From the NCBI GenBank assembly GCA_015039365.1, contig WION01000122.1, positions 79,002 through 143,001 on the forward strand: a stretch of 64,000 nt of DNA, read 5' to 3'. A program made the position numbers and the translations under genes. The stretch comes from Amanita rubescens. Lineage: Eukaryota; Basidiomycota; Agaricomycetes; Agaricales; Amanitaceae. The notes beneath the pieces are model-generated. The model worked only from the letters and a program-made list of their open reading frames with translations. It did no database searches and had not been told where the DNA came from. Position 1 is the stretch's first letter, and every line of letters begins with the position of its first letter. Below are positions 1-64,000 of the stretch, one piece after another.

Positions 1-3000
1 CATGCCCAAATATTGGCTTCCTTGGCCAGAGAAGACGAATACTATGGTCGCATCTCGTTCTTTCGCTTGGACGATGCTGGCGCTTTTGAGCTTCTTGATC
101 AGTTCCTCTTTCGAACTTGCGGACACGGCCAATCGATATTCGTAAAGCATCCGCCTGGCTGACGCAGTATAAGCAATGTTCGCCAAAGATGTTTTTGCGC
201 TCTCTTCGCTTGACAGCCACTGTAAATACTTGTCGCGTAAAGCCTCTGCCCCGGCGATATTCTTGGCTGATAATCCAAACACGAATGGCATATCTGATGG
301 CGTATGTCGCATCCCGTTTCGGAAAAACTCCTCAACTGCAAGTGCCGTATTGGAGCCCGATGCGCCAAAGTTATTTAAAACAGCTACCCTTTTCGGCCCA
401 TATCGGGACGGCTCCCATGAACTGGTAACCGTTGGGATAATGATGTTATCGTTTTCGAGGGGCCTTATACGGGGATTGAGCTTGCTTAGCGAAATTTGCC
501 GGGGTATCGTGGAGTGTTGTAGCATGAGCAATAACTTTGCAAGGCCCGCAGCTCCAGAAGCTGCTTCGAGATGGCCGATGTTTGCCTTTATCGAAGTAAC
601 GTAGAGAGGGTTAATAGCTTCACGTTGCTTGCAGAAGACTCGTCTGATGCTCTCTAGTTCGCAAACGTCTCCCGCCTGGGTACCAGTTCCATGCGCTTCA
701 ATTACGTTCACCTGCCGTGGATCTAACCCTGAGTTCTCCAGAAGCTGTTCGAGAAGCGAGGCTTGTGTTTCTGCGTGAGGATGCGTAATTGAATGCGCCA
801 AACCACTTTGATTGACCTCTATGCCGCGGATGACACCCCAAACCTGATCTTGTTCGTTGATTGCGTCCGATAAACGCTTGAGCACGAAGACTCCACAGCC
901 CTCCCCACGAGAGTAACCATCTGCAGAACCGTCAAACGGTTTGCACTGGCCCGTAGGGCTAAGGAAATGTGCTCTGTCTAGACCAAGGAACGCCTAGAAA
1001 GCAGCGTTAATGTCAGACCATACTTCGAGACGCGAGATGTGAACGTACGTCAGGGCTGGAAATGACATTGACGCCCCCAACCATGACAGCGTCGCAATCT
1101 CTGTTCATCAAAGCACGAGCTCCTTGATAGACGGCTGCGAGGGATGAAGAACATGCCGTATCAACTACCATTGAAGGACCACTCATTTGCATTGCATAGG
1201 ATATCCGACCGGCAAGGAAAGCGCCCAGAGTACCTGATACTATTTAAAAAAACTGTACACCGAAGCATGTAGAGACGCGCACCAGTACTATAATAAACGT
1301 CAATTTCATCTTTGAGATTGTGGACGTAATCATGAGTAGCGACGCCAATGAAGCAACCAAATCGATGCGGTCGAAATGTGGGTGTTGAATTTGGAACGTA
1401 TCCAGCATCTTCTAGTGCCTCGTAGGCGGTATGAAGCAGAATGCGTTGCTGGGGATCCATACTTTTGGCTTCACGAGGGCTGATCTTGAAAAATCTAGTT
1501 AACCGCACATACGTAAATCGATGCCGCCTCCGATTAAGAAAGAGAGCTTACTGGTTATCAAACTCGTCAACGGTGTCGACGAAATTCCCTGTATGCACTT
1601 TCATGAAACGTTTGCTGGAAACGTTGTTTGAACCGTTATAGTCAGACACGCTGAATCGATGTTCTGGAATCTTGAAGTACGAGAAGGCGGGTAATTAGCA
1701 ATGATCTTGTAATCATTAAGCAGTCTTTCTTACCTTTACAATCGTGTTGATTCCTCGTTCGAGAGTTTCCCAGAGTTGAGAAGTGTTGGGGGCACCAGGC
1801 ATGTTAACGGCCATACCGACAATTGCAATCGGTTCTTGTTTCGGTAGCTTTTCTGCGAGTCCGCATATTTCATTATGTGTGGTCAAATCAAGCAGTGTAA
1901 CGTGGGAACCAAGCGCTCGTTCTACAGGTTTAGTGAGGCCTGTTCCGGGCCCTACGTTGAGCAGCTGTATGCGCAGGTCTTTAGGAGAAGTCTCGACAAC
2001 CTTATCAACGACGAGATCCCAGTTGACAGGCTGCGTGAGAAGCATGTCGAGTACTGTCTCGATGAGAGGTCTAGGATCATTATTCGTAATTAATTCGCCA
2101 GTATATGTCGACCGAATAGGGATTTGAAGATTAGAAACGTCGGGAAATGATATTTTTCTCTCGGATATATCAACCAGGATTTGCTTTCGCATACTCTCTT
2201 CATGAACGCGGGCGTGATAAAGGGTGTCGACCGTGGTCCTATGAATGAATACGCCAGGTCCGAAAGTACCGGAAAACGTTGCCAAGACGCCTGGTTGACC
2301 GGATATAGTAACAGAAGAGTCGTCCATGACGGCCGTCAAGTAAAGAGAGGCAGTCCCAGATTCCTGCACAAGGAAGAAGGTTAAGCGGTTCCATAATTAG
2401 GCACGAAGAGCGTTTGATTACCTTGTTAAACTTTTCGAGAGCTGCTTCTGCGGCCTGACGTCCCAAACCGAAAAATACGAGACTCCAGGGCAGTGAAGGA
2501 TGAACTGATGGTGTGCAGACGGACAACTCCTTTTTTCGATAGAGTTGACTGCGAATACCGATCCAAAGGGCCAAGCGAAAAATCTCCACAGCACGAGAAA
2601 TGAATTCGATGACTGTATTCGACGAGCTGACGACGCATGCTGGTAATATCCCCGAGGAGAAACCTAGAATTCCGACGTCGTATTTCTTGTTGCTCTTCAG
2701 AATATCGCTGAATGATGGATGAGGTTTTATTGACCCTCCGTTCCCTTCGGTAAAGGCAAGATAACGTAGAACTTGAACTAAGAAAAGGGTCGATCCAGTT
2801 ATCACGGGATTATAGAGATAACGTTCGTCTTGCACTAGTAGAGATTCCTTTGTCGTAAATTCGGAAAGGCTGACCTGTATGTCGTCGAGAGCGGAAGAGC
2901 TGAGCGTCAAAAGCTCGGATACAAACGCTTGGAAGCATGCGACGAGTAAAACTGAGCAACAAGGGAGCTTAGCATCAGAGAGTGCCTGTTGGCGTGTCGC

Positions 3001-3072
3001 GGCGCTGCTAGCAGCATTCGTGCCTTGCCCCGCGAAAACGGGGATGAAGAGCAATTCTGAGGAACTCGCCAT
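1..3072 (-). CDS. Non-reducing-type polyketide synthase, N-terminal part (SAT-KS-start of AT), truncated by window edge
   Basis: Iterative type I polyketide synthase, expected in the cytosol, joining acyl and malonyl units. Exon model (minus): 3072-2422, 2363-1734, 1670-1552, 1494-1283, 1233-1049, 993-1; every junction is GT-AG and in phase, giving 930 visible residues. The N-terminus (PVFAGQGT, residues 11-18) starts a starter-unit acyltransferase (SAT) domain with GFSSG at 137-141. The ketosynthase starts at [14 protein letters not shown]. It has the active-site Cys565 in DTACSSS and both histidine motifs ([19 protein letters not shown]). The last residues ([12 protein letters not shown]) open the malonyl-CoA:ACP transacylase. 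PT, ACP and TE domains would lie left of the window, so the product cannot be inferred. A SAT domain is typical of non-reducing fungal synthases of the orsellinic-acid type. No stop or frameshift was seen. Confidence 0.93.
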
Positions 3073-5058
3073 TTTTGTTTTTGCGCTTGAACAGAGTGAT
3101 GGGGGATGTCGTTCTGTATCGGGGATTCGATCCTTTTATGTTGACTGAACCGTAACATCTATTCCGAGGCGACCCAGCGATAAACTACTCCGTTTTCCAA
3201 TGTTGGAAAAAAGCATGTGTCGAGAAGAAAGATACAATTTCAGGGTGCTGGCAATTTGCGTACAAGTCAGCGAACACATTGAGGCGCGTTCATACGTACA
3301 TGCGGGAATTACTTGTCGATGGAGTCTGAGCGTTGTCTTAGAAGCTCCCTATGATTAAGACTGTTCGAGACGACAGAACCAAAGATATATGGCCCGACTA
3401 ACTGGAGAGTATGTGCTTCCCGTCCCGCCAAATGCGTGACGGAATGAAAAGATGTTTGATCACGTGGCCGTCTCTTCACGACATCATAGCTTCGATCTCG
3501 CACGAGCGTTTTCCGGTCCGTTGTGTACAAACTTTCACGTGCACTCGAGGATTGAACGGAGCTTTTCCAAAATGTAACTTGGCCGCGGTTTGTAACATTT
3601 AGACAGCACCAATTACGCCCGTGCCTCGATGATTTATAAATGTCCCGCTTCTCAGGATTTTCCGCCAGAGTAAGGATGCTTCGGGCGTTAGGCTGAGTGA
3701 AGCTTCGAAGAAGGTAACTCGGCACAACAGACCCCCTTCCTCGATGGTCATGTAATAACCCTTCGATCGTCTTTCAAAATCCGGAACCATTCAGACCGTC
3801 CCAATTCCTTTGAGACACGCTCTGGATACAGAGATAGTACCAGGTCGTTCGAAATGACAAAGTTAAGTAATTGCAAAAAGCGCTAAAACGCAAACGCTTA
3901 CCTACTGTAAGTCCTCGGTGAAGCCGAGTAGCACAGTTATGTGTCAAACGAAAGTGTATGTTGGTCTTCCCCTGCTTTAACTATGGCTCGTCAAAAATCT
4001 TAACGCTATTCATAGAATGGCCGCGCCGCGACTTTGTACGGGGAGTTAAAGCACGCTGGCTGCTTCACTTGATCGCCGTCGGCGTATTAACATAGCAGAG
4101 GATCGGAGGCCAGACATTCTGCCCCGATCTGAAGGACTAATGCTTCGACCATCGCTCTATAGCCAGACTCCGAGCGCCCAGGAAACCCCTCGTGGTCGCC
4201 AAGCCAGTGCAGAGTGATTATTCTTTACACTCCTTGACAAGATAACTCTTCTATGAGAGCAGGCCGATAAACGCAGAAATTCAAACCACAAAGAGGTTCG
4301 TACGCATCAGATCAGGATAATCAGCCTCACCCTCGAAGCGCTTTGATCTACACTCTCCCCGTCCAACAGCCTTAAAAACTGAGCCGGAATACGCGATCAC
4401 CGCAAAGAGAATCTGCCTCAATTTAGTCACAAACTGGTGTTGAACAACGTTTATTTGTCTGCTACTGGCAAGGGACAGGTTACTATGGAACGACCTCCAC
4501 CTAATGAGGGAAGAAATATGTTAGCGGCCGTGTTCTTCAATTTGGAAATTTAGAAAAAGGGTTTAAATAAAGAAGTCTCAGCAGAATTAGATGTCGTCAA
4601 GCCTTCCCTTCCAAAAAAAAGAGAAGGTTGGGCTCATTAAAATCAGTTTTTTTGGAAATCATAGAGAACAGAAAAGAAGCGCGTCGACGAGTGAGATACT
4701 CACATTAGAACTTGCTACGTTGCAATGTGTTGAACGTTTGTTGAATAAATTTTTCGTGTGCTGCTGTTTCAGTGTTTGTGCATGTGTAGGACTGTCCTGA
4801 TTTGTATTATTATTATTAGACCCCACCAACAAATACATGCAAAGACAAGTTGCGATTCCACTCTCCCGCAGCCAGCCAGCGATTTTGAGTATTCTTGCAA
4901 GCCTCAGTACGCGAAGCATCAGATCTCAGGAGTCAGAGGCGAAGAAGAATAATTTCGATGCACTCATGGCGCCGTTTCCCCATATTTGGTTATGACAACA
5001 AGTGACAATACTCGGGACAGTGATCACCGAGATTTCACACTCAGAGACAACGTTCGTT
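3073..5058. other. Intergenic region upstream of the PKS and GFA genes
   Basis: About 2 kb between two divergently transcribed genes (PKS to the left, GFA protein to the right), so both promoters lie here. Short open frames on the minus strand at 3309-3725 and 3599-3790 overlap each other in different frames, show no recognisable motif and have no convincing splice context. I do not call them. No tRNA, repeat or transposon signature was seen. Confidence 0.5.
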
Positions 5059-5713
5059 ATGCCCACAGAGCTAAGAGGTAGCTGCCACTGCGGAGCGGTC
5101 AGGTTTAGCGTTCAGTCTAGCACTCCAGTCCCATATCAGGTACGTCGCTGATGGTGTGAGACTGACTTTGGCTTATCTGAACCCTGCTATACAGCTGTGT
5201 TTCTGCTCAATTTGTCGCAAAGTGGGCGGAGTGGGAGGATCTATCAACTTGGGCGCGCATGCCAATACACTTCAAATATTGAAAGGAAAGGAACATTTAC
5301 GGTACCCTGATCCTTCCAGCCCGATCTCCGTAAGCTAATTACGTTGCTCAAGCGTCTATAAAGCTGTTCTCGACAGGGACACGCCAAATGAACGCATAGC
5401 CGCCTCGGAACGGAATTTCTGTTCCAAGTGTTCTTCCATGCTATGGCTTTACGATGAGACCTGGCCAGAATTACTTCATCCATTTGCTTCAGCGATTGAC
5501 GAGCCCGAGCTGCAACCTCCAGAGAAAATGGTAGGCAATTCCTCGTCTCTATATTTGGATTTTAGTATCTGAATACGATATTAGGTGTGCGTCTTGCTCA
5601 ATTCAAAACCAGGGTATGTTCGTCTCCCTGAGGGTGAAAAAGAGCTGTACGAGGAATACGGCCCTCTCTCAATTGAGGAGTGGCACAAGAAGAACACTTT
5701 ATACATAAAGTGA
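5059..5713 (+). CDS. GFA-family (glutathione-dependent formaldehyde-activating enzyme-like) zinc protein
   Basis: Small zinc-binding protein of the GFA/CENP-V superfamily. Members bind two zinc ions through conserved cysteines; one bacterial member acts on S-hydroxymethylglutathione, but most fungal members have no known substrate. Exons 5059-5139, 5195-5301, 5353-5530 and 5585-5713 splice in frame (GT-AG) to 164 aa, the usual family length. Zinc ligands: C9 and C11 (SCHCGAV), C29, C31 and C34 (CFCSICRK), C86 and C89 (FCSKC). The typical GGxGGSIN and LHPFASAIDEPE segments are present. The start is chosen because the CHCG motif follows eight residues later. This is the only intact member of a group of copies scattered to 27 kb; each broken copy lies upstream of a membrane-protein gene. 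Confidence 0.88.
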
Positions 5714-6779
5714 AAGTAAAACAATTTATACTATGTTGTCAACAAGCTTAATGAAATTACGTTACCGTATGTCAATCATATTTTCGCGTGCCTAAAAATG
5801 ATGTTCAAGAGGTTAACGCTCATCCGGTAAATGTTGGGTTCGGGACTGTCCTTATGGGAAACGGAGGTATTCCGTATCAGTTATTTCGAGCTGATCGGTC
5901 CGAACACGCGAACCTCGGACGTATGCGTATTTCTCACACGGACCCGTGTCCAATCGGTCAACGTCTGTCTGCAAGGAATCGGTAACATATAGTGACCTTC
6001 TCAGTCGAATATGCCCGCGTGTCCGATGACACGATTTAGAGAAGAATTTGGATCTTTCACACTATCTTCGGTTGAGTTGTTATCTCAATTTTACCTTCTT
6101 TTCCCAAGTGCTGCGGAGCGTGTCCATGCTGAAAAATGACACCCCTTTGGCTGGTTACGCTCAGGCGTGTGCTGCTCAACACCGCTCTGTGGACCTTTTG
6201 GCCGCCTAGAGATAAGACCTTTTGCTTCTATGAGGATGCGGTGTCCATCCGATCTATGCATTCTCCGGAGTCTGAGAGGGATGTGGATAAGATAAGAACG
6301 CGGGCCAGAGTAGGGATGAAAACGTAACGTTGCATTATCTACCAACAGAAACGCCAAAAATGAATCACCAAGTTGAGGCTATTCTCGCTCAGTCTCTGCT
6401 GAAACCACTGACTGCCCAGTAGACCGTTCGCTTTTCCAATCCCGTCTGAATCACTCTTTACTACATTGAAGTTGGTACATGTCGGAGGAACTCGGGAGGT
6501 AAGCTATTGAATCAGAAGGCGAATCCATAGCTAATGTTCAGATTGGGCCTTACACGGGTGCTCACCTTTCCGATGAACGTTTGGTCATCCCGCGGGGCCG
6601 CCCATTGTGTCTTGACAGATACCTATGAGCGTAGTAGGATCCGTACAATCAGCGATCACCAGCGGCGCGCCCCTCGCTATGGAACAAGTGGCGGTTATTT
6701 TGCTCCATTCACTCTAACACTGGTTTTTTAGTTGCAGGATAAATACAGGTGTCAAGTCGAAAGAAGCCAACAGCACACA
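5714..6779. repeat. Array spacer between GFA gene and first 7TM gene
   Basis: Non-coding spacer of the tandem array. Most of it recurs at 9420-10394 with small indels, and shorter stretches recur upstream of the later membrane-protein genes (for example around 20.0-20.5 kb and 27.5-28.2 kb). No gene was found. Confidence 0.65.
6738..6746 (+). promoter_or_regulatory. TATA-like box of 7TM copy 1
   Basis: An A/T-rich motif (GATAAATAC) lies 42 bp upstream of the ATG. An equivalent motif sits 42-46 bp upstream of each of the other four 7TM genes (10353, 20454, about 22881, about 28248), while the surrounding sequence has diverged. That constancy suggests a core promoter element. Inference from position only. 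Confidence 0.4.
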
Positions 6780-7882
6780 ATGCACCCCGGCGAAGAATAT
6801 ATCGTTGCGATAACTACCCAGGCACTCGTAACGGGTACGTACTTCGCTACATTTCTCCTGTGCCTACGATGGCTCGTCTTTTCGGATGATGGCGGAACCC
6901 TGCGCAAAAGGATCAATTGGCCCTTCTTAATCATTACCGTCATCCTCTTTGCTTTCGCCGTGACAGATTTCAGCATTTCTCTTCGATCTCTGTTACTCGT
7001 TTTCGAAGATGAAAATATCGGGTTCTACCTAATTGTTCTCAATGTAAGTGATTCAAAAATTTAATCCTCGTCATCAGGTTGAACTCTCTCCAGGGATTTG
7101 TAGACATGTTGTCGTATATTATAACCGACAGTGTCCTGGTTCGTGAAAGAACGAAACGAATAACCCTATATTCACAACACTTCACCAGATCTTCCGTTGT
7201 TGGGTGGTGTACAACAGATCGTGGCGGATCATTGTTCTTCCCTTCCTCCTACTGCTGTACAACATATCGACTCTTATTATGATGACGTATTGGAACGCCA
7301 CTACCACGGGAGCAGTATCAACAGGCTTTGATGATCAACTTCTTGGTATACAAGGGTCGTATCTCGCCAGTACCATCATCATAAACATTTATGCAACATG
7401 TATGTGAAGGGATTACTCTGCGTTCCGTGATATTAATCCCAAGTAATATTGAAGCTGCTATTGTAGTGAAAATCTGGAGAAACACTGTGTCCAGACACCT
7501 TTGTCGTTTCACAATTCGTGTTGTCGCCGAATCGGGTTTACTATACACCATTACGAGCATCGTCACTTTTTGCATGTTGCTTCTCCCTGTCCCTGGATTC
7601 CTGATTGCAACTGCTATTGTACGTTGTAAAGGACTTTTGAATGCTGCAGGGACTATATCTCACTCACATCTTCAGGACCTCCCTGTCTCCGGAATTGCGT
7701 ATCATCTTATATTGATACGCGTGGCGCAAAATAGGGCTAAACCGGAAGAACGCCGAATGTCGTCATTAATGCTCGGTGACTCTACCATTGAGCGTGCTGT
7801 TCCAACCATACCACGCCACCACCCGCAATCGGTCGTTCCTCATGAGATGGACTCTAGAATGTCACACAGGTGTCGTCGCTAG
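6780..7882 (+). CDS. Seven-helix membrane protein, array copy 1
   Basis: Multi-pass membrane protein of an agaricomycete-specific expanded family; no function is established and I assign none. Exons 6780-7043, 7094-7138, 7189-7399, 7455-7618 and 7676-7882 give 296 aa in frame. Seven hydrophobic segments are visible, including ALVTGTYFATFLLCLRW, WPFLIITVILFAFAV, IIVLPFLLLLYNI, RVVAESGLLYTITSI and SGIAYHLILIRVA. The cytosolic-type SDDGGTLRKRINW loop is conserved in all copies. The ATG is preferred over upstream in-frame codons because paralogs align from here. The C-tail (about 45 aa) is polar, with a DSTIERAVP motif shared by all copies. Intron 2 uses an unusual GTTCGT donor, also shared by the paralogs. 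Confidence 0.85.
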
Positions 7883-9045
7883 TTCTTCTTTCTATAGTTT
7901 GTTCATATCCGATTGAATAAGTTGGCCCCTGAATTGTTATCGTTCAACTTTTTATTAGTAGAATTAGTAGATACATGTGTATAGTTTCATGACGAATTGA
8001 TAGTATTGCATTGCCGTCGTCACGATGAACCGATCACCTAGAAAATTTTCATATAGGTATGTATAGGCATGTCGTATTTGGGGTTTCAATAAATGCGGAG
8101 AAAACAAGAAGCAGCAGTTGGTTCCTTTCAGCGTAGCAGCAGATATCGCCTTCATCTCTTCCTTGGCGTTTCATCTCGGCCATCTGCTTGAACACAAAAT
8201 GCAATAACCGTGACGCCATCAGCCTCGGAAGGAGCAGAACATGCATCTAACGTCGCCAATGGGATTATTGTCTTTAATCGGATCGAGGTAAGCAGGTTTT
8301 GGTCATCTATCCAATTAATAATAATATATCTCCATCGAAAAACGTTGCGCACCAGATCCAGAGTAACACGGTGCGACGAGTACGTTGTGCGAATTAGAGG
8401 ATACACACCGAGAAAGTGACTTTAGAAAAGTGTGTATGTACACGTTTCCCAAAGGTAGTGCACCATGGCCGCAGGATCTAAGCTAGGTACGGTTGGGTAT
8501 AAAGGTCTGAATAGTCCACGAGAGATCATTCTCAAGCGGGACGGCTGCTATACGTGGATTGCCGAATGTTTGAAACGAGACACTGTTGCAAATGGGAGGC
8601 TTGGATACATCAGAGGTGCAGCGCGGTACAAATCCTAGTCGTGGGCATCCTAGGCTGCGCTTGCGGGAGATACCTTGTCACGCGAGCCTGTATAAGCAAA
8701 GTTGATGACGAGGAGAAAAGCGGCCCACCTATCTCACGCAAGAGATCCCCAACCCATCACGTGTCCTTTCTCGCCCATGAAGTCTTCTAAGAGTGCTCCA
8801 AGAATATCCGAATCACTCAAGTTTTCGATGCTGAAGCGACAATCGCATGGGTGGCAAGAGTGGAGGTCACTTTCTCACATGCGTCACACTTTGTTACAAC
8901 TCGCAGTCACAGTAAGCCAATTCAAAGGAATCTGGCCGTCTCCGAATAGCTTCACCTATAAAGTCATCTAAGTCGCAATTTCCAACGGTAGTGGTGCGCA
9001 TCTCCTCTTCTTTGAATCGGAGGTTTCGCATCTGAATTCAATAAA
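7883..9045. other. 3' flank of copy 1 and junction to the next array unit
   Basis: The first 570 bp (to about 8455) are duplicated downstream of copy 2 at 11457-11935, ending in the same motif before TTTAGAAAAGTGTGTAT. The segment 8965-9045 resembles the 3' intron region of a GFA gene and runs straight into the GFA exon-2 remnant at 9046, which looks like a recombination junction. The 80-bp segment recurs at 14455-14545. No gene was found. Confidence 0.5.
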
Positions 9046-9420
9046 GTGCGCTGGGTGGGAGGATCTATCAACTTGGGCGCGCATTCCGATACGCTTCAAA
9101 TGGGTCTACAAAGCCGTTCTCGACAGAACGAACGCATAGCCACCTCTGAACGAAACTTCTGTTCCAAGTATTCTTCCATGCTATGGCTTTACGATGAAAC
9201 CTGGCAAGAATTACTTCATCCATTTGCTTCAGCGATTGACGAGCCCGAGCTGCAACCTCCAAAGAAAATGGTAGGCAATTCCTCGTCTCTAAATTTGGAT
9301 TTTAGTACCTGAATCTGATTGCGTCTTGCTCAATTCCAAACCATTATGTTCGTCTCCCCTAGGGTGAAAAAGAGCTATAGGAGGAGTTCCACAAGAACAC
9401 TTTATACATAAAGTGATATC
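9046..9420 (+). pseudogene. Broken GFA-family copy (array unit 2)
   Basis: Strong nucleotide similarity to 5222-5713. It retains part of exon 2 (GGSINLGAH), then jumps directly into exon 3, losing the end of exon 2 and intron 2. It keeps the FCSKYSSMLWLYDETW region, with the last zinc-ligand cysteine changed to Tyr. The last exon has small deletions and an early TAG. The N-terminal exon with the CHCG ligands is missing. It cannot encode a functional zinc protein. Confidence 0.8.
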
Positions 9421-10394
9421 ACTTTACCGTCAAGAGGTTAACGCCCATCCGGTGAATGCTGGCGGATTCAGGGCTGTCCTCACGGGAAACGAGGTGTGCC
9501 GCATCAGTTATTTCGAGCTGATCGGTGTGATCGGTTGGGTGGTTCCGTGACGCCTACCACTCACCGGACATGCGAACCCCGGACGTATCCAATGATCCAT
9601 ATTTCTTACACGGACCGTGTCCAATCTGTTGACGTCTGTCTGCCAGGAATCGGTAACATATAGTGACATCCTCAGTCGAATATGCCCGCGTGTCCGATGA
9701 GACAATTTAGAGAAGCATTTGCATCTTTTACAGTATCTTCGGTTGAGTTGTCATATCGATTTTACCTTCTTTTCCCAAGCGCTGCGGATGGACACTGCAT
9801 CCTCGTAGATGCAAAAGCTCTTATCTCTAGATGTCCAAAAAGTACACCGAGCGGCATTGAGCAACACAGGTCTGAGCGTAACCAGCCAAAGGGGTGTCAT
9901 TTTTCGGCATGATCCATGCCTTCTGTCGGAGTCTGCGAGGGATGGGGATAATATAAGAATGTGGGCCGGAGTAGGGATGAGAGCGTAACGTCGGATATAT
10001 ATGGCCAACAGAAGCCCCAAAAATGAATCACCGAATTCAGGCTATTCTCGCTCACCACTAACTGCCCAGTAGACCGTTCGCTTTTCCAATCCATGCACGT
10101 AGGAGGAACCCAAGAGGTAAGTTATTGGATCAGAAGGCGAATCCATAGCTAACGTTCAGATTGAGGCTTACACGGGTGACCGCCTTTCCAATGAACCTTC
10201 GGTCAACCAACGGGACTGCCCATTATGTCTTGACAGATACCTATGAGCATAATAGGATCCGTACAATCAGCGATCACCGGCGGCATGCCCTCCTGGGAAC
10301 AAGCGGCAGTTATTTGCTCCATTCGCTCTAACACTGGTTCGTCTAGTTGCAGGATAAATACAGGTGTCAAGTCGAAAGAAGCCAACAGCACACA
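9421..10394. repeat. Array spacer between broken GFA and 7TM copy 2
   Basis: Spacer homologous to 5714-6779, including a near-identical stretch just upstream of the ATG and a TATA-like GATAAATAC at 10353-10361. Small frames in it are not conserved in the other spacers. Confidence 0.6.
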
Positions 10395-11456
10395 ATGTAC
10401 CCCGGCGAAAAATATATCTTTGCGATAACTACGCAGGCACTCGTAACGGGTACATACTTCGCCACGTTTTTCCTGTGCCTACGATGGCTCGTCTTCTCGG
10501 ATGATGGCGGAACCCTGCGCAAAAGGATTAATTGGCCCTTCTTAATCATTACCGTCATCCTCTTTGCTTTCGCCGTGACACATTTCAGCATTTCTCTTCA
10601 ATCTACATTACTTGCTTTCGAAGGTGAAAATATCCGGTCGTATCTCACTGTAAGTGATTCAAAAATTTAATCCTCGTCATCAGGTTGATTTCTCTCTCCA
10701 GAGATTTATAGAAATGTTGTCGTATATTATAACCGACAGTGTCCTGGTTCGTGAAAGAACAAAGCGAATAACCCTATATTCACAACACTGCATCAGATCT
10801 TCCGTTGTTGGGCGGTGTACAACAGATCGTGGCGTATCATCGTTCTTCCCTTCCTCCTATTGCTGTACAACATAACGGCTCTTATTTTGATGATGTATTG
10901 GGACGCCACTACCATGGGAGCAGTATCAACAAGCTTTGATGATCAACTTATTGGTGTACGAGCGTCGTATTTTGCCAGTACCATCATTATAAGCATTTAT
11001 GCAACATGTATGTGAAGGGATTGCTCTGCGTTCCGTGATACTAATTCTAAGTAATATCGAAGCTGCTATTGTAGTGAAAATCTGGAGAAACACTGTGTCC
11101 CGACACCTTTGTCGTTTCACAATTCGTGTTGTCGCCGAATCGGGTTTATTATACACCATTACGACCATCGTCACCTTTTGCATGATATTTCTCACTGTCC
11201 CCGGTGGATCCCAGATTGCAGCTGCTATTGTACGTTGTAAAGAACTTTGAATGCTGCAGGGACTATATCTCACTCGCGTACCCAGAACTTGCCTGTCTCC
11301 GGAATCGCTTATCATCTTATATTGATACGCGTAGCGCAAAATAGGGCTAGACCGGAAGAACACCGAATGTCATCATTAATGTTCGGTGACTCTACCATTG
11401 AACGTGCCGTTCCAACCATACCACGCCACCACTCGCAATCGGTCGTTTTCTCATGA
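10395..11456 (+). CDS. Seven-helix membrane protein, array copy 2
   Basis: Closest paralog of copy 1, from a recent tandem duplication. Exons 10395-10649, 10702-10746, 10797-11007, 11063-11229 and 11286-11456 splice in frame to 282 aa. It has the same seven hydrophobic segments, the SDDGGTLRKRINW loop, the RVVAESGLLYTIT helix and the SGIAYHLILIRVA last helix. The C-tail ends earlier than in copy 1 because of a small indel after QSVV. Introns are at identical positions, including the GTTCGT donor of intron 2. It is probably functional, since no stop or frameshift was seen. Role unknown. Confidence 0.83.
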
Positions 11457-12406
11457 GGTGAACTCTATAATGGCTATCAAAGTATCACACATGCGTCGTC
11501 GCTAGTTCTTCTTTCTATTGTTTTATGTTTATATCCGATTGAATATATTGGCCCCTGAATTGTTATCGTTCATCTTTTTATTAGTAGATACATGTTGCAT
11601 AGCAAACATCGCCTTCATCTCTTCTACTTGGGGTTTCATCTTAGCCATCTACTTGAACACCAAATGCAATAACCACGCCATCAGCCTCGGAAGGAGCAGA
11701 ACATGCATCCTAACGTCGCCCATAGGATTATTGTGTTTAGCCGGATCGAGGGATTGCACCGTAGGTAGGTTTTGTTCATCTATCCGATTGATATATCTCC
11801 ATAAAAAAAGGTTGCGCATCAGATCTAGAATAAAATCGTGAGACGAGTCGCGTTGTGCAAATTAGAGGATACACACCCAGAAAGTAACTTTAGAAAAGTG
11901 TGTATTTACACGTTTCCCGAACGTAGCGTATCAGGGTCTGTCTGGGGTATATAATCGAGATTCGATCTGGGGCGGGAGTGTCGTGACTCGTCCCGACTCT
12001 GGAGCGTCATAAGTAATAAGCCACTGAACCAGGAGAGAAGTTCAAATCATCAATCACGGTTCGTGTGACTTGTGCGATCCCTAGAACTTCGTCACCTTCT
12101 CCAGCACGCATGTGTTCCGTCAGCAACATGTTCTACAACGGCCGCTGTGATGAAGTGTAACTTCGCGTTCCTCGGATACTTAGACGCGATGTGAACGCAA
12201 ATTTCTTCGCTACGGTTTTGGAATCTTTTTCTGTCGTTTGTGAAGTTACTGCATGCTGTCATGAATGTTGGCCGCACAGTGTGGCTGGAAAAGCTAGGTG
12301 TGGACCAAAAGGCTCTCTCGCCCGCGGAATTTCCACATTCCCAGCGTCCTTTAATAATCATTTAAATTGTTTGGGATTGAACCTGCGGTTATTAGGATAT
12401 GATACA
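11457..12406. other. 3' flank of copy 2 and intergenic region
   Basis: 11457-11935 repeats the 3' flank of copy 1. The rest has no recognisable element. A minus-strand frame at 12092-12361 has no motif and is not called. Confidence 0.45.
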
Positions 12407-14323
12407 CTACACATGTAGGGCTCCGAGTTTAGCTAGAGTCTTATTTAATACCCGCTTGTCGTCCTCTTTCGTAATTCTCAAATCATTCTTCCTACCCTCT
12501 CGTAACTCATAATTGAGGTTTCCTGTAGGGTAGAACACCTCTCCATCTTTGCCGCCCCAATCAAAATCAACTAACATCACGGAATCTTCTTTGCAAAGGA
12601 TATTCGTGTCCCGCAAGTCACCGTGGACGAGGCCTTCCAAATGAAAGCTGTCCACGAGGCGCTGAAGCTCTTCTGCCCAGCGGTCTCGGTGGGCAACAAG
12701 TAGGGTCGAGCGAGTGATTGGGATTCCAGACTGGATATATTCCATCGCGACAGCACACCACCCACCGGGAAGTCGTTCAAAAGCAAGAATCTGCGGCGCA
12801 TAACCTGATTTCTCAGAAGAAATTTTGTTCATTTCTCGATATCTTGGAGAATGGAAGCTTGCAACACTGATGCTGCAGTAAATGCCAAATAGAGCGATGC
12901 GCGGTCGCGCCCATCAGAGGCCGATTGGATACATGAGAGTGTTGGTGTCAGACTAACGAGCCTAAAGCGATGGTCGATCGCGACGATAGCATAGAACTCC
13001 AATTTGCATCCTAGAAAATATTCAGATCTTCAAATAACCATGAAATGCAGAAATGTCCAACTCGCCAATAATGGTTAGACCGAGACATGGCACCCTCCAT
13101 CGTAGATAGAGTTCCCGATCGTCATCCATTCTCATCGCATTCAGACGTACAACGTAGCATGTAAGCTCTACCTGAGGAATTGCACCGATCCCTGTAATCT
13201 TGTTTTTAAACACTGCACAAAACGTCCCTGCGCCAAGAGGCCCAGTAGTATGGCCATCGGTTCTGGCAGAACCAATGGAAGATGCTTGAAGCGGAGGAAT
13301 CTGGGTACCTCTACGTGCCGAGAAAATGCGCGCGAGGTAGGGTAGACCTGCTTCCCTCCGAGCATCTTCATTTTGATAAAATCTGTTCATCTGGCTGGCG
13401 AAACCGTCCACCTCCTTATGCAACTCCATAATGTCGATGTCAGTCAGCCCGGGAACATCGCGACGACCGTCCATGATGTCCAGAAAGTGTCCAAAGCCTT
13501 CGTAAAGAAGGGCGACGGGTGGAAAGTGGGGATCCGGTTCTGGACGATCATCGAAGATCTTCTGAGACGGATCCCTCTGGAGAGACTCGTAGGCCTCTGA
13601 TTTCGCCGTTTTCGACGGCGCATCCGTAGTAGTTTTAGCACGTTTGAGGCGATTGAACATGTCGTCTTGTTCAGGAAGCGTGCGTTTCTGTTGAATGGCT
13701 ACAAATTGGACGTGGCAGAAGGACGATGAAGGGAAAGATGAAAAGAGATGAGATGAGGAAATGAGAACATGTGATGCAATGCACGAACGAGCAGAGGAGA
13801 TGGATGAGGGGTGGCACGCAGGATTTGTAACCGCGACAGGTGGAAACGAGACAGCACAACGAATCGGCAAAGGAGGCAACTATTTCCTCAGTAATGCTTA
13901 ACCGTGGAGAATTGCTCCCACTCACCAGTGGCCGGTAGCTTTACTATTATGTGGACGTCGTCGGGGGGAGGCTTCGCTGAAAATATACTGAAGAGCCTGT
14001 TTGTGGGCTCTAATTTGTCCGCAAACGTCGAAAGACCATCTCCCAGGGACTGGATACGTTCAACCAGAGTATTGCCTGGCCTTGAATCGATAGGGTTGGA
14101 GTCCTTGAGCTGAGAAAAGCGATGTCAGTTCACACCGTGAGTCATAAATGGCGCTCACCTTCCACAATTCCAAAGTGTGAGGACCAACACCCTTTAAAGT
14201 GTCATCTTTTCACTTGATTTGTATAGCTTCCTTCAATTCACTAACCACATCATCTCGCCCCACGGAAACTACAAAGATGGTGGATTCGCCTTCGATAAGA
14301 CAATTAAGCTTGCGAGAGCCCAT
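12407..14323 (-). pseudogene. Crinkler-type N-terminus fused to kinase-like C-terminus, broken
   Basis: Reads as a Crinkler (CRN)-like gene of the kind found in many agaricomycetes. Exons (minus): 14323-14159, 14109-13926, 13698-13066, 13010-about 12835, then a shifted frame to 12407. The first two exons resemble a CRN N-terminal domain (LNCLIEGEST; LTLWK-like LELWK; PPDDVHIIVKLP). Exon 3 holds a conserved middle domain. The 3' part has kinase hallmarks: VHGDLRDTN (catalytic loop) and DFDWGG (DFG-like). Breaks: an in-frame TGA at 14212-14210 (codon 38) and a frame change near 12835. As I recall the family, the ATP-binding N-lobe seems shortened at the second break. The third intron starts GC rather than GT. 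The role of fungal CRN-like proteins is unsettled. Confidence 0.72.
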
Positions 14324-14439
14324 GTCGGATTGCACTGCCACATGGATCTAGCGTGGGAGCATACTAAAACAGATCTGTATTAGGTCAGCCACGGTAGTAG
14401 CCGCCACGTACTCGTCGACAAGGATATTCGGATATCCTG

Positions 14440-14650
14440 ACGTTTAGACAATAAAGTCGTCTAAGTCGCAATTTCAAACGGTAGTGGTGCGCATCTCCTC
14501 TTCTTTGAATCAGAGGTTTCGCATCTAAATTCAATAAAAGTATGCATTTCAAAAGTGGAGCAGGTTTGCTTTCCGGTGAGGGAAAAGGCACAAGAGGAAC
14601 AGTTTACACATCGAATGAAACTAAAAACAAGTTGTACTATGCTACCACCA
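14440..14650 (+). pseudogene. Short GFA-gene remnant
   Basis: About 80 bp matches 8965-9045 nearly exactly (a GFA 3'-intron-like segment), followed by degraded last-exon-like sequence. A relic of another array unit, without coding capacity. Confidence 0.45.
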
Positions 14651-15428
14651 AGTGAATCTGAAGCCAGATGTCCAACCTGTATGTTCCATTACTGCTGAGT
14701 GTATAACCTATCCACCCGCACCGTTACTCGCCAATGACGAGCTCCACGTCGACGATCCTCCCTCGGGCGCCCCCACATCATCTTCACCGACTTCCGTACA
14801 CTGGAACACCATTTGTTAGAAAGTTAAACTACAATTAATCCAAAGGACTCGCCTTATGTCCATCCCCGACAACACCACCCGCGCTACCCAACTCTTCGTC
14901 ACCGCGCCCCAACTTTCACCGAAACTACTGTCCTGTTCGTCCACTTGAATAGTCACAGTATCCAACCCACGACATAATCACGAAAAATGCACCTAGGCTC
15001 CCTTTCCAATTGTTCGACTTGACCCTTGGCGTCAATATTCGCCGCCTTTTGACAACCACTTCGCTCGCTGATGGTGTTGCCAATGTTTTCCTCCTTCAAT
15101 GTCTATCTCTTTACGTCGTGGCTGGATCACTAAACGCCAATGTGCCGAGTTGTCTTGTCAATATGTATGCCTACTTGTCAGCCCAGTCCGGGATCATTTA
15201 ACCTATTATCCAAACGTTCCTGGAATATCGCCTTACAACCGGGAAAGCGAATGCTGAAAGTGACGAGGACGAGCAGGCAGAACTATTATGGTAAAGGTGA
15301 GCGCCATAACGAAGTAAAGGGGATCCGCTCACATAATACCAGCTCATCGTATCGCACCAAGAGAGACGACAATCCATTCATTACGACGGTGATTCACCTC
15401 GTCTGAATTATGTGTGCCATGTTCTCCT
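14651..15428. other. Unassigned spacer
   Basis: No recognisable gene. Small plus-strand frames at 15010-15201 and 15140-15406 show no motif. Confidence 0.4.
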
Positions 15429-15541
15429 GTCTCAGCGACACGTCTCTATGAACAAGTCATTGTCATTCTATATTTCATCGTCGCTATTGTTGTTTATTTA
15501 ATATATGGCATCGTCGATGTCATATACCGCGGCACCATGAC
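15429..15541 (+). other. Exon-like fragment with a transmembrane segment
   Basis: An open stretch between a good acceptor (CTCAG) and a good donor (GTAAGT) encodes a hydrophobic helix (VIVILYFIVAIVVYLIYGIV). I cannot join it to other exons. It may be a relic exon of a membrane-protein gene or chance. Confidence 0.25.
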
Positions 15542-15699
15542 TGTAAGTCCCAACCTTTAACATCTCCTCCCCGTCATTCTATGTCTATCCCTAGGCGATT
15601 CTAGTCTAACTAAGCTAAACCTCTGACTACGCCGCGCACGTTCAATGTCACGGTCCAGAAAGGCATTTATTTATACCTCCATCATATCCTTGGTCAGCC

Positions 15700-16860
15700 G
15701 TCTATGATAGCAAACCTCTTCTACATCTCTGATGCCGTGGAGAGTGTAGGAGGGGGATTCGTGTTACATAAGCTGAAGCCCTTATCTCCAACAGGCTAGA
15801 AGGCGCACCTCATGTCTTTGAGCATAACTGGCATTGAACGGCACAGCCCTGAAAGTAAGTACATTCAAATTTTGAGTTATGTTTACATTCTTTATCTAAG
15901 AAGGAATAGAACAGAATGGTGATGAGGACGTAATGTCCAGAGTACAGATGGGCCGAGAACAAACCTTCATCAGGTTATTCTCGTGCTATTATTGCTACCA
16001 ATGGCGCCCCCCCATTCTTTTCGCAACCTACCCACCTGGACCCAGAGGAAAGAGATAAGGAAAATCAAATTAGAACATCGATTTCGATCCTTGCGAAAGT
16101 GAACTTTCTAGCAATACCCTGCAGAAGCCGCACCTGAGCTTGATATTGGCAAGGCGCTGCTCTTCCTTCACCACCCTAGGTTCTAGCGTAGCCGAGTATC
16201 ATTCCGTTTCGGAGTATACTAGGCACAAAGGCGTTCGATAAAGTTCTCTGATAAACATACGGTCACTTTCCATCGGTTCCGCTGATTCAATATTGGTCCA
16301 TGCTATTTATGTCGAAAGGCATTGACATTTTACGCGGCCGTCAAAGACCGTTACCCATGCCATCAACACATCTTATTCAGTTATGCATCTCCGTTCTTCA
16401 TTGGCTGCCCCTATGTGATTCTGAGCCAAACTCAGTTTAACTCTTGATTTAGTACGTCTGGAATCACGGCCCAAAGAGACGTTTATGCATACCGCATCTT
16501 CCGTTTGCCATCAATAATAACAAAGCTTTCTATGCCTCCGATGATGCGAAGCACTGTGGATGGTGGGTTATCCGTGGTGCGACACTTTGATAGAAGCTGA
16601 ATCCGTTTCTGGGCATAGCTGACGTTGAACGGCACAACTCTGAAGGTAAGTGCATTAAGCTTTGATGCCACGTTTACATTCTTTGTCTAAGAAGGAATAG
16701 AGACATTCGGATAAGTTCGGAATGGTGATGTGGACGTAACGTCGTGAATACCGAAGGGCCGATAACAAACCTTCTTCAGGCTATTCTCGTGCTGCTACTA
16801 ATGGTCATCAACCATTCTTTCTGCAATGCGCCTACACCTAGTAGAGAAGCGAGGTAAGGG
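15700..16860. repeat. Tandem duplication of array spacer, about 790 bp apart
   Basis: 15700-16010 and 16490-16810 are diverged direct copies. Both carry the GAACGGCACA, AAGGAATAGA and TTCAGG(T/C)TATTCTCGTGCT stretches, which also occur in the spacers upstream of the 7TM genes (6380, 10040, 20130, 27600). So this is the array spacer duplicated twice, without its genes. No coding sequence. Confidence 0.55.
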
Positions 16861-17171
16861 GCATTGATGTCAATCTGGATTCATTGCTGGTGTTTGGATC
16901 GAATTTGGTCCTTGCAATTTATCACTCTCATCATCGATTAAGGGATCATTGATCATCTCTCATCATAGAATACGGACGGATCTTGCGTAAACGACGATTA
17001 AAACGGCTCGTCCGGTGCCTCGGAACACCTAATGTTGTTCTAGTTTACCAGGATTGAGTCCAACAATTCGCAGTACAAATACCGGTATAAGTCGGATGTT
17101 GATACTGTACTCGAAATGGCGCCATTCGTCAAAGTATTCCTCATTGCGTTGACTAGATACTAACTCTAAGA

Positions 17172-17345
17172 TAAATCAAAGCTGCTATTATATGGCAAAT
17201 CTGGAGAAATAGTTTTTCTCGACACCTAACCCGTTTCGCAGTCCGTGTTGTCGCCGAATCGGGTTTATTATACACCCTCATAAGTATTGCAACTTGTTGC
17301 GGAGTGCTTCTTGGTCCCAATCGCTGGCTCGTGGTAATGATCAGT
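17172..17345 (+). pseudogene. Seven-helix family relic (exon 4 only)
   Basis: An acceptor is followed by an open exon matching exon 4 of the 7TM family (AIIWQIWRNSF; RVVAESGLLYTLIS), ending at the family's GTATGT donor. Exons 1-3 are gone: promoter-like sequence at 17030-17110 leads almost directly into intron 3. The remainder is replaced by the inserted element at 17375. Confidence 0.75.
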
Positions 17346-17374
17346 GTTGTATGTCATAAACGAGTTAGGGAACC

Positions 17375-19185
17375 CATCAGGTTTTCGGTATTTTCCGCTT
17401 TGGCCACTTCCAGCTTTGACAAACACCGCTCTGATCGCTCATGCTCTGGCGACGTCATCTTTGGTTCCTCTGGCTCTGGCAATGACCACTCCGACCGCTC
17501 ACGCTCTGGCAACAACCGCTTTGGGTACTCTAGCTCTGGCGGTGAGTGATCTCTCCCATTGCTTCACAAGTTTTATGATTCACACCCTCGTCACGCACGC
17601 ACGCCGACCCTCCCTTTGCTCACTGATGCCCGCCATCACGCCAAGTACTCCAGCCTGCGTGCACTGGGTCATCAGCGCCATCACACTTGTCTTCCCACTG
17701 GCACTGCTCGCCGATACCCGCCACTAACGCCAACGCATCACGCAACATCTCGCCGATTTCCAGCACCCACGGCCCACCCCTCAACGCCACCACCCCTGAA
17801 CAACCAGCACAGTCCTCCCCTTACAATTCAACGCTGCTCACGCTCTTGTGGAGGCAAGCCATTGTTCATGGAGGGTGAATTCCGATTCTGAGGATTGACC
17901 CGGATGATTTCGCTCAAGCTATTTCTTGACGTGGGCATTGTATGTGCATCCTCCATCGCATCATTGGAAAGTCACATCTCCTCAGATGGGTGGATCCCAG
18001 CGGTGATGCACGATGCCGTTCTGGGGGTCTTTGGTCCGACGGCGTAGACGGTTGCTAGAGACAAAGGGTGGCCATGAGTTGTGTCAGTTTAACGTGATGT
18101 AGACTTCTCTTCGAGGAAATGTACGAAACGACTGCTAGTATGCTGAACTTTGTGAAATTTTCGGTGGACGTGTAAATACAGTCAAATAAATAGAATGATG
18201 ACATCACGAGTCGCGCAACGGAGAATGCTCATCCTTTCCCTATCCTCTCATCCCCTTTGTATGACTCTCCTCTCGTCCCCACCCGCCGACCTAGCTACAG
18301 CAAACTTGAAAGTGCCGACCTGCTCAACTTCAAAACGCGGTGCGTAATTCGACGTGATACTTGCGACATGCCTCAAGGAGTCGCCGTCTCAGCTATTTCG
18401 CTACTGAGTCTGCCTCACTGATGTGATTAGGGCTTCGCTGTATCCCCACCACTCGCCAAGCCGCTCTTCCACGTGAGTACGGGCTTCGCTGCATCCTACG
18501 CAAGTAACAATGCGCATATAGTGACCTCAGACTAGCTGCGGCTCACCTACGACTCGGCGAGCGGCTCTAGCCTCTTAGAAGAAACAGAAGATGAGTTCAT
18601 TTCTTCACACCTGGGCCGCTGCCTTCTGCTAACGTCACTTGAGCTTGTTTTTTAGGATTATATGCGCTATGTTCTTCCGCTAGTAGACAACTTACGGGGC
18701 AGCATTGGTGAGCAGCGGTCTCTCATACCCATACTTCAGCTGATTTTCGGATGCGGAACTGAATCCCGACTCACGCACTATGAGCGCGTCTCATTCTCAA
18801 GTACTCGAACTCATCGCTATCACCCGCTATCCGATCTGTCATAAATACCTATTTTTTCTCACTATCGGTTGCTCTCGAAAATTCTCAATTCCTACCTCTT
18901 TCTCTCGTCATCACATTACTATCAGTGCTTGGCGCTTGCCCCCAGTGTCACTACAAGTAGTCATAATTGAAATAAAATGCTTTTTTTCATATCTGAACAT
19001 AGCTTAAGAAAGCTCGAAAAAATGCTCCCTAGAGCGGTCAAAGTGCTTTCAGAGCAGTCAAATCCACTCTGAGAGCAATGTACCTCGCCTAAAAAAGTGG
19101 CGAGGTACTCTGACCGCTCTGACCGCTCTGGCTACTCTGGAAAGCGCCGAGAGCGGCCAGAGCGGAACATGCCGAAAACCTGATG
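17375..19185. mobile_element. 1.8-kb non-autonomous TIR element
   Basis: Ends form an inverted repeat. 17375 onward on the plus strand and 19185 backward on the minus strand share CATCAGGTTTTCGG, then TTCCGCT and TGGCC: about 34 positions with 4 differences. The element sits in what would be intron 4 of the 7TM relic ending at 17345. Inside are Ser/Gly- and Ala/Leu-coding low-complexity repeats (17400-17550), Pro/His-rich low-complexity sequence (17550-17880), and repeated GAGCGGTCA/CCGCTCTGAC motifs near the right end. No transposase frame, so it would need one in trans. Target-site duplication not resolved. Confidence 0.6.
19080..19108. repeat. Perfect 10-bp hairpin inside the TIR element
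   Basis: GTACCTCGCC, a 9-nt A-rich loop, then GGCGAGGTAC. Flanking AGAGCGGTCA on the left and TGACCGCTCT copies on the right extend the fold-back imperfectly, as in fold-back or MITE-like elements. Confidence 0.6.
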
Positions 19186-19214
19186 CATCACGGTATAACT
19201 GGTTACCACAAGGC

Positions 19215-19540
19215 ATCTACAGTGCCATCCCGACGGTGAAACGCTAAATGAGCGTTTGGCCACTTCGGGACGAGACTCCTGTTCCAAGTTCTCGACTGTG
19301 CTATGACGAGTCTATGACAAGAGTTGACAGGCTGAATTGCTTCATCCGCCTACCTATATTATTAACTCGCCTATACGCATCTCCTCTTCTCCGAATCCGA
19401 GATTTAGTATCTGAATTCGATATAAGGTATGCAAGTTCGCCTTCCGGACGGAGGGAAAAGTACATGGTCATTTCCGGATTGGGGAGTGGCACGAGATGAA
19501 AGGTCTACGCGGCGAGTGAAAGTGAACATGGCTTGTCCTA
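19215..19540 (+). pseudogene. GFA-gene remnant (unit of copy 3)
   Basis: Traces of GFA exon 3 (GGTGAAACGCTAAATGAGCG; CTTCATCCGCC), the 3' intron (GATTTAGTATCTGAATTCGA) and exon 4 (GGAGTGGCACGAGATGAAAG) lie in correct order but riddled with deletions. Non-coding. Confidence 0.6.
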
Positions 19541-20499
19541 TGCCATCATAGAGCGAGTTTATATGCGTCAGTCATCATGATTTTTTCAGTGTGTTCAAAA
19601 ATGACTCATAGGAACGTTAGATCGGGTTCTAACCAGCATTTCCGAGTGGCAAAGACTATATGCGCGAGTCGTACGGTATTATTGGCAGATCCAAGACCCT
19701 TATCCGTGCCCAGTCCCAAACAGAATTATTGTATTGCCTTCACACGGAAGGATCAATTTGCACTGGTCACTATGATCGGGCAGATTTCGTAAATAACGAA
19801 ACTTTGAATACACGTTTCGATACCATGTGCACTAAGCTTTCTCCGTCGTATTTTTGACTACGCCACATACATCTGATGCCACAATTCAGAGAGGCAGCTT
19901 TACCTTATCTTTCGTTGCTCTTCGACTTTCCTTTTAGGCCATATTCACCGTACTCGTCGGGCATCAGTGCGCCACCATCACCAGCGTAAGCATGTACAGG
20001 AATAATGATATCTATACAATCTTTTGTCTAGGAAGGAAAGAGATGGGAACGCGCGGGATGGAAATTGCGACGTGATATCGAGAACGCACCAACAGACAGC
20101 CTGACATCAAACCTTCTTTGGTTTATTCTCGTACTGTTACTATCCCAGCCACTAATCGCCGCCCCGTTCCTTTCGTAACTTGCCCTAGAGGTGGGTTTTG
20201 CATCAGAATACAAATCTACTGCTAATGTTCAGATGAACCTTGTAAGGGTGATTGTTACCTTCCTAATTGCCTCGCTGTCCTTCCAATACCGATCCATGAC
20301 TGACGGATCATTGATCAGCTATGATTAGAATCATGGGATCTCGAGTCTGTGCAATCATTGATCACCAGCGGCTCGCCCACTCGACATGCCTAATCGTACG
20401 GGTGAGGGCTATTTTACTCCATCACTTTACTTCACTGGTTCGTCCAGTTTCAGGATAAGTATTAGAGGCAAGTCCTAAGAAGCTGACACTGCAAACGAA
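19541..20499. repeat. Array spacer upstream of 7TM copy 3
   Basis: 19610-19960 is a diverged direct copy of 27010-27440, and 20030-20230 matches spacer sequence near 27530-27700. It contains a TATA-like GATAAGTAT at 20454-20462. Small open frames are not conserved between the copies. Confidence 0.5.
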
Positions 20500-21557
20500 A
20501 TGTCCTCCCTCAACAACACGGACATCATCACGACGTCAACGCAGGGGCTCTTAACTGGCGTATATTTCGCGTCGTTCCTCCTATGCATACGGTGGCTCGC
20601 CTTTTCAGACGATGGCGGGGGCGTACGCAAGGGTATAAATTGGCCTCTGCTTACCGCTACTATCGTCCTCTTTGGTTTTGCTGTTACAGACCTCGGCCTT
20701 TCTCTTCAAGAAACGTTGCTTGCTTCTGAAGGTCTGAGTAACCAGCTGTATCCCATTATGAGTGTAAGTAGCTCAAAACTTACTAACTATCATGACGCTT
20801 AACTCTTTCCAGAAATTCATAGAATTGTTTTTACCAACTATAACTGAAGGTTTCCTGGTTCGTGAATAAAACAAAAGTCAATAAGCACGATATTGATAAC
20901 ATTGTATTAGATCTTCCGTTGTTGGGGTATTTACAATAGATCATGGCGCATCACAGTCTTTCCCCTCCTCCTATTGGTATTCAACATCTCGAGTTCTCCC
21001 GTGATAACGTTTTATATCTCGAGAACGTCTACGGTGCGCATTCTTAACGTACTTTATGGTTTGCAAGGGGCGTATTCTGCCAGTACCAGCATCCTGAACA
21101 TATACGTAACAAGTACGTGAACAAATTACTCTGTGTTCCGTAAACTGATCCTGTGTATAATCGAAGCTGTTATTATATGTAAAATCCGGAAAAGTTTATC
21201 TCGACCCATTTCCAGTTTCACGATCAGTATTATTGCTGAATCGGGGTTATTGTTCACGCTTACGAGTGTTGGCGTTTTATCCGTGGTTTTTCTCAATGTC
21301 CCTGGCGCGTACCCGATAGCAAATGCCATTGTATGTTATCAACAAATTTCATACTGCGCAGCCGTTTCTCACTCACTTGTACCCAGAATTTCCCCGTCTC
21401 CGGAGTTGCTTACAATCTCGTATTGATTCGGGAGGCGCAGAATAGAGTTAAACAGGAGGAAGACCGAGTGTCTTCGTTAGCATTCGGTAACTCTACAGTT
21501 CAACGTACGGTCCCAACCGTACAGCGCCACCACTCGGAATCGGCCTTCTCCTCATAA
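20500..21557 (+). CDS. Seven-helix membrane protein, array copy 3
   Basis: Exons 20500-20763, 20813-20857, 20911-21112, 21167-21330 and 21387-21557 give 281 aa in frame. It is the most diverged of the five. The loop reads SDDGGGVRKGINW; helix 4 is VFPLLLLVFNISSSPVITF; helix 6 is SIIAESGLLFTLTSVGVLS; the last helix is SGVAYNLVLIREA. The 45-nt second exon and all intron positions are retained, including the GTTCGT donor. No stop or frameshift seen. Function unknown. Confidence 0.8.
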
Positions 21558-22926
21558 GAAGGGCTCGACATGAACCTCGCCTGTCGAGGTGTCAGGCCGT
21601 CGTCGCGTACTTTATTCAAGTTTTTCGCTCTATTGTTTCATCATCATATCTATTGTAGTGAATACGTTGGTCTGAATGTGTGTATAGTTGTAGTATATGT
21701 TTTCATGATGAATCACAGCGTTTTATTGCCGTCCCCGCGGAGTAAAGCAAAATGTCCTAGAAAAGTGTCATACAGTAACGAGTACACGGGTATTCCGTAA
21801 CGGGAGTTTCAGTAGGTGCGAATAAAACAAGAAGATTCGTGTGCAAGGAACCACGCTAATAGGGCGAACCGGAAGCTGTGGGAGCGCTTGAAAAAGCGAA
21901 TCATAATGATTGAGGTGATAGAATCGGTGCCTGTCGGTTTAGCATATTGTATAGCCTGACGATCATTCCTTCAGTTACGCGACGAGCAAACCGGGCGCAC
22001 AAAACAGAGCATAGCATCACGAGCAGGGTTCTTGGTTTTGATCAAATTGGACCGCATCATCTATCCGATTGATAGGAGCAAAAAGGTGTGCATCAGCTAG
22101 GGTTTGCTCGGTGAGGCGGTCCACGTTATGCATCTCAGAGGGTACTCACCGAGAAACGAGTTTAGAGGGATGTTTCCCGAATGCGGTGTATCATTGCTGA
22201 AAGGTCAGAGGTAATGGTCGGGGACAAACGTTCATGAACGACGGAATCTGCCAGAATGGCCGGATTTCTTAAAGGGACGATTTTTATAGGCGGTTTGTCG
22301 AATGTCCGCGACAAGAGTGTTGTTTATGATAGGTATAAACAGAACACATGTCACGGGCGTCACGGCGCCTGACTTTTGCGATGCCTCGCAAGAACCTCTT
22401 CCCCTGCCACTAAGCCAGTTTAAAGTCTCTACTCACCATAGTACTGCTCAGGAATGAATGCTTTGACATCAAGCGCGAAGGTGGCAAAGGATTAAGGTTC
22501 GTGTTCATGTTACGTCACGGTACTGCCAGGAAGTATGTTGCTGATAGAGTGGGTCCGATTTTTTTTTTTTTGCGTTATCTTTTCCCAGTTACATGGCTGT
22601 GCGCCAACTTAAAGTGAGCGGAGAGGGAAGATCTGTCAGCTTTGGCGCGCGATGAGGAATGGCGACGAGGACGTGATGTTGATACTGCCCTAACATGAGA
22701 AAAGAGGCGAGTATTGCCTTCCACAAGTGATCAGTACTTTCTAATTATCCCGCAGCGCCTTCATCGCTATGATTACTGATTGGCAGATCAACTGTGATCA
22801 CAGAATCCTGTGCAACCATTGACGACGGCTCGCTCGACATGACCAAGTTAAATTTTCGTTCCGTTCGCTCGACCAGTCAGAATATAAATATCAGTGTCGA
22901 CTTTCAAGTTCAACGTTGTACATGAA
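21558..22926. other. 3' flank of copy 3 and spacer to copy 4
   Basis: The 3' flank shares motifs with those of copies 1 and 2 (the TACTCACCGAGAAA...TTTAGA block near 22145). 22610-22660 is a short GFA exon-2 trace (GAGGGAAGATCTGTCAGC, TTTGGCGCGC), and 22645-22760 is spacer sequence shared with 27860-28110. A T-tract starts at 22560. No gene. Confidence 0.5.
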
Positions 22927-24019
22927 ATGATATCCACTATTGAAGCAGATATCATTGGGATGACCTTTGAGGCACTCCTAACGGGTGTATATTTCGCCTC
23001 GTTTCTCTTATGCCTACGATGGCTCATCTTTTCTGATGATGGCGGGACGCTGCGCAAGCCCATTCATTGGCCCTTCTTCGTCATTACCATCATCCTTTTT
23101 GCTTTCTCGATGACAAATTTCGGCCTCTGTCTGAAAAAGACGGCACTATACTCTCAGGGTGCCAGTATTAATACTTTCGTAGATGTTGAGATCAGCAATG
23201 TAAGTTATCCAAAAATCGAATTAAAGTTGATGGGCTGAACTCTCTCCAGATGTCTTTAGAAATGTTGGCGTTCGTTATAACGGACGGTGTTCTGGTTCGT
23301 GAATAATCTAGCACTGGGTACTCACATGACATTGTATCAGATCTTCCGTTGTTGGACGGTTTACAACAGGTCATGGCGAATTGCCATCCTTCCCCTCCTC
23401 TTATTGCTGTACAATATATCGAGCCTTGTCATCATGATGTATTGCGGAACTACCTTTTTACTCACAGGAAATGAAGACCCCATCAGTCTTTACGATCAAA
23501 TTTATAACATGCTATACGCCTATTATGCCACTACCATTGCCATAAACATATATGCAACATGTAAGTGAATAGATTGGGCTACATCCTATGATATTAATTT
23601 AAGCAAAATTATAGCTGCTATCACATTTTATATCTGGAGACATTGCCGTTTATCTCGACGCCTTGCCCGTTTCGCGATTCGTGTTATTGCTGAATCAGGT
23701 TTATTATACACCCTCACGAGTATCGCCGCTTTTTGCTCGTTGTTTCCCAATTTCCCTGGCGGGTTTTCCATAGCGAGTGCTATCGTATGTCATCGATGAA
23801 TTAAATGCTGCCAGGACTGTATCTCACCCATGCACACAGAATAATCGCACTGCAGGAATCGCTTTTAATCTTATATTAATACGGGTGGCACAAAATAGGG
23901 CTAATCCAGAAGCCGAACTGCCAACATTTATTGGTGACTCCACCATTGAACGTGCCATTCCGGCCGCACCTCGCCACAACTCGGAAATGGTGTCCGAGTT
24001 GAACCGAGAAGAGCTTTAA
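22927..24019 (+). CDS. Seven-helix membrane protein, array copy 4
   Basis: Exons 22927-23199, 23250-23294, 23341-23560, 23615-23784 and 23840-24019 give 295 aa in frame. The loop is SDDGGTLRKPIHW, helix 6 is RVIAESGLLYTLTSIAAF, and the last helix is GIAFNLILIRVA. An upstream in-frame GTG at 22894 is rejected because the paralogs align from this ATG. The C-tail carries the GDSTIERAIPAAPRHNSE motif shared with copy 5, making these two a sub-pair. Function unknown. Confidence 0.82.
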
Positions 24020-25180
24020 AAGTTCGCCCGTGTATGTCGTCTGAATTCATTTTCCTTCCTCGTATCTTAACTCGGCAGGTACAAAGAAGTTTGTTCTTTT
24101 CCGTCGTATGGATTCGAACCCGAATATTTCCAGACCTCCTCGGATTCAGACTCTTTGTCACTCGACTTGTTAGTAGATATGTGTACAAATACATTGCCAA
24201 ATGACAGATCAATCTATCTCGTGTCTTGCCTGAGTTGTAGCCTGAACGCGACCTATACAGATCGGTTGGTAATTTAACAAGCAAACAGGACCGAAGGCTC
24301 GTCCTGTAGGCAAAGTGATAAGCTACTAACACGTCGCGGCCATTGTGATTCTGCAAGTTAAACAAATTGGATTGGTATTTTCGTTTCCTCGTTTCGAGAT
24401 TTTTTAGAATGTCGTAGTATTGTGGGTCTACAGTTGAACGCAGGCCGCTTAGAGTCGCGGATCGCTTGAGCATCAAAGCCTTGATCAGTGACTCGAAGCA
24501 ATCAATGATTGAAGTGCCTGTTGACAGAGTCTTGATTTTCGATGATCACCCACATGTAGCGCGGGCACGTCAAAAAGGATCAAGACTCGCAAAGCCACTA
24601 GCTATGTTCAGAACACGTGTGTAGATGTGAGAATGAAAGAAGGACGATAGCGGTCGAAGTTATGGGTGGAAACGACCAGAACGGTTGAATGCATGTGTAG
24701 GAATGATCCAAGTCATCGAAGGTAAGCAGTCAAACTGGGAGGCGTAGGAACGGATCAAGCAGTCGAAGGCATTCATAGAGAGGATCCGAGTGGTTCGAAA
24801 CTGCCCAGCAGGAGTTGGTGGTGATGCACATGGTCCAGCTAGCGGAGAGGCACGAATGGAAGAGAGTTGCACGAATTTTGTCTGGCAGGCCAATGATGAC
24901 CCGCACCGCCATCGATGACGCGTCTGTCACGACGTCACGCGTCCTTTACGCTCCTTTACGGTGTCCAGTGTCAACAACTATATATTGTCTTGAGTCCATT
25001 GCGGATGTGCCAAACACATCTGTCTTAGTCGTGCTGCAGTCATTGAAGTCTTGTTGAACTTGGTTCTCATCATGGATGATTGCCACGCTGCGTCAAACAA
25101 AGTCACTGCCACCACCTGCTACCATTGACTCGGAACGTGCTCAATATCCGTCTCAAATCGAGGTGCAATCGTTGACGGAC
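24020..25180. other. 3' flank of copy 4 and intergenic region
   Basis: 24020-24180 is duplicated downstream of copy 5 (29347-29520). It contains GGATTCGAACCC, which on the minus strand resembles a tRNA B box, but no A box or cloverleaf accompanies it and the copy-5 version is mutated. The long minus frame 23928-24476 runs antisense into copy 4 and is not called. 24480-25180 holds no recognisable gene. Confidence 0.4.
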
Positions 25181-27010
25181 CTCCCTTCCCTACCCCGTCG
25201 GATGTCATTCACCCTGACCCCTCCCTACTTCAAACGACACTGAAGACTCCAAACACCCTGAATCCCCTGGGGTTCTCATACCACTGGCACCTTCTAAAAC
25301 CGTGGAACTTCGGGCTGTCGCACGTCCACTGCATCCCAACATATCATTTCTACGAGGTAAAATCACAGACATCTTCTCACACTCAGTCCGCTTACCGTCT
25401 CCCTTGCGCAGCCCGTAGCTTTACGCAACCTACCGTTGGCTCTCCCACATACAAGATCAACGTGTCCAAGCAGAACCGTGTCCAACATCCGCTTTTGTAG
25501 TGTTGTATGGCCAATATTCAGTGTCAACCGCGATTCGTTAAGGGGAGCAAAGAGAAGTGGATGATGCAGGCGATGCTCGCAAAGGGTTCGTAATTCTCCT
25601 CTATGTCTTCTCCGTTCTTTAATTGGATTAAATCTGATCCTACAACAGCATACGTGAACATAACGCGTCCGATCGACTTGTGGAAACCGGACTGGGGCGA
25701 CTTGGACACCCGTTACTTCAATTCTTGTATGGTACCTTGATCCTCTCGTCCCACCTGGGTACGACTGACCACTTCGTAAAAGCTTCGACAAAGTCGTCCT
25801 TGACAGAGACGCGCCACATGAACGTTTGGGTACTTTGGAACGGAACAAAAGTTCCAAGTGTTCCGCCCTAATTTCCTGGAAAAAAAAACTTGGTGTGCAT
25901 TCTTTTCCCTGAATACGAAGTTTAGTATCTGAATTCGATATAAGATATGCGTCTTGGCCCAAACGCGATCAATTAACAAGGGGTTTTTCCATCTCAAACC
26001 GAAGCGCCCAGGGGGTTCGAAACGTCCTATTGAAAGGCTGTGTCGTCAGCCGTTGACGGACGAATCTCTTCCTCCCATCGGGTGACCCAACCGCTCCGTA
26101 CTTCAAGCGACACAAGTGAACGTTTGAACACTCCAAACACCCTAGACGAAGCGCCCGCAGCTCTCAATACCACCGACGCTGGCTGCCGCACGTCCGCTCC
26201 ATCCCAACCTATCATTTCGACGAGGTAAAGGTGTGTATATCCTATCTTCTCGCACTCAGTCCGCTTACAGTCTCCCTCGCGCGCACGTAGCTCTACGCGG
26301 CCTAACGATGGCTCTCCCGCATACAAGATAAACGTCTCCAAGTAGTCCAGCGTCCGCTTTTGTGAGACCGGGCGTTGTACGGCCAATGTTCAGCGCCCTT
26401 TGTCTGTGTCGACCACAAGACGTAAAGACGGGCAAGGAGTAGATTGTGACTATGGATGGGGATGATGTCAGGTCATTTGGAGGTATAACTTCAGGTTGAC
26501 GCAGCTGGTACCCACAAAGGATGCGTAAGTCGTCCTCTATGTTTTGTCCAGCTTTTACTTGTATTAAATTCGGTCTTACGACAGAATATGTGGACATAAC
26601 ATGCCCGATAGACAGTGAAGAAGTGTATCTGCTTAATATGTGGCAATGTGGGTGGACCCGGGCGATCTATGGACTCGGACACCCGTTTTCATAAACTTCA
26701 TTTCTTGTATGGTCTCGCGTGTTATCTGCGGATGACTGATCACCTCATGAAAGCTTCTACAAAGTTGTTCTTGACGGGGATACGCCGGATGAACGTTCGG
26801 GCACTCGGAATGGAACTTCTATTCCAATTGTATTGCCCCAATTTCCGAAAAGAAAACATGGTGCGCGTCTTTTCTCTAAATACGAAGTTTAGTATCTGAA
26901 TTCGATATAAGATGTGCGTCTTGCTCAACTCCAAAATTGCTGTTTGTCCTGGAGACAAACAGCTTTATGAAACATATGGTTCCCCCTGGATTGGGGGAAC
27001 GCCACGAGAA
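25180..27010 (+). pseudogene. Tandem pair of decayed GFA-containing blocks
   Basis: Two direct copies about 880 bp apart (25190-26000 and 26040-26920) share a non-coding 5' half and a GFA relic in the 3' half. In the second, the GFA traces read KKCICLICGNVGG, then GRSMD, LTGIRRMNVRALG and the last exon CVLLNSKIAVCPGDKQLYE, with stops and frame changes between them. The 3'-intron block ending GATATAAGATGTGCGTC lies at 26880-26920. Neither copy has a continuous reading frame. Confidence 0.6.
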
Positions 27011-28290
27011 CCTAACGTTAAGCCGGATTCCAACCAGTGTTCCCAAGTAAAGACTAACCTAGATTCGTACGGTATTGTTTACAGTCCTCGAACCTAATCA
27101 CAAATGGAAGCGCTGTGACCGTGCAATCAATCTAATTCTGCATCGCTTTCACAGGGAAGGACCACTGGTCCGGGGTGTTGTGCCTTTGAATTTCCTGTGG
27201 ATGAACAATGAACTTCGAACACGCATTTGACGTTCATGTGCGCTAAGCTTATTCGATGTGCATCTTTCACAGATTGCTCATTAACGAGCCTTCTCGCCAT
27301 CCTATGTCTTCACCCAAGTAATTCTGGATTGAATTCTCGACTACACCAGCGTACGTTTGGTGCCACCATGACATGGCATTCATGGCCTCACATATCTTTC
27401 GTTCGTCATCTAAAAGAATGGACTTTCCTTTTTAGGCGGCATCACCATCGCGCGCGTAAGCACCCACAGGAATAACGATTTGATGATGATACTTATGCAT
27501 CCTTTATCTAGGAATCAACGGAACAAGATAGGAACGCACAGGATATCGACGAGGACGTGATGTCGAGAGTGCACCAACTGACGGCCTGAGAATCAAACCT
27601 TCTTGGTGCCGTTACTATCCCAGCCACTAATTACCGCCCGCGCCACACATAGCGCAAAGAGGTAACTATTGGATTAAAATACAAATCCAGGGCTGATGAT
27701 TAGATAGGGCGCTACAAGGGCGATTATTACTTTCCTAATTACCTCGCGGTGTTTCCGACTAATGATTGACTACAAAGCTGTTCTCGATACCTAAAGGAAT
27801 AACATTTTTTCCGATGATATTTATATAATCCTTGTCTAGGATGGAAGCCAACGAAGTAGGAACACGCAGGATGGCGATGATGACGTGATGTTGATACGGC
27901 GCCAACACGGGCCTCGTAATCAACCTTCTCCATGTTGTTATCGTATGGGTACCACTGCACCCACGCCAGCATTGTCGCCCGCCTTCCTTTCTTAACCACT
28001 CTAGAGAAAAGAGGCGAGTAGTATTGGATTAGAACACGAATCTATAACTAATGTTTAGATCGGGCCTTCCAAGGTGATTAGTACTTTTCTAATTATCCCG
28101 CAGCGCCTTCATCGCTGATTACTGATTGACAGATCAACTGTGAACACAGAGTCCTGTGCAGTCATTGATGACCAGCGGCTCGCTCGCCATGATCAATATT
28201 ACTGGTTATGTTTTCGTTCCGTTCGCTGACAATTCGACCAGTCACAGTATATATATCCAAGTCAAGTTAGAGGTTGAAATTGTACCTGAA
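27011..28290. repeat. Array spacer upstream of 7TM copy 5
   Basis: Diverged copies of spacer segments seen elsewhere. 27010-27440 matches 19610-19960, and 27530-27740 and 27840-28110 are two tandem versions of the same TCAACCTTCT-containing promoter-proximal block. A TATA-like TATATATAT lies about 42 bp upstream of the ATG. No gene. Confidence 0.5.
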
Positions 28291-29346
28291 ATGTTATCCG
28301 TCCTCGAAACATTGATCATTGGGACAACCTTGCAGGCACTCCTAACGGGCGTACATCTCGTCTTGTTTGTCCTGTGCCTACGATGGCTCATCTTTTCGGA
28401 CGATGGCGGGACCCTGCGCAAGCCCATTCATCGGCCTTTCTTAATCATTACCGTCATCCTCTTTGCCTTCTCGGTGATAACCCTTGGCCTCTGCCTGCGA
28501 AAAACGTTACTCTATTCTCAGGATGCCTCCATTACTACTTTCCTAACCTATACCGAGATCAATGTATGTAATCCAAGAATTGAATTATTGACGGGCTGAA
28601 CTCTTCAGATTTTTTTAGAACTTTTGGGGTTAATTATAACTGACGGTATCCTGGTTTGTGAATGATCAAGTTTAATCACCAAGTACTCACGATAAATTGT
28701 ATCAGATCTTCCGTTGTTGGACAGTTTACAATAGGTCATGGCGAATCGCCATCCTTCCCCTCGTCTTATTGCTATACAACATAGCAGGTCTTCTCGTAAT
28801 GATGTATTGGATCTCTATACTCTCGGACAACAATGATGAAATTATGGTGGCCTATTATGCTGCTACCATTACAATCAACATATACGCAACATGTAAGTGA
28901 ATAGATTGTGCTGCATTCTATGATATTAATTCAAAGTGAAATTACTCAAGCTGCTATTACATTTCGAATCTGGAGACATAGTTTGTCTCGACGCTTTACC
29001 CATTTTGCAATTCGTGTTATCGCTGAATCGGGTTTACTATACACCCTCACGAGTATCGCCGTTTTAGGCACAGTGTCCCATTTATCCAATTGGTTTGCCA
29101 TAACGAGCGCTATTGTACGTCATCAATGAATTGAATGATGCCAGGACTGTATCTCACCCATGCACGCAGAATAATCGCACTGCAGGAATTGCCTTCAGTC
29201 TTATATTGATACGGGTGGCACAAAATAGGGTTAACTCAGAACCAGAAGTGCCTGCATTTATTGGTGACTCCACCATTGAACGTGCCATTCCGGCCGCACC
29301 TCGCCACAACTCGGAAACGGTCGCTCCGACCCGAGAAGGGCTTTAA
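28291..29346 (+). CDS. Seven-helix membrane protein, array copy 5
   Basis: Exons 28291-28563, 28609-28653, 28706-28892, 28951-29114 and 29170-29346 give 281 aa in frame. It is closest to copy 4 (loop SDDGGTLRKPIHR, helix 6 RVIAESGLLYTLTSIAVLG, tail GDSTIERAIPAAPRHNSET). The extracellular-type segment after helix 4 is about 11 residues shorter than in copy 4. The donor of intron 2 is GTTTGT rather than GTTCGT. No disabling change seen. Function unknown. Confidence 0.82.
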
Positions 29347-29803
29347 AATTTCGTCCATGTATGTCGTCTGAATTCATTTTCCTTCGTCGTATCTTAACTC
29401 GACGAGTACAAAGTTCTTGAAGAAGTTGTTCTTTCCGTTGTAGGGATTCATACCCGAATATGTTCAGTCCTTTGATCCAGACCTGATATCTTTCGCCTTC
29501 TTGTTACTAGATCGTATCTATAGGCAAATACATTAACAAACCGCAGATAAATCTATCGGGTGTCTTGTCTGAGTGAACGCGTATAGTCCTATAATTATTT
29601 ATTCAGCAGAGGAAATATCTCGACGAGTGTGAGATGTTGCGGCTTCGAGCGGTGCCGGTAATGATTATGAAATTGTTAAGTCTGGGGCCGATAACGAATC
29701 ATTAATCATTACCGAAGGCAAACCGGACTACTGAGCGTGGGGATGTTATACGGTCACATGGAGTCACGGTGTGCACTAATTTTTTCAGCGATCGTCGATC
29801 GAT
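29347..29803. other. Junction from the 7TM array to the F-box cluster
   Basis: Begins with the 3' flank shared with copy 4. 29680-29803 is the 5' flank of the F-box genes, repeated at 31830-31965 and 33430-33554 (ACTGAGCG, GGGGATGTTATAC, GTCACATGGAGTCACGG). No gene. Confidence 0.5.
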
Positions 29804-31165
29804 ATGCACCTGGGAGACCTTCCCCTCGAGATACAGAGTTACATATTGCAATTCTGTTCACCAAACGACTTGGCGATTCTTTCCAGGACACATACCTCTT
29901 TACGAGATGCGGCAGAGTATGTTCTCTACGGCCGCATCGACATCTACGGGGCGCGACCATACGATCTGATACTACTAGACTACGATCCTTCAATTCCAAA
30001 TCCCCCAGACCACGATATCTCTCCTCAGGGGTTGAACGAACATAAGTCACCCTTGCACACATTGATCACCAACTCACGGAAAGCGTCCATAGTGAAGGCG
30101 TTTTACGTTGACTTTGCACATGTGTATGACGGAGTCTTGGACGTGAACAGTGTAGCTATGGATTTCGTCGCGGAAAAGCTCGGCGAGGCGCTCGAGAAAA
30201 TGACTGCGTTGGTGGATTTGCGTATTAGACATGACGAGACAGTGGATCTGTGCGGGAGGAGGATTGACCAGGCGATCAGGTTCGTTTTCAATAGTCAGCT
30301 GTCATGGATCCGCGGTTGACGATAATCTCCTATTACACGTAGGGGCGGTTACTTCAAACTCAATTCACTTTGTTTGGAAGGTTTTCATGATATCGACGGT
30401 ATCGTCGCGGGACAACCGCACCTACAACTCGTTGGAATTTTTTGCCAAGTCAGCGGACCAAACACGCATCTTTTAGAAACCCTCGAAAGACTCTCTCAGA
30501 CCCCATCTCATCGTCGTACACTCCCATCGTTCTTTTTGCTAGATTATAGGCTAAAACCCGTGATCTTCATGCTGCCCTTTCTTTATCACCTTGGAGAAGT
30601 GCCCAAAGTATGCCGGGAGACAGTAACATTGATAAACAAATGGCCTAACTTTCATGGCAATCTTCGTTACGGTCTAGGCATTAGCCTATTTGGAATTTCG
30701 GAGAAAAATATGAATTTGGTCGAGAAAACGATGGTGGCGATGATGGCGTCCCTGCGGGGTTGTCAGAGCTATGAACCTGCCATGAGTATTGAGGTTATTG
30801 TCTATGAAAAGTACATACAAGTAAGCCTCCAGCTAGTATCCCTTGAACATGCTGCGGCTGATATTTCTTGTTAGAACCCTTGGCAGTTTCCCGCTTTTCT
30901 TGAACCGATAATACATTTTAAACGCTTGTACAGCCTAACTTTCTTTATGGTAGACCTCAATGACTATCAGAAGTTGCGTCAAATGACCAACGATCTGGAA
31001 TCGTGCTTGCTTGCGAAGGGTTTGGCCTGGGGACATATGAAATGGCCAAATCTACAGAGGATCACACTATGGCGTGATCTGAGCGCAGGCTACTCTTGGC
31101 AAAGCAACATAATTATAATCCCGAGTTCATCCAGATGGTTCATCAACGAGATTTCGTCATCATGA
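29804..31165 (+). pseudogene. F-box protein paralog 1, probably broken
   Basis: F-box proteins are substrate adaptors of SCF ubiquitin ligases. The N-terminus has a clear F-box (LPLEIQSYILQFCSPNDLA, then SLRDAAE). Compared with paralogs 2 and 3, two small deletions (1 nt near 30294, 2 nt near 30335) restore the frame overall but leave a TGA at about 30317-30319 between them. The rest of the protein is open to the conserved last intron (30821-about 30873) and the final exon ends at 31165. A 42-49 nt intron over the shifted segment is not excluded: GT and AG are present, and one choice keeps frame. Confidence 0.7.
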
Positions 31166-31965
31166 AGACGTAGGAATGGGTAGATTAAGGAAATGTACGT
31201 ATGCATATGGCTTGTTATATTTCGGTATGGACGAATCGTTTGAACATTTGAACAGCCAGATATCCCAGTCCGCCGAGCAACGCGCAGTTTTGCAGACGAA
31301 GACTTTGGGAGAGGTAAAGATCAAATTGTTTGCGAGTAATGTCGTACTAATGCACTAGTCTTGATATCCCTTCTGCGCAGATCATGGAATTTTGGTACTA
31401 TGCAATCACGTCATTAGTAACAATGATTAGTTCTCACTATCGGTCCATCATGCAGTCTGGATTAAGAAGCAACGATGAGCATCGTAGCCTTGAACGGTGA
31501 ATAGACGGGTCATGGATACCAATTTCACTCCTTGAGAGTTTGGCGGTCATAGTATTCTAAACTGATTCGTTCATCGCAAAATCCGTGAAGCAGCCATTGT
31601 GGGTCAGCAATGCGTTCATCTATTATAAAGGTCAAGGGGACGTACCGTACTATCATAGCAGCAATACTAGCCTGACCAGCCCATGTTGCCTCTTCCCAGG
31701 TCTGACAGGTTTCCGAGTTTCGCGTGCATGCGTTACGATGTCCAATAATTGTTTCTTTAGTAAAGGAAAATTCTGGACGAGTCTGAGATGTTGCGCCTTT
31801 GAGCGAAGTGGGCAATGATTATCAACTTGCTAAATCTGGGGCTGATAATGAATCACTACTCACTCTACTAACGGAGAGGTGGACTGAGCGTGGGGATGTT
31901 GTTATACTGTCACATGCATATATGGTGTCACGGCGTGTAACTACCACTCTTTTCAACGGCGATCG
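31166..31965. other. Intergenic region in the F-box cluster
   Basis: The last 135 bp repeat the 5' flank of the neighbouring F-box genes. A short plus frame at 31176-31358 and others lack motifs and splice support. Confidence 0.4.
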
Positions 31966-33237
31966 ATGCACCTCGGAGACCTTCCCATCGAGATACAGAA
32001 TTACGTATTACAGTCCTGTTCACCCGCTGACTTGGCGGTTCTTTCCAGGACACATACCTCATTACGAGATGCGGCAGAGTATGTTCTCTACGGCCACATC
32101 CAGATCTGCCTGTGGTACAATAGGGTGCCAGGCGTTACTAAGATTCTTCAAGAAAAGACACCCTTGCGCACATTGGTCACCAACTCACGGAAAGCGTCCA
32201 TAGTGAAGGCGCTTTACCTTGATTGCAATTCCGTCCCAGAAAACTTGCTTGCCGAGGCACTCGAGAAAATGACTGCGTTGGTGGATTTGTGTATTCGATA
32301 TGGCGAGACAACGGATCAGTGCGAGAGAATTAGCCGGGTGATCAGGTTCGTATTCACTATGGTCGGCAGTCATGATCTGCGGTTGACGACAATCTGCTAT
32401 TATATACGTAGGGGCGGTTACTTCAAACTCAATTCACTATGTCTGGGTAGTGCTCATGATATCGAAGGTATCATCGCGGGACAACCACACCTACGGCTCT
32501 ATGGAATTTTTTACCAAGACGGCGGGCCAAACACGCATCTTTGGGAAATGTTCGAAAGATTCTCTCAAACCACGTCTCGTCATCATACAGTTCCAACGTT
32601 CTTCATGCTAGATTGTCACGGTGATTGTGGGGCAAAGTTACCCGTAACTTACACGCTGCTGCCTTCTCTTTACCACCCTGGAGAAGTGTCCCAAGTATGC
32701 CAGGAGACGGCAACATTGATTAAAAAATGGCCCTTCCTTCGTGAGAATTATGGTTACCAGTTATGCATTAGCCTCCTCGGCATTTCGGAGAAAAATATGT
32801 ATTTGGTCGAGAAAACGATGGTGGCGATGATGGCTTGCCTGCCGGACTATCATGATCTGCACGATGAATTTGCGAACGTCAGGGTTCAGGCTATCATCCA
32901 TGCAAAGTACATACAAGTAAGCCTCCAGCTAGTATACCAACATGCTGCGGCTGATATTTACTGTTAGAAGCCATGGCGGTTTTCCGCTTTTCTTGAACCG
33001 ATAATCCATTTTAAGCGCTTGTCGTTCCTATACTTCGACTTTGTAGACCTTGATGAGGATCGAGAACTGGGTCAAATGGCCCACGATCTGGAATCTTGCT
33101 TGCTTGCGAAGGGTTTGGCCTGGGGACATACGAAGTGGCCAAATCTACAGGGGATCACACTATATGATAAACGGAGCACGTCCAATTTGCCGCCCAGCGC
33201 GGTGCTAGTCCCGCGTCATTCCAGGTGGTACGCATAG
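31966..33237 (+). CDS. F-box protein, paralog 2
   Basis: Likely SCF ubiquitin-ligase substrate adaptor. Two exons (31966-32916, 32968-33237) joined by a 51-nt GTAAGC...TTAG intron in phase 0 give 406 aa. The F-box is at residues about 5-40 (LPIEIQNYVLQSCSPADLA, SLRDAAEYVLYG). The remainder is the leucine-rich, non-repeat region common in fungal F-box proteins, with RGGYFKLNSLCLG, GISEKNMYLVEKTMVAMMA and a C-terminal LAWGHTKWPNLQGITL. The start Met is conserved in all three tandem copies (MHLGDLP). No target can be predicted. Confidence 0.83.
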
Positions 33238-33554
33238 GAATGCGAGGATTAAACATCGATGTGAGTTAAGTAGGAGGTTGCACGTCCGTGATCGATCTGT
33301 GGAGAATTCTTTCTGAAATACTTCATTTATGTAAGGCCAACTCTGTAACTTTGGGTAACGGATTTCATAGGTAGACACTTCGCCGTTTCAGGACTGCGTT
33401 GCATGTTCTGCCAGATAAATGAGATGTTGATGAAATTGCTAAGTCTGGGGCCGACAACGAATCATTACCGCAAACCGACTGAACGCTACTGAGCGGGATG
33501 TTATACGGTCACATGGAGTCACGGTGTGCACTTTTTCAGCGACCGTCGATCAAC
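33238..33554. repeat. Duplicated F-box intergenic spacer
   Basis: The first half repeats 34812-34930 (3' flank). The second half is the shared 5' flank of the F-box copies. No gene. Confidence 0.6.
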
Positions 33555-34811
33555 ATGCACCTTGGAGACCTTCCCCTCGAGATACAGAGTCTCGTATTGC
33601 AATTCTGTTCACCAAACGACTTGGCGGTTCTTTCCAGGACACATACCTCATTACGGGATGCGGCAGAGTATGTTCTCTACGGCAATATCCAGATCTGCCT
33701 GTGGTACGATACGGTGCATGGCGTTACTGAGATTCTTCAAGAAAAGACACCCTTGCACACATTGCTCACCAACTCATGGAAAGCGTCCATAGTGAAGGTG
33801 TTTTACTTTCATTGCAATTTCGTCCCAGAAAGCTTGCTCGCCGAGGCACTCGAGAAAATGACTGCGTTGGTGGATTTGTGTATTTTCTATGGCAAGACAA
33901 CGGATCAGTGCGAGAGAATTAGCCAGGTGATCAGGTTCGTATTCAATATGGTTGGCAGTCATGATCTGCGGTTGACGACAATCGGCTATTATATGCGTAG
34001 GGGCGGTTACTTCAAACTCAATTCACTATGTCTGGGCAGTGCTCATGATATCGAAGGTATCATCGCGGGACAACCACACCTACGGCTCTTTGGAATTTTT
34101 TACGATGACAGCGGGCCAAACACGCGTCTTTGGGAAATGTTCGAAAGATTCTCTCAAACCACGTCTCATCATCATACAGTTCCAACGTTCTTCATGCTAG
34201 ATTGTGCGACATTTCCCGTAACCTACATGCTGCTGCCTTCTCTTTACCACCCTGGAGAAGTGTCCCAAGTATGCCGGGAGACGGCAACATTGATTAAAAA
34301 ATCGCCTTTCCTTTGCGAGGATTATGTTTACCAGTTATGCATTAGCCTCATCGGGATTTCGGAGAAAAATATGTATTTGGTCGAGAAAACGATGGTGGCG
34401 ATGATGGCTTGCCTGCCGGACTGTCATGATCTGCACGATGAATTTGCGAACGTCAGGGTTAAGGTTCTCATCCATGCAAAGTACATTCAAGTAAGCCTCC
34501 AGCTAGTATACCAACATGTTGCGGCTGATATTTATTGTTAGAAGCCATGGCGGTTTCCCGCTTTTCTTGAGCCAATAATCGATTTTAAGCGTTTGTCGTG
34601 CCTACGCTTCGACATTGTAGGTCCGATTGATGAGGAAGTGAAGTTGTATCAAATGGCCAACGATCTGAAATCCTGCTTGCTTACGAGGGGTTTGGCCTGG
34701 GGACATACGAAATGGCCAAATCTACAGGAGATCACGATGCGGTATGAAAGGGACACCTCTTGGCTGAGCAGCGCGACGCTAGTCCCGCATCATTCCAGGT
34801 GGTACGCATAG
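33555..34811 (+). CDS. F-box protein, paralog 3
   Basis: Tandem duplicate of paralog 2. Exons 33555-34490 and 34542-34811 give 401 aa with the same 51-nt intron. The F-box is LPLEIQSLVLQFCSPNDLA with SLRDAAEYVLYG. It lacks five residues present in paralog 2 after FFMLDC. An upstream in-frame ATG at 33498 exists, but the neighbours support MHLGDLP as the start. Duplication includes both flanks, so the pair is recent. Confidence 0.83.
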
Positions 34812-35194
34812 GAATGCGAGGATTAAATATCGATGTGAGTTGTTAAGTAGGAGGTTGCACGTCCGTGATCGATCTGTGGAGAATTCTTTCTGAAACACTT
34901 CATTTAAGGCCAACTCTGTTAACTTTGGGTAACTGATTTCATATGTTCTGCCAGATAAACCGAGTCGCAGGAGAATTTCAAAGAGTCACCATCAGGGTTC
35001 GACATACAAATACATGACTAGCTACCTATGGACAAGATAATAAAGCCTATAGACTCAACGTCCACCGTTTAAAAACAGAGAAGTACGCTACTTGGGTTAT
35101 TAATCAACATGGAATGTCATGGTATTCGAGTCGGGTATAAGGAATGTAACAAAGAAGAAAGGAACGTCCGAAGCTGAGCGCCGGCGGCATAGAC
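34812..35194. other. Intergenic, convergent 3' ends
   Basis: The first 120 bp are the duplicated F-box 3' flank. Nothing further is recognised. Confidence 0.4.
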
Positions 35195-36553
35195 TTATGA
35201 CTTGACGTTGAACCTCTCTCGTGCATCATCGACTACCAAATGCATAGACTTCCATTTATTGGTGAACATATTTCCAAATTGCAGGCCCCATAGATAACTG
35301 AGGTAAGTGGAACCCCGGCCCTGTCAAACAAGAAAAAAAACGATTACACCAAGTTGACAAACGGGCATGTTTAATTAAACTTACCTTTCCCATAGATAAA
35401 CCAATAACCTCTGCCGAACCTTTATATATCATAGGTGGATCCTCCCTCTTCGCGACATAAATAACGTTCTTAGCGATCATATCGGCGTGATTGAGCGCCT
35501 TGGATAATTGTTTTTGTTCCTCCCATTCGATGACATCACCCGCGGCGAATATCCTCTTATGGTGAAGGAGCTGGAATGCCGGGTTTATGCGAACACATTT
35601 AGAGGACCAGAGTACGTCTTCACCGAGCGTTGCGATGAATTCGGTGTTCATTTTCCCACCTCTACATGGTACCTGTTACACATATATGCGTGTCAGAGAT
35701 ATGACAGGAGAATATGGCTTTAATATATTACGCACGACTAGATCAGCGACGAGTGATTCGCCGTGACGAGTTTTGACGACGTGGTCTTCTATTGTGAGGT
35801 CATCGATGAAATCATTCACGATGAGCTTGATGCCCTGCTTCCGGATCCGCCTGTCCAAGGCGTTTCTCCATTTTTCGGGGTAAGAATCGTTCATCGGCAG
35901 CTCTTGATTGTGAACGATGGTAATATCTTTGTCCTATTATATACAGAGGTCATGACAAGGTTTGGTTTACAAAAAAGCGAAAAGAACGAACCGGAAATCG
36001 ATACTTCAGTTCCGTTCCCAGTTCTAACACGTCGGATTGTGAAAAAAAATACTAATTGGAATTGCAAAACTCACTTACCAACGCCAACGGCGCCAGCGCC
36101 AGCGATAACGATAGTTCTGGCTGCTTGTAGCTTCCTCTTCCATTCACGCATATGATTCAAGGATTCCTCTCTGGTATCGGGGAACGCAGCTGGTCCTTCC
36201 CAGATGCTACCCGGCGCGAGGACAAGAACGGACCAATCGACTTTTGTCCCATCTTCCAAAGTAACGTATCCTCCGTGTGGTCCTTGGTCGGTAATAGAAG
36301 CCACTTTACCGACCATCAACGTTCCGCGACCATGTTGGAAGAGATTGTCGAGCGGAATGAAGGCTTGTTCCTCGTCGACCCCCGTGTTCACGAGCGTTCG
36401 AATGATAATGGGGTAGTATACCATGTAATTACGAGGGGAGATTAGGATAAGGTTGTGTTTAGTGGGATCGAGGGTTTTCGTGAGTTGACCAGCGATGGAG
36501 GAGCCTGCACCGCCTGCACCAACGACGACAATGTTTTCTTTGTCGTTCATCAT
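35195..36553 (-). CDS. AIFM2/FSP1-like FAD-dependent NAD(P)H oxidoreductase
   Basis: Flavoprotein of the pyridine nucleotide-disulfide oxidoreductase/AIF-like group, whose members pass electrons from NAD(P)H to quinones. Exons (minus): 36553-36079, 36023-35992, 35933-35736, 35672-35385 and 35320-35195 give 372 aa, the family's usual length. The first Rossmann motif is VVVGAGGAGSS near residue 10. The second is GAGAVGVELGTELK, split by intron 1 and completed by a 32-nt micro-exon. The FAD-contact motif IFAAGDV is in exon 4. The intron after the micro-exon uses a GTTCGT donor. No signal peptide or membrane segment was seen. Two adjacent Met codons begin the frame; either may be used. Confidence 0.88.
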
Positions 36554-37763
36554 CGTCTTGAGGGCGTGAGCGATGGGATAACTGTTGGTGCTGGTAGAGG
36601 TGTTGGACGGAGGTCAAATGGTGTGGATGAGTTTAATTTGCTTGTATTATAACTCGGGACTGCGACGTGCCCGGCTTGTCGCAGATATAATAGCATTACA
36701 AATCGAAGTATACTTCGTGCCTTGAAGGGGGAAAAAAGTCTGTCCAGAGCATGTGCTCCAGGAATGTTCTAGCTTCGGTAGGATAAATAACGCACAGGCA
36801 TGGAGAATGATTGACAGTCCTGTGCGATGTGTCAGCCTAGAATAGATATCTGCAGTTCAACGTACCGTTGAGGTTGTTGCAAGTACGTGGCGCCGTGTGG
36901 TACGGACTCGGATATCCGATATGAGGAGCAAACTTGGACAAAAACACCGGTTTCATCCCCTTGCTAGTTCCCCCCACATGGTAAAGACTTGGGTAAAGAA
37001 CGATCCAGCGTACAGCCAGAGACTAGAATGACTGGGCCAACGATGAGAGCTTCAGATGCGGAGTTTGAATTCACTCTTCGCTCGGGACTTTCACGGCGAC
37101 TTGAAATCCGTTTGAATTTGGCACCGCAATCAAGTATCCCGGTCCGGCGACACTCATCGCGCGATAGGCAGTAATTCGTCGCAAGCGGTAGTCCTTTTTC
37201 GTTAGTAAAGGATCAAAAGATGTCGGAACAACAAATCCGTGGTGGTAGCGCGTATTTCGTAATTCGGAGCGTCGCCCGTGGTTGGGTATAATTAGGAAAT
37301 CAAGGTCAGTGCCCATTCCAATATTTGACCGTATCTTCTCTCAGAGTGCGTCAAAGGTGATTAAATGGTCGGAACCGAGCGATTCAATTTCCATGACTGC
37401 AGGTGCGTAGGATTACATTGCCTGCCATTCCCAATTAACAATATAATGCAGCACGTCATGCAGCTTCAGATCCGGTACCGACAGGTGTGGACTCATCGGC
37501 ACTTTCGTCGACGATTCTTAATAGTGGAGCTTTAGAGGAGTCAATGACTCGATGGCCTCACGCCGCACGCGTCCGACAAAGCTCTAATTTGGAATCCGCA
37601 TATAGACTGTAGCGGCAACTGTCTATATCAATATATCACGACTTGGCAGGGGAATTCTCATCACCATGGCCGCTTAGAGTCTCAAGCGGATTCACATGGA
37701 TACCGCAACATACATATTAGGATCTCAATCTGCCTTCGCTTCCAAGTATACCCCGTTGCGTCT
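36554..37763. other. Intergenic region
   Basis: Holds the promoter of the flavoprotein (right of 36553) and that of the membrane protein at 37764. Short frames (for example minus 37071-37316) have no motif, so I call nothing. No repeats recognised. Confidence 0.4.
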
Positions 37764-38831
37764 ATGTCAAGTTGTACGACCATAGCCGCAAACCCTGATG
37801 TCTCGGGAATCGGTGTATGTATGCCCATTGAATCTATTGCCTATTCCAAAACTTACGTATATATCGTCTAGATCCGAGTAAACCTATACATGACAATGTT
37901 GCTGATGGCCTTGATTCCCGAGATTCCGGGCGTCACTACGCCATTGCTAGACGTTATAGCCAGCGGTGCAGGAATCAGTGGTGTTGCGTTGTTGATCACA
38001 GCAATCGTCGAGACCGTAAAAGGACAGCTTTCGCTATATCATGCCATTTTCATCATCCATATGCTATATTTCACCGGGGTTATGGTTGCCCCGTCAGGTG
38101 CGTGTTGTACTGTAGGAGAAATGACCGTATTCTCATTGCGAGGCGCTCAGGAGGCTACAAAGGCACCATGTCCACGCTTACAATACGCGCAGTAGTCACT
38201 ATCGGTCTGACATATGGTTGCATCATGCTGTTTACCGGATATGCGTTTTACATTTGGGCAAAGGCTCCGACATTTGGAAGGTTTTCTGAATGTAATGACG
38301 AAATCAAGTACATTTTCTTCTTCCATCCGGTTCGCGCAACTGCTATCTGGTTGAGGAAATTGTGGATGGCCATACTCGGGATTTCGCTTGCGTTCCTCGT
38401 TGTCTTCCCAGTGATGGGGTTATGTTGCAGCATGTGTGGTTGCTATTGGACCATCCAACGAACAAACCGCGGTCCCGTTACCATAACTGACGTTATAAGC
38501 GCTTACATATCCCAGCTCGCGAAACCACTGTACGTGTTTTTGTCAGTGGAAATACATAACTGATGATTCCTTACCAGGACGGTGGTGTACGGCGTTGTAA
38601 TGCTGGAACTGTATGTATGTATATCATAAAAATTATCTTCTTTTGATTCACAACCCGTTTCAGGAAAAGCTCAATAAGCACTTGCTCAGTTCCGGTGAAC
38701 AACAGTGGACATTTGGGCAGATCATGGCTCTCGTCCAAATCATCAGCACAGTGAACGAAGTGTTTCACTTCCTAATGAGCTTATATGCCCCAAGAAATGA
38801 AGTCACCTTGGTTCCACCCGGGGACGATTGA
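37764..38831 (+). CDS. Multi-pass membrane protein, tandem copy 1
   Basis: Member of an agaricomycete membrane-protein family of unknown function. Exons 37764-37814, 37872-38097, 38154-38529, 38578-38614 and 38664-38831 give 285 aa in frame. Landmarks: ANPDVSGIGIRVNLY at the start; ISGVALLITAIVETVKGQLS followed by HAIFIIHMLYFTG; an EC(N)DEIKYIFFF motif after a tryptophan-containing helix; a cysteine cluster (GLCCSMCGCYW) after the next helix; and a C-terminal WTFGQIMALVQIISTVNEV. About six hydrophobic segments. The duplicated gene at 39255 has the same exon structure. Confidence 0.82.
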
Positions 38832-39254
38832 ATAGTGATTCGCTTTAAGCTGTGCGTTCGAGTCATCCTGAACCGTTTTTTTCCTTTAGAGGCGATGTTG
38901 ACTGCGATTCTCAGCATGTTACTAATATATTATTATATTGAGTATAGTTGATGTGGCGCTGCAAGACCAGCTGAGCCGCAGTCGATTTGGGTGGACCGTA
39001 TCTTACAGATTCGCAGTGGTTATATTTGGATTCGTCAGCTTTTGTTCAATGTTGTGCAAAGCTGTATTGTTTGATCGTGTATTTTGATCTTCTGATGGTA
39101 ATGCCGTAACTGCACAGGTTTGGAAGCGAACTGATTTCATTATTGTGTCCAAATAAAGCGAGCCGTGGCCCATTGCCTGCTGCATGCGTGCTTTTGTAAA
39201 GGTGGACCTGCGCGTTCCGAGCCCCCACGTCTTCTACTCGTCTTCCACTCTGGC
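38832..39254. other. Intergenic spacer between tandem membrane-protein genes
   Basis: Contains the 3' end of copy 1 and the promoter of copy 2. Minus-strand frames here are short and unsupported. Confidence 0.4.
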
Positions 39255-40370
39255 ATGTCGAATGTAACGTGTATCGGTATATCTGCTAACCCCGATGTCT
39301 CTGGAATCGGTGTGAGTCGCTATCCCTCACTCAAATAATGGGCGCTAACTTTTTCCAACTGAACAGATTCGTGTAAACCTCTATATTACGATGCTTCTTT
39401 TGGCTATAATCCCGGAAGTCGAGATCACTAAACCTCTCCTTGAAGTTCTGGTTGGAAATGCTGGAATTAGCGGGCTGGCATTGCTGGTTACGGCTTTAGT
39501 TGAGACGGTGAAGAAGCAATTGTCGCTTTACCATGCAATCTTCATTATCCACATGCTCTACTTTACGGGGATCATGGTCGTGCCTTCTGGTAAGCAAAAG
39601 TCGGATTATCTCGTCTCCCTCGTCCTGACCATGGTGGATTCAAAGGTAAATACGAAGGCAACAAAATCAACTTCACCTTTCGGATATTAATATCGTTCGT
39701 CATGACGTACGGAAGTGTCATGCTCTTCACCGGCTATGCGTTCTACGTATGGGCTACTGCTCCGACATTTGGGACGAATCCCGAATGCAATAATGAAATC
39801 AAGTACATCTTTTTCTTCATATCGGTTCGTGCGACAGTAGGGTGGTTGCGGAAGTTGTGGATGGTTGGGTTGGGGGCCACGCTGGGGCTTATGGTTCTCG
39901 TTCCTCTGGCTAGTTGCTTGTGTTTGTGTTTTCTAGGGTCTGCCGGCGGTGGAGGGCGGAGCTCCTTACGGAAGAATACGATCAAGTATTCGAAGCCCTT
40001 GTACGTCCAACGACCCTCTTCAATTATTATATCTGACGTATCGTTTCCAGAGCGGCAATCTACGGTGTTGTGATGTTGGAGTTGTACGTGCGTCGCGATT
40101 TCAGCTCCATCCTATCGTATTCTTATTCCTACTTGTATTTTCTAGGAAAACCGGAACAAGCATTTAGTCGCTGGAGGCGAAGACCAGTGGACGTTCGGGC
40201 AGATCATGGCTCTCGTTCAGATTATCAGCACCTTCAACGAGATGCTTCACTTCGTCATAAGCCTCTTCTCGAGATCAGACGAGGACGACGGAGGATTTGG
40301 CGACGCGGCACACTTCGAAGATTCCGGTTCAACTAACTCAACACGTGAGTTTTCATGTCTTTTTTTCTAA
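39255..40370 (+). CDS. Multi-pass membrane protein, tandem copy 2
   Basis: Paralog of 37764-38831. Exons 39255-39311, 39367-39589, 39646-40000, 40051-40087 and 40146-40370 give 298 aa in frame. Same signatures: SANPDVSGIGIRVNLY, SLYHAIFIIHMLYFTG, ECNNEIKYIFFF, WTFGQIMALVQIISTFNEM. The fourth exon is 37 nt in both copies. The C-tail is more acidic (SRSDEDDGGFGD). A GTGAGT near the end (about 40345) could start a further intron, so the last few residues are uncertain. Confidence 0.8.
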
Positions 40371-40992
40371 CGTTGGTGCTCATTAATTGAAGCTGGACGG
40401 GCCCGACTTCATTTCTTTCGAAGGAGAGGGGTGAAGGACAATGATGAGCAGGGTAATGGGCTGGAACTGCAGCGGGCTCGGCAAACGCAAGCATATTCGA
40501 TATGATTGGAAGACAGCCTAGAGGCGATAAAGTTAAAATCTGGAAAAGCTTGTTCCACACGCGGGGCAGTCGTGGCTCATGGTTTACGCCTAGGTCGACT
40601 AACGCTGGACCGAGAAAACACTGCAAAAGATGAGGTGCAAGCAAGAGGCGTTGTAGAAACGCGTTATTATGTGGAATAACATTTCTTCCTAATGACGCCT
40701 ATGGTGTGAATTCCAGAAAGGCACCGCCCTTAGACATTTGACAAGCACGGCGAGATTGAGAAATCTTCAGACGACGCCCGCGACATCCTGCATAATCATA
40801 TTAATCCTAACACTCATTCGCTCTCAATGATGGGGCGATTCAACGTTATGTACCATGTGCTGTAACAAAATAAGTAGATGAAAATCGATCAGATACAGCT
40901 CCCTCCAAGTTACTAAACGAATTCACTGTATTCACGGCCCATCCGTCATCGTCTTCGCCATCTTCACCTTACCTTTGCCGATTTCAATCATT
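40371..40992. other. Intergenic region
   Basis: No gene, repeat or RNA recognised. A minus frame at 40333-40644 has no motif. Confidence 0.4.
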
Positions 40993-42381
40993 TCAATGAT
41001 CATCTTCGCCATCATCCTCCTCATCCTCATCCTCTTCTTCGCCATCTTCATCATTTTCAAGCTCTATCCACTGCATTCCGGGCCAGAAATCTTCAGAGAC
41101 AGTCCAATCAGAGTTAAGCCGCTCCGACCACGTCAGGTTCCTGTGTGTTTGATGGCAGGAGAGCGTGATTATTCCTAAATTCGGGTGTGCTTGTCCCAGA
41201 CCCTTCTGTAAGCAAGATTGTAGATCGGTTGAGAACTGCCCGAACATCTGATCCCCGAGGTCCAGGAAGTAGAAATAAAAGTGCACGTCAAGCTCGCCAA
41301 AGACTACTAATCGTTTAAGAAATTCGGGACACCGCCACAGCCTCTGTCAATGGATGATCAATGCAAGAATGAAATGAAATAGCCGATAGCTTACCTGTAT
41401 AGAATTTTCATGGATGGTAAATGTTAAACTTTTCATAAGAATAGAGTCATCCTCTATGAAAACCGGAATCGCCTCCATCATTTCGCTCAGCAAATCGATG
41501 TTCTCGCTTGAAATCCCAAGGAGGCAAATTGATAGCTCGTAATATCTGGCCCAGTAACTCGAAGAATCAGTAGGCCACTGCCTTTGCGATTTTAAGATCT
41601 CTTGGCATGCTCGGAGCACATTTCCAGGACAATAAAAGGAAGGAATCAGGGTGATTGCAGAGTCGTTATAGAGAGAACAATTTAGCAAAAAAACCAAGGC
41701 ATTGTGCGACGGCGAGATGGATTTCGATGGAGGGCCTTGATTTTTGTCCAAAGATGCGCATCCGAGTACTCGAGGCCGGTGTAATGTATTCCGAGGATTT
41801 GTAGATGGGGATTATTGACAATAATCCCATCGAGATCATGGTAATATTCAAGGAATAGCGTATGGAGCCTGAAGTGACCGTCTCTGTATGGCGCCGAATG
41901 GTTGTAGGTCAACAATCATGCCACGTGTCATCACTACGACGAACCTGATTACTTCGCTTATTCTCCCCTCGGATAGATCTCCCATAGGAAGATATAAAAC
42001 GCGAAAGTCGATCAGGTTGGACATCTTTCCAAGGGCCTCGGCGAGCTTGATCAAAACTAACTGAAGCGCTTTGGTGTGGGTGTTATATAGCTCGGTAGTT
42101 TCCAGTTCAACGTAAAAAGTCTTCACAATCGACGCTTTCTGTGGGTAAGCGGTCAACGTATGCAACAGCGATCTATCTTCTTTCAACGCCAGTGGAACCC
42201 TATTGTCGGATAATATAGCCATTTCGGCTGGCCCTGCACTAAATTCGATGTGGCTGTACAGAACGTGCTCTGCCACATGTCGTAGCGAAATATTTACCCT
42301 GGAAAAAACGGCCAAATCTTTAGGTGAGCAGAGTCGCAATATATCAACCTGTATCTCAAGAGGAAGGCCAGCAAGACGCAT
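40993..42381 (-). pseudogene. F-box protein paralog 4, frameshifted
   Basis: Homolog of the 31.9-34.8 kb F-box genes on the opposite strand. F-box LPLEIQVDILRLCSPKDLA with ISLRHVAEHVLYSHIEF near the start. The frame changes twice relative to the paralogs: near 41915 (just after IRFVVVMTRGM) and near 41690, in a run of seven T. Downstream segments remain recognisable (LHTLFLEYYHDLDGIIV; LGISSENIDLLSEMMEAI), and the conserved last intron (GTAAGC...CAG) leads to a final exon. That exon has a strongly acidic tail (EDGEEEDEDEEDD) absent from the others. Sequencing error in the T run cannot be excluded. Confidence 0.7.
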
Positions 42382-42820
42382 ACTGCTGAGGACGATGGCG
42401 TATGAATGCAGAAGCATTGTGCGCGGCAAACTTATTTCCGAGGCCGAGTGAAACGAAGGACTCGGTTTTATTCCGAAACTTGAGCCGCTTTTATTTCCTT
42501 TTTGGTAAGCGCCGGTAATTACCGAATAAACAAATACACGCACATACTAACAAACAGCCTCGGACCTGCCGTGCACAGCAGCGGCCCATAATTCCAAGTT
42601 CAGTTTTAACCTCCGCCCGGCTCGCCTCGGATCCAAGGTCACTATGCCAGTGTTGGATGATACCAGCTCCTTTCACGTTCAATAATCTGCATTGCAACAG
42701 TAATCGGTATAATCACAACAGGAGGGAGAAAAGCGCTTTCTATGCATATAATACAACCACTGACACGACTCGGTATGACGGTCCGTATCGGACAATATCT
42801 AATTACATTTAATTATCATT
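42382..42820. other. Left flank of the large element
   Basis: Holds the 5' flank of the F-box pseudogene. Its right end (TTTAATTATCATT) abuts the first 10-bp repeat of the element. No gene. Confidence 0.4.
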
Positions 42821-42930
42821 GTGATCTACCGTGATCCGCCGTGATCCGCCGCGATCGAGCGTGAATCGGCGTGATCCGTCGTGATCTATCATGCCCCGCC
42901 GTGCTTCATCGTGCATACCCATCGTGCATG
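42821..42930 (+). repeat. Left terminal array of 10-bp GTGATC repeats
   Basis: At least ten consecutive units on a strict 10-bp period: GTGATCTACC, GTGATCCGCC twice, GCGATCGAGC, GTGAATCGGC, GTGATCCGTC, GTGATCTATC, then decaying to ATGCCCCGCC and GTGCTTCATC. Likely binding sites for the element's transposition protein. Confidence 0.75.
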
Positions 42931-43222
42931 CCTGTCGTGACCTTTCGATCATCGTAGCCCTTCAGGTCACTCCGATCCCGGTACATGTTGAGGAAAATCT
43001 TGACACTGAGGGTCACCCAGTGAGCTGGCGGTCGGCAGTAGCACCTTGCATATCGACCAATACCTATTCACTGTGCTCGTTGTTCATCGTTACCGGAAAA
43101 ATAATATGGCAATGCCCACCTGACATCCCCCAGCCGTGTGACTATAGCGGCAAAAGTAAAACAGAGTAGCGCCGTGACAAACAGAAAAAATTCCCTTCCC
43201 CTCTCTTCCTCGTTTCTTCGTC
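42931..43222. promoter_or_regulatory. 5' region of the HECT-like gene
   Basis: Sequence between the left array and the start codon. No frame of note; presumably contains the promoter. Confidence 0.35.
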
Positions 43223-46200
43223 ATGCCCATAACCACCTCTGTCGCTGAGCTGTTTCCTCTCATCCCTCGTGATCGTTGCACACAATGCACGACAGTGTGC
43301 GCGGGTGCCACCTTTGGACAAGTAAGTGATTTCTATGCTTCCCAGTCTATGAGCACACCTTATCTTGCTTAGTTCTTTGTTCAACGTCATGAACCAATAA
43401 ACGCTACGGAGCTTTGCGGTTGCGGCCACCCTTACTGGCAGCATTATATCACCCAACCGGCGATTCGATTGGCTCCTAATGCATCGAGTGTGTCAGCCGT
43501 AGCTCGTGGTAACTGTCAAGCGACTGGATGTGGAGGCTTCATTCCTTTGGTAACGATCAATACAACACAAGTTTTCATCTGAATAATCAACACTTACAGT
43601 CATCAATGTCCACAACGATGACCTTGCAAACTCTTTGCGCTTGTGGCGCACCTTATCTTCAGCATACTCGGGACATACCAGAGTCAGTCCATAATTCTCT
43701 TTCTTTCACGACAGCAGACTCACCTTTTGTTTATCTCTAAGTGTGGCTCCTCCACCCCGAATATCAAATACCCACGCCGCGCCTGGCCATCTCACTCCAG
43801 CCCAAATTGAGACGCCTCTACCTGCGCTACCCACAGGTGTCACGACTGGAATCCCAACACCACTCGCCGCGGTACGCACAGTTGGGACGTACAGCCCTGC
43901 ATTTGTCACCCCTGTTGCATCATCACTTTCTGCATCTCAGCAGCGTCAAGTTTCTGCCACTAGGACCCGCCGCGCCGGCACGAGTGGTTTTGGATACAAT
44001 CCAAGCCAGGGTCCAACACCCGGCCCACCCACCACCATCCCTTCAAGAAAGGGCAAAAGGACAATGGCGATGCCCTTGCCGTCGAAACTTAAATGTGCAA
44101 TAATACCTTTCGCGGTATTCAATCAATTGTTAATTCTTTAGATCAGATGTACTTACGAATTTAACCGTTTAGAACCGCACCAACTCTGAGACTCCCTGTC
44201 CTCCGAATATGTTCCGCCTTACTGACATCCAACGTGATCAGTTGCTTCCGCAGCTTGCGAAGTGGAACCTTGTCATCCCACTTACGGAACCAGAACAGTC
44301 AGAAACTATATGGGAAGTACTTGATGAAACTATTACTCACCATCTCCAGGCGCATAATATTACTATCGAACAACCTCCTGCTTTGCAGGACCATCCCTAC
44401 TTCAACCTTTCATGGTCCGTCTGCCAAGCCGCGCGTACCAACAAAACGGGAATCAGCAATTATACCCCGTCGACGCCTCCCCAGTATGCTTTTACGTTTA
44501 ATTATTTGCAGGGGCTAGCATGGCCCGATCCAATCGAGGAAGGCTACGGTGTGTTTTTTGTCGGTCAGTTATTCCATTTTACTACCGTCATCCAAGGCTG
44601 AATCAACCTACCCCCATCAGCTCCCCGTAAAAACCACCTCCGAGGGCCACTACCAGAATCAAGTGATCTCAGCCACCATCCCTGTTGGCCATGGCGGGTT
44701 GTATCTCCTTTCCATGACTGGCTCAGGTTTGGAGGCGAGAACGATCTCTACCAAGCAAATTCCTGCATAGTTGAGTGTCAAATTAATGACGGAGGGGCTA
44801 GCGGCGATGACGATGAAGTAAGTTTGACCGTGTGTCGGCACCTCCATTTTCTCCTGACTGTTTGTTAGTTTCAACCATCTCCTGTTACCCGCAAGCGCTA
44901 CTTACCTCCGATTGTTCATCCTCGGCCCGTTCGCCGCGTTCGTTTGGATAGCGGGCCTGGTCAATCTCAACCTCCCCTCCCATCATTTCTTTCTGAATCT
45001 CGTGTCCCCTCGTCATCTCAGGCTGTCGTAACCGAACCACTCTTTACACCCGACAGTCCACCTGCTGAATGCTCACGCCACGATAGCCGTTCTCCCACCC
45101 CTCCACCTATTTTATTGCGGCCCGCACTCGATGATCGCCTACCCGATTCGGTCATCCGTCAGTGGCAAGACTCCCTTCAGATAAAACGGGAAGTAACAAG
45201 GGCACCGACACCGCACATAAAGGGGCCAAAAGCCACTGATCTTGCGACATTTCTTATTAGCGCAGTCTACGCACTTGCCAAACAAGAACCCGTACCAGAA
45301 AAAGACAATGAATTAGGCGTGACTTCTAACCATATCAAAACCCTTTATTCCTTATTTAAACCGTTCCCAACTTTCATCGTGTAAGAGCCTTCTCGCGTCT
45401 ATCCGCTTTCATGCTCTAAATCCTCTTAAGAACTGAGATCTCCGTAACTGACCTTGGAATTGACACTTCCGGAAACGGCCTTCTCCGTACTGTATTTCAA
45501 TCAGCGCTACAGCAATCTACAAAATCCCACAGGTGGATCCCCAGTGTGAACAAGGGATACCATAAGCTTCACTTATCTCGGAACCCGGACCTTGATATAG
45601 TTAATCAAACTATAGACTACAAGGTTGAAGGGCACATTGCTGCGCTTTTCACTACACACCTCGCTATTGGTCCCGATCCCATCTCTCCCTTTGTCATTCT
45701 CGCCGCCACCTTAACTAAGTTGGAAGAATTTGAATTTGATGTGGAGTTTGCGAGGGCTATGATCCCAGATGAAGACCTTTTGAACAAGGTAGAACACATT
45801 ATTAACTTACCTGTTGGCAAGATCGACGCGACCGACATGTCAAAAGATTGGTTACATTCCCTGGCCTCGGATATTGAACTCCCTGTAAGTGCAACCATTG
45901 ACCGCTAAACCAGAACACGCCTGATGTCTTTCAGGCAAACCATTTGACGCAATCACGCCCGGTTGAGGCACACCAGAAAATGCAGAAGCAAATGCTTGCG
46001 TACTACCTCATCGGTGATCGTGACCCTTGGAAGCATACAAATTTCCAAGCGTTCAAAGAGGGTTTCAATTCCATCGCATCCGGTCCCTTTCTAAAGGTAA
46101 GTTCATAGTCCAAACCAAGTTGATCTATCTCACGTTGACTAGTTTCCACTTGCGCGATGGGACGAGCCTCGGTACCTCCAACGTTTCCTCGCCACTCTAT

Positions 46201-46751
46201 ATAATCGTCGCATTGAAATCCCCGGAGACGTCATTCCGCTAATTCGTTGGCATGCTACAGATGTGGACGATCCCGCAACTTACAACCTTTGCTGCCTGTT
46301 CATCATGCGGTTTACGCGTTGGATCGAAGGAATCGGGCACCCTCGTGAGACGAAAGATAACCTTGTAACTTCGCAGCAATACGCGCAAGCACGACTCGAC
46401 CGTGGTCTACGAGCAAGGCTCTTTCATCAGGTGGTTACGGGGTGCTCATTGAAACTAAATTTGCAGGATGAGTTTATCAATGTATGGGAAAGAATGTTCT
46501 TCACGTCAACCATATTCACAACATAATAGATCCGCTTGGCTTACCGGCCACTTGTCCGTGATGAAGACACCATCAAGTTTTCCGTTTGCACAAATACGAT
46601 CTATCTCAACATCAACAAAGAAATAGCCCGTCTTCTGGTCCAACCCGGCCTATTATACCGTCACGATGCTAAAGGAAAGGAAGTCTGTACGGAGTTTGAC
46701 ATGTGGTGGCACGCGCAAATGATTCTTGGAGATGATTTTAACAGAGCTTGA
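43223..46751 (+). CDS. Cysteine-rich protein with HECT E3-ligase-like C-terminus
   Basis: Eleven exons (43223-43321, 43373-43549, 43600-43682, 43742-44114, 44173-44548, 44621-44817, 44869-45380, 45431-45884, 45934-46095, 46143-46481, 46530-46751) all join in phase with GT-AG introns, giving 997 aa. The N-terminus has two Cys/His modules (CTQCTTVC...LCGCGHPYWQH; LCACGAPYLQH) that look zinc-binding. Residues about 115-230 are Pro/Ser/Thr-rich. From about 610 the pattern follows HECT ubiquitin ligases: GNGLLRTVFQSAL and GPDPISPFVILAA in an N-lobe, then LFHQVVTGCSL and FSVCTNTIYL, where Cys944 sits where the catalytic cysteine should be. HECT assignment is by motif pattern only. An intact frame in a mobile element suggests use in transposition or host interaction. 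Confidence 0.72.
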
Positions 46752-46903
46752 GCACGCGATAAAAACACACACGTACGTATATAGATTAGTTAATGGTTGA
46801 GCATGCGGTCGTTGCGCAATACAGGCTGCCTCCTCCCATGTTTACAGATCGTCAGTGTCCGAGAGAAGTGATGTCAATCCCAAGGGCGACAGCTATGCAG
46901 CCT

Positions 46904-47245
46904 TGACACTTGCACATGAGCAGGCGACTCGAGGTCTAACCTACGTGAGCGACAACTGTCTAACTCAAAAAATCCGCACTAGTACGCCCCTCCCTTGACA
47001 CTTGCACATGGAGCAGGCGACTCGAGGTCTAACCTACGTGAGCGACAACTGTCTGACTCAAAAAATACAAAGCCGACGCCCGCATGTCGGTAGAACGCAC
47101 TCTTTCGCACTGTCAATGGGGCAGTAGGGTCGTTTGAAAGATGGTGAGGGTAGCCTTTAAACGCGATTGTAGCAGTGAAACGGCAAATGAGCAGGCGACT
47201 CGAGGTCTAACCTACATGAGCGACAAGTGTCCAACTCAGAAAGTT
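46904..47245. repeat. Tandem repeat, about 92-bp unit
   Basis: Copies begin at about 46904 and 46996 (CTTGACACTTGCACATG, then GAGCAGGCGACTCGAGGTC, CTAACCTACGTGAGCGAC and AACTCAAAAAAT), and a third, partial copy lies at 47189-47245. Confidence 0.8.
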
Positions 47246-47324
47246 CCACGCCGTTTCTTTGGTATCTGTGTCAAACAAACAGAGAAAGCGAGAAGTAAAG
47301 AGGTAGGAATACGTGAGACTTGGG

Positions 47325-47430
47325 CCAAATTAGGATTGTTTCCCAATTGGGAAGTTAAACTTCGTCGTGAAACAACAGCCCAATTGGGGTTGTTTCCAAG
47401 TTGGGAAGTTGAACCTCGTCATGAAACATG
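47325..47430. repeat. Two-copy direct repeat with CCCAATTGGG palindromes
   Basis: The unit AAT(T)GGG(A)AGTT(A/G)AAC(T/C)TCGTC with ...GAAAC is repeated twice, about 49 bp apart. Each carries or abuts CCCAATTGGG. Confidence 0.65.
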
Positions 47431-47479
47431 AGCTAGACATTCCGTCGCTCACATTCCGTCGCTCCTTACCCGCCATCAC

Positions 47480-48250
47480 GCTCTTTATATATGGTGAGCC
47501 ATACGCCTGTTCTTGCCATCACACCGTCCGACACTAAGACTGTTTAGGCTTTCTCGTTAACGGGAGCTCGCGTCGTAACCCGGAACGCAAGGAGATAGAC
47601 CAGTGTCTCTCCAGATGGTTAGACCTCGTGTCGCCTTTTCACGCCGTCACGCCGTTCAACACTACGACTGTTACTAGGCTTTCGTTAACGCGAGCTCGCG
47701 TCGTCACCCGGAACGCAAGGAGATAGACCATTGTCTCTCCAGAGGGTTAGAGCTCGTGTCCCCTTTCATCCAGTCACTGACGCTCTTTCTATATCGTGAG
47801 CCACACACCTCTTCTTGCCATCACGCCGTCGCCGTTTAACACTATAAATGTTAGGCTTTTCTCGTTACGCGAGCTCGGAGCGCAAGGAGATAGACCTTTG
47901 TCTCTCCAGAAGGTTAGACCTCGTGTCGCCCTTTCATCCACGAGCTGCCCTTCATCAAAATCACCACCTCACCAATGGTGAGCCAATATGCCTCTTGATA
48001 TCACTGTTCAACACTGATGCTATGAATGTTAGGCTATTCTCGTTACCCTTGCTCGCGTCGTCACGTTACAGGACAAGCGAAGCATCTGGGGGTCTACGGT
48101 GGCGACCCTGACACCATGACTCACCAGCTCTGTTGAGCAACCCTTGTGATGTCGTCCAACTCGCAAAGGAGACCTGGAATGCAAGGAGATAGACAATTGT
48201 CTCTCCAATGGGTTAGACCTCGTGTCGCCCCTTTTGTCCAGATCCTCTGA
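47480..48250. repeat. Tandem repeats of about 120-200 bp, four diverged copies
   Basis: Each copy contains ATGGTGAGCCA, TTAGGCT(T)T(T)CTCGTTA, GAGCTCGCGTCGT, CGCAAGGAGATAGACC and GTCTCTCCAG(A)...GGTTAGACCTCGTGTCGCC. A diverged piece recurs in the other gap at 52790-52910. Confidence 0.75.
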
Positions 48251-48500
48251 CATTCACGCCAACGTTATTCTACTTGGAACTGTCGCTTGTCGCAAACATC
48301 GCTCCTGAGGTAGCAGCGTCAAGTAAGCAGCGACTTTACGTTCTTTTTCTCAATTGCTGACGACATCGTCCTCTTCCAGCATCAACTGGGGCCCATTTTA
48401 CATGAACGCGCCATCCGCTTGACTTCATGATCGAAATTCTTAATGTATACATTGGCGTCAAGAAGTAAGCAGCGACTTTACATTCTGACGAAGTACACAA

Positions 48501-49990
48501 TCAATCGTCCTCTTCCAGCGTCAGCTGGGACCCCATGTTACATAAACGCGCCATCTCCTTAACTTCATATTCGAAATTCTTTATTTTTCCGTACCAAGAA
48601 GCTGTCAGGCGGACAGCTTCGTCGAGTGGCGTTAACAACAATTCCTTCGCTCGGTTTATATATCGGATATCCCGAGGGGATGTAACCATTCTTTCCCTTT
48701 CCATATATTCCAACAGAGCCGCTGCATTAAGCTTCAATCCACGGTAGTTTTTGAATGTATTGGGACTCCTGTATGGCGTTGTCCCATCTTTGAACGCCTC
48801 AACAATGTCCGCGATACAAATTTGTTCATTGCCGGCTTGGAATTTCGTAAAAATGGCCACGCGGCGTCCGCACGGGATCCCCAATGCCGTGCACACCTCT
48901 GTTACAATTCGGACAAACATGAACAGGGCAAATGCGCTTTCGTTCTCTCCGTTTTTCCTCAGGACTAGCTTCTGGAAGTTATCGTAGTACTGCTGGACGA
49001 GAGACCCGACAATTGTGGATGTAGTTGACACCGTCGCGATGGCCTGGGGTGTAGAAGAATTTATCGGCCTTGAAGGTATGTTAGGTTTCTAATAGACATT
49101 AGAAGACGCATCCTCATCATCGGTTCCTAGACTCACCCCTTCCCAAACATAGAGAATGTACAAGTCAAGAGTGGGATCCTGGTTGTAAAGATCCATTATT
49201 GAGGACTTGCCCTCGCTGTCGCGTACTGGCTTAATCAAGAAATTCATTTCCAAGTCTTTGAGGAAACCCAGGGCTCGAAAACCTGTCCACGAACGACCAA
49301 AATTGTCGAGGTCATCCATGAATACAGGGACGCCAGCGGTGCCAAGCTGAATTTCTGATTCGTCCATGCCGTCGATGTCCAAGTTCACAGCCCGGAACTC
49401 CAGTTGTTGAGAGCTGCGGAGGGCATCATACAGATCAACCACATTTGCAGGATTCCCCGGGATTCCAGTATCACGGGTCATAACAGTGAACATGGTATGG
49501 CTATTCATCCCCCTGGGGCATTGAGTGCTGACCATCAAGACCGACAGCTTGTTATCATTTGCGTCCTCGAATACGGGATGCCCAGAAGATGACGGAGGTT
49601 CCCCGTTTGTTTCTTTATGGGAGGTAAAGACAGTACTTCCCCCATTTGCAGAAACCGCGGGCATCGCTCGTACTTCTTTTTCTTTACCTTTACGCGAGGT
49701 ATAGACGATACCCTGCGCATTGGCAGCAGCAATTAGGTCCTGGAAATGCACGTCGGTCTGCTCCGGCACGGTAATCGGCGAGCTAAGCGACGAGCGTGCA
49801 TACATCTCAAACTCAGGTCCCAAATCTGACGTTAACGTTATGGATTGAGGTCATGAGTAAACAAAAGTGTGAAGGTCCTACTTGCAAAGGTCCTGAACGC
49901 ATCCACAGATGCAACATCTACGGGCAACCGATCAGCGTTGGTGTTGAGGACTGCAAGATCACGCACCTCCGTCGACACCGTCTTGTTCAT
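48501..49990 (-). CDS. Element protein of unknown family (461 aa)
   Basis: Exons (minus) 49990-49882, 49825-49137 and 49088-48501 join in phase. The 48-nt second intron (GTGAGT...TTAG) removes an in-frame TAG that would otherwise split the frame. I do not recognise the family. Visible: a short N-terminal exon (MNKTVSTEVRDLAVLN), a low-complexity stretch rich in Ser/Gly/Lys (residues about 60-120), a central alpha/beta-looking part (LSVLMVSTQCPRGMNSHTMF; FRALGFLKDLEMNFLIKPV), and a C-terminal half that looks helical (GSLVQQYYDNFQKLVL; YMERERMVTSPRDIRYINRA). Transcribed divergently from the integrase, with about 650 bp between. No catalytic motif could be assigned. Confidence 0.72.
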
Positions 49991-50637
49991 TGGTGCTAGT
50001 GAGGTCAATTACGTCTAACAACAGAGATGGTAAGTTTCTCTGCCCACAAAAAGAATCAACGTATCTCAACCTGCTTCTGGTTCTCCAGCAATAGCGTCCG
50101 CAGCTGAATCTAGAACAACACTAAGAAGCAGTGGCATATGTGTTTCAGTCACCTACTGGCTTCGTCTGGCGCCATCGTTGACGTCGCTGACTGGACGTTC
50201 CCCGTGTTGCCTAACCGTAGGATTATGCTGCGGACAAGAGCGGGTAGATCTGTTACCTACCAGTGTCGAGGGTGGAATCTACGGAGGAAGGAGGATGAGC
50301 GTTCATCGCCTGACGCTCAATGAGTTACCTACCAGTGTCGAGGGTTGAATCTGCGGAGGATGGAGGGCGAGTGTTTGTCGCCTGACGCTCTCCTCGTCTT
50401 TGCATGATCGGCACCATGGCTTCGTCTCTATTGAGCGGGGGTCTACGACAGCGTCCCGCCTGCGTTACGGTGGTCATAGAACGGTGGTAGAAGAAGGGGA
50501 GTTGGCGGGTGGTTGGGTGAGAGGAAGTGGTGGAAACAATTGGAAGGACCGGCTGAAAAATTTCGCCTCCAAGGTTTTGCATCCGCAGCACATGTCACAA
50601 GCGGCATTTCCCATTCCTATTCCCGATTGCAACGCCC
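49991..50637. promoter_or_regulatory. Divergent promoter region between element genes
   Basis: Shared upstream region of the 461-aa gene and the integrase. It contains a 72-bp tandem duplication (50252-50390). Short open frames here have no support. Confidence 0.5.
50252..50390. repeat. 72-bp direct tandem duplication
   Basis: Two copies starting at 50252 and 50324 (GTTACCTACCAGTGTCGAGGG ... CGCCTGACGCTC), about 85% identical by eye, in the divergent promoter. Confidence 0.8.
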
Positions 50638-52417
50638 ATGGACCAGATAGAAAACCTGCGGCAGGCGTACTTACGCTTGGCTGAAAGGGTACGAGTTTCT
50701 CTACAGATACACGTCGGCGACGCGATGCGATATCGACAGCTACGCAACGAGGTGCTGGAGTTCTTCAATGTCGCCGGACAGGTCTGTAGCCAAAACAACC
50801 GTTACATGTCAGGGCTCTGACACGTTCTAGTACCAGAATCAGGTGCCAGTACAGGATTTCATATCGTTACAAGAGTCTGTGAACACTATGATAGAGTGCC
50901 TTCGCACTGCAGAGAACGAGGCAATGGACCCCCCTGCCCCTGGTTTGCAAGTTACATGTAGAGTGAAAGGCAGGGTAGGACGGCCACGCGTCGAAATCGA
51001 CAGGAATTTCTTGGAGAATGCATTGAAAGTTCGGGGTCCATATCAATTGGGGCAGGTGATGAAGTGTAGCCCGCGGACAATCAGAAGGCGAGCGGTCGAA
51101 TATGGTCTCAGGAATGAAGCTCCACCTGTGTTTCAGACCGTTCAGAACCCTGATGGAACAGTGTCTCGTGCATGGGCCTCGTCGTCCACCCCTGAATACT
51201 CAGCTATTGCTGACGACCCTAATGCGCTGGATGAGTTGGTCAGGGATGTGTTGCAAACCTTTCCGAACTCTGGGAGACAAAAGTTGGACGGGTTGCTAAA
51301 AGCAAGAGGCTGCCGTATTCCCAGGGAGCGGCTAAGGGAGTCGTACGTTCGTGTACATGGCGCACCTGCACACTTCGCAAGACGACAGATAGAGAGACGA
51401 ACTTATTATGTGCCAGCTCCTAATAGTCTTTGGCATCACGACGGGAACCACAGTAAGTAAAAGACAAGCGCATGCTTCATTTCAATTACTTAGATGATCA
51501 CAGAGTTGATTCGATGGGGAATCGTATGCCACGCTTTCGTGGATGGGAAGACGCGCCTTATTACAGCTGCACAGTTCAACGACAATAATCGGGCAGATAC
51601 CGTGTTAGAAGTATTTGAACGAGCTGTGAGATTACATGGTTTGCCGAGTCGGGTTCGGGGTGACCACGGTACTGAGAACGTAAGGGTGGCAGACCGCATG
51701 TTGGAACTAAGAGGGAACGGGAGAGGCTCGTATCTTTGGGGCCGGTAAGTGACATTGACGTGTATGTGCCTAATCTGACGATAAATATCTCCCAGCTCCG
51801 TCCATAATACAAGATCCGAACGACTATGGGTGGATCTAGTGAACGATCTTTCTCAAAAATGGAAAAAGTTCTTTCAGGACCTGGAAACTCACCACGGCAT
51901 GAACGCTGAAGACGGTGACCATACGTGGCTTCTTCTTCATCTTTTCTTGGAAGAATTGAACAGCGAACTTCAGGAATGGGTCAAGGGTTGGAATCATCAC
52001 AAGATGCAATTGAGAGGGGAGAGGAACCAGTCGCCGATTGAGATGTTCTTGGTGGGTATGGTGGAGCGTGAAACGCCGGGCGTCCGCGAATGGATTGAAC
52101 AACAAGAAGAGGTTGTAGACGATTTGCCGAACTACGGGGTGGCATGGGAGGATCTCGAAGATGAAGTTGCCCGTGATTTGGCACAAGGCGGTCAAGATCA
52201 GGGGCCTTTTCAAATTGATAATCGCCCCGGCGAGCTTCACGAGGTAACCTGCGAGCCTCCAGGTTGCTCTCTTTCCGCGGAAGAGAAAGAATGGCTTGAC
52301 GCAACCATTGCGCATGAGTTTGGCACAAACCACTTTCGAAGCATGCCGGAACGCATGCTCATCTGGAATAGAGGGTTGGAGCTATGTCGTACCTTAGTCC
52401 AGCAACGTCAAGGATAG
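50638..52417 (+). CDS. DD35E integrase/transposase with N-terminal helix-turn-helix-like region
   Basis: Retroviral-type integrase core acting as a DNA transposase, cutting and joining the element's ends. Exons 50638-50781, 50843-51452, 51504-51744 and 51796-52417 join in phase to 538 aa. The catalytic triad is complete: Asp248 ([10 protein letters not shown]), Asp305 ([11 protein letters not shown]) and Glu340 (HNTRSERLW), a 34-residue spacing between the last two (DD35E). Upstream, [20 protein letters not shown] and [17 protein letters not shown] look like a DNA-binding helix-turn-helix preceded by a helical start ([17 protein letters not shown]). The C-terminal 110 residues are acidic and unassigned. 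No reverse transcriptase, protease or gag is nearby, so this is not an LTR retrotransposon. Confidence 0.88.
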
Positions 52418-53016
52418 ATGAAGGTACCAGCCATCAATATTTTGTTTCGCCAAACGTGCTGCTCACATTTCCATTAGATAAAGCTAGTACATACTATGGA
52501 TTATGTCTGAGAGAACGTAATTGCGACTGACACAAACAGTTGAACAAAATCATTATATAGTAGATTCCCTAGAACTTTCATTCTCACAAAGATAGGCGGT
52601 AGATATGTTGTAAAAGAACGTCTCAGCAACGGAATCACATGTCATTGCATGCTTTGCATATATTTGGTTCAGCTGGAGCATTACGCGAAGTTCATTATTT
52701 CAAATTGGGCTTCAGGGCTCGTCTCTCTCGCTCTCGCTCTCCCAACTCTAGATCCTGCTGCTGTTATTGGAACCTCTCAGTATTGAGCTAGACAATTGTC
52801 ACTCCCGTGGGTTAGACCTCGAGTTGCCCGCCCAAATTTGCTTAAACCGACTTTCGGGGCTAGACATTTGGTTACTCCGGAGTGTTAGACCTCGTGTCAC
52901 CCTCGCATTCACGAAGCAAACGGACATTAAATTCAGGGAGGACTGTCTGACCCGTGATAAAAAGGTATCATGATCCTCGTTCATTTTACATGCATCTGAG
53001 TATTGAATTTGTAGGT
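52418..53016. other. Gap between element genes, with relic repeat
   Basis: 52790-52910 contains two diverged copies of the GCTAGACA(A)TT...GTTAGACCTCG(T/A)GT module also found at 47.5-48.25 kb. The rest holds no gene. Confidence 0.55.
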
Positions 53017-55093
53017 ATGGATCGAACAAGCGCGTCAAACATCGAGCAGGACCTTCTTCGTAATCGCAATACCAACAGTATGCCTTTCGAATCGACGTTC
53101 ATGTATTCTCTGCTAAATGTTTTTTAGAACCATTAGGGGCATTCGACGGTCGTGTTGCTGTTCTTCACCCTGAGCGACCTGGATGGTTCATCTTGTCACC
53201 TAACTGCGATTACATAGCGTTGCCTCCTGGTACCCGATGCAACGTTTACGTACGCTTCGATGGCCGCTTTGGACCAGACGACCATACGCAATGGCCGCAG
53301 CCATTTTCACGTAGGTTTCCGCATTTGTGCTGCATACCCAAAAAGAAGCAGGGCAATCCACATTCTGTCATCTGGGAAAATCCTCAGATACATGACTTTG
53401 AACGAATTCAGAATGATATTATTGGGTTAGGCAAATGGTCCGGATCATTGCTTGAGGCATTACGCAAGAGCAATAATTGGCTATTGGAGGAGTTGGCTCG
53501 CCGCCGTGCGAATAACAAAACGCTGGATTCACATCCAGAGGTTGTAGCATTATCAACAAATCTGGAGCGTGCCTTATCTAGGTTGCGTGCGGTTCCGGTG
53601 GGCTACCGAGGGGCAGTGATCTGTCTACGACTGGCGCAGCGATTATGGTTGGAGTTATATGCTCTGATGGAGTACGTGGATAAATATCTTCCATCCATGG
53701 AAGGCCGGGCTCCTCCTGAAACCCAGATTGCGGACGTCGTTGGTTGTTTTGTTCATACGGCTAATAGTGCTCAACGACTCTTCTCGGCGGGGATACCATA
53801 CTGGGTCGTACGCGAAGTACGTACATTTGATAAGGAAAACATCCTCTCTATCGGTACAATTGTCAAGCCTCAAGATATGTTGGTGGTCGAAGATCATCCC
53901 ACATATGCTCCTCGCATCTACCAGGGCGATTCCAACGACAATCGGTATATGACTATCTGTAATTACTCGCTCAAGTTCATGGGTTACGCGGACCCGTTCT
54001 GTGGAGTACTACCAAGAGGCATATCCCCTCATAATTTCTCTCAGATGATTTCCCAGGCTGGTCGATCGCGAGAGGGCTCTACTCGCAACCACACTACTTC
54101 CTTTCAACCATGTATGTTGGATTTTTAATCATGATGTACGTAAACTGACTTCTACAATCAGATAAGAAACCGTCGGGTGGGAATACTGGTGGGCGAGACA
54201 AATTCGACCTCGTAAATAGCCTCTACATGCCTCCTTGCCTAGATTCATGGAGAGCCGCATTGCGCGCGGTAGACCAAAGGCGTCAATGTCTTTACTCTCT
54301 TGAAAAGTTAAGCTCCAATGACGGGAAATATGCATTCCCCGAACCGGGCATTTTCTGTTCCGGTGATAATGCTCGTCGACGCAACAAGTTTCTGACCGTT
54401 TGGGAAATTTTGCAACCTGTCGTTGTCAATCGCATGAGCTCCGACCTGGGTAGCGTATCCCTGTTATCCAACGAACAGTGGCGCATCCTCCTCGCAGGAC
54501 GTGAACCCAATGACAAAACGAAGAGAGGGTCTGTGCGCGCCTCCATAACCGATCTCTTGTCTCAAGATGCTTTGGATTTGGGAGTGGGATTGTCCAAGAT
54601 TCACGAGGTGGAAGTCGGCGAATATTCGATACGTGACGCGCAGGGGGTGTTATGGGAACTTGCAGAAATGTCTTTCAGATTTGATTTGGTCATGTTGGAC
54701 AAGAAGGCACTAGCCGCTCGGGGACTGGAGAATACTGCCTACAATATGCAGTTGCTATCTCCTCTGTCTCGCCAACGGTTAATCATGGCTTGCTTTCCAT
54801 TTGGCCCGGCCGATCCTCGTCATCTCGCATTCGTCGACCGTCAACATGCCCGGCGCGGTTTGGCGTCACCAACAATTCGAGATCGAATACCGTATCTCAA
54901 TGCGTTGCGGGCGGTCATGAAAGAATGGGATGGTTATGAGGTTCATCCGATTGGCCGCTTGGAGGTGCTGACAGAAGATGCTCCAGTGGTTGAAGGGATG
55001 GTCTACGAGGAAGCCGTAGCACATTTCTACACCCAGTCCTTCTTCCGTTTTTTTGGCCGCGCAGCAATCGTACCCATGTATCTTGAAGACTGA
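53017..55093 (+). CDS. Element protein of unknown family (658 aa)
   Basis: Exons 53017-53077, 53128-54111 and 54162-55093 join in phase (GT-AG) to 658 aa. I do not recognise it. The N-terminal 90 residues look beta-rich (GWFILSPNCDYIALPPGT; VYVRFDGRFGPDD), followed by a CC-containing segment (FPHLCCIPKKKQ). The middle is helical (WSGSLLEALRKSNNWLLEEL; LRLAQRLWLELYALMEYVD). The C-terminal part includes LLSPLSRQRLIMACFPFGP and ends SFFRFFGRAAIVPMYLED. Same strand as the integrase and 600 bp downstream. An open frame of this length inside the element argues that it is needed for mobility or maintenance. Confidence 0.75.
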
Positions 55094-57293
55094 TTTTTTG
55101 GCTGTTTCCGTTACAAACTTGTTTCTTTACTCTTCAAAATGTCTATATCAGCTTAAATAAATGCGGGGATATGTGTTCCGTCCCCGAGTCTACATGATCA
55201 ACAATTTAGTGACCCCGATTCCCTGCTTGTCGACGACACAATCTAATCCATATTTCATTCAGAATTGCCTCTTGGGAATAAATGTTTCTTATCGCTGATA
55301 CATTAGGGGATTATGTGATCCGCTTGATGGTAGGAACGGATCACTTAGGTGGCGATGACGAACGGGATATATCAGCGAAAAAAAGGGTGGTAAAGATAGC
55401 GTATGAAGATCCGCTGGCAAGATAAACGGGGTCGTCGAATATCCAAAAGCGCAGACACAAAAAATTCGCCATGGATACAAAAATGAATGTTCCTTTTAGG
55501 TGCAAGAAATGTGCTCCCCGGCCCTCATCTCCCCGGCCGTCTCTGCTGGACTATAATTAGGGGTTCCTTGTTCTCACACCTCCCAGTTGCCGAATCCACT
55601 ACTTCATGTTTCATGGATCAAACGCTGTTAACGGGCGTCGGTGGAAGCACGTGTGGAAGAAACAACGACCGCTGCCAATTTGTTGAACACATTTCCTATC
55701 CAGAATACTACATTCCTCGCTTTACCTTCTCAACATTTAGTGGCAAAGACATAGTCGCTGGTGAACGCAGCTTTTAGCAAAACCAACCCCATCATGTTCC
55801 CCGTTCGTTTGAGATTATCTCGAATCCAGTTCGCTACTAGGGTGAAAGGGCGTTCGAATTGAATTGTTACAAACGCACCTGGCATGGCAGCAACCCACGT
55901 CCCCCTCCCTATCCAGCTCTGAGATCGCACATAGCAAGAGGTCAAAGAAGTCGTTGATGAACGCACTGGGCGTAAGGGTTTACCACAAGAAAATGTTTGG
56001 GGGGCCGCCCTTCCTTCTCGGGGACAAGCAAGGGATTAATTTCCAGTTCCAGAGGTATCTTGAACTAATTCGACGAAAGCGTTAACGTTTATCTTATCCT
56101 TTGCACGAATTGTTACACAGCGGCGTAGTTATCTCTCTCTATCTGGAAAGACCGCGCTACAGGTATGTCCCCCATACTTATACTTTTTCCTCTGCATTTC
56201 TAACGGAAGATGGACGCAGATTCTACTTGTTGTATGAAATTGACCACGCTGCATTGCTGCCCCTGGCCCTTCTCCGGTCTGATGTGGCTGACCGGGAATC
56301 GGGATCTTCAACGTCCACTTGCCCTGACTGGGCACAAGAGCGCCGGATCATCGCTGACGAGGTACGAGCCGACTACTATATGCGCATAATGTCAACCCAA
56401 TCTACATCTGCAAAGGTAGATTCAGACCATCGCTGATGAGGTACGTGCTACTATATGCGCATAATGTGTCAGCTCACATCCTAATCCTCCGCCTCTAGCA
56501 ACTGTTCGCACTGCGCATGTCCAGAGTTCAGTGTTAGCAGCAACACACTGAACTGAGCTAAGTTATGCTCATGTAAGTTGCATATATTCAGTTTTTCGTA
56601 CTAGTTCCGCTTCTCACATCCTTGTCTTCGCACCTTGTGAACCCAGCATGACGCTGGGCGCGTCCAACACCTTTCTGGTTCTCACACCCGCGTCTCCACA
56701 CCTCATGGACCCCACAAGATGGTGAACACATCCAATGCCAGTCCGCTCCTAACACACACTCGTCTCCACACCCCATGGACCCCACACGACGTTGAGGGTC
56801 CAACGCCATTCAGCTTCTCTCGCCCTCGTCTCTGCACCTCCACGCGACGGTACAATGCTGAGCTTCTTTCTAGCATCGTTTTATCGTTGTACATGTTTAG
56901 TTTTTAATATAACTCTGTTTCTGAGTCAATTGCCGGTGGTACTAGTACTAGTACAAAGGGTCCTCTGATTTACCTGGGCAACTTCGGCCTGCTATCACTG
57001 AGTCACTTCGACATCACCCCCAGCGGCCTTCATCAGCGGCTCTTTAGCATCATTACCAGCGCTAGACGTTGTACCTGCTGCGGTCGCGGGCCGCGGATTT
57101 TGGGCCGGGTGTTGTTACGTTGCCTGATGCACAGTCTACAGATTAAGTTATGCTAGAGTCGGAAGCTGGCCTGCAAGGCATGCGCATGTACAACTATTTC
57201 TCGGTATGCATAGCGCCGGAGTGGACCAGCGTGCACGAGTTGGGCATGGTGGAAATGACCTGCGGGGTTTTCTTTCTGGTTAATCATGCGAAA
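55094..57293. other. Right part of the element, no convincing gene
   Basis: The best coding candidate is an open stretch at about 56200-56436 (FLTEDGRRFYLLYEIDHAAL; WAQERRIIADEVRADYYMRI). Its last 45 bp are repeated imperfectly at 56428-56470, so it may be a broken exon. Frames at 55487-55777 and minus 55730-55966 are unsupported. 56608-56860 is tandemly repeated. 56940-57290 has nothing recognisable. Confidence 0.45.
56608..56860. repeat. Tandem repeat, about 68-bp unit, 3.5 copies
   Basis: Units run GCTTCTCACA..CTCGTCTCCACACC..CATGGACCCCAC, then TCCAACGCC, with moderate divergence. Confined to the right part of the element. Confidence 0.7.
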
Positions 57294-57383
57294 AAATGTT
57301 CACTTCAGTTCACGCAGGATCACTCTCGATCACGCCGATTCACGCCGGATCCCGGTGGGTCACGCTAGATCATGCTGGGTCAC
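57294..57383 (-). repeat. Right terminal array of 10-bp GTGATC repeats, inverted
   Basis: Read on the minus strand from 57383: GTGACCCAGC, ATGATCTAGC, GTGACCCACC, GGGATCCGGC, GTGAATCGGC, GTGATCGAGA, GTGATCCTGC, GTGAACTGAA, GTGAACATTT. Same period and orientation toward the interior as the left array. Unit 5 is identical to unit 5 on the left. Confidence 0.75.
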
Positions 57384-57724
57384 TATGTACCGCAATGAAA
57401 ATATATGTTTAACTGAATTTTGCCTGATATGGTCAGTCATACCTTTGAGTCCACAAAGGGTTTACACTCGATCGCCCCAGCTGGAGGAATCCTCTCTAAA
57501 GCCCAGGAAGCAACCGCGGAGCAATACTGTGTGAATATACCAAGAGAATGGATATAACATAATAATAGGGCAAATGAGTGAGAAGCAGGGTATCAATAAA
57601 TTGTTCTGTTACTTGTGTAGATGGTTGTATCGTGAGAGAGAGCGCCGTTTTAACTTCTTTACACTTGAGATCGTCACATAATAATGTAGCTTTTTTTACG
57701 CTCGTGCCGGTGAACCTCAGGCAT
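57384..57724. other. Right flank of the element
   Basis: No gene or repeat recognised. Contains the 3' flank of the minus-strand gene ending at 57725. Confidence 0.4.
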
Positions 57725-58906
57725 CTAACGGCGAGATCCACTGATGGAGTGCCTCCTGTGGAGATCCCCCGCACTTGCCAGTGCTACAGATGAAGCTCGA
57801 GAAGGCCCAGTGTGCGAAAACTTGCCCGCGAAGTTGAATAATCGCTGGAAGAAGGGCCGCTTGCCGTAGATCGCGGAGGTCGGCGTAGCAGGGTAGCCGC
57901 TTGATGTAGCCGTCGCGACCGACTTGCCAGTGCTCGGAGTCTAGGAACATCCTCAATCGCTTCGTAGTCGCCAACGGAAAATCTTGCTTACCGATATCGG
58001 CGTTTTCCCTCTACTTCGCGTTGCATAATAACTTGTGTCAGTTTCACTATCACTGGACGAATCATCGGACCGGTCGACGACATGCGCCTTTGAACCCGGT
58101 CTCTGTCCAGACGTGGAGAACGCGCGAGCGCGAGAGTTGTTCGAGCGCTCTATCCCCATGCGGGTATCTGGTATCCCACGTAAATGCTCTGGTACCCCTG
58201 TCCGCGAATGAGCCGCGGCGCTTGAGTGGCCTTGACGCATTAGGACAGGCGGTGCCGAATGACTGTAAATCACGCTGTTGGGCCCAATGTGAGGGGAGTA
58301 GTTTGTAGGTGGGTATGGCGCATGATTGGTAACAGAAGAAGGATACGCATGACCTTCCGGGCGAGAATGCCTTGAGGCCCGCTGGTATGCATGAGAAACC
58401 GGTGCGTACGGCCCTGAAGGTGGAAGAGGTTGGATGGTCTGGGGGACTGGTCCCATGGCTGGATCGTACGACCGTGGCATGGAGCGCGAGCGGGGTACAC
58501 CATGAGGTATGGCAGCCGGTAATACGCGTATTTCCTCTGGAGCACCATGCATGCCTCGGTCGTGTCTCCTGGGTTGAGCATCAACGAACGACGGGTTGGC
58601 GTATGAAGTGTTGTGTTGCCGTCCACGATGTCTTGCGTCGTGATAGGAACGCGGGTCAACTGTGTCGTAACCGCGTCCACCGTAGCGGCCGGGCCTCTCG
58701 CCTGCACGAGAAATGGGAATGTCTGGCCTTCCGTCCTCATACCTCAAGATCATCCTAGGAGGTATAGAGTGGGCACTTCCAGCGTCAGAAGGTGGCGAGG
58801 AGAGATAATAACCCATCTCTGAAGGTGGAACCGAAGGCGAGTAAAGCGTAGCGTCGCCAGTGGAGAGTGTCTGAACCCAGTACGCGGTACGATCGTAAGC
58901 CGTCAT
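57725..58906 (-). CDS. Disordered Ser/Pro/Arg-rich protein
   Basis: Exons (minus) 58906-57992 and 57940-57725 are joined by a 51-nt GTAAGC...CTAG intron in phase 0, giving 376 aa. Composition is low-complexity throughout: an N-terminal SPSVPPSEMGYYLSSPPSDA stretch, a Pro/Tyr/His-rich middle, and a Ser/Asp run (RSDDSSSDSETDTSY) that looks like a casein-kinase-2-type acidic patch. The only ordered-looking part is near the C-terminus (IYGKRPFFQRLFNFAGKF), just before a Ser-rich tail. No domain recognised. Without the intron the frame would end 12 residues after the donor. Possibly nuclear or signalling-related, but that is a guess from composition. Confidence 0.62.
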
Positions 58907-58990
58907 AGCTTAGTGTGGTGTCGGTGCGCTATGGGGCCGTAATCAAGACGTTCTTCAGCGATAAATAAGACGAGGTAGACCCGAAGAAAG

Positions 58991-59383
58991 ATGGCAGGTG
59001 GTGACTTGGTAGTCAAAAGAGGCTCAGTCGTCAACAGCATTGAAAGTTTTATACGCGAGTTCGACGGTTACGGAATAAACCCTTGTGGCGTTTCGTACCC
59101 GCCAAATCGGATCGCCAAAAGTCATTTTGACGCGCATCTAGATCTGTTGTTTCGCAAAGGACCAATATCATTGCTGACACTTACCAAGACCGACATCAAA
59201 ACGTGGTCGCCTCGAGGCGTGGACCCATACAAATCCAGCAAAATTCGCTGGCCGAGGATCACACTAGATCACAAGATAGGTCTTGAAAAGGTAAACCATT
59301 TACCCGAAGCTTCTGGGACAATAAATATGTTCGGCGTAGAGCAGAGTCTTTCTTGCGCTTCGTCCGCTATGAACGTTAAGTAA
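58991..59383 (+). CDS. Small open reading frame, uncertain
   Basis: 130-codon single-exon frame starting at an ATG 85 bp from the start of the minus-strand gene at 58906. No recognised domain, signal peptide or membrane segment. Its composition is ordinary and not repeat-like (SIESFIREFDGYGINP, FDAHLDLLFRKGPISLLTL). It could be a real small gene or 5'-untranslated sequence of the neighbour's antisense. Confidence 0.25.
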   Translation: MAGGDLVVKRGSVVNSIESFIREFDGYGINPCGVSYPPNRIAKSHFDAHLDLLFRKGPISLLTLTKTDIKTWSPRGVDPYKSSKIRWPRITLDHKIGLEKVNHLPEASGTINMFGVEQSLSCASSAMNVK

Positions 59384-62300
59384 AATGAATTACCGGGGTC
59401 ACGCTCACGGCATGACAGATTTGGTAACGAGTTACAACTGATATGATTGATACATAGTTTTCGGGCAGGATAGGGAGATCACTTACGCATCTGATGCGAG
59501 TGTGTGATTCCCTTTATTTAAGGCCAGAACGTCGGGAAAGATCGCAAGGCGTGTATTTTATGATATCTTAGCATGAACGGGAGACGTAGCGCAGTTGGGC
59601 AGACATGAGCCTATGTGGCATACAGTGCACTTATCGGCGCTCGCCTCAATAGTGCTTCAAATTCGAATCAGAAGGCGGGAATTACAACGAAGATAAGTTT
59701 ACGCAGCATTGAGTTGGCGTTCAAGGTTTTATCATTCTTGTGTCTATACGGTTAATGCCTTCTCTCGGAGATCAATCACCCGGAATACGCTGAAACAAGA
59801 TGGCCGGAGCCTATAAGAGGAATAAAGAATTTGGACATGAAGACACCCCAGTTCTGTAACAGGGAACGAGGTATGTTGTTTCCCATACGCATATTGATTG
59901 CATCCGCAGGGCCAAGATCATACAAAAAATTTTAAATGAACGCCAGAAACTACTTCCAAGAACGAACGGCCGCTCAAAAAGCGTCGCAATGTAGGCTAGC
60001 TTCAAGAATCTGAACATGGAGTGTGAGGAGCACTTGCTGCGATGCTTCCTGGCCAGCGCTTTGGGAAGCTTAACTGAGCGACACAACGATGACACCTAGC
60101 ATGTTCCTTGCTTTTTCATGAAAATAACCTTGGTGATTTCATATCCGCAGTTATATGACTATTTCCCAGTACTTATTGACGTCTTCGAGAGTCAAGTGAC
60201 TGATGAATGGCCCTTGCCGAAACCCATATTATGGTTCGGCCATGCCATCGAGGGGTTATGTGAGAACGCTAAACCAACCTACCTGACTTCCTGTCCCCGG
60301 GCAAACCTGAAGTCAAGTTTGGCATACTGCGCTTTGGTGACATCAGAAGGGCTGTGGAGTCGAGAAGGGTTGAAAATGGCACGACCAAAAGGATGTTGAA
60401 ATGCCTCACTGCGATTCCCATATGATCATAGCCTAGCCAACTTGCAGGATACGTCGTATCTAGTACCGATAACCCGCGAACTCTTTAACTTTGATAGGGG
60501 CAACCTCGTTCTCGAACAGATGCGACTCTTCATACGCACGACGAAGGCAGCTTGGGCCGATGACTCAATCCTACCCATGTTTGATGATAAACATCATTGT
60601 TCGCTTCCTAGCAAAAAGTTTTCGTACGTACGCCCGGTCATGGCCACCAGGCCAGGCACAGCACCATCCGTATACGCCGACCGTGGAGTTTGGACATTGA
60701 AATTGACCAGGAGGGACCTCCGCGCCTGCCCGCTCGCCAATTTTAGAACAAACAGCATTTACATTTACGGCACCGTTGGCAATGTACCGACTAATGGGCA
60801 TACAAGACCCATCAAGCAAGCTTGTTCCAGACTATGGGCGCTGGGGAGTTGTGGGAAGGGGCGGGCATTTGCGCACCCCCAAAAACGCCGACGAGGCTAT
60901 GAGCGTAATGAGCGTGGTACGTCTTTATCACATAAGAAATGTTCTAGGGTGCCCATGGGAAGACTCATCGCCGCTGTCATAGCCAAGTCATCTTATCCAA
61001 ATATCCCACTTCCACATTTCACTAAAGCACATCTTGATCAGCTGTCAGATAAGTCAACACCATACGTTTCAAGCAAAAATACTCAGCGATGCGTTGACCG
61101 CTTAACAACGCGGGGTAAGAGGGCTCCATTGACTTCTAGCCTTAGAACTTGAGAAGCGATTTCTAGGCATGTGACCGCGTCGCCTGACCATGTGTACCGT
61201 CTTGCAGGTCCTCACCTACTGATACAAGATAGAGGAGACTGAAGCCCACGATCTGCGGAGCAACCCCTTCTCCGGTGATAACACTCTTTTCCATACTGCG
61301 GATAGGAGTCTTCTATTCGCCAGGTGTAGTCATATGAAGCCACTACTGATAAAAATAGGAGATGCTCGCCTAAGAACCTGACAGCTACACATTGCGTCCC
61401 CCAAGTTACCGACTTTGCCCTGCAACTGCCAACTGCTGGCAGCTATCTCCGAAGCCGTACGCGTGTAGACATGTTAGGATCGTCGTCAACGGCGAGTATT
61501 GAGATAACAGATCGTGTCAATGTCCACGTTGCATCTGCAGGCAAGTCATGTCAAAAGGGCCATCCAATGATTACATCCATTCAAATACGGGAACAGCGAG
61601 GGATTCTATTTGTGTGCGGCATGTACTGCCATGTACTGCCATGCTGCAGACGTGGATGCCGTCAACCACCTGGACGTGGCCCGCCAAAGAAGGTTGGAAG
61701 AACAATTCTTCTTTTATTCGAAACAGAAAAGAAAAGAAAGAATGTACGCTTACCTGCTTCCAAAACCTCATATTCCCAGCTCGTGCACCTGCAATCCACT
61801 CGACACCACCGTGACTTACCCGGGGGGATACAGGACGTTTGTTAAACACTCCCCAGCAGTAAACATCACAAAAGACGGGAGCAAGTCAGACTCGTTTTTT
61901 TCGTCGCGTGTCCTCAGACATAAGCAGCCATACCATACACGTTGCAGCCATATACGACCAGAGTATGATACAATTCCATCATCATCAACGCTCCCAACAC
62001 GTGCATACTATCGACACAACCTATGTATCCCAACAAAGCAGCTGCAGATACACAGGTATGGCTTTCATATCATTTACATTAACCACAGATAACCACAGCC
62101 AAAAAAAAAGAAGTTCGACTCACCAAGTCATTGGGCGCCCTCTCACAGATTCCGACTCGGAAAGTCCTACTTAGTCCAAACCATTACTGGTAACATATAC
62201 ACGCGGCATACACGGCATTTAACTCGGAAGTACTTGGCGCACCTGCAGGCACGTTCCGATGACGGGGAGCCCTTACAAAGATCGCTAACATAGATTCGAC

Positions 62301-62701
62301 TAGGGTTGTCACTCCATCTATCTCTAGTAGATGCGCGTCGATAAGTATTGGTGAGATTTTTTATGAGATAACGGTAGAAGCAATTCATCTCTGCATTTGG
62401 ATCGCACTGCATAGTAAGCAGGACTGGGAAGGACACGCATACACGTCGTGGCCTGCGTTCTGTGTATACACAGCCACATACACAATAAATATTCGTACAG
62501 TACGCAATATCGATACCTTAAGAAAGAAGAGGGGTAAAAGACCAAGTATAAGAAATACAGGTATTGAGCGAGTAACGAACACGAAAAAAAAACTATCACC
62601 ACGACCCTCTCAGTACAAAAAAAAAAATACAACAACGAACCACGGTCCGGCCACTTGCGAAAGCACTAGTTTTGTTTCTTTTTTTAGAGTCTTATGACCC
62701 A
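59384..62701. other. Large stretch without a supported gene
   Basis: About 3.3 kb. A 236-codon plus frame (60442-61152) begins at a non-ATG codon, has no motif and shows no splice support, so I do not call it. 59581-59680 contains TAGCGCAGTTGG (an A-box-like stretch) and AATTCGAATC 75 bp later, but no cloverleaf. A/T runs at 62590-62630 precede the 3' end of the transcription-factor-like gene. Confidence 0.4.
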
Positions 62702-64000
62702 TTACGAGTCCGCAATCTTGACAGACTCTTGAATTGGATTGCGATTGAAGGCAGTATTGATACTCAACTGCGAAAGTTGGCCTGGATTGGCACCACGCGC
62801 TGGCGTATTGGAACCCGACTGCTCAGGGGTGCCACCCATCCGAGGCGTGATCATACCGCTGCCGCCAATGCCATAAACGAAACCTCCAGAAAGGACGTCC
62901 ATGCTGTTATAGCCTACAAAGTGTCGTCCGTCAGTCATGGCTCGAGCAGTGAATCTCGATTACTTACCCGGAACGAGCATGCTATCCCAGAAACCACTGC
63001 TAAGAATATTGTCCATCGTCATGCCGACCGAAGAATGATCTTCGACAGGCATAGGTGCCATTGTCGGAGGGAACGTCGACATGTCGGCGACAGGTCCCAT
63101 CTCGCTATTAAAGTTGAACTCCATAAGGTACGTAGGTTCACTTGGGTAAGCTGCCTGTGGAATGCCTCCCGTCTGTTGATGCATACCGTGTGATGGTATA
63201 TGGTCGAGGTTGGTGACTTCATCCTTCATCGGCTCACCGGCATTGTTTTGATCTATCCGTGCGGATATCAAAGCACGCAGGAAAACGCTGTACAGCGCGT
63301 GTGTATGCAACTGGCTGGCGGCCGAAGTCTCCAGTGTATCTACGACGTCTCTAACCATTTGAAGTGTGCTCTGCTCATTATCGTGGAATTCTTGGAACTC
63401 TGGCCGGATTAACTGTGCTCCTGTGAGTGATCTGATGTGAACGGACAAGGATGATCACACACCTTGAGCAGGGTGAGAACGGCATAGGAGATCATGACAC
63501 AATGAGAATCGGGAGAATACCTCAAGTAACCTTTCGGACCGAGATAGTCACGAGCAAGAGTAGCACAGGACATTGCCGAGCAATGACACCGTGCAAAGAA
63601 GTGTCCGATATTAATGGGTGTCCGATCCAAGGCGTCTTGGAGACCAAAAGAATTGAGCACCAGCATTGCATAATGGAAGTAGAACTGGGAAATCAACACT
63701 TTATAGTCGCGAACGTTCGGTGAAAGCTGGAAATGAACGCGATGAGCTCGAGCAGGCAAAAAGCCAAGAGGAAAAAAGTTTACTTTCGATAAAACGTAAT
63801 CCGTGCCAATACTGACGCCATTGGAGAATCTGCGCCTCGAAGCTTTTAATGACGAGGAGATAATCGCAATGGGTCTGTAGTCCAGATATCGTGTTCGTGC
63901 CGCAATACAAAAAGTCGAGACTCCGGGAGAGGATCCGCTGCAATTCCTGAAAGAAGGGTCAGAGTGGTTCGCCGTAATCAAGGAAGTCCGTACCGAATAC
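62702..64000 (-). CDS. Fungal transcription-factor-like protein, C-terminal part, truncated by window edge
   Basis: C-terminal half of what looks like a basidiomycete Zn2Cys6-type regulator. The DNA-binding part would lie right of the window. Exons (minus): about 63946-63784, 63726-63463, 63412-62968 and 62913-62702 (stop). Features typical of the fungal middle-homology region: LQRILSRSLDFLY, HYAMLVLNSFGLQDAL, SCATLARDYL, YSPDSHCVMISYAVLTLLK joined to LIRPEF. The tail is Gly/Met/Pro-rich (ITPRMGGTPEQSGSNTP). The first two exons are out of phase by one base in my model, so either an intron is placed wrongly or there is a frameshift near 63784. The domain call is from pattern memory. Confidence 0.65.

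Follow-up and report, generated by a model that had tools for sequence, protein, structure and literature searches.

Four genes in the genome of the mushroom Amanita rubescens, one of them coding for an integrase-type protein, lie between inverted arrays of 10-bp repeats. Do they travel as one mobile unit, and if so, to which kind of transposon does this unit belong? The locus lies in a stretch of 64,000 nucleotides of contig WION01000122.1 (hereafter the window), whose positions are used throughout. A preliminary description of this DNA had placed the ends of a candidate transposon at 42821 and 57383. These ends are wrong because the homology of copies elsewhere in the genome extends 47 and 58 bp beyond them. 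The whole transposon spans 42774..57441 (14,668 bp), where the homology of its copies ends. To within one chance base, both ends are set by the copies on contigs C771, C201 and C103 and the left end also by the copy on C223, and the copy on C66 has the same terminal bases as the window element.

Five uninterrupted copies differ by 0–10 substitutions per pair, and a sixth copy is interrupted by an insertion of ~7.8 kb. All five uninterrupted copies share these ends, and genes A to D have an identical order and spacing in each of them. In the window copy, hand-spliced models of all four are free of internal stops and thus agree with the four intact multi-exon genes first described; premature stops occur in some copies, namely in the last exon of gene C on C223 and in the middle exon of gene D on C66. 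A 79-bp stretch of the C771, C223, C201 and C103 copies is absent from the window copy at 47277..47278. The near identity of the copies indicates that the element has been mobile recently.

The preliminary description had proposed a search for empty sites and a target duplication, and this search yielded one exact empty site and hexamer duplications at three sites. The C223 copy is flanked by CCTTTG and the C66 copy by CTGATG, each pair on one contig; these are just two of the six copies that have both ends on one contig. The third hexamer, CCGTTA, lies to the left of the C771, C201 and C103 copies and is paired with a right end on C462. The joined empty site (C311:233027-233520) is identical to the genome over 494/494 positions, contains a single CCGTTA and lacks the whole element interval. 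A TA dinucleotide was also considered as the target duplication and dropped in favor of TA tips plus 6 bp, since the hexamers outside the tips match at three sites. Taken together, the copies with common ends, the 6-bp target duplications and the joined empty site establish 42774-57441 as one mobile unit, in line with the original proposal.

The window copy does not represent a clean insertion. Its left flanking hexamer, ACTCGG (42768..42773), differs from the right one, CCTTTG (57442..57447), so this copy has no target duplication. CCTTTG is the duplication of the C223 copy, while contigs C311 and C705, which have no element at the left site, continue there from ACTCGG directly into ACTACG. 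On its left, the window copy is flanked by the sequence of C348 (99.7% over 1494 bp), and on its right by that of C223 (100% over 1351 bp), whose own left flank is different. Hence, the two flanks come from two loci and are not readable as one insertion site. Similarly, the C771, C201 and C103 copies have one common left flank and three different right flanks. It is therefore likely that contigs were joined through this long repeat during assembly, and the window copy is probably an assembly chimera, although the mixed flanks may also stem from true recombination between copies. When nine left ends were compared with nine right ends, the left flanks on C27/C348, on C157 and of an 87% copy on C66 had no partner, nor did the right flanks on C771, C201, C103, C784 and at C201:109137. 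A pattern search with ACTCGG returned no right-hand partner for the left site of the window copy, and for the 87% copy on C66 no right end was found. C672 was rejected as an empty site because different sequence precedes the right flank there, which begins only at base 26.

The element has the two tips TATGAC...GTCATA in the window, C771, C223, C201, C103 and C66 copies; they form imperfect inverted repeats lying outside the 10-bp arrays. The left terminal inverted repeat, TATGACGGTCCGTATCGGACAATATC (42774..42799, plus strand), equals the right end read inward, TATGACTGACCATATCAGGCAAAATT (57416..57441, minus strand), at 19/26 positions (17/22), and the last 16 bases of the right end have exact matches at 9 places in the genome. 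The inverted arrays at both ends, as reported before, are evident: the left subterminal array (42821..42903, plus strand) consists of GTGATC-type repeats with a period of 10 bp at 42821-42886/42903, the right one (57310..57383, minus strand) is inverted with the same period, and the arms 42817-42886 and 57318-57387 (70 nt) are 76% complementary. Read inward, GTGATC occurs five times within the left 300 bp of the element and twice within the right 300 bp, and read outward in neither; the 14,068 bp in between contain nine occurrences on both strands, and 300 bp of each flank contain none in the same direction. The shared internal repeats of the preliminary description were likewise recovered. 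Families of 45–65 nt lie in both orientations between genes A and B (46917..48232; repeats D1, D2, D4 and I2-I13), and two further copies lie between genes C and D (52783..52909; repeats D2, I2 and I15). One 45-nt family occupies 47592-48230 and 52785-52902 and has inverted relatives at 46917-47253.

Gene C (50638..52417, plus strand) was hand-spliced into four exons (50638-50781, 50831-51452, 51504-51744, 51796-52417) coding for 542 aa with D252, D309 and E344. The spacing of D309 and E344, which are separated by 34 residues, corrects the previously noted DD35E motif to DD34E. The assignment of gene C as an integrase-type transposase holds, with matches to rva_4 in Pfam (E 3.9e-62) and, below the curated cut-offs, to IS481 (E 9.4e-13) and IS3 (E 1.8e-4) in NCBIfam. 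A PDB search returned no integrase and one unrelated chain at E 1.1, and for the N-terminal region the C49 relative gave weak helix-turn-helix matches.

An integrase-core transposase is common to this element and to Ginger and Polinton elements, while KDZ elements resemble it as large basidiomycete transposons that carry accessory genes. Gene C, however, has neither an HHCC motif nor CxxC, the terminal repeats are short, and the four proteins have no match to a polymerase, a capsid or the KDZ transposase up to E = 1. Moreover, the duplication is 6 bp here but 4 bp in Ginger and 8 bp in KDZ. An identity as Ginger1, Ginger2, Polinton/Maverick or KDZ element is therefore very improbable.

IS3EU/GingerRoot transposons, on the other hand, have TA..TA termini, a 6-bp target duplication and an IS3/IS481-like integrase-core DDE transposase without HHCC (PMC10045372), all of which recur in our element. 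Since the tips and the duplications are published hallmarks, the element very probably belongs to IS3EU/GingerRoot, as a large cut-and-paste DNA transposon with recent activity. It differs from these transposons in its length of 14.7 kb and in the recurring extra pair of the HECT-like gene A and gene B. The undescribed class that had first been suspected would accord with the large size, the four genes and a gene set for which the sections of the literature available to us yielded no published description. Yet the tips, the duplication length and the IS3/IS481-like enzyme match IS3EU/GingerRoot (PMC10045372) and fungal IS3EU elements with extra genes are already known (PMC12730594; PMC10853768), which makes a new class unlikely.

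Two such fungal systems invite comparison. Styx from Zymoseptoria is also an IS3EU-like transposon with a 6-bp duplication, four ORFs and recent activity, but is 7.9 kb long and has 36-bp inverted repeats and GATA, CCHC and DUF3577 partners; HECT does not occur in the main text of its description (PMC10853768). The TET-positive IS3EU elements of rust fungi and Tuber likewise carry extra genes, with passengers swapped between transposon kinds, and the rust set has a 6-bp duplication (PMC12730594). In contrast to our element, they carry alpha-kinase and TET/JBP genes, and the rust set has TAYGG..CCRTA tips and inverted repeats over 30 bp (PMC12730594). The tips here read TATGA.. with just 19/26 positions identical between the ends, and no alpha-kinase or TET/JBP match was obtained for genes A to D in Pfam up to E = 1. 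The main text of that paper contains no occurrence of HECT, ubiquitin or Amanita (PMC12730594), and in the parts of the IS3EU literature at hand we found no element with a HECT-like gene.

Gene B (48501..49990, minus strand; exons 49990-49882, 49825-49108 and 49068-48501) codes for 464 aa, the second intron (39 bp) being the least certain part of the model, and has a homolog in the B protein from the divergent family on C49 (BLASTP 7e-19). Gene D (53017..55093, plus strand; exons 53017-53077, 53128-54111 and 54162-55093) codes for 658 aa, and its profile gave 0 matches in the PDB. For co-occurrence, genomic matches were condensed by hand into loci with exon matches merged (A, 41 from 95; B, 25 from 34; C, 40 from 94, giving 38 loci; D, 40 from 67). 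Gene A lies within 20 kb of the integrase at 28/38 integrase loci (expected under random placement, 0.02 per locus) and gene B at 23/38 (expected 0.01), whereby near-identical contigs may duplicate one locus and one counted A neighbor (C132, 19 kb off) is probably outside the element. Gene D is near at least 10/38 integrase loci, a lower bound because 67 of 148 candidates were scored. By our grouping, about eight divergence groups contain A, and seven of these contain B. In the divergent families, both B and A lie opposite to the integrase, B at -2.0 to -3.5 kb and A at +1.2 to +2.4 kb, and the position of A differs from that in the window family; the C49 family has a left tip and a left-end array similar to those of the window element. 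A-B-C is thus a trio recurring across divergent families.

The preliminary description had regarded genes occurring singly as evidence against one unit. A, B and C occur mostly together, with no integrase detected within 20 kb at 13/41 A loci and 2/25 B loci, whereas this holds for 30/40 D loci among the matches listed; no transposase was recognized by eye at two D-only loci that were inspected. Gene D is an optional passenger and may be a later addition from a separately dispersed gene family. The D loci would also suit independent mobile genes that cluster by chance, or nested insertions, but the same gene order, spacing and ends in five copies and the absence of the entire interval from the empty site render this exceedingly improbable.

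Gene A (43223..46751, plus strand) was hand-spliced into 11 exons (43223-43321, 43373-43549, 43600-43682, 43742-44114, 44173-44563, 44621-44817, 44869-45380, 45431-45884, 45935-46096, 46143-46481, 46530-46751) and codes for 1002 aa with a Cys/His-rich N-terminus (paired motifs at residues 19, 48 and 105) and a possibly HECT-like C-terminus. The HECT-like ligase of the preliminary description is plausible but weak. HECT was detected neither by Pfam on single members nor by a PDB profile search, and none of the 34 genome-wide matches of the HECT model up to E = 10 lies at an A locus when places are compared. An hhalign comparison of nine A proteins (P0030 and P0036 left out) with host HECT sequences, of which 4/6 were kept, scored 27.1, above all 100 shuffles (best 24.0) and the reversed profile (15.7), at a probability of 3.8%. 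An earlier profile of seven A sequences had scored 20.8 against up to 19.7 for its controls (10 shuffles, a reversal and gene D). In the 3.8% alignment, a conserved Cys of A, present in 10/10 members untruncated there (of 11 aligned), coincides with the catalytic Cys of HECT, and RARL..TG falls on the C-lobe, suggesting that gene A is weakly HECT-like. Alternatively, A could be an accessory protein that binds zinc and either binds DNA or helps transposition, and whose HECT resemblance is accidental. The Cys/His motifs and the three negative searches would fit such a protein, while the placement of the conserved Cys and RARL..TG on the C-lobe above all shuffles argues against it; we consider it a real, if lesser, possibility.

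With a little under even confidence, we propose a basidiomycete IS3EU branch that has kept a core of transposase, B and its own HECT-type ligase through deep divergence, the ligase targeting host silencing or the transposase. The N-terminal region of C, perhaps together with B, would bind the subterminal arrays, and C would cut at the TA tips, which it would then join to the target at positions staggered by 6 bp. Given the resemblance of its C-terminus to the HECT catalytic lobe and its N-terminal motifs, A would most likely attach ubiquitin to a host factor for silencing or repair, or to the transposase itself. If the three-gene core includes such a ligase, ubiquitin control would be built into a DNA transposon. 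Should A function as a HECT-type ligase, a transposon would carry a ubiquitin ligase, and the target of this enzyme could give insight into transposon silencing in mushrooms. The element is a very large IS3-like transposon in a mushroom that carries a recurring set of non-transposase genes, and its transposition is directly testable thanks to the empty site and the near-identical copies. It also explains a part of the "hypothetical proteins" in Amanita annotations. Gene D is identical to NCBI protein P0001, and gene A differs from P0026 at 1 residue in 1002.

The element is found in several copies across the 75.7-Mb assembly (786 contigs), in which the window corresponds to C27:79002-143001. 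Searched with 1 kb of the element, the genome gives 13 matches. In the alignments of the copies on contigs C771, C201 and C103 with the window, homology covers 42774 to 57441 and ends at both of these positions. The C223 copy has the identical left start (42774), and its homology continues beyond 57441 because its right flank is also that of the window. The ends placed at 42821 and 57383 in the preliminary description are the outer edges of the 10-bp arrays and not those of the element. The inverted arrays of GTGATC-type repeats seen there are present and lie inward of the tips, which read TATGACGGTCCGTATCGGACAA on the left and, read inward, TATGACTGACCATATCAGGCAA on the right and agree with each other at 17 of 22 and 19 of 26 positions. 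The window copy measures 14,668 bp and the uninterrupted copies on C771, C223, C201 and C103 measure 14,744-14,747 bp; a 79-bp stretch kept in these four is absent from the window copy. Pairwise substitutions among the five uninterrupted copies range from 0 to 10, with none between C771 and C201. C66 carries a sixth copy with the same ends, in which a ~7.8-kb insertion splits gene C, and an additional copy at 87%, while C504, C157, C348 and C784 hold partial or broken relatives. The element's final 16 bases have 9 exact occurrences in the genome and another 6 with a single mismatch; at C201:109137-109152 the resemblance is confined to about the last 40 bases. Places with these last bases only are possible non-autonomous relatives.

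For six copies, the two ends lie on the same contig (C27, C771, C223, C201, C103, C66), and two of them are bounded by an identical hexamer on both sides, CCTTTG on C223 and CTGATG on C66. One left flank is common to C771, C201 and C103 (100% between C771 and C201 over 1475 bp), and each of the three has its own right flank. CCGTTA, the hexamer of this left flank, is also located outside the right end on C462, and the two flanks joined by a single CCGTTA (494 bases) are found uninterrupted on C311 at 100%. This match is an exact empty site. On C311 and C705, the window left flank likewise continues beyond ACTCGG and the element is absent. Thus, the target duplication and empty site that the preliminary description proposed to look for exist at the corrected ends of other copies and, together with the common ends and near-identical copies, make it almost certain that the element is, as proposed, one mobile unit. 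In the window copy, the left flank is that of C348 and the right flank that of C223. We interpret these mixed flanks, and those of C771, C201 and C103, as joins made by the assembly across a long repeat with near-identical copies; recombination among the copies is a possible alternative source of them. One shared and one differing long-repeat flank is seen among contigs C771, C201, C103, C27, C223, C49 and C277, which we regard as a sign of such chimeric joins. A dispersed repeat of ~164 bp with many genome copies at 75-99% occupies 42436-42599 in the left flank of the window copy and has no counterpart in the C311 or C705 sequence.

Manual splicing of the window copy, with GT-AG introns that measure 46-59 bp in A, C and D and, in B, 56 and 39 bp, yields proteins of 1002 (A), 464 (B), 542 (C) and 658 (D) amino acids with no internal stop, so that the four multi-exon genes are indeed intact. 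D does not differ from the NCBI protein P0001, and A differs from P0026 by one residue. In other copies a stop lies within some exons (C on C223, D on C66). Gene C matches Pfam rva_4 (E 3.9e-62), more weakly and below the cut-off rve, and, both below their cut-offs, the NCBIfam models IS481 (9.4e-13) and IS3 (1.8e-4). Its acidic residues are D252, D309 and E344, with 34 residues between the latter two, and the protein has no HHCC or CxxC motif. A PDB search with gene C did not return an integrase among its matches, and no Pfam model matches A, B or D up to E = 1.

By one published account, TA..TA termini are found in every complete IS3EU family and 6-bp duplications in most, and a single clade unites IS3EU and GingerRoot, which lack HHCC (PMC10045372). 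The window element resembles IS3EU, as described there, in its TA tips, 6-bp duplications and transposase without HHCC. It therefore very likely belongs to this kind, and not to an undescribed class as first suggested. Other papers describe Styx, an IS3EU-like element of 7.9 kb with four reading frames (transposase, GATA, CCHC, DUF3577; PMC10853768), fungal IS3EU elements with alpha-kinase and TET/JBP genes together with passenger genes that have moved from one kind of transposon to another (PMC12730594), and the entry of IS3EU in fungal repeat counts (PMC8955403; PMC11645255). The accessible part of a study on Amanita transposons contains neither "Ginger" nor "rubescens" (PMC4122921). A literature search whose scope excluded Repbase Reports and most subscription papers found no IS3EU element with a HECT gene, nor do the titles and abstract starts of the matches listed describe such an element; an earlier description in those sources is possible. 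The interest of the element lies in the extra genes that recur with its transposase.

Six-frame genome searches with the four proteins condense to 38 integrase loci. Within 20 kb of these, A is found at 28, B at 23 and D, among the matches listed, at 10, compared with 0.02, 0.01 and 0.02 expected per locus by random placement. All ten D-bearing integrase loci have a C identity of at least 80%; on C146 (75%), A and B are present and no D was detected. Among the D matches listed, 30 of 40 loci have no detected integrase within 20 kb. From these counts and the distribution of D, A-B-C is the core and D a passenger; the expected co-occurrence of all four genes thus mostly holds for A, B and C and fails for D. 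A was not detected at ten integrase loci, and divergence may have hidden some A proteins from the search. In divergent families (C identity 38-48%), C has A on its 3' side and B, where found, on its 5' side, both running opposite to C, whereas the window family has A on the 5' side of B, as read along C, indicating that A has moved and turned.

A distant relative on C49 and C277 has 19.1 kb in common at 99.9%, starting at the left end, TATGTTTCTCCAAAATGGACAAA, which shares 14 of 22 positions with the window left tip and is followed by GTGATC repeats. B is conserved between the window and C49 families (BLASTP 7e-19), and the C49-family integrase has weak N-terminal helix-turn-helix matches. A candidate right end, chosen by searching, is 17.7 kb from the left. 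GAAGAAG closes the C277 left flank and opens the sequence after this end, which speaks for it. Against it, the tip differs (TTTG in place of TATG), the GTGATC repeats mostly point outward (5 versus 2 inward) and C49/C277 homology continues for ~1.4 kb further, until contig C277 stops. Between gene A and this candidate end, a frame with weak ankyrin-repeat matches (C49:36855-37682; L033) is perhaps host-type cargo.

Single A proteins gave no HECT match, a profile of six A proteins matched nothing in the PDB but ribosomal protein S6, with E no lower than 1, and none of the 34 matches of a HECT model over the genome (up to E = 10) hit an A locus. In an alignment of eleven members of this family (A. 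rubescens and A. muscaria), a C-terminal cysteine is aligned in 10 of the 10 members not truncated there. When nine of these A proteins are compared as a profile with host HECT genes (the program kept four of six HECT sequences), the best local match is the HECT C-lobe, and the conserved cysteine of A falls on the HECT cysteine. The score is 27.1, compared with at most 24.0 for 100 column shuffles and 15.7 reversed, at an hhalign probability of only 3.8%; an earlier, narrower comparison (20.8, controls up to 19.7) aligned a different motif. On this sequence comparison, we lean towards A being a HECT protein. Its N-terminus contains Cys/His motifs.

The element inserts with a 6-bp duplication and has common ends, near-identical copies and an intact transposase. 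We infer that C binds the subterminal arrays, and it would cut at the TA tips and insert with a 6-bp stagger like other integrase-type transposases. Because B is retained next to C, it may assist transposition. Ubiquitination of a host factor, or of the transposase itself, may be the role of A; Helitrons carry deubiquitinases according to PMC9741609, a precedent for ubiquitin enzymes on transposons. For D, a host-directed passenger function would be expected. D forms a dispersed family with loci on C111 (L049) and C34 (L050), among others, and a Copia-like frame lies downstream of D on C111.
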